Shown: positions 1 through 34,041 of the stretch, one piece after another
Layout of the letters: the number at the start of each line of letters is the position of its first letter
Numbering within the stretch: the first letter of the stretch is position 1
From: Candidatus Saccharimonadota bacterium
Lineage (GTDB): Bacteria; Patescibacteriota; Saccharimonadia; Saccharimonadales; UBA4665
Reading direction: 5' to 3'
Assembly: GCA_027315225.1 (NCBI GenBank)
Contig: DAHUYJ010000010.1
Span: forward strand, 1 to 34,041
Length of the DNA: 34,041 nt
The notes under the pieces: generated by a model
The model's database searches: none
What the model saw: the letters and a program-made list of their open reading frames with translations, nothing else
What the model was told of the DNA's origin: nothing
Position numbers and translations under genes: made by a program

Positions 1-432
1 GTAGCGCTGGACGTCGCCAACCACATAGAGGACGTGGGAATTTTTGGCATCGAAATGTTCCTAGCCGAAGATGGCCACGTGCTAGTTAATGAAATCGCGC
101 CGCGAGTTCATAATTCCGGCCACTATACGATCGAAGCCTGCCAGACTTCGCAGTTTGAACAACACGTCCGGGCCATTACCGGCCTGCCGCTCGGTCCGGC
201 CGATATGAAAGTCCCGGCCGCCGTGATGGTCAACATCCTAGGGGAGCAAAACGGCCCGGCAGACCCGCAAGGTATCGACAAAGCCGAGCAGGAGCCGCAT
301 ACTAAAGTACATCTTTACGGCAAATCGCCAACCAGGATCGACCGCAAGATGGGGCATATAACTTCAACCGGCGACACCGTCGCCGAAGCCCGTTCCCGGG
401 CCGAGGCCGCACGTAAGTTAATTACGATATGA
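1..432 (+). CDS. purK: 5-(carboxyamino)imidazole ribonucleotide synthase, C-terminal part
   Basis: Carboxylates AIR to N5-CAIR using ATP and bicarbonate, in the step before PurE. Only the C-terminal 143 codons are present; the reading frame is open from base 1 and the gene starts outside the window. The visible part holds the end of the ATP-grasp domain, with NEIAPRVHNSGHYT (metal- and ATP-binding strand) and TSQFEQHVRAITGLPLG, followed by the small C-terminal domain with KMGHIT. These are hallmark PurK strings. The stop TGA at 430-432 overlaps the ATG of the next gene (ATGA), so translation is probably coupled. The purK-HAD-purE order places it in a purine operon. Identification is firm; N-terminal completeness cannot be judged. 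Confidence 0.95.
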   Translation, partial: VALDVANHIEDVGIFGIEMFLAEDGHVLVNEIAPRVHNSGHYTIEACQTSQFEQHVRAITGLPLGPADMKVPAAVMVNILGEQNGPADPQGIDKAEQEPHTKVHLYGKSPTRIDRKMGHITSTGDTVAEARSRAEAARKLITI

Positions 433-1094
433 TCAAGCTGGCAATCTTCGACTGGAACGGCACGATTCTGGCTGATGTGACCGCAACCGTCGAGGGCTTT
501 AACCGACAGCTGCAGGCACTCGGCCAGAGACCGGTGAGCCGCCAGGCGTTTCTTGATAGTTTTGAGACACCCATATCAAGAATGTTCGCCAATGTCGGCG
601 TTGATCTGGCAGAGTTTGACGACAAACTGCGGCTGGATGCAGCCCATGCCTTTCATAATTACTATGAACCGCGCATCAATCAGGGCCGGACCCGCATCGG
701 CGTACGCAAGACCCTTCAAACGCTCAGTTCCCGCGGCACTACCTGTATCGTACTCAGCAATCACACGACCAAGGAGATTCAGGCTCAGATAGTACGCCTC
801 CGATTGGAGCCATTCTTCTCGACAGTGCTGGCTCACGACTCGATAGGCCGCAACCACCATGAGGACAAACAACAATACCTGGAAAATTTTTTGCGCGGCA
901 GTCGCTTCCGTCCCGACCAGTCTGTTATCATTGGCGACAGTGTTAATGAAATCCTTATCGGGCAACAGCTCGGCATTCCGTCGATCGCTATCAGCGGCGG
1001 CTTCACCAGTACAGCTCGACTTCTGCGCGCCAAACCGGATATACTTATACGCAAGATGACTAACGTCGTAAAAGCAATCGAGGAGATACAATGA
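429..1094 (+). CDS. HAD-superfamily phosphatase inserted between purK and purE
   Basis: A 221-residue haloacid-dehalogenase-type hydrolase resembling the phosphoglycolate phosphatase / 5'-nucleotidase branch. Motif I is DWNGT at residues 8-12, so the usual second aspartate (DxD) is Asn10. Motif II is the serine of VLSNH (Ser110). A candidate motif III lysine is Lys147, and motif IV is GDSVNE (Asp170, Glu174). The helical cap would lie at about residues 15-85. Both ends overlap neighbours by ATGA (with purK at 429, with purE at 1091), which argues for co-translation with N5-CAIR metabolism. A role as nucleotide or sugar-phosphate phosphatase is inferred; the substrate is unknown. No SD precedes the ATG, so it probably depends on reinitiation after purK. 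Confidence 0.88.
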   Translation: MIKLAIFDWNGTILADVTATVEGFNRQLQALGQRPVSRQAFLDSFETPISRMFANVGVDLAEFDDKLRLDAAHAFHNYYEPRINQGRTRIGVRKTLQTLSSRGTTCIVLSNHTTKEIQAQIVRLRLEPFFSTVLAHDSIGRNHHEDKQQYLENFLRGSRFRPDQSVIIGDSVNEILIGQQLGIPSIAISGGFTSTARLLRAKPDILIRKMTNVVKAIEEIQ

Positions 1095-1600
1095 GTAACC
1101 CGTTAGTCGGCATAATCATGGGTTCGGATTCCGACCTGGATATCATGAGTGCCGCGGCAAAGACGCTCGACGAGTTCGGCGTAGCCAACGAAGTGAGGAT
1201 TGTATCAGCCCACCGTACGCCTGATGAAATGGCAGACTATGCCAAGTCTGCCGAAGAACGGGGAATCAAAGTCATTATCGCCGGTGCCGGCGGTTCCGCG
1301 CACTTGCCGGGCATGACCGCCTCAGAAACCACGCTGCCGGTTATCGCTATTCCCATCAGAAAGAGCGAAAGCCACGAGGCCTTTTGGTCCAACATCAAAA
1401 TGCCGCCCGGCATCCCGCTGGCCACCATGCCGGAGAACAGTGCCCGTAACGGAGCGCTCCTGGCAGTGCGTATTCTGGCCCTGAATGATCCCCAGTTAGC
1501 ACGCAAATACTCCGACTTCGTAGCCAAACAACGCGATGAAGTCCTCGACAAAGACGCCCAGCTTCAGTCCAAGGGCTGGGAATCGATTCTTAACGGATAG
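1091..1600 (+). CDS. purE: N5-carboxyaminoimidazole ribonucleotide mutase
   Basis: Class I PurE, 169 residues (usual length about 160-170), converts N5-CAIR to CAIR in the cytoplasm. Visible motifs: MGSDSDLDIM near the N-terminus (phosphate/ribose site), SAHRTPDEM (the active-site histidine loop) and AGAGGSAHLPGM. The ATG overlaps the HAD stop as ATGA, and GAGGAG ends five bases upstream as a good SD. It is the last gene of the visible purK-HAD-purE run. Its final 37 bases overlap, tail to tail, the end of the histidine-phosphatase gene on the other strand. PurK next to it indicates the bacterial two-step route rather than class II PurE. Confidence 0.97.
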   Translation: MSNPLVGIIMGSDSDLDIMSAAAKTLDEFGVANEVRIVSAHRTPDEMADYAKSAEERGIKVIIAGAGGSAHLPGMTASETTLPVIAIPIRKSESHEAFWSNIKMPPGIPLATMPENSARNGALLAVRILALNDPQLARKYSDFVAKQRDEVLDKDAQLQSKGWESILNG

Positions 1601-2133
1601 AGCTCGATTAACCCGTAGCGTACGCCCGCAGGCTCTTTCTTGAGGCGAGTGATGGCTTGTTCGAGCGAAACATTATTGATCCAGTATTCTAAACCTACCC
1701 TAGTCCCTCCATGCCCAACAATTATGACTCTCTTGTTGTCATACTGGTCAAGAAGGTCTTTTAGAAAGGTTTTTATCCGGCTTAGGAGCTGCACATAACT
1801 CTCGCCACCCGGGAATGGCTTGCTGATCCGCTCTATTTTCTGCTTTTTCATAAAGCCGTTGGGCCGCAACGTGAATTCGCCATAGTCACACTCTCTCAAA
1901 CGCGCATCTTTGACAATAGGAGAACGACCGCCAAAAGCAATCTCAGCTGTTTTGTACGCCCGCTGCAAATCAGAGCAAAACACGATGTCAAACATCTTGC
2001 TTTTATACTGCCCGCCAATGCGTTTGGCTTCTTCCAGACCAGCCGGAGAAAGTGCAACATCATTATGTCCGGATGCACGCCCCGCTTCATTGTCAAAGGT
2101 CGTAGCATGACTGTGGAAGATGATTTCTACCAT
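1564..2133 (-). CDS. Histidine-phosphatase (phosphoglycerate mutase-like) family protein with altered RHG motif
   Basis: A 189-residue cytosolic protein of the histidine phosphatase superfamily. The N-terminus reads FHSHATTFDNEAGRASG where most members have LVRHGET..N: the phosphorylatable histidine (His9) is kept but the neighbouring arginine is serine and the glycine is alanine. Other family landmarks are present: CSDLQRAYKTAEIAF, LRECDYGEF (acid/base Glu region) and VGHGGTR with the second catalytic histidine. It is the last gene of purF-purN-purD; its ATG lies three bases after the purD stop with no SD, so translation is probably coupled. Its job is unknown; a nucleotide or sugar-phosphate phosphatase is plausible from context. 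The 3' end overlaps purE convergently. Confidence 0.85.
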   Translation of the reverse strand: MVEIIFHSHATTFDNEAGRASGHNDVALSPAGLEEAKRIGGQYKSKMFDIVFCSDLQRAYKTAEIAFGGRSPIVKDARLRECDYGEFTLRPNGFMKKQKIERISKPFPGGESYVQLLSRIKTFLKDLLDQYDNKRVIIVGHGGTRVGLEYWINNVSLEQAITRLKKEPAGVRYGLIELYPLRIDSQPLD

Positions 2134-2136
2134 GAC

Positions 2137-3405
2137 TTACCCGGCTCGACGGCCGATGTCAGTGCGGTAGTGCGCGCCGTCGAAGCGGATGAGCTTGACG
2201 GCAGCGTAGGCTTTGTCCAAGGCTTCGTCCAAAGTGGCAGCAGTAGCTGTGACGTTGAGCACACGGCCACCGGACGTGACCAGCTGGCCGTCTTTGGATG
2301 CAGTGCCGGCGTGAAAGACCACGATGTCATCGAGCTTCTCAGCTTCTTCTATTCCGGTAATTGGTAACCCTTTCTGGTAGCTGCCGGGGTAGCCGCCGGA
2401 GGCCAGGACTACGGTTACGGCGAAACCGGGTCGCCATTGCACCATGGCCGGATCAAGCTGCCCGCGGGCGCAGGCAGACAGTATTTCGTACAAATCACCG
2501 TCAAGCAGGCGCATGTAGACTTCCGCTTCCGGATCGCCGAACCGGGCATTAAACTCCAGGACTTTGATATCGTTACCGTCGATCATCAAGCCGGGATAGA
2601 GGCAACCGGTAAACGGGGCGTTCTGTTCGCGCAGGCCTTTGAGGGCCGGCTGCACAACCTGACCGTTGATGCGCGCTAGCTGCTCGTCAGTGATCCAGGA
2701 GACCGGCGCGATAACGCCCATGCCGCCGGTGTTCGGTCCCTGGTCGCCGTCGTTGACCTGCTTGTGGTCCTGCGAAGCAGGGAAGATAACGGAGGTGCGG
2801 CCGTCGCATAGGGCGTGCAATGACGCTTCCTGGCCTCCCAGAAAATCCTCGACCACGACTTTGCTGCCGGCCTCGCCAAAGGCCTTGTTAACCATTATGG
2901 TGTCGATAGCTTCGTCAACCGCTTCGACGCTCTCGGCGATGATCACGCCTTTGCCGGTAGCCAGGCCGTCGGCCTTGATCACCACCGGTCGCGGCCGGCT
3001 TTTGGCGTACTCCCGCGCCGCGTCGGCATCGGTAAAGTTATTAAACTCGGCTGTCGGTATCCCTTGCGCCGCCATCAGGTCCTTGGAGAACGTCTTGGAC
3101 GATTCGATCCTGACGGCTGCCTTGGTCGGGCCAAAGATAGCCAGCCCGGCCGCCTGGAACGCGTCAACCACGCCCGCTTCGGACGCGGCTTCTTGCCCGA
3201 CAACGGTCAAGGCGATAGCTTTGTCCCGGGCAAACGCGAACAAACTGTCAACATCATCAAAAGCAATATCGACGTTCTCGATACTGCCGCGACTGCCGCC
3301 GTTACCGGGTGCTACATAGACCTTGTCTACCTGGGACGACTGAGCCAGCTTCCAGGCCAGCGCCTGTTCGCGTCCGCCGCCGCCAATTACCAGGACCTCC
3401 GCCAT
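2137..3405 (-). CDS. purD: Phosphoribosylamine--glycine ligase (GAR synthetase)
   Basis: ATP-dependent ligation of glycine to phosphoribosylamine, the second step of IMP synthesis. At 422 residues it is the normal single-domain bacterial length. Evidence: N-terminal GGGGREQALAWKL, ATP-grasp strings PVVIKADGLATGKGV and GGMGVIAPV, and LEFNARFGDPEAEV for metal binding; the C-terminal domain runs to about residue 420. The start is fixed by AAAGGAG about eight bases upstream of ATG. The gene follows purN by two bases and is followed by the histidine phosphatase after three bases, so it belongs to the four-gene minus-strand operon led by purF. Confidence 0.97.
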   Translation of the reverse strand: MAEVLVIGGGGREQALAWKLAQSSQVDKVYVAPGNGGSRGSIENVDIAFDDVDSLFAFARDKAIALTVVGQEAASEAGVVDAFQAAGLAIFGPTKAAVRIESSKTFSKDLMAAQGIPTAEFNNFTDADAAREYAKSRPRPVVIKADGLATGKGVIIAESVEAVDEAIDTIMVNKAFGEAGSKVVVEDFLGGQEASLHALCDGRTSVIFPASQDHKQVNDGDQGPNTGGMGVIAPVSWITDEQLARINGQVVQPALKGLREQNAPFTGCLYPGLMIDGNDIKVLEFNARFGDPEAEVYMRLLDGDLYEILSACARGQLDPAMVQWRPGFAVTVVLASGGYPGSYQKGLPITGIEEAEKLDDIVVFHAGTASKDGQLVTSGGRVLNVTATAATLDEALDKAYAAVKLIRFDGAHYRTDIGRRAG

Positions 3406-3407
3406 CG

Positions 3408-4100
3408 CTACTTCTCCTTTTCTGACAGCATATACGCTTGACGGGCTTTGATAAAGTCCTCCGTATCACGCGGTACATATTGCTTTTCGACCGTCTGGAC
3501 CCGAGCGAACAGGCTCTCTGCGGTGTCTCCGGGCTCCACCGGCACTTTGTGCTCAGCAATAATCGGTCCCGCGTCATAATCCTCAGAAACCACATGTAGG
3601 GTCTGGCCGGCATAAGGCAAGTGATGGTCCAGCACGTACTGCTGAATTTGCTGTCCATAAAACCCTTTGGTGTCAGGCAGCAGGCCGGGATGTGTGTTCA
3701 CCATGCGGGCTTGGAAGGCACTGGTATACTCCGGCAGCCAGCCGAATGCTTCAATCAGGTGCGGGCCGATTCGCTTCATGTAACCCATAAGTGCCACTAG
3801 GTCAAAGTTTCCGGCCAGCAGCGCTGCCAATATGGCCGCTTCTTCGCCCGACGTCTGCTCGCCCTGGCCTACATGCTCACCGTGCGCCGCCGGATGCGTC
3901 TTGTAGTTTATTAGGATACATTCGATGTGCAAGCCGAACTCCCGGTTTAGATTCGCTACCCGCTGAAAGATGCCGGCGTCCCGACGGCTGCAGATCACCA
4001 GGTCGACATCAACATTAATTTCGCCGCGCTGTCCGGCCCTAATAAAAGCCTCGGCCGTCGTTCCGCTACCCGATGCCAGGATAGCAATACTGGGATTCAT
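3408..4100 (-). CDS. purN: Phosphoribosylglycinamide formyltransferase
   Basis: Folate-dependent formylation of GAR (step 3 of IMP synthesis). 230 residues, a little longer than E. coli PurN (212). Visible: SGSGTTAEAF (phosphate loop, residues 10-19), ALMGYMKRIGPHLI, VNTHPGLLP with the catalytic Asn135 and His137, and SEDYDAGPII with Asp176, matching the Asn-His-Asp triad of the family. Insertions at about residues 66-86 and 120-132 are longer than in the enterobacterial enzyme. The ATG overlaps the purF stop (ATGA at 4097-4100). The gene needs 10-formyl-THF; no folate gene lies in the window. Confidence 0.93.
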   Translation of the reverse strand: MNPSIAILASGSGTTAEAFIRAGQRGEINVDVDLVICSRRDAGIFQRVANLNREFGLHIECILINYKTHPAAHGEHVGQGEQTSGEEAAILAALLAGNFDLVALMGYMKRIGPHLIEAFGWLPEYTSAFQARMVNTHPGLLPDTKGFYGQQIQQYVLDHHLPYAGQTLHVVSEDYDAGPIIAEHKVPVEPGDTAESLFARVQTVEKQYVPRDTEDFIKARQAYMLSEKEK

Positions 4101-5590
4101 GCGCTTGCGCTGCGGACCGTTGCTAGCCGTACGGGGGTGTGCCCGGAGCGGGGAAGGACCTCGCCCGGTTTTAAACTTATGACCTCTTTGGCCCGGCGGC
4201 CGATGGGAATCGGATACTCGCCGGTGAAGCAGGAGGTGGTAAAACTCTCGACCGGCAACCCGGTGGCTTGCATCATGCCGTCAAACGACAGGAATGACAG
4301 TGACGTGGCGCCGATATAGTCGCGTATTTCTTCTTCTGTCATGTACGCGGCCAACAGCTCTGACTGTCGAGGCGTGTTAATACCGTAAAAATCGGGGTAG
4401 CGCACCGGGGGGCAACTGATCAACAAGTGAACTTCTTTGGCGCCGGTTTCGAACAGCATCTTCACCAGGTGCCGCATGGTGGTGCCGCGAACGATCGAGT
4501 CGTCAATTAAAATAACCCGGCGGTCCTTGATGAGTTCGACTACCGGGTTAAGTTTCATTTTGAGGTCTCGTTCGCGAAGTTTGGTTGTTGGGCGTATAAA
4601 GGTGCGATGGATGTAGCGGTTCTTAATGAGCCCCATTTCAAACGGAATACCGCTGGCCTGCGAATAGCCGAGGCCGGCGGGAATAGCCGAGTCAGGCACA
4701 GGTATGACCACATCGGCGTCAATTTGAAATTCCTTAGCCATAGCCCGGCCAAAATCCTGGCGAACAAGGTCAACGCGTTTACCAAGCAACAGGCTATCGG
4801 GGCGGGCAAAGTACACCATTTCAAAGATGTCGAGCTTTGGTTCGCCCTTAACGACCTGGTGGCTGGTTATCCCGTTCTTGTCCATTACCACCAGCTCTCC
4901 GGGTTCAACATCGCGCACGTGTTCAGCACCAATTGTGTCAAAAGCACTTGTCTCTGATGCCACCACGTACCCGCCATCGAATTTACCGATTGACAGCGGG
5001 CGGACACCGCATCTATCACGAAACGCAATTAAGCGTTCCGTGTCCATTGCCACCGAAGAAAAAACACCGGTGAAGAGCGGATAGGCTTTCTGGATAGCAT
5101 CCACCAGGTCAAGGCCGTCATCCATATAGCAGCCGATGGCAGCGCCCATCATGCTAGAGTCATTCAGCTTGTCCAGGCTGACGCCGCGGTCAGTCAAGAA
5201 CTCCTCGAGCATTGTCCAATCCGGTAAGTTACCGTTGTGAGCAAACGCGATTTTGCGCTTGCGGTCGACAAAAGGCTGATTATAGCAGTCGTCAGTGCCG
5301 CCGGACGTTGAATAGCGGTTATGGCCGATGGCCAGGTGGCCGGGCAATTGCTCAAGGTCCTCTTCTCTGTATACCGTAGCCACCAGACCCGGTGCGGCAT
5401 GCCGGTAGAGACGGATACCGTCGGTGCTGGCAATGCCGGAACTTTCCTGACCGCGGTGCTGCAAGGCCCATAGTCCATAAAAAGTCAAACGGGCCGCTTC
5501 GCGGCCCGTTTGCTTGGCAATCTTCGGGGTAATAATGCCAAAGACAGCACACTTCTCGTTTAGCTCGTTCATGTCGGTCATCAACGGCAT
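4097..5590 (-). CDS. purF: Amidophosphoribosyltransferase
   Basis: Commits PRPP to purine synthesis by transferring glutamine amide nitrogen. 497 residues. The N-terminal nucleophile is Cys14 in NEKCAVFGI, so a 13-residue propeptide would be removed as in Bacillus-type PurF. Glutaminase landmarks are QHRGQESSG, GHNRYSTSG and AHNGNL. The PRPP loop is VILIDDSIVRGTTMR (residues 359-373). Three of the four cysteines that bind the 4Fe-4S cluster in B. subtilis PurF appear replaced (Asp at 254 before YFARPDS, Asp400 in PDFYG, Thr near 451); only Cys454 remains, so a cluster is unlikely. An SD (GAGGGG) lies six bases from ATG. First gene of purF-N-D-phosphatase, divergent from purM. Met7 is a possible alternative start. 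Confidence 0.97.
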   Translation of the reverse strand: MPLMTDMNELNEKCAVFGIITPKIAKQTGREAARLTFYGLWALQHRGQESSGIASTDGIRLYRHAAPGLVATVYREEDLEQLPGHLAIGHNRYSTSGGTDDCYNQPFVDRKRKIAFAHNGNLPDWTMLEEFLTDRGVSLDKLNDSSMMGAAIGCYMDDGLDLVDAIQKAYPLFTGVFSSVAMDTERLIAFRDRCGVRPLSIGKFDGGYVVASETSAFDTIGAEHVRDVEPGELVVMDKNGITSHQVVKGEPKLDIFEMVYFARPDSLLLGKRVDLVRQDFGRAMAKEFQIDADVVIPVPDSAIPAGLGYSQASGIPFEMGLIKNRYIHRTFIRPTTKLRERDLKMKLNPVVELIKDRRVILIDDSIVRGTTMRHLVKMLFETGAKEVHLLISCPPVRYPDFYGINTPRQSELLAAYMTEEEIRDYIGATSLSFLSFDGMMQATGLPVESFTTSCFTGEYPIPIGRRAKEVISLKPGEVLPRSGHTPVRLATVRSASA

Positions 5591-5596
5591 CTTAGG

Positions 5597-5604
5597 CCCC
5601 TCTT
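5597..5604 (-). promoter_or_regulatory. purF ribosome binding site
   Basis: AGAGGGG-type Shine-Dalgarno six bases before the purF ATG at 5590. It supports Met1 as the start and shows that this operon uses a leader with an SD, unlike many other units in the window. Confidence 0.7.
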
Positions 5605-5622
5605 AGTTTTTATAAGAGCACA

Positions 5623-5664
5623 CTGGTTTCCCTGTTTGCGGGAATGGGTTGCATAATACACCAG
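5623..5664 (-). other. Possible hairpin in the purF 5' leader
   Basis: Within the predicted roughly 97-base purF leader, TTCCC (5628-5632) can pair with GGGAA (5640-5644), and directly outside it CTGGT (5623-5627) can pair with ACCAG (5660-5664). The two helices abut on one side, with a 15-base bulge on the other. Short stems, so chance pairing is possible; a regulatory role is speculative and no known purine riboswitch was recognised. Confidence 0.3.
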
Positions 5665-5693
5665 CATGCGCTTTAACTACCTAACTTGCTTCT

Positions 5694-5723
5694 ATAATAA
5701 ACCATAACAAGCACGCCTGGCAA
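5694..5723 (-). promoter_or_regulatory. Promoter of the purF operon
   Basis: On the minus strand TTGCCA (5723-5718) is followed after 18 bases by TATTAT (5699-5694), near the sigma-70 type consensus. Start of RNA would be near 5687, giving a leader of about 97 bases before purF. Confidence 0.55.
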
Positions 5724-5754
5724 GCCCGGTTATGAATTATCACGCTGCTCTTGC

Positions 5755-5771
5755 GACTAAATTAAATAGTC
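5755..5771. promoter_or_regulatory. Inverted repeat between purF and purM (possible operator)
   Basis: GACTA (5755-5759) and TAGTC (5767-5771) form a perfect 5-base inverted repeat around an AT-rich 7-base centre, midway between the two divergent pur promoters. Suitable for a dimeric regulator, but short; it does not match the long B. subtilis PurBox. No regulator gene is nearby. Confidence 0.3.
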
Positions 5772-5779
5772 TTTGGTTT

Positions 5780-5799
5780 CCTGAGCATCACCTGTCAGG
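5780..5799. promoter_or_regulatory. Inverted repeat over the purM -35 region (possible operator)
   Basis: CCTGA (5780-5784) and TCAGG (5795-5799), spaced by ten bases, end three bases before the extended -10 of purM. There is no good -35 hexamer here, so a protein bound at this site would sit where polymerase normally contacts the -35. Short and possibly fortuitous. Confidence 0.3.
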
Positions 5800-5802
5800 T
5801 TC

Positions 5803-5811
5803 TGATATAAT
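5803..5811 (+). promoter_or_regulatory. Extended -10 promoter of purM-purL
   Basis: TGATATAAT: a perfect TATAAT (5806-5811) with the upstream TG of an extended -10 element. RNA would start near 5818, leaving a leader of about 20 bases that carries the SD AGAGGAG (5821-5827) eleven bases before the GTG start at 5839. Confidence 0.65.
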
Positions 5812-5838
5812 AAGTCGGTAAGAGGAGCTTTAAAGCCA

Positions 5839-6945
5839 GTGGCCGAATCCGCCAAAACCTATGCCGCCAGCGGTGTCGACTATAGTTCCGTCGACCCCAT
5901 CAAAGTCCTGGCACAAGAGCGTGCCAAAGCTACCGCAGGCAACCTGAAGGCTCTGGGCGGACAGGAAGTCGCCGCCAGCCGCGGCGAATCGGCTTACGTC
6001 TGGGAAGAGGCGGACACCTATCGCTCCCTGGTCATTGAGGGGTTGGGCACCAAGAATCTCGTCGCTGACGTCGTACGAAGTTTTACCGGCAGAACCCATT
6101 ACGACACGATCGCCCAGGACACTATTGCCATGGTCGTCAACGACCTGGTCGTGGTGGGCGCTTTGCCTCAAGTGGTCAACGCCTATTGGGCGGTTGGTGA
6201 TGCCGAGTGGATGCGTGATGAAGAACGGGCCCGCGACCTTATCAACGGCTGGGGTGCGGCCTGCCAGGCTATTGGCGCAACCTGGGGTGGCGGAGAGACT
6301 CCCACGCTTAAAGACATCGTCCAGCCCGGTACCATTGACCTCGGCGGTTCCGCCATCGGCATTATCAACCCTAAGGAAAGACTTGTTCTGGGCGACAAGT
6401 TGAGTGCCGGCGACTCTATTGTACTTATTGAAAGCAGCGGAATTCATGCCAACGGCATCACTTTCGTTCGCAGCCTGGCCGCCAAAGACCCGGATATATA
6501 TAAGACAAAGCTGTCTGACGGCCGGACGTTCGGCGAAGCCATTCTGTCGCCGACGCATCTCTATGTTGAGCTGGTCAAGTCGTTACTGGAAGCCGGGCTT
6601 GACTTGCATTACATGGTTAACATAACCGGCCATGGCTGGCGCAAGCTAATGCGGGCCGCGACGGACTTCAGTTATGTTATTGATAAAGCGCCTCCGGCGC
6701 AGCCAGAGTTCGGCCTCATGCAGGAACAATCCGGTGCCGACAATAAAGAAATGTATGGAAACTTTAATATGGGTGCTGGATACGCCGTCTACGTGCCGGC
6801 TGACCAGGCGCAGCAAGTCATATACACTGCCGGCAAGTGCGGACTCAAGGCCTGGGCGGCTGGCCAGGTCGAAGCCGGGCCTAAGCGAGTCGTCATCAAG
6901 CCATTGGACATTACGTTTGCCGGCGACAGCCTGGAGGTACGCTAG
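5839..6945 (+). CDS. purM: Phosphoribosylformylglycinamidine cyclo-ligase (AIR synthetase)
   Basis: ATP-dependent ring closure of FGAM to AIR. 368 residues, slightly longer than E. coli PurM (345). Visible: [10 protein letters not shown] near the N-terminus, the metal and nucleotide region with [49 protein letters not shown] and [10 protein letters not shown]. The start codon is GTG, chosen because AGAGGAG precedes it and the frame has no better start. It leads the + strand purM-purL operon; its stop TAG shares its last base with the purL GTG. Promoter and possible operators are in the 247-base divergent region. Confidence 0.95.
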
Positions 6946-9900
6946 TGCTGGCTTACCGAGGGATCGCGGCACTCTCGGATTTTCGTTCAAAAAAGCTGCT
7001 CCACCGCCTACAGGCGGTTGATGCTTCGATCACCGGTGTTGGAGCCGAGTACGTCCACCTGGTCGACCTCGAGCGCAAGCTGGATTCGGACGAAGACGCG
7101 CAACTTCAGCGACTGGTCACGTACGGTACGCCGTACGGGGGCTCGGCTAATGGTACGCTCTATCTGGTGGTGCCACGGCCGGGAACAATTTCCCCCTGGT
7201 CATCCAAAGCCACGGATATTGTCCATAACTCCGGTTTGACGACCATCAAACGTGTAGAGCGGGGAATTGCCTATTACATAACCGGCGCCAAGCCCGGCGA
7301 CCCAGCCATTGCCGCGTTATTGCACGACCGTATGACCGAGAGCGTGTTACCCGATATAGAGTCGGCACAGATCCTGTTCAAGACCACCGAGCCCAAGGAA
7401 CTGCGCACTATCGATCGGGCCAAGCTCAAAGCCGCCGACAAGGAGCTCGGCTTAGCGTTGACTGATGACGAAATCACTTATCTCGAACAGGCGTACGCCG
7501 AACTCAGGCGCGACCCGACCGACGTGGAGCTAATGATGTTCGCCCAAGTAAACAGCGAGCATTGCCGGCACAAGATCTTCAATGCCGACTGGATCGTTGA
7601 CGGCACAAAACAACCCAAGAGCCTTTTTAAGATGATCAAAAACACCTACGAACAGGGCGGCCAGGACGTGTTATCTGCGTATCATGATAACGCCGCAGTA
7701 CTCAAAGGCCCCCGGGCCGGCAGGTTCTTCAGCGATCCGGTGAGCGGTGCATATGATTATCATCACGAGCCGGTACACAGCGTCATCAAGGTTGAAACGC
7801 ACAACCATCCGACGGCTATCGCGCCCGTGCCCGGGGCCGCCACCGGCATCGGCGGCGAGATCCGAGACGAAGCGGCTACCGGACGCGGCGGCACGTCCAA
7901 GATGGGCTTGAGCGGTTACACGGTCTCCAATCTGGAGATACCGGGAAGCGTACAGCCGTGGGAACAGCCATACGGCAAGCCTGGACGTATTGCTTCGGCG
8001 CTGGATATCATGCTGGAAGCGCCGATAGGCGGCGCCGGTTTTGCCAACGAATTCGGCCGGCCGAACCTTTGCGGCTATTTCCGCACGTACCAGCAAACAA
8101 TCGGCGACAACGTATGGGGCTACCACAAACCAATCATGATTGCCGGCGGCCTGGGCAATATCCGCGACCAACATGTCGCCAAAAAGCAGCTTCCCGTAGA
8201 CGCCTTAGTTATCGTACTAGGCGGTCCGTCCATGCTGATCGGCCTGGGCGGCAGCGCGGCTTCCAGCATGCAAGCCGGTGCAAGCCAGGAAGATCTCGAT
8301 TTTGCCTCCGTCCAACGTGGCAACGGAGAGATTGAGCGCCGTGTCCAGGAAGTAATCAATGCCTGTTGGGCACTGGGATCCAAAAACCCGATCTTAAGCA
8401 TCCATGATGTCGGTGCCGGCGGCCTGTCCAACGCTTTGCCGGAGCTGATACATGATTCCGGCCGCGGCGCGATATTCAAACTGCGAGACATCCCAAGCGC
8501 CGAACCCGGACTCTCACCTATGGAAATTTGGTGTAACGAAGCCCAGGAGCGGTATGTACTAGCCATCGCACCGAGCGAACTAGAGCCCTTCTCCAAAACC
8601 TGCGAGCGCGAACGATGCCCATTCGCCGTTGTCGGAACGGTGACGGCAAATGACCAACTAGTACTCAAAGACGAACTATTCAAAAATAAACCGATTGACC
8701 TGCCGATGAACGTGTTGTTCGGCAAACCACCAAAGATGGTCCGAGAAACCACTCGTGAAGACAACAAGGCCAGCGAGCTGGACATAGGCAACATCGAGTT
8801 AGATGAAGCCGTCGAACGAGTGCTTAGATTGCCGGTTGTCGGCAGCAAGAAGTTCCTGATCACCATAGGCGATCGGACAGTTGGCGGCTTGGTCACACGC
8901 GACCAAATGGTCGGGCCATGGCAGGTACCGGTCAGCGATGTAGCGGTCAGTGCCGTGTCGTTTGATTCCAAAGCAGGGGAAGCGATGGCCATGGGCGAAC
9001 GCACGCCTCTGGCCGTGTTGAATGCCCCGGCGGCCGCCCGCATGGCGGTCGCAGAAGCCGTTACCAATATTGCCGCCGCCGATGTGCAAACACTTCAGGA
9101 CATCAAGCTGTCCGCCAACTGGATGGCGGCCGCCGGCCGCGGCCAAGAAGACCAACGCTTGTTCGACAGTGTGCGCGCTATAGGTGAAGAATTTGCGCCC
9201 GCCTTAGGCCTGACCATACCTGTCGGCAAAGACTCATTAAGCATGCGCACGGTCTGGGAAGAAGACGACAAGAATAAGTCTGTCACCGCGCCGGTTTCGC
9301 TCATCGCGACCGGGTTCGCCCCAACACAAGATACCGGCCGGACTTTGACACCACAGCTTGATCTTTCGCAGCCCAGCCGTCTTATCCTGGTAGAGCTAGG
9401 GAGCAGTCCGCGTCTGGGCGGTTCGGCGTTAGCCCAGGCCTACAACAGACCAGGCGGAGAAACGCCTGATGCAGATGCCAGCGTACTCAAGGACTTTTTC
9501 CCTCGGATTTCAAGAATACGTGACCGGGTTTTGGCATACCACGACCGTTCTGACGGCGGCCTGCTGGCAACCGTACTGGAGATGGCGTTCGCCAGCCGTT
9601 GCGGGCTGGGACTGGAGATCGGCCGCCTCTGCGGCTCCCCGCTCGAAAAACTCTTCAACGAAGAACTGGGGGTGGTTTTACAAGTCAAGGAAACCGACGC
9701 CCGCAACATTATTAAATTGTTCGGCAACGCTGTCGACATCGGCCGGCCAACAAAGGATCAGAGCATCGTCATCTCGGATGGAACCGAAATATACCGAAAC
9801 ACCCGTGCCAAACTGGAAAGCTGGTGGAGCGAAACCAGCTACCAGCTGCAAAAGTTGCGCGATAATCCCGAATCCGCTGATCAGGAATTCAAGGCTATAC

Positions 9901-10754
9901 AGGATAATAAAGACCCCGGGCTTTCTCCGGTAGTCAGCTTCGAGGTGTCTGACAAAAAATACTCCAACAAGCCCAAGGTTGCCATATTCCGCGAACAAGG
10001 CGTTAACGGGCAAATCGAAATGGCGGCCGCCTTCGACCGGGCCGGCTTTACCAGCGTGGACGTACATCTCAACGACATTATGAGCGACCGGGTCAACCTG
10101 GATGACTTTACGGGGCTGGCGGCCTGCGGCGGGTTTAGTTACGGTGATGTGCTCGGAGCCGGGGAGGGTTGGGCCAAATCCATCCTCTACAGCGACAAAC
10201 TGCATAACATATTTAGTACATTTTTTACTCGGCCGGACACGTTCACGTTAGGTGTTTGTAACGGCTGCCAGATGCTCGCAGCGCTCAAGGGGCTCATACC
10301 TGGCGCCGGGAACTGGCCGACATTTCTTAGAAACACCTCCGAGCAATACGAAGCCCGGGTTGTCACGACCCGAATCAACGAATCGCCGTCAATCTTCTTC
10401 AAAGATATGGCCGGCTCGATGCTGCCGGTCCCGGTCGCCCACGGGGAAGGACGCGCCCAATTCGCTAATAAAAAGCAGCTACAGGCCGACCTAAAAGACA
10501 ACCTGGTCGTCGCCCAGTACGTCGATAATTACGGTCACATAACCGAACGGTACCCGGCCAACCCCAACGGCTCGGAGCAGGGTATTACCGCCCTGACCAC
10601 ACCAGACGGCCGGGCGACTATCTTGATGCCGCACCCCGAGCGCGCTTTCTTAACACGCCAGCTCTCCTGGCATCCGGCGGAGTGGCCTACCGATTCACCG
10701 TGGATGAAAATCTTCCAAAACGCCCGCGCCTGGACCAAATATAACCGGGACTAA
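6945..10754 (+). CDS. purL: Phosphoribosylformylglycinamidine synthase, single-chain large form
   Basis: Converts FGAR to FGAM using glutamine and ATP. 1269 residues in one chain: an N-terminal PurS-like region, tandem PurM-like halves, and a C-terminal glutaminase from about residue 1009. The synthase part shows [24 protein letters not shown] and [13 protein letters not shown]. The glutaminase has REQGVNGQ, the nucleophile Cys1105 in VCNGCQ, and His1230 and Glu1232 in MPHPERA. This is the E. coli / Bacteroidetes / eukaryote architecture rather than the split PurS-PurQ-PurL of Firmicutes and archaea. Start GTG overlaps the purM stop by one base and GGAGG lies seven bases upstream. Confidence 0.97.
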
Positions 10755-10761
10755 TTAACAG

Positions 10762-10798
10762 CTTGGGTTCAGGCGACAACTTCAACTTTGAGCCCAAG
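10762..10798. repeat. Inverted repeat at the purL / unknown-gene convergence
   Basis: CTTGGGTTC (10762-10770) and GAGCCCAAG (10790-10798) can form a nine-pair stem with one wobble and a 19-base loop, spanning the stop codon of the minus-strand unknown gene just after the purL stop. It may act as a bidirectional transcription end or 3' protection, but lacks a clear U-run on either strand. Confidence 0.35.
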
Positions 10799-11212
10799 TT
10801 CATCCATTGCTATCGGCTCTTCCTTACCGTAGTTAGGCAATGAAACACAAAAGCCACCAGTTAATTCTATGTAACCCCCATAGGCTGGTGACATCTCTTT
10901 TACTTTACCCTCCGCTTCAGAAAAGCGTACCAGGTCGCCGGTTCTTTCGCCCCACTGGCCAGGAGTTTCATCATAGACCCCGTGTTTAGTAATTGTGGCT
11001 GGGGCATCTTTTATGACTCGAGCAGCAACTCTTGTTCCGCGCCAACGCTCTGTAAGCATCTTGCGACGCTTGGCTGCATTGCCAGACTCGACAACACGGA
11101 ATGGCGTACAGCCGGTACCGTCTTCCTCATGCTGCGATCGAACCGCAATTACTAAATCCGTTAGAATATCTGAGTCTGGGGAAAGCGCTTCAGCTTTGGC
11201 AACTGTTTTCAT
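10769..11212 (-). CDS. Unknown 147-residue protein
   Basis: I do not recognise this protein. It is soluble (no signal peptide or membrane segment). The middle is basic (AAKRRKMLTERWRGTR, about residues 47-62); the C-terminal part is glycine- and aromatic-rich and looks beta-rich (YGGYIELTGGFCVSLPNYG). It carries its own convincing promoter (TTGACA, 17 bases, TAATTT) and SD (GAGG, about seven bases from ATG), which supports it as a real gene. It sits alone between purL and pyrE, in an AT-rich upstream setting unlike its neighbours, which could mean later acquisition. Convergent with purL. Confidence 0.72.
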   Translation of the reverse strand: MKTVAKAEALSPDSDILTDLVIAVRSQHEEDGTGCTPFRVVESGNAAKRRKMLTERWRGTRVAARVIKDAPATITKHGVYDETPGQWGERTGDLVRFSEAEGKVKEMSPAYGGYIELTGGFCVSLPNYGKEEPIAMDELGLKVEVVA

Positions 11213-11236
11213 AGAAATTCCTCACTTAATAAATTT

Positions 11237-11265
11237 AAATTAATATATAAAATTTATTCTGTCAA
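11237..11265 (-). promoter_or_regulatory. Promoter of the 147-residue unknown gene
   Basis: Perfect -35 TTGACA (11265-11260), 17-base spacer, -10 TAATTT (11242-11237). RNA would start near 11230, giving an 18-base leader with the SD. The region just after pyrE is strongly AT-rich. Confidence 0.6.
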
Positions 11266-11277
11266 CTTTTGTGTGCT

Positions 11278-11886
11278 TCAGGCTTTTAGAAACTCGAGGC
11301 ACTTCTGGTAGTGTTTGTCGTCGATCTTGCCCTCACTGTGCATGATGTCGACAACTTCGCGGACAGTCATGAAGGCGTGCAGGTTATAGCCGTTCTCTTC
11401 CAGCGCTTGGCGGCCGCCTTTGCCGTAATCCAGCAGGACCATAGCGTCTTTTATAACCAAACCTTGCCGCTCCATAGCCGCTGTAGCTTCCAAAAGTGAA
11501 GTCGCGCGCGTCACCAGGTCTTCGATCATGACGACCGTTTCACCCTCGTTGTACTCGCCCTCAAGTGCTTTTTTGAGCCCGTAACCTTTGGCCAGTCCCT
11601 CTTTGCGCATGAAGATCCAGGGCCGTTCTATCTCCAGGCTGATGGCACCGGCAATCGGCAGGGCAGCGTAGGCGACGCCGGCCAAGCGATCGTAGGTAAG
11701 CGATTCAAGTTGGGCCGCATACAGCTTGGCAACTTTTTTGAGGACCTTCGGGTAGCTGATGAATAATCGCAAATCAAGGTACATCGGGCTGACGATGCCG
11801 CTTTTGAACGTAAACTCGCCGAATTTGAGCGCTCCGATCTCATAGAGGTCAAGCGCCAGCTCTTTTTTCTGGTCTTCTGTGCCCAC
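11278..11886 (-). CDS. pyrE: Orotate phosphoribosyltransferase
   Basis: Joins orotate to PRPP to give OMP. 202 residues, normal length. Visible: FKSG (27-30, orotate site), MRKEGLAKGYG (93-103, catalytic lysine loop) and the PRPP loop VVMIEDLVTRATS (118-130). In that loop the usual TTGGS reads TRATS, so the two glycines are replaced by Ala and Thr, a noticeable divergence. The start codon is GTG; AAAGGAG lies six bases upstream inside the end of pyrF, and the GTG shares one base with the pyrF stop. Second gene of the minus-strand pyrF-pyrE pair. Confidence 0.93.
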   Translation of the reverse strand: MGTEDQKKELALDLYEIGALKFGEFTFKSGIVSPMYLDLRLFISYPKVLKKVAKLYAAQLESLTYDRLAGVAYAALPIAGAISLEIERPWIFMRKEGLAKGYGLKKALEGEYNEGETVVMIEDLVTRATSLLEATAAMERQGLVIKDAMVLLDYGKGGRQALEENGYNLHAFMTVREVVDIMHSEGKIDDKHYQKCLEFLKA

Positions 11887-12737
11887 TACTGCTCCTTTCG
11901 ATATCGGTTAATCTCGTCGCGGGCCTGGAGCGCCGCCTGTTGGGCCGCTTCGGCAAAGTCCTCGCCGCCGGAAGCATAGATGATGGAGCGGGATGAATTA
12001 ATGATCAGGCCATTGCCATCGCTGGTAATCCCCGCCTGTACCGTTGCCTCGATATCGCCGCCCTGGGCTCCAAAGCCGGGCACCAAAAAGGGCATGTCGT
12101 CACCAACCAGCCGGCGGACCTCGGCCAATTCTTGCGGCGCGGTAGCCCCGACTACCAGCAAGCAGTTGCCATTCGCATTCCACTCATCACGCACGTGCTC
12201 GGCAACATGTACGTATAACTTGCGGCCGTCAACCAGCATATCCTGGAATTCGTCAGAGCCTTTGTTGGACATCCGGCAAAGCACGATAATGCCCTTGTCC
12301 TTGCGGTCCAAAAAGGGCTGAAAAGCCTTTCGCCCCTCATATGGCTGGACCGTAACAGCGTCAACGCCCAGGTAATCAAACGCGAACGTAGTGTAGTGAC
12401 TGTTAGTGGTATCAATATCGCCTCGTTTAAAATCCAGAATAACCGGTATATCCGGATGTTGGGTTTTAATGTAATCGCAGGTCTGGTTCAGCTCCGTTAT
12501 TCCGTCTGCGCCGCGCGCCTCATAAAAGGCCGAGTTTGGCTTAAAGGCGCAGACCGCGTCTGCCGTGGCATCGATAATTGCTTTACTGAAATCAAAGAAG
12601 GGTGTTTTGCTCTCGCGCACATGTTCCGGCAACTTATCGATATTGGGGTCAAGTCCGACGCACAGCAAAGAATTATTTCTGGCCCAGGCCGCAGCTAGTT
12701 TGCGCTTAAAATCCATATACTTGTAAGTGGTTTTCAT
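11886..12737 (-). CDS. pyrF: Orotidine-5'-phosphate decarboxylase, long (type 2) form
   Basis: Decarboxylates OMP to UMP. 283 residues, matching the longer family that includes mycobacterial PyrF rather than the 230-240 residue form. Active-site strand LDFKRGDIDTT (101-111) holds Asp102, Lys104 and Asp107; NNSLLCVGLDP (21-31) and LVPGFGAQGGD are further landmarks. Two starts are possible: Met1 (12737) and Met8 (12716, MDFKRKL). The -10 TATAAT ends only two bases before Met1, so RNA would begin inside that codon; Met8 also aligns better with the usual family N-terminus. Neither has a good SD. The gene is divergent from pyrD with only 14 bases between the two outer ATGs. Confidence 0.93.
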   Translation of the reverse strand: MKTTYKYMDFKRKLAAAWARNNSLLCVGLDPNIDKLPEHVRESKTPFFDFSKAIIDATADAVCAFKPNSAFYEARGADGITELNQTCDYIKTQHPDIPVILDFKRGDIDTTNSHYTTFAFDYLGVDAVTVQPYEGRKAFQPFLDRKDKGIIVLCRMSNKGSDEFQDMLVDGRKLYVHVAEHVRDEWNANGNCLLVVGATAPQELAEVRRLVGDDMPFLVPGFGAQGGDIEATVQAGITSDGNGLIINSSRSIIYASGGEDFAEAAQQAALQARDEINRYRKEQ

Positions 12738-12738
12738 T

Positions 12739-12745
12739 TATTATA
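12739..12745. promoter_or_regulatory. Bidirectional -10 shared by pyrF and pyrD
   Basis: TATTATA on + contains TATTAT (12739-12744) for pyrD, and its complement contains TATAAT (12745-12740) for pyrF. The + hexamer ends seven bases before the pyrD ATG, predicting a leaderless pyrD mRNA starting at 12752. The minus hexamer predicts a pyrF start near 12733. The two predicted starts are about 18-20 bases apart, as expected for overlapping symmetric -10 elements. Confidence 0.55.
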
Positions 12746-12751
12746 CATGTA

Positions 12752-13837
12752 ATGCCCCAGCTGCCAGCCATATTCTTTGATCCCGCCAAAACGTTTGATG
12801 ACAACTTTGACCATGGTCCGTTCCTGGCTGCCGGACCGGCGTATCAGAACGAGGGTGAACCTTCGTATACTTTTTTGGGCCACAAGCTCTACTCGCCGTT
12901 CGGCATCGCCGCCGGCTCGCTGCCGACCTCCAAGCACGTTGGCGGTGCTTTTAATCGTGGCTTTGACGTCGTCTGCTACAAGACCCAGCGCAGCGTACCA
13001 TTCCCTGTCAATGAGTTTCCAAACGTAGTCTATTTGGATATCGACGGCGACCTCACACTTGAGAAAGCCGCCCGGCCGTTAGCGGGCCGCCTGACCTCGG
13101 ACGTGCCACTGGAGAAGTTGACCATCACTAACTCTTTCGGCAATCCGTCGCGCGGGCCGGGTTTCTGGGTCAATGACATGAAAAAAGCCGTGGCCGCGCA
13201 AGGCAAGGGCCAGCTGCTGATCGCCAGCGTAGTAGGGACGATACGAGAGGGCTTTGGCAAAGAAGATTATTACCAGGATTTTGCCGACGCAGCCGGTTTG
13301 GCCGTCAGTGCTGGCGCGCCTGCTGTTGAGATCAACCTGTCATGTCCCAATGTCGCCAACGAAGGTGTTGTTTGCTACACCCATGACGCCGTTCTCAGCA
13401 TTGCCCAGCGCACCAAAGCCAAGGTCGGCGACGTCCCCATCATCGCCAAGATTGGCTACTTTACACCGGACCAACAGGAACTTCTGGAAAAGATCGTGCT
13501 GGATACCAGGGATTACGTATCGGCTTTTTCGGCCATCAATACCATCCAGGCCGCCATTGTCGACGAAGACGGCAAGCAACTGTTACCCGGTGAGGGCCGC
13601 CTGAGGTCCGGCGTGTGCGGCGCAGGCATCAAATGGGCCGGCATCGACATGGTCAAACGCCTGGACGCCTTACGCAAAAAACACCGCCTGAGCTTTGAGA
13701 TCATCGGCGTCGGCGGCGTCATGGCTCCGGCTGACTTCCACGACTACCGCGCTGCCGGCGCCGACGTTGTCCAGTCCGTCACTGCCGCCATGTGGAACGA
13801 CCAGCTGGCTGCCGAGATAAAGGCTACTCTACACTAA
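12752..13837 (+). CDS. pyrD: Dihydroorotate dehydrogenase
   Basis: FMN enzyme oxidising dihydroorotate to orotate. 361 residues. The active-site segment EINLSCPNVANEG carries Cys198 where class 1 enzymes have cysteine and class 2 (membrane, quinone) enzymes have serine. The FMN phosphate site is IIGVGGVM, followed by GADVVQSVTAAMW. It is about 50 residues longer than class 1A enzymes, mainly in the N-terminal part, but no membrane helix is visible. No pyrK-like electron-transfer partner is nearby, so a class 1A fumarate-type reaction is the simplest guess; the acceptor is not proven. No SD; the start at ATG 12752 lies seven bases after a TATTAT, as in a leaderless gene. Confidence 0.92.
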   Translation: MPQLPAIFFDPAKTFDDNFDHGPFLAAGPAYQNEGEPSYTFLGHKLYSPFGIAAGSLPTSKHVGGAFNRGFDVVCYKTQRSVPFPVNEFPNVVYLDIDGDLTLEKAARPLAGRLTSDVPLEKLTITNSFGNPSRGPGFWVNDMKKAVAAQGKGQLLIASVVGTIREGFGKEDYYQDFADAAGLAVSAGAPAVEINLSCPNVANEGVVCYTHDAVLSIAQRTKAKVGDVPIIAKIGYFTPDQQELLEKIVLDTRDYVSAFSAINTIQAAIVDEDGKQLLPGEGRLRSGVCGAGIKWAGIDMVKRLDALRKKHRLSFEIIGVGGVMAPADFHDYRAAGADVVQSVTAAMWNDQLAAEIKATLH

Positions 13838-13839
13838 AT

Positions 13840-13868
13840 TTGGCGAAAGTTAACTTGTTGTTTATAAT
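13840..13868 (+). promoter_or_regulatory. Promoter of the 162-residue unknown gene
   Basis: TTGGCG (13840-13845), 17 bases, TATAAT (13863-13868). RNA would begin near 13875. GAGG (13879-13882) is a good SD seven bases before the ATG at 13890. Confidence 0.6.
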
Positions 13869-13889
13869 AAGTTTAAGCGAGGTTACCTA

Positions 13890-14378
13890 ATGAAGAAGCC
13901 CGGGAGCATAACATATGAGGAGGTCGCTGCCAACTTTGGTCTACCGGTTGTTCCAGCAGACACCGACCCTTACTTTGACGAAGAGGGAGCGCACACTGCA
14001 CGAGGTTATTTTTTAAACGCCCTGCGCTTGGTTGAGAGTATGGCTGATGTAGACATGGGGTTCGACGGCACGGACTTTTCCCAGGCTGTAGAGCACGTTG
14101 TTCGGGAAGAGCTTGAGATACCTCCAGAAATGCCCTCCGAGGGTATAAGGATAGACTTTTGTGGTTATTCCTCAGGATATGCGGCTTGGGGCTGGATACG
14201 TTTACTAAAAGGCGACAGCCTTACCCGGTTACTACAGAGTTTTTCAGTGGCTTATGACATCGACCCAGAAAGTTTAGTCAATATGTCTCTCGAGAACTAT
14301 ATAGCGCGTAAGCTCGGTTATAGTTTTCAAAAAGAACAGCCCGAAAATTCTTTATTGCGGTGGTACGACTTACCTTAA
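13890..14378 (+). CDS. Unknown 162-residue acidic protein
   Basis: Not recognised. The protein is soluble and acidic, with no signal peptide. It opens with ITYEEVAANFGLPVVP, followed by a predicted helical middle (GYFLNALRLVESMADVDMGF). A Cys sits in IDFCGYSSGYAAWGW. The last third (LLQSFSVAYDIDPESLV and LENYIARKLGY) is helical. It is supported as a gene by its own near-consensus promoter and SD. It stands between pyrD and the convergent pyrC, separated from each by short gaps (about 50 and 15 bases), so it interrupts the pyrimidine cluster without sharing its leaderless style. Function unknown. Confidence 0.75.
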   Translation: MKKPGSITYEEVAANFGLPVVPADTDPYFDEEGAHTARGYFLNALRLVESMADVDMGFDGTDFSQAVEHVVREELEIPPEMPSEGIRIDFCGYSSGYAAWGWIRLLKGDSLTRLLQSFSVAYDIDPESLVNMSLENYIARKLGYSFQKEQPENSLLRWYDLP

Positions 14379-14393
14379 AAGATCTGCTCCAGG

Positions 14394-15446
14394 TTATGGC
14401 AGTAGCCGACCGCTGCCGGGCTTGACTAGAACCTTGCCGTCGACGAAAACAGTTTCGCCGTGCAGGATAACCTTGCTGACACGGCCGACGACGCGGCGGC
14501 CGGCGAAGGGGCTCCAGCCGGCTTTAGTGAGCAGTTCCTCGTTACGGATCTCACGCTCCGACATATCAACTTCAATATGTGTACTGTCGTCAACCGGCAC
14601 GTTAAAGATACGGGCCGCGTTGGTGTGCAGACGTTCGATGAGTTGGGCTCGAGTCAAACGGCCTTCGGCTTCGGCGCTCAGCATAAGCGGCAGCGTTGTC
14701 TCCAGGCCAGGCACGCCGAATGGCGGCTTGTCACTGTCCTTCTCCTCTTTGGTGTGCGGCGCGTGATCGGATTCGATAATATCGATAGCGGCAAAGTGAT
14801 CCCACAAAAAGTCCTGGTCGGCTTGTGGCTTCAAAAACGGCTTCATGAACCCGTACGGACCAAGCTGGTCGGCATCTTTCTCGCTCAGAAACAAGTGGTG
14901 CGGCGTCACGCCGCAAGTGAGCGGTAGCCCGGCGTCTTTGGCCCTCATCACGAACTCCAACTCGGCACGGCTGGAAACATGGCACATATGCGTAGGCTTG
15001 GACACGGCCTTGAGCGTCTTCCAGACTAGGTCTGAAACGTCATCTTCGGCATGAAGCAGGATTGGCTTGCCCTCGGGCCAGGCTTCATATATGCCGCGCA
15101 GTTTGGCGCCATCAATGATAAAGCCCCCGGTTGTAATATTCAGATAAATCTTCAGCCCCATGACTTGACTAATAACTTTGGGGAATTCTGCAAAGTTGTC
15201 GCCCAAAGTGCCGAAGTGAAAGCCGATATCACAGACCGCCTGGCGCCGGGCGCTGTCTATCTTGGTCTGCAAACGGGCCTCGGTAGTAATAGGCGTAAGG
15301 TTATTAGGCATGTCCATGACTGTCGTGAAACCGCCGGCCAGCGCCGCCGAGGTGCCGCTCAAAAAATCTTCTTTGTACGTCTGGCCCGGATCTCGCAAAT
15401 GGACATGCGGGTCAATCAGGCCGGGCAAGGTAATAGTCTGGCTCAT
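14394..15446 (-). CDS. pyrC: Dihydroorotase, CAD-like compact form
   Basis: Zinc amidohydrolase closing carbamoyl-aspartate to dihydroorotate. 350 residues, shorter than the usual 420-450 residue bacterial type I enzyme because it starts directly at LPGLIDPHVHLRDPG and lacks the N-terminal beta-sandwich strand region. Metal ligands visible: His14 and His16, Lys99 (in MGLKIYLN, probably carboxylated), His132, His156 and Asp227 (SDHAPH). The opening, including YKEDFLSGTSAALAGGF, closely resembles the dihydroorotase domain of animal CAD. The TATAAT at 15459-15454 ends seven bases before the ATG, so the mRNA is predicted leaderless; no SD is present. Divergent from carA. Confidence 0.94.
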   Translation of the reverse strand: MSQTITLPGLIDPHVHLRDPGQTYKEDFLSGTSAALAGGFTTVMDMPNNLTPITTEARLQTKIDSARRQAVCDIGFHFGTLGDNFAEFPKVISQVMGLKIYLNITTGGFIIDGAKLRGIYEAWPEGKPILLHAEDDVSDLVWKTLKAVSKPTHMCHVSSRAELEFVMRAKDAGLPLTCGVTPHHLFLSEKDADQLGPYGFMKPFLKPQADQDFLWDHFAAIDIIESDHAPHTKEEKDSDKPPFGVPGLETTLPLMLSAEAEGRLTRAQLIERLHTNAARIFNVPVDDSTHIEVDMSEREIRNEELLTKAGWSPFAGRRVVGRVSKVILHGETVFVDGKVLVKPGSGRLLP

Positions 15447-15453
15447 TATTTCG

Positions 15454-15459
15454 ATTATA
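15454..15459 (-). promoter_or_regulatory. Leaderless-type -10 of pyrC
   Basis: Perfect TATAAT on the minus strand, then seven bases, then the pyrC ATG (15446). RNA should begin at the A of the start codon or one base before. The -35 region is poor. Confidence 0.6.
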
Positions 15460-15494
15460 GGCCAGGGATTGCTATATAAAAAATATTAAGAGCC

Positions 15495-15523
15495 TTGCGC
15501 GGCGGGTTATTGTTTGCTACATT
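15495..15523 (+). promoter_or_regulatory. Promoter of carA-carB-pyrB
   Basis: TTGCGC (15495-15500), 17 bases, TACATT (15518-15523), with the TG of an extended -10 at 15515-15516. RNA would begin at about 15530-15532, at or just before an ATG (15532) that is in frame with carA. That leaves about 80 bases before the likely carA start, ending in a hairpin. Confidence 0.55.
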
Positions 15524-15576
15524 CTATAGCAATGTACACGGGACCGAAGCAGCTCGCGGCTCATGCCAAGCAAGAC

Positions 15577-15609
15577 GGAAATCGCTCCGAAAGGGGCGAT
15601 TTTCTTATT
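15577..15609 (+). terminator. Terminator-like hairpin / possible attenuator before carA
   Basis: ATCGCTCC (15581-15588), a GAAA tetraloop (15589-15592) and GGGGCGAT (15593-15600) pair with one wobble; AA/TT pairs extend the stem to ten. A T-rich run (TTTCTTATT) follows and the carA ATG comes right after, at 15610. The shape is that of an intrinsic terminator inside the leader of a pyrimidine operon. No complementary antiterminator was clearly found, and PyrR-site likeness was not recognised. Confidence 0.5.
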
Positions 15610-16638
15610 ATGCGGAAGGCGCGGCTGGCCTTAAGCGATGGCCAGTCCTTTGCCGGCCAGACGCCGGAATGGGTGGATGGGGAATTTGGCGGCGAAGTGG
15701 TCTTCAATACCGGTATGACCGGCTACGTGGAGTCATTGACCGATCCGTCCTACGCAAATCAGATCCTGGTCTTTACCTATCCGTTGATCGGCAACTACGG
15801 CGTGCAGCCCGAGGACACCGAGTCGGACAAGATTCAAGTCAGCGGTGTGGTTGTGAACGAAGCCGCGCTGGCAGCCAGCCACAGCGGTTCCCAGGCCACA
15901 CTTCTGGAGTGGCTCAAATCCCAAGACATCCCTATTCTGATTGGTGCCGATACTCGGGCTTTGACCAAGTACCTGCGTAGCCGCGGCACCATGCCCGGCG
16001 TGATTACTACGCGGATACGTCGGCCGGCTATGCCGAACCTCGCGCCAGCCCGGGTTACGATAGGGCAGCCGACTACCTACAACAAGGAACGTCGCAAAAA
16101 GATCGTTTTGGTAGACTGCGGGACTAAGGAAAATATCGTACGCTCGCTCAAGCAACTGCCCGTGCAAATAATCCGCGTGCCGCTCGATTACGATTATACG
16201 AATGATGACTATGACGGCGTCGTCCTGTCCAACGGCCCGGGCGACCCCACGGATTATCCGGAAACAATCGCCATCACCAAGAAGGCGCTCAGAGCCGGTA
16301 AACCGATGTTTGGTATTTGCCTGGGCACACAGATGATGGCACTGGCGGCCGGCGCCAAAACCTATAAATTACCGTACGGCCACCGCGGCCACAACCAGCC
16401 CTGCATCGAGACAGGCACCAAGCGCTGCTACATCACCAGCCAGAACCACGGCTACGCTATTGACGAAAAGTCGCTGCCCAAAGGTTGGGAAGTTTCATTC
16501 CGCAACCTTAACGACCAATCAGTCGAGGGCATCCGTCACCGCACCAAGCCGTTCTTTTCCGTGCAGTTCCATCCAGAAGCCGCGCCCGGCCCGACCGATA
16601 CGCAATGGCTGTTCGAAACCTTCAAGGAGTTGTTATGA
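15610..16638 (+). CDS. carA: Carbamoyl-phosphate synthase small (glutaminase) subunit
   Basis: Releases ammonia from glutamine for CarB. From ATG 15610 the protein has 342 residues and starts MRKARLALSDGQSFAG, the normal CarA N-terminus. The N-terminal domain has GGEVVFNTGMTGYVE; the glutaminase has GICLGTQ with Cys237, and QFHPEA with His321 and Glu323. The frame is open further upstream: ATG 15532, just after the -10, would add 26 unusual residues, and a TTG at 15514 lies within the promoter. No SD is well placed for 15610; an AAGGGG lies 14 bases away within the hairpin. Which start is used is therefore open. Stop overlaps carB as ATGA. Confidence 0.93.
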   Translation: MRKARLALSDGQSFAGQTPEWVDGEFGGEVVFNTGMTGYVESLTDPSYANQILVFTYPLIGNYGVQPEDTESDKIQVSGVVVNEAALAASHSGSQATLLEWLKSQDIPILIGADTRALTKYLRSRGTMPGVITTRIRRPAMPNLAPARVTIGQPTTYNKERRKKIVLVDCGTKENIVRSLKQLPVQIIRVPLDYDYTNDDYDGVVLSNGPGDPTDYPETIAITKKALRAGKPMFGICLGTQMMALAAGAKTYKLPYGHRGHNQPCIETGTKRCYITSQNHGYAIDEKSLPKGWEVSFRNLNDQSVEGIRHRTKPFFSVQFHPEAAPGPTDTQWLFETFKELL

Positions 16639-19600
16639 AGAAAATGGTCGTTAAAAAAGCAGTCATCCTCGGTTCCGGAGGCCTGCGCATCGGCCAGGCC
16701 GGCGAGTTCGATTATTCCGGCTCGCAGGCTATCAAAGCGCTAAAAGAAGAGGGCATCGAAACGATCCTCATTAACCCCAACATAGCTACAGTGCAAACCG
16801 ACCGGGACATGGCCGACCGGGTGTACTTTCAGCCGCTCAACAGCCAGACAGTGACACGCATCCTGGAGCGTGAACGGCCCGATATCGTCCTGCTCGGATT
16901 CGGCGGCCAGACCGCGCTCAATCTCGGTCTGGAGTTGCACGACAAAGGTGTCTTCAAGCGGCTCGGCATCCGGTTACCCGGCACGCCCATAGAGTCAATC
17001 AAAGCCACTGAGGATCGCGAACTATTCAAGGCCACGGTATCTCAGGTAGGTACCAAGACTGCCCGCAGCCAGCCCGTATACAGCGTGGAAGAGGCCTCGG
17101 CCGCCGCCAAAGATATCGGCTATCCCATTATGGTGCGTGCCGGTTACAGCCTGGGCGGACTAGGCTCCGGCCGCATCGATAACGACCAGGACCTGCGCCA
17201 AAAAGCCGGCGAGGCCTTTCGGGCGGTACCTCAGCTGCTCATCGAGGAGTTCTTAGTAGGCTGGAAAGAAATCGAGTACGAAGTGGTACGCGACGGGGCA
17301 GGCAATACTATAACCGTCTGCAATATGGAGAACCTCGATCCCATGGGCGTGCATACCGGGGAGAGTATCGTTGTTGCTCCCTCACAAACCCTGACGAACC
17401 GCGAATATCACCACTTGCGTGAAGTTGCCATAAAGACAATCAACCATCTGGGCATTATAGGCGAGTGCAACATACAGTACGCGCTTAATCCGGCAAACGG
17501 CGATTACCGGGTAATCGAAGTTAATGCCCGGCTCAGCCGCAGTAGCGCGCTGGCATCCAAGGCGACCGGCTACCCGTTGGCCTTCGTCGCCACCAAGTTA
17601 ATGCTTGGCCAGCGGCTTTCAGATATTACCAACACCGTTACTGGCAGCACCTCGGCGTTCTTTGAGCCGGCGCTCGATTATCTGGCCGTTAAGATACCAC
17701 GCTGGGACTTGTCTAAACTGAAGTCCAGCGACCACCACATAGGTTCGGAGATGAAAAGCGTTGGTGAAGTGATGGCACTAGGCCGCTCTTTCCCAGAGGC
17801 TCTGCAAAAAGCTATCCGCATGCTCAATACCGGTGCCCGCGGCCTGACCTCGCACCCGTATTCAATCAAAGACCCCCTAGACGAAGTACAACATGCTACC
17901 GACCGCCGCCTGTTCGCAATTTATGAAGCGTTCAAGCAGGGAAGCAGCGTTGCTAAGATCCACGAGCTGTCCAACATTGATAACTGGTTTCTGGAACACC
18001 TGGCGAACATCTGCCGGCTGGAAGCTGATATTCGCAAGCAGCCCCTGGACAAGGAGCTATTACGACAAGCCAAGCAAATGGGCTTTGCGGACCGCGTCAT
18101 CGCCGACCTGAAAGGATTGAAGGAAGAGTCCGTGCGTCGCAAGCGTCTGCAGCTTGGCATCCAGCCGGTCATTAAGCAAATCGACACCCTGGCCGGAGAG
18201 TTCGAAGCCTCAACCAACTATTTATATATGACGTATCACGGGGATGCCGACGATATCAGTCCGCTTGGCTCCAAGGCGGCAGTAGTGGTCGGCTCGGGAC
18301 CGTATTGTATCGGCTCGTCGGTTGAGTTCGACTGGTGCGCCGTCAATACCGGCAAAACGCTGCGCGGGCGCGGCTGGAAAACTATTATGGTGAACTCCAA
18401 CCCCGAGACCGTATCCACTGATTTCGACCATTCCGACCGGCTTTATTTTGAAGAATTGACGCTGGAGCGTTTGCAAGACATCGCCGATTACGAGAAACCG
18501 CACGGTATTGTAGTGTCGGTCGGCGGCCAGATTGCCAACAACCTGGCGCTGCCTCTCGGCAAAGCCGGCTATCCGATCCTGGGCACAGCGCCGGAGCAGA
18601 TCGACCGGGCAGAGAACAGGCAGAAGTTCTCAGCCATGCTGAACAGCTTGGGCATTGACCAGCCCGTCTGGGAGGAAGTCACAACCCTTGCCAAAGCCAA
18701 GGCCTTTGCGAGCAAGGTCGGCTATCCAGTTATCATACGGCCCTCATACGTCCTATCGGGAGGCGCCATGAACGTGGTTATTAATGAAAAAGAACTGGCC
18801 ATGTACCTGTCTGAGGCTGCCAATGTGTCGCCCGATCACCCGGTGGTCATTTCTCAGTTCATTACCAATTCCAAAGAGATAGAGATCGACGGCGTGGCGC
18901 ATAAGGGCAGACTACAGATCTATGCCATATCCGAACACATAGAGAACGCCGGTGTGCATTCCGGCGACGCCACAGTGGTGTTTCCCGCACAGCGCCTATA
19001 CCTTGAGACAGTACGCCGGGCAAAACTGATTACCAGGCAAATCATAAGCAACCTCAACATCACCGGGCCGTTTAACGTCCAGTTCATTGCCAAGGACAAC
19101 GACCTCAAAGTTATTGAATGCAATGTACGCGCGTCGCGGTCGTTCCCGTTCGTCTCCAAGGTCACCGGGCATAATTTCATCGCCATTGCCACCGAGTCGA
19201 TTCTGGGCAAAGACGCCAAAACCGAGTACAGGACGTTAGAGTACGATTACGTTGGCGTCAAAAGCCCGCAATTCTCTTACAATCGTCTGAAAGGCGCCGA
19301 TCCTGTCGCTGGCGTAGAGATGGCTTCTACCGGAGAAGTGGCCTGTTTCGGCGAAAATATTCAGGAAGCGTTTTATGCCTCCTGGCTGGCAACAGAACAA
19401 AAGGTCAAAGACCATGCCATATTCCTAAGTCTGCCGGACGAGCACAAGCATAAGTTCGTCGAGGAGGCGGCTGAGCTTGTCAAACAAGGCTGGACCGTAT
19501 TCAGCACCCCAGGCACCCACGCCTATATGAAAGCGCACGGCGTCAAGACCAGCTTGCTTCATAAGATTTCCGAAAAAACCGAGCCTAGCATTAAATCTGC

Positions 19601-19811
19601 CATTACCGGGCAGAAGATCAGCCTGGCCGTCAACGTTCCATCGTTTAATAACGATACGAAGGACGGGTACATTATCCGGCGCCTGGCTATCGACAGCCAT
19701 ATTCCGCTCATGACAAACGCCGAAACAGGCCGGTTGCTGCTGCGGTGTCTAGCAGACCCGTCGCTCACAAAGCGCGAGCCAAAAGCCTGGCAGGATTACG
19801 TGAAAACTTAA
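16635..19811 (+). CDS. carB: Carbamoyl-phosphate synthase large subunit
   Basis: Makes carbamoyl phosphate from ammonia, bicarbonate and two ATP. 1058 residues from ATG 16635, chosen because AAGGAG lies five bases upstream and the ATG overlaps the carA stop. Two ATP-grasp halves are present (first about 1-400; second from about 550, with VVVGSGPYCIGSSVEFDW), and the C-terminal allosteric domain has VFSTPGTHAY and VNVPS. The opening VILGSGGLRIGQAGEFDYSG and the following INPNIATVQT resemble CAD and Bacteroidetes CarB rather than E. coli (GAGPIVIGQACEFDYSG). Single locus with carA and pyrB, no sign of the arginine pathway. Confidence 0.97.
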   Translation: MKKMVVKKAVILGSGGLRIGQAGEFDYSGSQAIKALKEEGIETILINPNIATVQTDRDMADRVYFQPLNSQTVTRILERERPDIVLLGFGGQTALNLGLELHDKGVFKRLGIRLPGTPIESIKATEDRELFKATVSQVGTKTARSQPVYSVEEASAAAKDIGYPIMVRAGYSLGGLGSGRIDNDQDLRQKAGEAFRAVPQLLIEEFLVGWKEIEYEVVRDGAGNTITVCNMENLDPMGVHTGESIVVAPSQTLTNREYHHLREVAIKTINHLGIIGECNIQYALNPANGDYRVIEVNARLSRSSALASKATGYPLAFVATKLMLGQRLSDITNTVTGSTSAFFEPALDYLAVKIPRWDLSKLKSSDHHIGSEMKSVGEVMALGRSFPEALQKAIRMLNTGARGLTSHPYSIKDPLDEVQHATDRRLFAIYEAFKQGSSVAKIHELSNIDNWFLEHLANICRLEADIRKQPLDKELLRQAKQMGFADRVIADLKGLKEESVRRKRLQLGIQPVIKQIDTLAGEFEASTNYLYMTYHGDADDISPLGSKAAVVVGSGPYCIGSSVEFDWCAVNTGKTLRGRGWKTIMVNSNPETVSTDFDHSDRLYFEELTLERLQDIADYEKPHGIVVSVGGQIANNLALPLGKAGYPILGTAPEQIDRAENRQKFSAMLNSLGIDQPVWEEVTTLAKAKAFASKVGYPVIIRPSYVLSGGAMNVVINEKELAMYLSEAANVSPDHPVVISQFITNSKEIEIDGVAHKGRLQIYAISEHIENAGVHSGDATVVFPAQRLYLETVRRAKLITRQIISNLNITGPFNVQFIAKDNDLKVIECNVRASRSFPFVSKVTGHNFIAIATESILGKDAKTEYRTLEYDYVGVKSPQFSYNRLKGADPVAGVEMASTGEVACFGENIQEAFYASWLATEQKVKDHAIFLSLPDEHKHKFVEEAAELVKQGWTVFSTPGTHAYMKAHGVKTSLLHKISEKTEPSIKSAITGQKISLAVNVPSFNNDTKDGYIIRRLAIDSHIPLMTNAETGRLLLRCLADPSLTKREPKAWQDYVKT

Positions 19812-19825
19812 TGAAGGAGCATACT

Positions 19826-20737
19826 ATGGAACACGTACTATCAGTCCAGCAATTTGCCAATAAGGCTTTGCTGGACAAGCTTTTTGCCTCAGCCGCAAAG
19901 ATGCAAGCTCTCGATCCGACAAAGTACCCCAAAATATTGAAGCACCTGACACTGGCAACAGTTTTTTATGAGCCGAGCACCCGTACCCGCTTATCTTTCG
20001 AGACTGCCATCCAGAACCTTGGAGGCCAGCTCATAACCACCGAGAATGCCGCCCAGTTTTCATCAGCTATAAAAGGGGAGACTTTGGAAGACACGATTAA
20101 GGTCATCAACGCCTATGCTGATGGCATCGTTTTGCGCCATCCTGAAACCGGGGCTGCCAAGCGCGCCGCCGCGGTGTCGGGCGTACCTATAATCAACGCC
20201 GGCGACGGCATCGGCGAACATCCTACGCAAGGATTACTCGACACCTATACGGTACAACGCGCCAAAGTTAAAATAGACGGGCTTAAGATTGGTTTCGCAG
20301 GGGATCTGCTTTACGGCCGCACGTTGCACTCAGCATTGCAGCTGCTAGCGTTATATGACGTTGAGTTCTACTTCTTATCACCCCAGAGCCTGGGGCTGCC
20401 GGAGAAGTACCTCAAAGAACTCGACAAAAGAGACGTAACCTACCGCATACTCCACGATTGGGGCAAAGCACTGACGGAAGTCGACGTCCTATATATGACG
20501 CGCGTCCAAAAAGAGCGCTTCAAGTCGGCCGGCGACTACCAGGAAGTTAAGGATGACTTTATCCTCACACCGACGCTCGTTAAAAAGATGAAGAAAGACG
20601 CCATTATCCTGCATCCGCTGCCAAGGGTTAATGAAATACCGCCAGAGATCGACGACGACCCCCGCGCCCAATATTTCCAACAGGTCAGGAACGGCCTGTT
20701 CCTGCGTATGGCGCTGCTTGAGAGCATCTACAGATAA
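19826..20737 (+). CDS. pyrB: Aspartate carbamoyltransferase catalytic chain
   Basis: Condenses carbamoyl phosphate and aspartate. 303 residues from ATG 19826, which follows AAGGAG by six bases; an earlier in-frame ATG at 19811 overlaps the carB stop but lies before the SD. Motifs: STRTRLSF (51-58, carbamoyl-phosphate site), Lys83 of the flexible loop (AIKGETLED), HPTQGLLDTYT and HPLPRVNEI. No pyrI regulatory chain or pyrC is in the operon, so an unregulated trimer is likely. Third gene of carA-carB-pyrB. Confidence 0.95.
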   Translation: MEHVLSVQQFANKALLDKLFASAAKMQALDPTKYPKILKHLTLATVFYEPSTRTRLSFETAIQNLGGQLITTENAAQFSSAIKGETLEDTIKVINAYADGIVLRHPETGAAKRAAAVSGVPIINAGDGIGEHPTQGLLDTYTVQRAKVKIDGLKIGFAGDLLYGRTLHSALQLLALYDVEFYFLSPQSLGLPEKYLKELDKRDVTYRILHDWGKALTEVDVLYMTRVQKERFKSAGDYQEVKDDFILTPTLVKKMKKDAIILHPLPRVNEIPPEIDDDPRAQYFQQVRNGLFLRMALLESIYR

Positions 20738-20745
20738 TTTAAAGC

Positions 20746-20775
20746 TTGATTTTTACCGGGTGAGCCGTCTACACT
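20746..20775 (+). promoter_or_regulatory. Leaderless-type promoter of prs
   Basis: TTGATT (20746-20751), 18 bases, TACACT (20770-20775), then six bases to ATG 20782. RNA should start at the first base of the start codon. The -35 block GCTTGATT recurs before purA. Confidence 0.6.
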
Positions 20776-20781
20776 GATGAC

Positions 20782-21756
20782 ATGAATCATGTGGGAGGTC
20801 CACGGCCGACTCAGCTCATTACAGGTCGCGCCCATCCAGGGCTGGCTCAGGAAATCGCCGATTACATGGGCTTGAAGCTCAGCAACGTGCGTCTGAGCAA
20901 CTTCGCGAACGGCGAAATAAGTGTCCGTTTCAACGACTCCGCCAGAGGAAACGATATCTTCATCATCCAAACGCACGGCAAACGGGTGCACGAATCGATT
21001 TTTGAACAGTTGCTCATGATCGATGCCGCAAAACGTGCTTCGGCCCACAGCATCACCGCGGTTTGCCCGCTCCTCAGTTACGCCCGCCAGGACCGTAAAG
21101 CCGCCGGCCGCGAACCGATTGCCGCCCGCATGTTGGTCGATCTGCTGAGAGCTGCCGGGGCCGACCGTATCATGAGCGTCGACCTGCATTCCGGCCAAAC
21201 CCAGGGATTCTTCGACGGCCCGTTCGACCACTTGATCGCCATGCCACTATTCAAAGAGCATGTAAGGAAGCACTACGGCAAAGACCTGGTCTTCGTAGCG
21301 CCTGACGCCGGGCGGGTTAAGCTGGCCGAACGCTATAGCAGCAGTCTTGGCGCAGAAATCGCCATTATCCACAAACAGCGTTCCTTGGAAAAGCATAACA
21401 CCGTGGAGGCCAGGGACCTGATCGGCAAGGTACAGGGTCGTAATTGTGTGATCATAGATGACATGATAGATACCGCCGGAACGTTCTGCGCGGCCGCTGA
21501 TATGTTGCAAGAAAAGGGCGCGAAAGCGGTATACGGACTGGCTACCCATGGCATATTCTCTAAGGGTGCCCTGGAGCGCATTGAAGCTTCAGCGTTCAAG
21601 CGGGTTGCCGTAACCAACACCGTGCCTGTCGAGCTCAATGGCATCACCAAAAAAGTTGAGGTACTCTCAGTAGCCAAACTTATAGCACAGGCAATCCAGG
21701 CTGTAGTAAAAGGCCAGTCGCTTTCGGCCCTCTTTGAAGGCCAGAACCAGATCTAA
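20782..21756 (+). CDS. prs: Ribose-phosphate pyrophosphokinase (PRPP synthetase)
   Basis: Makes PRPP from ribose 5-phosphate and ATP. 324 residues, normal length. Visible: NFANGEISVRF, ITAVCPLLSYARQDRK with the SYARQDRK ATP-binding segment, VDLHSGQTQGFF (metal-binding His), VAPDAGRVKLAERY, and the ribose-phosphate loop VIIDDMIDTAGT. Sits just after the pyrimidine operon and before purA; its product feeds PurF and PyrE in this same window. No SD is present. A -10 six bases before the ATG predicts a leaderless mRNA independent of pyrB. Confidence 0.96.
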   Translation: MNHVGGPRPTQLITGRAHPGLAQEIADYMGLKLSNVRLSNFANGEISVRFNDSARGNDIFIIQTHGKRVHESIFEQLLMIDAAKRASAHSITAVCPLLSYARQDRKAAGREPIAARMLVDLLRAAGADRIMSVDLHSGQTQGFFDGPFDHLIAMPLFKEHVRKHYGKDLVFVAPDAGRVKLAERYSSSLGAEIAIIHKQRSLEKHNTVEARDLIGKVQGRNCVIIDDMIDTAGTFCAAADMLQEKGAKAVYGLATHGIFSKGALERIEASAFKRVAVTNTVPVELNGITKKVEVLSVAKLIAQAIQAVVKGQSLSALFEGQNQI

Positions 21757-21765
21757 GGAATTCGC

Positions 21766-21794
21766 TTGATTATTTAGGCAGCGCCGGGTATGCT
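21766..21794 (+). promoter_or_regulatory. Promoter of purA
   Basis: TTGATT (21766-21771), 17 bases, TATGCT (21789-21794), then nine bases to ATG 21804. RNA would start 0-3 bases before the ATG, so at most a few bases of leader and no SD. Shares GCTTGATT at the -35 with prs. Confidence 0.55.
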
Positions 21795-21803
21795 CTATCA
21801 GGT

Positions 21804-23117
21804 ATGTCTTTAGATGTGATTGTCGGTCTGCAAAGAGGTGACGAGGGCAAAGGCCGGTTTGTCGACCTGATGGCCGGTAATTATGACGTCATCGCCCGGG
21901 CTAATGGCGGCGCTAATGCCGGTCACACCGTTATACCAAAAAGCGGGCATGAGCCCCTAGCCTTGCACCAGGTTCCTTCAGGCGTAGCCTACCCGGGAAA
22001 GCTCAACATCATAGGCGGAGGCGTCTATCTGGACCCCCGGCGACTGAAAGAAGAGATGGAATCGATCCATGCCGCAGGCCTGGCGGTCACGCCCGATAAC
22101 CTGCGGATCAGCGAAGCGGCCCACTTGGTCCTGCCACACCATGTGTTACTGGACAACCTAAGGGAAGCTGGACAGAACGCGCAGGGAAGCACCAAAGCCG
22201 GCATCGCGTACGCTGCAGCTGATAAGTATTTGCGGGAAGGCGTTCGGCTGGAAACCATTGCCGAACCGAAAGTCCTTTTGGAAAGAGTCCTTGACGGCCT
22301 GCAAAAGGTAAACGCCTCGCTTCCATCCGCGGCACAGCGCCCCATAAAAGAGCTGGAGAATGAGGCTCGGGATTGGCTGGCAGAGGCTATTGATCTCAAA
22401 CCTTATCTTGACGATACGACCAGCCTGGTCAATGATCGGCTGAAAGCCGGCCAAAACGTACTGGCAGAGGGGGCCCAGGCTTTTTGGCTGGACATTAACC
22501 ACGGCATGTACCCGGCAGTTACATCGTCTTCTACGACAGTAATCGGCCTGCTTGACGGTTTAGGCGTAGCACCGAAGCACCTTGGCAAGGTCACCGGGGT
22601 GACAAAAGCCGTCAAGTCGCACGTCGGCGGCGGGCCCCTAGTGACCGAGGTGACCGACCAGCACCTGGCTGATACCGTTCGGGGGCCGCTCGGCAAAACC
22701 GATAGTGAGTACGGCGTCACCACCAAGCGCCCCCGCCGCATCGGCTATCCCGACCTGGTTGAATTAAGGAACGCCATTTTAGTGAATGGTGTCGACGAGT
22801 TGGCTATATCCAAGCTTGACCACGTATCCCGTTACGGCCCCGTGGTTCCGATAGCTACAAGCTATACTTACCGCGGCAAGCACCGTCTTACCGCCCCGCC
22901 TTCAGCGCGAGACTTGGCTGAATGCCAACCAAACTATAAGCGGCTTAAGACATGGAGCCAGGAGCTCAGCGATGTTCGCAGATACGAAGATCTGCCGCAG
23001 GCGGCGGTTGACTTCGTGCAACTATTTGAGACCGAGTTAGAGGTACCAGTTACCAAGATCGGCGTTGGCCCCTGGCGCAACCAGGTCATTCTCAGAAAAC
23101 CAAACGCACATGGTTAG
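21804..23117 (+). CDS. purA: Adenylosuccinate synthetase, divergent form
   Basis: GTP-dependent joining of aspartate to IMP, the first committed AMP step. 437 residues, normal length. The P-loop region reads VGLQRGDEGKGR (7-18) where most PurA have GAQWGDEGKGK: Asp13 (catalytic base) and Lys16 are kept, Trp is Arg. GGANAGHTV holds His41. EGAQAFWLDINHGMYPAVTS and EYGVTTKRPRRIGYPDLVEL are clear PurA segments, but the IMP loop (GSTKAGIAYAAADKY) departs from GTTGRGIGPAYEDK. Asp13 argues against the phage PurZ type. Monocistronic, with a near-leaderless promoter. Confidence 0.92.
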   Translation: MSLDVIVGLQRGDEGKGRFVDLMAGNYDVIARANGGANAGHTVIPKSGHEPLALHQVPSGVAYPGKLNIIGGGVYLDPRRLKEEMESIHAAGLAVTPDNLRISEAAHLVLPHHVLLDNLREAGQNAQGSTKAGIAYAAADKYLREGVRLETIAEPKVLLERVLDGLQKVNASLPSAAQRPIKELENEARDWLAEAIDLKPYLDDTTSLVNDRLKAGQNVLAEGAQAFWLDINHGMYPAVTSSSTTVIGLLDGLGVAPKHLGKVTGVTKAVKSHVGGGPLVTEVTDQHLADTVRGPLGKTDSEYGVTTKRPRRIGYPDLVELRNAILVNGVDELAISKLDHVSRYGPVVPIATSYTYRGKHRLTAPPSARDLAECQPNYKRLKTWSQELSDVRRYEDLPQAAVDFVQLFETELEVPVTKIGVGPWRNQVILRKPNAHG

Positions 23118-23143
23118 CGCTGTGTCAGGCCAGCACCTGTTTT

Positions 23144-23152
23144 TGCTATAGT
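23144..23152 (+). promoter_or_regulatory. Extended -10 of pgl-zwf, leaderless type
   Basis: TGCTATAGT: TATAGT (23147-23152) with upstream TG, then six bases to ATG 23159. RNA should begin at the ATG. No convincing -35, as is usual for extended -10 promoters. Confidence 0.6.
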
Positions 23153-23158
23153 TAAGGT

Positions 23159-23833
23159 ATGCGGTACATTCCGACAACCGGCTGGGAAGACGGTATGGCT
23201 GATTTGACAAAGCGATTGCTGCGCGACCTTGCTGACGGCAAGCGTGTACTCTGGCTGGTCAGCGGCGGATCCAACATACCGGTTAGCGCCCAGATTATGG
23301 GCAATATTTCCCCCCGGCTGCAGCAGAAACTCAGTATCATGCTGGCTGACGAACGTTATGGCGTGCCAGACCATATAGACTCCAACTGGGACCAATTGCT
23401 GCGGGGCGGCTTTCGGAGCAGAAAAGCGAAGTTGTTGCCGGTGCTTAAGGCCGGCCTGAATTTCGAGCAAACCGTAAACAGGTATGAAAAGCTGGCCAAG
23501 CAGGCTTTTAGCAATAGCGATAGCATCGTTGCCCAGTTGGGCATCGGCGAATCCGGCAGCATTGCCGGCATTTTGCCGGATTCTCCAGCCACAGAAGAAA
23601 CCAAATCATGGGTTGTCGGTTACCAAAGCACACCTTTCTTGCGCCTGACCTTGAGTTTTATGGCCTTTCGCCATATCAGCGCGGCCTACGCGTTTGCTTT
23701 CGGCAGCATGAAGCACCTAACCTTAACCAGCTTACGTAACCGGTCGTTGCTGCTTGTAGAGCAGCCCGCGCAAATCCTGAAACAATTGCCGGAAGCATAT
23801 GTTTACAGTGATCAGTTTGGGGCTGGCGTATGA
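23159..23833 (+). CDS. pgl: 6-phosphogluconolactonase-like protein
   Basis: Likely hydrolyses 6-phosphogluconolactone made by the downstream Zwf. 224 residues, within the SugarIsomerase / NagB-like family. Visible: VSGGSNIP (35-41, phosphate loop) and LADERYGVPDHIDSNW (62-77, matching DER..P..D.DSN). The third motif, usually GxGxDGHTASLFP, reads GIGESGSIAGILP (128-140): the Asp is Glu131 or Ser132 and the catalytic His is Ser134. The enzyme may therefore be altered or inactive as a lactonase; context with zwf still favours this role. The start has no SD; an extended -10 lies just before it. Stop overlaps zwf as ATGA. Confidence 0.8.
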   Translation: MRYIPTTGWEDGMADLTKRLLRDLADGKRVLWLVSGGSNIPVSAQIMGNISPRLQQKLSIMLADERYGVPDHIDSNWDQLLRGGFRSRKAKLLPVLKAGLNFEQTVNRYEKLAKQAFSNSDSIVAQLGIGESGSIAGILPDSPATEETKSWVVGYQSTPFLRLTLSFMAFRHISAAYAFAFGSMKHLTLTSLRNRSLLLVEQPAQILKQLPEAYVYSDQFGAGV

Positions 23834-25236
23834 GCCCAACCGATGGCAACGGGATACGGCTGGATCCGGCCCTCATTGTGATTTTCGGCATAACCGGCGA
23901 CCTGGCACAGCGGTATTTGCTGCCATCTTTATATCATCTGATAAAAGACGGGCTTCTGCACGATCAGACCGAGATAGTCGGCATAACACGAGGCACGACA
24001 TCAGTCCAGGGACTGTTCGATAAAGTTGAGCTATGTGTCAACGAAGCCGACGAGGTCTGCGACCCGGCAGCCCTAAAAGCCATGCGTGACCGCACTATGA
24101 TGGTACAGGCGGATCTTAATAACCCTGATGATTACGATGCTTTGTTGAAGCAATTGAATGACCTGGAGGAGCAACGGGGCGTTTGTATGAACCGGCTTTA
24201 CTACCTGTCGATACCGCCCCAAGCCTACACGTCTGTTATCCATTTACTGGGCGAACGCGGCCTCAACAGCGGCTGCCAGCACCACAAGGCCACCAGCAGG
24301 CTGCTGGTAGAAAAACCGTTCGGGTTTGATGCTGGCTCCGCCCAAGCCTTAATCGACGAGATCGCCAAATCTTTTGACGAAGAGCAGGTGTTCCGGATCG
24401 ACCATTATATGGCCAAAGAGACTGTGCAGAACATTTTGACGTTCCGTTTCAGCAATCCCATATTTGAAGCGCTATGGAGTGAAAAATATATATCCAGTAT
24501 AGAAATCAGCGCCAAAGAGAAGATCGGTATTGAGGGCCGGGCGGCTTTTTATGAGCCGCTTGGGGCGCTGCGTGATTTCATCCAGAGTCACTTGTTGCAG
24601 ATCCTGGGCTTTATCACCATGGACCAGCCGTCCGTGCTGGATAGTAAGCATATCCACAGCGCTAAACAAGCCGTGCTGGAGCAGGTCGAGGCCGTACCGG
24701 CGGGACAAGTCGGCGAGCGGACACTGCGCGGACAATACAAAGGCTACCGCAAAGAGGTGGACAACGCCGAATCAACTACAGAGACCTATGCCGCGATAAC
24801 CGTTTTCATCAATAGCGCGCGCTGGCGCGGCGTCCCCGTGCGGCTCTTGTCCGGTAAGGCGCTGGACGAGCGAAAAACCGAGGTATGCGTTACGTTCCGC
24901 GATGAGCCGCACGGGGACGGCACTAACCAGCTACGATTCCGTATACAGCCGAACGAAGGCATTGAGCTGGACCTGGTCACCAAGAAGCCCGGGTACGCCC
25001 ACGAACTGCAAACGACGATCATGGATTTTTCGTACCAGAAAGACTTCGACAACCATGGCCACCCGAATGCCTATGAAAGGGTGCTGGTAGATGCCGTACG
25101 CGGCGACCATACGCTTTTCGCCACCAGTCAAGAGGTTATGTCCAGCTGGCGTATTGTCCAGCCCGTCTTAGAGGACTGGGCCAACCGCTCAGAAGATTTG
25201 CGTTTTTACGACCCGGGCAGCATCGGCCCCCGCTAA
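23830..25236 (+). CDS. zwf: Glucose-6-phosphate 1-dehydrogenase
   Basis: Oxidises glucose 6-phosphate to the lactone with NAD(P)+. 468 residues. NAD(P) fold opens with FGITGDLAQRYLLPSLYHL; VEKPFG is present; the substrate motif is RIDHYMAKE (189-197, usually RIDHYLGKE) with His192; a second catalytic histidine is in IQSHLLQ. The gene overlaps pgl by ATGA and follows it without a strong SD. Together they feed the pentose phosphate route and therefore ribose 5-phosphate for prs. A long intergenic region begins after its stop. Confidence 0.95.
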   Translation: MSPTDGNGIRLDPALIVIFGITGDLAQRYLLPSLYHLIKDGLLHDQTEIVGITRGTTSVQGLFDKVELCVNEADEVCDPAALKAMRDRTMMVQADLNNPDDYDALLKQLNDLEEQRGVCMNRLYYLSIPPQAYTSVIHLLGERGLNSGCQHHKATSRLLVEKPFGFDAGSAQALIDEIAKSFDEEQVFRIDHYMAKETVQNILTFRFSNPIFEALWSEKYISSIEISAKEKIGIEGRAAFYEPLGALRDFIQSHLLQILGFITMDQPSVLDSKHIHSAKQAVLEQVEAVPAGQVGERTLRGQYKGYRKEVDNAESTTETYAAITVFINSARWRGVPVRLLSGKALDERKTEVCVTFRDEPHGDGTNQLRFRIQPNEGIELDLVTKKPGYAHELQTTIMDFSYQKDFDNHGHPNAYERVLVDAVRGDHTLFATSQEVMSSWRIVQPVLEDWANRSEDLRFYDPGSIGPR

Positions 25237-25257
25237 GGCCTCTGCAAAGCTACTGTC

Positions 25258-25266
25258 TGCTAAACT
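25258..25266 (+). promoter_or_regulatory. Extended -10 before the small ORF and protease gene
   Basis: TGCTAAACT: TAAACT (25261-25266) with upstream TG, then seven bases to an ATG at 25274. Geometry matches the other leaderless-type units; no good -35. Confidence 0.45.
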
Positions 25267-25273
25267 AAATGGT

Positions 25274-25357
25274 ATGGTCGTCAATCAGTCGCAAGCTATT
25301 ATTTCCACGCGCATCGCTAGAACCCACAGGCGGTTTTTGGTAGCCCATGCTCGTTGA
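25274..25357 (+). CDS. Candidate 27-residue leader peptide before the protease gene
   Basis: An ORF of 27 codons (starts MVVNQSQAII, ends RRFLVAHAR) whose ATG lies seven bases after an extended -10, so it could be translated from a leaderless mRNA. The peptide is basic and has no membrane segment. Its stop TGA lies 9-11 bases inside the protease gene, which has no SD of its own, so the small ORF could deliver ribosomes by termination-reinitiation. An ORF of this size can occur by chance; the promoter geometry and the missing SD are the only support. Function unknown. Confidence 0.4.
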   Translation: MVVNQSQAIISTRIARTHRRFLVAHAR

Positions 25358-26513
25358 TATCGTAATAGCCCTCTTCGCCATCGGTTCGCTCTATAGGGGG
25401 CGGGAAATCGGTTTTGTACGACAATTGGGATCTACGGCTGGCTTTATCGGGGGCCTATTCCTTGGCGCCTGGCTGGAGCAGTACACTATTACGTTTGTGC
25501 ACGGCCAGATCAGCCGTGCTTTCGTAACAGTCCTGACTACCTTGGGCTGCGCCATGCTACTGCTGGTTGTTGGAGAATACCTGGGCGTATGGATTAAGCG
25601 CCGGGTGCTGCACTGGCGTATCAATACCATAGACAATATATTCGGCGCTCTTTTGGGAGTGGTAACGCTACTATTCAGTGCCTGGCTGATTGCGGCCGTG
25701 TTGAGCCCGCTGCCTTTCCGGTCTTTGCAGACAGCTTTGCGTGAATCCCGCATCATCCAGGCGTTGGACCGTGGATTGCCGCCAGCGCCGACAATCATTG
25801 CCGATCTGGGACATTTGATCAACCCGAATGGTTTTCCGCAAGTCTTCATTGGCAATGAGCCGAGTCCGCCGGCAAACATAAGTATCCCGCCGGCCAGCGC
25901 TTTACGGGCTGCGGTAACTCGTGACCAGGCTTCGGTAGTGAAAGTCGAAGGTCAGGGTTGCGGCGGTATTGTCGAAGGTTCCGGCTTTGTGATCGGCAAG
26001 GACGAGGTAGCCACGAACGCCCACGTGGTAGCCGGCATACAGCAACCGTATGTCGAAGATAGCAACGGCTCGCACCGGGCCACGGCGATCTGGTTTGACC
26101 CCAATCTTGATTTTGCAGTGCTGCGAGTCAGTAACCTGGCTGGATCAAGCCTAACAATCTCTGAAGGTCATGCCAGCCCTGGGACGCCCGCTGCGGTTCT
26201 CGGATATCCCGGCGGTGGACCGTTTACGGCTGATACGGCTACCGTTTTGGATGAATTTCTGGCAACCGGCCGTAATATCTACGGCCAGGGTACTACCACA
26301 CGTAACGTATATGAAATTCGGGCTAACATTATACCCGGAAACTCCGGAGGTCCTCTAGTTACCGAAAACGGCAACGTTATAGGCATCGTCTTTGCCGAAT
26401 CCACGACGTACCAACATACCGGTTATGCCCTGACGACCGATAAAGTTATCACCGAAATCCATCAAGCCACTGAACAAAACCATGCAGTCGGCACCGGGCA
26501 GTGCAGTGAATAG
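25347..26513 (+). CDS. Membrane-anchored trypsin-like serine protease with CvpA domain (MarP-like)
   Basis: 388 residues. The N-terminal 120 or so residues form a CvpA-like block with four hydrophobic segments (about 1-15, 30-48, 58-85, 97-122). A trypsin-fold domain follows, outside the membrane, with His226 (TNAHVVAG), Asp255 (NLDFAVLRV) and Ser333 (PGNSGGPLV). Cys205, just before EGSGFV, and Cys386, three residues from the end, match the disulfide pair seen in mycobacterial MarP. Probable role: envelope stress or cell-wall related proteolysis. A TAG six bases upstream fixes ATG 25347 as the first possible start; there is no SD. A VKOR gene follows after 25 bases. Confidence 0.9.
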   Translation: MLVDIVIALFAIGSLYRGREIGFVRQLGSTAGFIGGLFLGAWLEQYTITFVHGQISRAFVTVLTTLGCAMLLLVVGEYLGVWIKRRVLHWRINTIDNIFGALLGVVTLLFSAWLIAAVLSPLPFRSLQTALRESRIIQALDRGLPPAPTIIADLGHLINPNGFPQVFIGNEPSPPANISIPPASALRAAVTRDQASVVKVEGQGCGGIVEGSGFVIGKDEVATNAHVVAGIQQPYVEDSNGSHRATAIWFDPNLDFAVLRVSNLAGSSLTISEGHASPGTPAAVLGYPGGGPFTADTATVLDEFLATGRNIYGQGTTTRNVYEIRANIIPGNSGGPLVTENGNVIGIVFAESTTYQHTGYALTTDKVITEIHQATEQNHAVGTGQCSE

Positions 26514-26515
26514 GC

Positions 26516-26521
26516 TATAAT
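26516..26521 (+). promoter_or_regulatory. -10 element before the VKOR gene
   Basis: Perfect TATAAT directly after the protease stop. RNA would start near 26528, about 11 bases before the VKOR ATG. No -35 or clear SD is visible. Confidence 0.4.
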
Positions 26522-26538
26522 AGTAAGAGCAATACATT

Positions 26539-27144
26539 ATGACAAACAATCCCTGGACATTGCAAAGAGCTTTGCCGTACATTCTGATAATAGGCGGCAT
26601 CATAGCTTATATCTGCGCGTTTATCCTTACGCAAGATAAATTCAAGGTCCTGGAAAATCCAAACTTCATACCATCCTGCAACCTCAACCCTATCATCAGC
26701 TGCGGCGGCGTTATGCAAAGCAAGCAGGCAGCGATTTTCGGGTTTCCCAACCCGTTAATCGGCCTTGGGGCTTATCCGTCGCTGGTTGTGGTCGGTGCCG
26801 CCATGCTGGCCGGCGCCCGGTTCAAGCGCTGGTTCTGGCTGGCGCTCAACGCCGGCATAGCCCTGGGCACAGCTTTTGCGCTTTGGTTGCTGTTCGAAAG
26901 TATATATCGCATCCATGCGCTCTGTCCGTATTGTCTTGGAACAGACGCCGTAACCCTACCGATGTTCTGGTATATAACACTTTATAATGTAGACCGGAAG
27001 AACATACGGCTGCCCAAAGGCGGGGCCCAGCGGGCCTACGGCTGGGTACGGCGGCACCATCTTGACCTGCTGGTGCTATTCTACCTGATAATCATTGGGC
27101 TCATCCTAAACCATTTCTGGTATTATTATGGCCGGAACTTTTAG
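26539..27144 (+). CDS. Vitamin K epoxide reductase family protein (disulfide formation)
   Basis: Integral membrane enzyme that passes electrons from extracytoplasmic thiols to quinone. 201 residues with hydrophobic segments at about 12-30, 72-92, 98-120, 134-150 and 176-195. Both cysteine pairs of the family are present: loop Cys47 and Cys55 (SCNLNPIISCG) and the CxxC active site Cys129-Cys132 (CPYC). There is no fused thioredoxin domain, so a separate thiol partner is expected; none lies in the window. It follows the protease gene, whose Cys pair is a plausible substrate. A TATAAT at 26516 may give it its own start. Confidence 0.92.
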   Translation: MTNNPWTLQRALPYILIIGGIIAYICAFILTQDKFKVLENPNFIPSCNLNPIISCGGVMQSKQAAIFGFPNPLIGLGAYPSLVVVGAAMLAGARFKRWFWLALNAGIALGTAFALWLLFESIYRIHALCPYCLGTDAVTLPMFWYITLYNVDRKNIRLPKGGAQRAYGWVRRHHLDLLVLFYLIIIGLILNHFWYYYGRNF

Positions 27145-27168
27145 CGCCTAACCGCGAATCTACATTTT

Positions 27169-28542
27169 ATGCCTAAACAAAAAGACTTCTTCCAAAAAAG
27201 TGCCGAGGCGCCCGCCGAGCTACTGGACCGCACAGTCGTCGCTACACAAAAGGTAAACGCCGCATTGCCAACCGGCAAAATCGTTAAGCGAACCGGTAGT
27301 TACTGGCATATGCTCGGCCCCGGCCTGACAACCGGCGCGTCCGACGATGACCCTTCGGGCATTGCAACGTATTCCCAAACCGGAGCCCAATTTGGCTATC
27401 ACTTTTTGTGGCTGGCAGCCTGGATGCTCCCGTTCGCAGCAGTAGTGCAGGAGATGTGCGCCCGTATCGGCCTGGTGACCGGCCGGGGCTTGGCTAATAA
27501 TATACGCGTTTACTTCAGCCGGCGCGTACTGTATGTCTGCGCCTTGCTCTTATTCATAGCAAATGCCGTTAACATTGGTGCCGACCTGGGAGCTATGGCC
27601 AAGGCTACGCAATTGCTCAACCCGCGCTTTGACTTCGGGTGGACTGTTGTCGGTTTTTCGGCCCTCAGTTTAGGGCTGCAGATATTCACGCCGTACGCCC
27701 GATATGCCCGGTACCTCAAATGGCTGGCAATGGTGCTACTATCCTATGTTTTCTCGGCGCTCTTAGCACATTTAGACTGGCACACCATCTTATCCCACGC
27801 GATAATACCGAGTTTACATTTTCATAAGCAGGAGTTGGTCATCCTTTGCGCTATTCTGGGAACCACTATTTCACCCTACCTGTTTTTTTGGCAAACCTCT
27901 CAGGAGGTCGAAGAGCAGATCCTGCTGGGAAAAGTTACCCAGCATGAACGGCATACCGCCAAAGCGCCCGCCGATATCAAGAACATGCGCGTCGATGTCT
28001 GGTCAGGCATGTTTCTTAGTGAGATTGTCATGTTCTTCATAATTGCGGCCTGCGGGGGAGTCCTCTTCGTGCATGGTATTACCGATATCCAGTCTTCGTC
28101 CCAGGCCGCCGAGGCGCTGCGGCCTTTCGCAGGCAACGCCACATATTTCTTGTTTGCCATCGGTATCATCGGTACCGGACTGTTGGCTATACCGGTACTG
28201 GCCGGATCCAGCAGCTATGCCTTAAGCGAGAGCTTCCGCTGGCGCTCCGGCCTGTACCGGCCGCTTAAGCAGGCGCACGCTTTTTACGGTGTCATTATCA
28301 TTTCCATGCTGGTCGGCCTGGCCATGAATTTCTTGGGCATTGACCCCATTAAAGCCTTGATTTACGCAGCATTTGTAAACGGCCTGGTAGCTCCCATCAT
28401 CCTAGCTTTGATCATAGTGATGAGTAGTAACCACAAGATTATGGGGCGTTGGGCCAATAAGCGTTTTACCACCTATTTCGGATGGTTTATTACGCTGTGC
28501 ATGGCCGCAGCCGGGGTTGGAGGTTTGGTTACTTTGTTTTAA
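27169..28542 (+). CDS. Nramp-family divalent metal transporter with altered metal site
   Basis: 457-residue membrane transporter with about eleven hydrophobic segments. The first carries GPGLTTGASDDDPSGIAT (50-67), corresponding to the DPGN metal motif but reading DPSG (61-64). In the sixth, the usual MPH is SPY (ISPYLFF, 234-240), so the metal-binding methionine is Ser235. Loss of that methionine is reported for Nramp-related magnesium transporters, so Mg2+ or Mn2+ is more likely than Fe2+; this is inference. A hydrophilic N-terminal tail of about 40 residues precedes the first helix. No SD; 24 bases after VKOR. Convergent with the ABC permease gene after 13 bases. Confidence 0.88.
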   Translation: MPKQKDFFQKSAEAPAELLDRTVVATQKVNAALPTGKIVKRTGSYWHMLGPGLTTGASDDDPSGIATYSQTGAQFGYHFLWLAAWMLPFAAVVQEMCARIGLVTGRGLANNIRVYFSRRVLYVCALLLFIANAVNIGADLGAMAKATQLLNPRFDFGWTVVGFSALSLGLQIFTPYARYARYLKWLAMVLLSYVFSALLAHLDWHTILSHAIIPSLHFHKQELVILCAILGTTISPYLFFWQTSQEVEEQILLGKVTQHERHTAKAPADIKNMRVDVWSGMFLSEIVMFFIIAACGGVLFVHGITDIQSSSQAAEALRPFAGNATYFLFAIGIIGTGLLAIPVLAGSSSYALSESFRWRSGLYRPLKQAHAFYGVIIISMLVGLAMNFLGIDPIKALIYAAFVNGLVAPIILALIIVMSSNHKIMGRWANKRFTTYFGWFITLCMAAAGVGGLVTLF

Positions 28543-28555
28543 GGGTTGTTCAGTA

Positions 28556-29788
28556 TTATTCGCTTCTCAGTGCTTCGATAGGATCTTTGTACGCCGCCTT
28601 GATGGCCGGTACCGTGCCGAATAAAATACCGATCAGCAGCGAAACGGCGCTGGCCAAAACCACCACTTGCCAGCTTATGGCCGGATGCAGGGAAGAGAAC
28701 GTCCTGAGCATAAAATCAGCAAAGAACGCCAACAGGATGCCGAGTACCCCGCCTATTAAGCTTAAAATGCCCGACTCAATAATAAACTGGCTCATGATCT
28801 GACGGTTGGTAGCGCCAATCGCCTTGCGTATCCCGATTTCGTGCATGCGCTCAGTAACTGACACCAGCATCACGTTCATAATGCCGATGCCGCCCACCAG
28901 AAGCGAAATGGCCGCTACTCCGGCAATCAAGCGTGTCAACAGTTCCAGAATCTGGTCGCTGGCCGTCAGGTCCTGGTTGCCGGATTGTACGCTCAATCCG
29001 CTTTGTCCGCCATGAACCTGGTCGAGAGCGGTCTTCAGCCTGGCTATGACGGCTGAGGCTTTTTCGTGCGCGGCCGGCCTGGCAAGCATTTCGTACGTAG
29101 GAGCCGTATTTTTACTGAGGCTCTCGGCCACCTGGTTGGGAATGAATATAGCATTATTGAAGTTCGCCTGCTGGCTGAGCGGGGTCGTCGTAAATTGGTT
29201 GAAGATGCCCTCCACGACAAACTGCTGCCCATGAAAGGTGAAGCTGCGCCCCAAGGGCACGTCTTCGTTAAACAACGCGTTGCTGGCGTTTTGCCCGAGA
29301 ACGGCAACATTCATATCATAACTATCGGATGAGAAGAAGGAGCCGTACTGCAGGGACTGGTTAAGTAGCCCAGGTAGGTCGCTGGTCGTGCCGACTACGA
29401 AACCGTTACGGTACATGCCGTGGTCACCGCGCACCGCACCGCCTACGATCGTGAGTGGCGCACTGGCGGTTACACCGTTGGTATGGCTGATTGCATTTAT
29501 GTCCTTTATGCCGAGCGGAGTGCTTATACTAAAGCCCGGGATTAAGTCGGGACTATTACTGCCGGCACTATTACCATTAAGAAGCTGGGCCGGCCGCACA
29601 GTAATGAGATTTTGCCCCAGGTGGTGAATCTGGCCGCCAATTTCCTGTTTGATGCCTTCGCCAATGCCGACTACGGTAATGACTGACGCAACACCTATAA
29701 TAATACCGAGCATGGTCCAAAAGCTCCTGATCTTCGCACCGCGCACAGAGTCCCAGCCGGCCCTAAGATGGGCATGAGGCATACTCAC
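28556..29788 (-). CDS. MacB/FtsX-type ABC transporter permease
   Basis: 410 residues. One N-terminal membrane segment (about 24-44, MLGIIIGVASVITVVGIGEG), then a periplasmic-type MacB core domain of about 230 residues, then three C-terminal segments of the FtsX fold (about 290-315, 340-365, 375-400), with MHEIGIRKAIGATN between them, the typical FtsX coupling sequence. The ATG overlaps the stop of the upstream ATPase gene as ATGA, so the two form a transporter of the LolCDE/MacAB mechanotransmission type. No MacA-like adaptor is present. Substrate unknown; peptides, lipoproteins or antimicrobials are candidates. Confidence 0.93.
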   Translation of the reverse strand: MSMPHAHLRAGWDSVRGAKIRSFWTMLGIIIGVASVITVVGIGEGIKQEIGGQIHHLGQNLITVRPAQLLNGNSAGSNSPDLIPGFSISTPLGIKDINAISHTNGVTASAPLTIVGGAVRGDHGMYRNGFVVGTTSDLPGLLNQSLQYGSFFSSDSYDMNVAVLGQNASNALFNEDVPLGRSFTFHGQQFVVEGIFNQFTTTPLSQQANFNNAIFIPNQVAESLSKNTAPTYEMLARPAAHEKASAVIARLKTALDQVHGGQSGLSVQSGNQDLTASDQILELLTRLIAGVAAISLLVGGIGIMNVMLVSVTERMHEIGIRKAIGATNRQIMSQFIIESGILSLIGGVLGILLAFFADFMLRTFSSLHPAISWQVVVLASAVSLLIGILFGTVPAIKAAYKDPIEALRSE

Positions 29789-30666
29789 GAGGCCTTCTTC
29801 CTGCGGCTGACGGATCGCTTTTTGCGGCGTGTGGATTTGTCAGTAGCCTTTTTGCGTTTGGGTGGCGGAGCCTCTTTGTGGGGAAAGGCTTTCATCATGA
29901 CCGAAACACCTTCCAAGTCATCTTCCTCACTGGTAGCAGGAATCGTATACAGCACTTTACGGGCCTTGGGGGCGACTTGTCCTAGCGCAGTCTGCTCATC
30001 ATGGATGATGGTACCGTCGTGCATATATACCACTCTTGTAGCGAAGCGCGTCAGCTCCGGGTTATGGGTAACGAACAGGACAGTGTTTCCTAGCTTATGA
30101 ATATCGGATAGCAGCTCCATAACCAGCCGGGAGCCGGAACTATCCAGGTTGCCGGTTGGTTCATCGGCAATAATAATCTTGGGGTTGTTAACAAGCGCGC
30201 GGGCAATAGCTGCACATTGCGCCTGGCCGCCGCTCAGTTGGCTCGGGAAAAAGTATTCCCGGTTCTGGACGCCAACCCGCTCAAGCATTTGGCTGGCAAG
30301 CTTGGTACGCCGGCTCAGCGACACGCCTTTGTATGCCAGGGGCAGGGCAACGTTCTCCAAGACCGTAAGGCGGGGCAAAAAGTTAAAAGACTGCAGTATA
30401 AAGCCTATGGTGTCGCGCCGGATTTTGGCTGCCTGATCGGTCTTAAGACGAGCGACAGCCTTGTTGTCCAACCGGTAGTCGCCGTGGCTGGGCCGGTCCA
30501 ACAAGCCGATAAGGTTCATAAGCGTGCTCTTGCCGCTGCCGCTCGGTCCCATGACGGCCACGAATTCGCCCTTGGTAATAGTTAAGTCAACCTCGTCGAG
30601 CGCCAAGGTGGTGGCGTCGCCGAAGCCGTACAGCTTGCTGACGTCTTGCAATTCTATGAGAGCCAT
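29785..30666 (-). CDS. MacB/LolD-type ABC transporter ATPase with basic C-terminal tail
   Basis: 293 residues. Walker A GPSGSGKST (40-48), signature LSGGQAQCAAIARAL (the arginine usual in QRVAIARAL is Cys), Walker B IIADEPT followed by GNLDS, and the switch His in FVTHNPE. The core ends near residue 225; beyond it lies a tail of about 65 residues rich in Lys and Arg (PPPKRKKATDKSTRRKK) with no recognised fold, possibly contacting nucleic acid or membrane. A promoter lies upstream, with its -10 ten bases before the ATG. First gene of a two-gene operon with the permease. Confidence 0.93.
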   Translation of the reverse strand: MALIELQDVSKLYGFGDATTLALDEVDLTITKGEFVAVMGPSGSGKSTLMNLIGLLDRPSHGDYRLDNKAVARLKTDQAAKIRRDTIGFILQSFNFLPRLTVLENVALPLAYKGVSLSRRTKLASQMLERVGVQNREYFFPSQLSGGQAQCAAIARALVNNPKIIIADEPTGNLDSSGSRLVMELLSDIHKLGNTVLFVTHNPELTRFATRVVYMHDGTIIHDEQTALGQVAPKARKVLYTIPATSEEDDLEGVSVMMKAFPHKEAPPPKRKKATDKSTRRKKRSVSRRKKAS

Positions 30667-30676
30667 TCTGCTTTTA

Positions 30677-30706
30677 AGTGTAATCCCTTTTTGCCCCTCT
30701 CCGCAA
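30677..30706 (-). promoter_or_regulatory. Promoter of the ABC transporter operon
   Basis: TTGCGG (30706-30701), 18 bases, TACACT (30682-30677), then ten bases to the ATG at 30666. RNA would start about three bases before the ATG, close to leaderless. Confidence 0.45.
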
Positions 30707-30819
30707 GGAGTTTTTGTGGTAATTTTAACCCTTTTATGGTTTCGCTAGTTGAGGCTGGAACGTGCCTTAAATTCGGGTATTTTTGCAGGGGTTAGTATGC
30801 CTTCAGGACGATTTTAAGC

Positions 30820-30825
30820 TATAAT
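30820..30825 (+). promoter_or_regulatory. -10 element of the tRNA-Ser gene
   Basis: Perfect TATAAT thirteen bases before the first tRNA base (30838); RNA would start about six bases upstream of the mature end. The -35 is weak. Confidence 0.5.
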
Positions 30826-30837
30826 TCATGCTGGCCT

Positions 30838-30927
30838 GGAGAGATGCAGGAGTGGTTGAACTGGCACGCCTGGAACGCGTGTATGGCCGCAAGGTCATCC
30901 AGGGTTCGAATCCCTGTCTCTCCGCCA
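30838..30927 (+). tRNA. tRNA-Ser (anticodon GGA), CCA encoded
   Basis: Acceptor GGAGAGA (30838-30844) pairs with TCTCTCC (30917-30923), discriminator G and an encoded CCA (30925-30927). Anticodon arm CACGC-CTGGAAC-GCGTG gives anticodon GGA, reading UCC and UCU. A long variable arm (ATGGCC-GCAA-GGTCAT) marks a class II serine tRNA. T arm CAGGG-TTCGAAT-CCCTG. The next protein gene starts four bases after CCA. Confidence 0.96.
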
Positions 30928-30931
30928 AAAT

Positions 30932-31459
30932 ATGATGAAAAATAGCGAAAATGCATTCACGGCCATAGAGACTCTGCTTGCTGTAACCGTAACCCTGGTA
31001 ATAGCCATAGTGGGGTGGCACGTACTCGGCAGCAAAGAGGATGGCCCGCATCTATCACCGTCAGGGACGCCAGCAACTAACCTGCCAAAAGGCGATGCCA
31101 ATAACACGTATGCGTACCGGGGGACGGTCTTTCCAGATCTGCCCTCAGGCTATAAAACCGTTCACCGCGATCCCAAGGCATCGGAGTCTTTTTATATAAC
31201 CCTATACAGCAAAGACCAGGTACGTACTGAGGTTGAATCAGTTTGCAGAGCCCATGGGTTCATATTCTCAAAATCCACACCCACGAACGGGCAATCTATA
31301 GAGTGCTCGAGCAAGGTTGCAACATGGACATTTTCAATACTATCCGCAAGCAATATCATCGACGAGCCGTGGTATTCAAGTATTGCGCCAATAGATGAAT
31401 CCGCCTTGGCTAAATCGATGCTATTGACAGTCGCTTCACGACAGGCGGTTGTTAACTAG
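30932..31459 (+). CDS. Type IV pilin-like protein
   Basis: 175 residues with a short basic leader and a prepilin-like segment: [18 protein letters not shown] (8-25), with cleavage predicted between Ala8 and Phe9, Glu13 at the +5 position, and a hydrophobic stretch to about residue 32. The -1 residue is Ala where Gly is usual, which some peptidases accept. The exported part (about 35-175) has two cysteines (VESVCRAHG and SIECSSK) that may form a disulfide. ATG occurs twice in tandem (30932, 30935). There is no SD or own promoter; the gene lies four bases after a tRNA-Ser gene and is probably co-transcribed with it. Confidence 0.75.
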
Positions 31460-31508
31460 CACCTCTGTCTGGCCATACGTTTGCAATCAAGCCTTCTCTA
31501 TCAAGAAG

Positions 31509-31517
31509 TGTTACAAT
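31509..31517 (+). promoter_or_regulatory. Extended -10 of the small membrane protein / Clp-like operon
   Basis: TGTTACAAT: TACAAT (31512-31517) with upstream TG, then seven bases to ATG 31525. The earlier ATG at 31519 lies between the -10 and the expected RNA start, so it probably is not transcribed. Confidence 0.55.
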
Positions 31518-31524
31518 TATGGCT

Positions 31525-31887
31525 ATGCTTATCCTGTCGTTCTTCTCGTGGTGGTATGGCCGCGGCTGGGGGTTGGTGTTCGATAGCTTAGGCCCGCGGT
31601 TAGGCGGGGTTCTCGACCTGTTTTCGGTCGGTCAGTTATTCAGGACGCTGTTCGAGCCGTGGCGCCGCATTATAACCTATCCAGGCACCAGCCTTGACGC
31701 CCGAATGCGGGCCTTGGTTGATAACGCGTTCAGCCGTGCAATCGGCTTTGTGGTTCGAGTGATAGTACTGATCGCCGCGGTAGTGTTCCTGGCCGTAGTG
31801 GCGGTCTTGAGTATCGTAGAGTTGGTCATCTGGCCGCTGCTGCCACTCGCCGTACCCGGATGCCTTATCGCGGGGTTGATTATATGA
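31525..31887 (+). CDS. Unknown small membrane protein upstream of the Clp-like ATPase
   Basis: 120 residues from ATG 31525 (122 from ATG 31519). I do not recognise a named family. A hydrophobic, aromatic N-terminus (MLILSFFSWWYGRGWGLVF) is followed by an amphipathic segment (LFRTLFEPWRRI) and a strong hydrophobic region from about residue 68 to the end, enough for two helices. ATG 31525 is preferred because it lies seven bases after an extended -10, giving a leaderless mRNA. The stop overlaps the next start as ATGA, so it is translated together with a membrane-anchored AAA+ protein and may be its partner. Confidence 0.75.
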   Translation: MLILSFFSWWYGRGWGLVFDSLGPRLGGVLDLFSVGQLFRTLFEPWRRIITYPGTSLDARMRALVDNAFSRAIGFVVRVIVLIAAVVFLAVVAVLSIVELVIWPLLPLAVPGCLIAGLII

Positions 31888-34041
31888 ACGAAGTAATCGC
31901 CCTGCGCACTTCCCGGGCGGCCCAAGCCAGGCTTGGCAAAGCTGTCGGCCTGACAGGCTACCGCATACTATTTGTTCTTGGCTGCCTGTTTGCTGCGGCA
32001 GCGATAGCATCGGGTTTTTTGGCCGGGGTACGTTATGCTCTCCTGTTGGCAACGCCCGCACTACTGTGTTTTATTCCGGCGATCTGGTGGAAGCGACAGC
32101 TATCCATCTTGCCAGCAGAAGGTAATGACCTGGGCAGCCGGTTATCCGGAGACGTTTTGGCACGGCTCAAGCCTGGCCAGGAGCAACAACCACAAGCCGT
32201 GTGGGCAGCGCTTAGCGACCATTGGCAGGCCGGTTTCTTTTTGAATCACTTATTAATCAGCCCGGAGGCAGTGGCAGCTACTCTCGTTAGCGATTCGGTA
32301 CAGACGGAAGCGGCACTACAAAAAGCCGTGCAACTGGCCGATGAAAACCAAAGCCCGACTGTCGAGCTTGGTTTCATAGTAGCCGGACTAATGATGACGG
32401 CTCCCGGCATGCAACAATTGCTCACACAGCGTAAAGCCCACCAGGGTGACGTTGAAGCGATTGCCAACTGGCTGGGACGTAATTTGGCGCAGATGCGTGC
32501 TCCAAGACAAAGCTTTGGCGGCGTCGGCAGGGACTGGGCCTTCGGCTTCACGCCGCTTCTGGACCGCTTCGGCCGCAACATTAGCCTGGGGATTGCCAAG
32601 CACGGTGCGCACTTCGGATGGCTGACCAAGTCCGAAGGGGTCAAGGCTATAGAGGCAGCTTTCAGCAACCATGCCAGTGCCGTGGCGCTTATCGGCCCGC
32701 CCGGAATCGGCAAAAGCAGTAGCGTATATGCTCTCGCGCAACGGCTTATCGAAGGCAACACCAGCGCGGTCCTGGCTTATCATCAAATCGTCTCCCTCAA
32801 CGCTACGGATATTACCTCGAACGCCCGGCAGGTCAGGGACCTGGAGCAAATCATGCTTAGCCTCACTAACGAAGCCGCCCGAGCCGGGCATATTATACTG
32901 TTCTTCGATGATGCCCAGTTATTCTTCAATGACGGGCCGGGAACGTTTGATGCCACGCAAATCCTGCTTTCTATCATCCAAGCCCGTTCCGCGCCCTTAA
33001 TTCTGGCTATGTCACCGGAGGATTATCAACGTTTGCGCGCACGCAACCAAAGTCTGGCCAGTCTACTGACACCGGTAGTCTTGCAGGAGCTACCCGAAGC
33101 GGGAGTTATCCATGTGCTCGAGGACACTGCCCTGGGCCTGGAGAGCCGCAACCAGATACTCATAGCCTATGAGGCATTGCATGAAGCCTACCGCCTGAGC
33201 GGCCGCTACGACCAGGATGAAGCCTACCCGGGACGGGCCATCAAACTCCTCGAACAAGCCATGGCCCATAGCGAGCATTCTATAGTAAGCGCCACCAGCG
33301 TCCAGCAGGCAATTGAACAAACCCATGGGGTCAAGGTCAGTTCTGCAGCCCCGGCCGAAACCGACGCGCTTCTGCACCTTGAGGACAATATCCACAAGCG
33401 TATGATCAATCAAAAACACGCGGTCGGCGTAGTTGCCAACGCGCTGCGGCGGGCACGGGCCGGAGTGGCTAACCCCAAACGACCGATTGGCAGCTTTCTG
33501 TTCCTTGGCCCTACCGGTGTAGGCAAGACAGAATTGGCCAAGTCAATTGCCGCAACGTACTTTGGAGATGAGAACAACATGGTGCGACTGGACATGAGCG
33601 AATACCAACAGACCGACGACACCAGCCGGCTGCTATCCAACGGCCAGGAGGAGAACAAGAGCCTGATTATGGCCGTCCGCGAAAGGCCTTTCAGCGTCGT
33701 CCTACTTGATGAGATTGAAAAAGCGCACCCTAACATTCTCAATCTTTTACTGCAGCTTCTGGATGAAGGGCAACTCACCGATACGGCTGGTAAGGCAGTA
33801 TCTTTAAAGGATTGCATCATAATCGCTACCAGCAATGCCGGCGCCCAGACTATCCGGGAGCGGATAGGCCGAGGGGAAACCTTGGATAGCTTTGCCGGAC
33901 AATTCACCGACGAGCTCATCAACAGCGGCCAGTTTAAGCCCGAGCTGCTCAACCGGTTCGACGAGATGGTCCTCTTCCGGCCGCTTCAGCCAGAGGAACT
34001 GGCTCAAGTCGTCGGGCTGATGCTTAGCGGGATTAACCGGA
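31884..34041 (+). CDS. Membrane-anchored ClpB/ClpC-like double AAA+ ATPase, partial at the window end
   Basis: 719 codons are visible and the frame is open at the right edge. Residues about 26-70 form two hydrophobic segments; no canonical Clp N-domain is seen before them, so the protein is tethered to the membrane. A Clp_N-like helical repeat may follow (about 105-210). AAA domain 1 has Walker A GPPGIGKS (271-278) and a Walker B-like HIILFFDDAQ, where the second acidic residue is Asp instead of Glu. AAA domain 2 has GPTGVGKT (542-549), LLDEIEKAH (Asp609, Glu610) and FKPELLNRFDEMV. Likely an unfoldase working with a protease or disaggregase at the membrane. Starts with ATGA overlap on the small membrane gene. 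Confidence 0.92.
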   Translation, partial: MNEVIALRTSRAAQARLGKAVGLTGYRILFVLGCLFAAAAIASGFLAGVRYALLLATPALLCFIPAIWWKRQLSILPAEGNDLGSRLSGDVLARLKPGQEQQPQAVWAALSDHWQAGFFLNHLLISPEAVAATLVSDSVQTEAALQKAVQLADENQSPTVELGFIVAGLMMTAPGMQQLLTQRKAHQGDVEAIANWLGRNLAQMRAPRQSFGGVGRDWAFGFTPLLDRFGRNISLGIAKHGAHFGWLTKSEGVKAIEAAFSNHASAVALIGPPGIGKSSSVYALAQRLIEGNTSAVLAYHQIVSLNATDITSNARQVRDLEQIMLSLTNEAARAGHIILFFDDAQLFFNDGPGTFDATQILLSIIQARSAPLILAMSPEDYQRLRARNQSLASLLTPVVLQELPEAGVIHVLEDTALGLESRNQILIAYEALHEAYRLSGRYDQDEAYPGRAIKLLEQAMAHSEHSIVSATSVQQAIEQTHGVKVSSAAPAETDALLHLEDNIHKRMINQKHAVGVVANALRRARAGVANPKRPIGSFLFLGPTGVGKTELAKSIAATYFGDENNMVRLDMSEYQQTDDTSRLLSNGQEENKSLIMAVRERPFSVVLLDEIEKAHPNILNLLLQLLDEGQLTDTAGKAVSLKDCIIIATSNAGAQTIRERIGRGETLDSFAGQFTDELINSGQFKPELLNRFDEMVLFRPLQPEELAQVVGLMLSGINR

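Follow-up and report, generated by a model that had tools for sequence, protein, structure and literature searches.

A pilin-like gene four bases behind tRNA-Ser(GGA) in a Candidatus Saccharimonadota genome: a probable tRNA-mRNA co-transcription unit

How is a protein gene expressed when its first ATG stands four bases behind the encoded CCA of a tRNA? The question is raised by a pilin-like open reading frame (ORF) that follows tRNA-Ser(GGA) in a genome of Candidatus Saccharimonadota, within a stretch of 34,041 nucleotides (contig DAHUYJ010000010.1) that is referred to here as the window. A first-pass annotation of the same DNA had proposed that the gene must be read through from the tRNA promoter, that removal of the tRNA would release an almost leaderless mRNA, and that tRNA processing might thereby act as a gate for the pilin-like protein. 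We consider it probable that tRNA-Ser(GGA) and the pilin-like gene form a co-transcription unit, in which the gene would be reached by read-through, released by a cut and translated as a leaderless mRNA.

The junction and its reading frame

The features of the locus are collected in Table 1. The tRNA ends in ...CTCCGCCA, the last base being 30927 as read directly from the letters, and the pilin-like ORF opens with an ATG at 30932-30934 that is followed in frame by a second ATG at 30935-30937. The coordinates given in the first-pass annotation (CCA end at 30927, ATG at 30932 and a gap of four bases) were thus all right, as judged from the sequence and from ARAGORN. When Rfam was run at gathering thresholds over the whole window no match was returned, tRNA-Ser(GGA) included. 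RNA folding of the tRNA together with the gap gave an ordinary result in comparison with shuffled sequences, and the minimum-energy form was no clean cloverleaf. The start of the pilin mRNA, folded alone, was unpaired in the RNA model.

Table 1. Features in and around the tRNA-Ser(GGA) junction; positions refer to the window.
Feature	Position	Strand	Basis or remark
Divergent ABC-transporter ATPase upstream of tRNA-Ser	29785..30666	-	PF00005, 110.2 bits
TATAAT, presumed -10 of the tRNA-Ser promoter	30820..30825	+	12 nt before the tRNA; RNA start expected near 30832
tRNA-Ser(GGA), CCA encoded	30838..30927	+	ARAGORN; RF00005, 52.1 bits
AAAT, the entire gap from CCA to the first ATG, putative release cut for both RNAs	30928..30931	+	Sequence; cut site predicted
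Pilin-like ORF, 175 aa (174 aa from ATG 30935)	30932..31459	+	ORF translation; N_methyl below cut-off; other pilin-like ORFs matched in the N-terminal part only
TACAAT, leaderless-promoter -10 belonging to the next gene	31512..31517	+	7 nt before ATG 31525
Next gene, "WWYG" membrane protein, function not assigned	31519..31887	+	Found in 32 of 60 genomes; synteny with tRNA-Ser in relatives

Type IV prepilin signals consist of a short n-region, a G or A before F, an E at +5 and a hydrophobic helix, and inspection of the translation by eye found this layout at the N-terminus of the ORF. The N_methyl family (PF07963) scored 13.4 bits on residues 4-27, below its cut-off of 21.2, and NCBIfam gave no match to the ORF. 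An AlphaFold model from the single sequence predicted a helix at residues 5-33, with low confidence elsewhere (mean pLDDT 51.1). Among 93 genomes of the family only the N-terminal part found partners, weakly and in nine genomes including its own, as is expected of pilin-like proteins with fast-changing heads; apart from these matches the ORF is a singleton, and no wider homologues were present in the plasmids or genome_contigs databases. A prepilin peptidase is encoded in the same genome (PF01478, 38.1 bits, cut-off 26.5). The label "pilin-like" is fair, with membership of the type IV pilins only putative. At -0.03 the ORF has a neutral codon score, where the next gene scores 0.13 and many others 0.1-0.3, so that expression of the ORF itself is only presumed.

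Start signals and leaderless translation

No plus-strand gene upstream feeds tRNA-Ser. TATAAT at 30820-30825 is the only exact copy of this hexamer between 30667 and 30934, albeit with no good -35 partner (the best has three mismatches). A scan for consensus promoters from 30600 to 31950 found no plus-strand site in or near tRNA-Ser, and the same scan listed no terminator between the tRNA and the pilin-like ORF. A promoter belonging to the pilin-like gene at leaderless spacing was rejected, because no -10-like hexamer, nor any TANNNT, is present 4-10 nt before either ATG. CAAAAT and TATGAT overlap the start codon, so that RNA synthesis directed by them would start too late. The first-pass annotation was borne out in that the gap of 4 nt holds neither a promoter nor a Shine-Dalgarno sequence (SD), and also in that the scan found no usable -10 inside the tRNA at the right distance. 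It had further named a downstream start codon with an SD of its own as an outcome that would speak against its reading; this was rejected, since the next in-frame start codons lie past the prepilin signal.

What remains inside the tRNA gene as a weak -10 candidate is a single hexamer, TCGAAT at 30906 in the T-arm, which departs from the consensus at two positions and lies 20 nt before the ATG. If it served as a weak promoter, the pilin-like gene would have a short leader and would not depend on tRNA processing. Promoters that overlap tRNA ends do occur in relatives, such as G003, where the next gene has its TACAAT starting three bases after CCA. However, the consensus scan reported nothing at TCGAAT, the best -35 partner has three mismatches, the hexamer falls in generally conserved T-loop sequence whose letters are common to most tRNAs, and its position is off the 6-7 nt leaderless spacing of the lineage. 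We regard a promoter of this kind as quite unlikely.

Since the gap leaves no room for a promoter or an SD, the pilin-like gene likely depends on read-through from the tRNA-Ser promoter. The earlier wording, that the gene must be read through, was correct as to the missing promoter and SD, but it turned a strong deduction into the equivalent of a measurement.

Leaderless promoters, with the -10 about 6-7 nt before the ATG, are frequent in this genome. Upstream of 89 ORFs (at least 150 aa, ATG start, codon score above 0.05) there are 22 occurrences of TANNNT beginning at -14 to -11, where the background from -40 to -15 in the same tabulation would predict about 7, and the stricter TA[ACT]A[AT]T occurs there 12 times against about 1.5 expected. 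The gene behind the pilin-like ORF follows this habit across genera: of 20 aligned upstream regions of WWYG orthologues, 19 carry TACAAT, usually at a distance of 6-7 nt from the ATG. The alignment used 20 of 30 loci; eight were omitted as their WWYG motif was not parsed (L086, L087, L088, L091, L093, L099, L100 and L103), and two more were set aside by choice, namely L095, which also looks leaderless, and L102, which lacks a -10 of this kind. As leaderless starts are normal in the lineage, a product beginning with AAAUAUG is plausible as an mRNA. The uncut RNA, on the other hand, would probably serve poorly as a message, since its AUG is only four bases from the folded acceptor stem.

CCA was encoded in all 41 tRNAs examined in this genome, and the genes behind them usually leave space for a full promoter. 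When co-directional ORFs starting with ATG within 70 nt of a tRNA were counted (at least 90 aa, codon score of at least -0.2; n = 15), 13 had a gap of at least 32 nt, and eight of these 13 had a -10 at leaderless spacing (L039, one of the 13, is probably spurious). The two exceptions, neither with a -10, are the pilin-like ORF with its gap of 4 and a 179-aa ORF resembling a P-loop kinase, which lies 10 nt behind tRNA-Val(TAC) in the arrangement tRNA-Leu(GAG)-tRNA-Val(TAC)-ORF (L021, G000:C43). The tRNA-Val/kinase junction was found in none of 11 relatives fetched (12 loci scanned for tRNAs); in one relative both tRNAs lie beside the kinase gene on the opposite strand.

A second pilin-like ORF was observed in the same genome (L023, G000:C4:14876-17949; MRHNNSGFAILEGIII...). 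It lies 47 nt behind the tRNA-Gly of a tRNA-Thr(CGT)-tRNA-Gly(CCC) pair, and it has a good leaderless promoter, TTGACT-17-TATTAT-6-ATG.

Release of the mRNA from the tRNA

Release of the message would call for a nuclease acting behind CCA, and RNase Z was not recognised in this genome: TIGR02651 matched only the RNase J protein (22.3 bits), and PF12706 matched that protein together with one sub-threshold partial match. With the genome at 97.2% completeness, a missed gene is possible. TIGR02651 was above its cut-off in none of 30 genomes of the group, as opposed to nine of 14 control genomes, and the group may be without a standard RNase Z. RNase J (TIGR00649, 470.5 bits, cut-off 400) and RNase Y (598.7 bits) are both present, a PNPase-like ORF adjoins the RNase J gene, and RNase Y was found in 21 of 21 genomes searched. 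The first-pass annotation had it that removal of the tRNA at its 3' end frees an mRNA beginning AAATATG. A cut right after CCA would indeed give a near-leaderless AAAUAUG, but such a simple removal is uncertain because no RNase Z was recognised.

Since trimming by exonucleases alone would destroy the mRNA, its release would require an endonuclease to cut in the AU-rich gap, and RNase Y is a candidate for this. According to the excerpts of PMC3848588, Propionibacterium acnes has no obvious tRNase Z, cuts its CCA-encoding tRNAs a few nucleotides downstream and commonly makes leaderless mRNAs. Mycobacterial translation favours an AUG at +1 over one at +2 to +5 (excerpts of PMC4633059), so that a leader of 4 nt may be weak and the exact place of the cut would matter.

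The sequence of events that best accommodates these findings would be as follows. RNA polymerase would start near 30832, directed by TATAAT at 30820, make tRNA-Ser and, meeting no terminator behind the tRNA, continue into the pilin-like gene. An endonuclease, possibly RNase Y, would cut within the AU-rich AAAAUAUG, a few bases past CCA, and this would free both a tRNA precursor and a pilin mRNA with a leader of 0-4 nt (up to 7 nt to the second AUG). The freed mRNA would then be translated in leaderless style, as many genes of the lineage appear to be. Given read-through, we find release as a near-leaderless mRNA plausible, somewhat more so than its failure.

Conservation of the junction and comparison with known systems

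In relatives the locus forms a block of a divergent ABC ATPase, tRNA-Ser(GGA), the gene for the small WWYG membrane protein and a gene that we take to be that of a large ATPase. The WWYG protein had no significant match in Pfam or NCBIfam, and the genome_contigs search returned one relative of its gene. Its gene lies behind tRNA-Ser on the same strand in G003, G005, G008, G009, G010, G014, G025, G029 and G058, and these syntenic flanks indicate that the contig is sound. The slot between the two is variable: it contains nothing much in G003, G008, G010 and G058, an opposite-strand ORF in G009 and G014, and other ORFs in G005, G025 and perhaps G029. The pilin-like gene would accordingly be a lineage-specific tenant of this slot, in a genus that holds one genome only. 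The tRNA-Ser/pilin junction was absent from every relative examined, and the conservation that the first-pass annotation had proposed to look for was not found. The arrangement probably arose when a pilin-like gene was inserted in the slot behind tRNA-Ser, and this would give the gene steady, growth-linked expression.

Two observations concern the tRNA ends at this locus in relatives. In G015 (C37/C49; L127 and L128) a copy of 18 bp of the tRNA-Ser 3' end precedes the WWYG gene, which is on another contig, and tRNA-Ser itself is followed at the contig end by a short pilin-like start (MKNNERLETFAGLSLAALALT); the layout looks like that of an element inserted at a tRNA, with an att-like repeat. 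In G009 a 411-aa ORF (L116:1908-3143, plus strand) ends inside tRNA-Ser (L116:3111-3200, minus strand), with an overlap of about 33 bases. In the window itself, an integration at the tRNA that left an att-like copy beyond the pilin-like ORF was considered and rejected: there was no significant copy of the tRNA 3' end in 31457-31518, where 61 of 1000 shuffles scored as well.

As an alternative, the ORF might be a recent insertion or a decaying copy that is hardly expressed. Its position behind the tRNA would then only reflect a changeable slot in a compact genome and would have no bearing on expression. Its singleton status in 93 family genomes apart from N-terminal matches and its neutral codon score agree with this, and so do slot contents that differ by genus and the tRNA-Val/kinase junction, which is likewise unconserved. 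On the other hand, 175 codons have stayed open, the prepilin-like N-terminus with its helix at residues 5-33 is intact, and a prepilin peptidase is at hand in the genome, and we therefore judge a decaying copy to be unlikely.

Tight junctions in general were surveyed in 30 genomes with the pattern T-arm...CCA-N(0-7)-ATG, every match being read; for this genome the tRNA loci were used. The search gave 149 junction rows, of which six were dropped for want of an ARAGORN tRNA. Nine of the remaining 143 rows, which span CCA-N(-1..7)-ATG, opened an ORF of at least 100 aa, corresponding to eight junctions in seven genomes, as the pilin junction with its two ATGs counts as two rows. On these numbers, and on the wide gaps behind most other tRNAs of this genome, the pilin junction is more than a chance ATG. 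Five junctions in four of the 30 genomes were clear, this one included: the pilin-like gene, VIT1 and dCMP deaminase (G015), an alpha/beta-hydrolase-like gene (G014) and an unnamed ORF (G012). L235, the hydrolase-like gene, falls short of its Pfam cut-off, and L207 has no match in Pfam and extends past the end of its contig. A ComEC-like gene in G045 (L184) and a HIT gene in G006 (L221) are doubtful, because a later start is possible for them. The case in G011 (L210) was rejected as a tight junction, since it has its own TACAAT before a later ATG. Tight tRNA-ATG junctions are thus rare, recurrent and sporadic, they are not known to be conserved, and the genes at them are unrelated and have nothing in common.

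With regard to the proposed gate, these results leave little. If the rate of tRNA-Ser 3' processing set the synthesis of the pilin-like protein, and tied it to translation capacity or host contact, the anatomy would permit it, and initiation should be hampered as long as the acceptor stem stays attached 4 nt from the AUG. However, the junction is not conserved in relatives, the pilin-like gene is a singleton, and the other tight junctions carry unrelated genes that share no theme. The claim that tRNA processing gates the pilin-like protein is for these reasons unsupported, beyond a coupling of the gene to tRNA synthesis, and we hold a true gate to be very improbable.

A literature search that covered few subscription journals and extended to tRNA-mRNA co-transcripts found, in the titles, opening abstract lines and excerpts of the papers returned, no description of such a tRNA-punctuation/leaderless-mRNA arrangement in bacteria, nor did it return a paper that deals with leaderless transcription in Saccharibacteria or Patescibacteria. 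As a broader idea, which we put forward tentatively and think rather doubtful, a lineage with routine leaderless translation might have a bacterial counterpart of tRNA punctuation. Genes up to about ten bases behind CCA would then need neither promoter nor leader, ordinary endonucleolytic tRNA trimming would make near-leaderless mRNAs with a 5'-monophosphate, and the pilin-like gene would be one of several recruited in this way, its output tied to tRNA synthesis. Should the RNA follow what the anatomy suggests, trimming of the tRNA would also serve to form the 5' end of a bacterial mRNA, with neither a recognised RNase Z nor a ribosome-binding site. That would be a simple, testable link between leaderless translation, genome compaction and the way in which promoterless genes are recruited, and it concerns a group in which transcription starts have received little study in the literature covered.

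Among known systems, tRNA punctuation in animal mitochondria is similar in that a tRNA abuts a reading frame and its excision leaves an almost leaderless 5' end on the mRNA. In mitochondria, however, the organisation is genome-wide, with RNase P and RNase Z at work on either side, whereas here there is a single 5' junction with an encoded CCA, RNase Z was not recognised, and only two of the 15 ORFs that follow a tRNA on its own strand within 70 nt are this tight. Like bacterial tRNA-mRNA units, the locus has a protein gene directly behind a tRNA on the same strand and with no promoter of its own. The E. coli operon thrU-tyrU-glyT-thrT-tufB, in which a protein gene is read through from a tRNA promoter, resembles it in the predicted read-through and differs in having longer spacers with an SD, as opposed to 4 nt and no SD. 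Propionibacterium acnes is alike in its lack of an obvious tRNase Z, its cuts behind an encoded CCA and its common leaderless mRNAs, but an mRNA released by a tRNA cut is not described in those excerpts (PMC3848588). An orphan pilin at T4P locus four of Nanosynbacter lyticus TM7x, probably of the same phylum, is comparable as a lone pilin gene apart from the assembly genes, although the excerpts of that report describe no tRNA linkage (PMC12206443). Taken together, the arrangement is probably one form of tRNA-mRNA co-transcription, with a likeness to tRNA punctuation in mitochondria.
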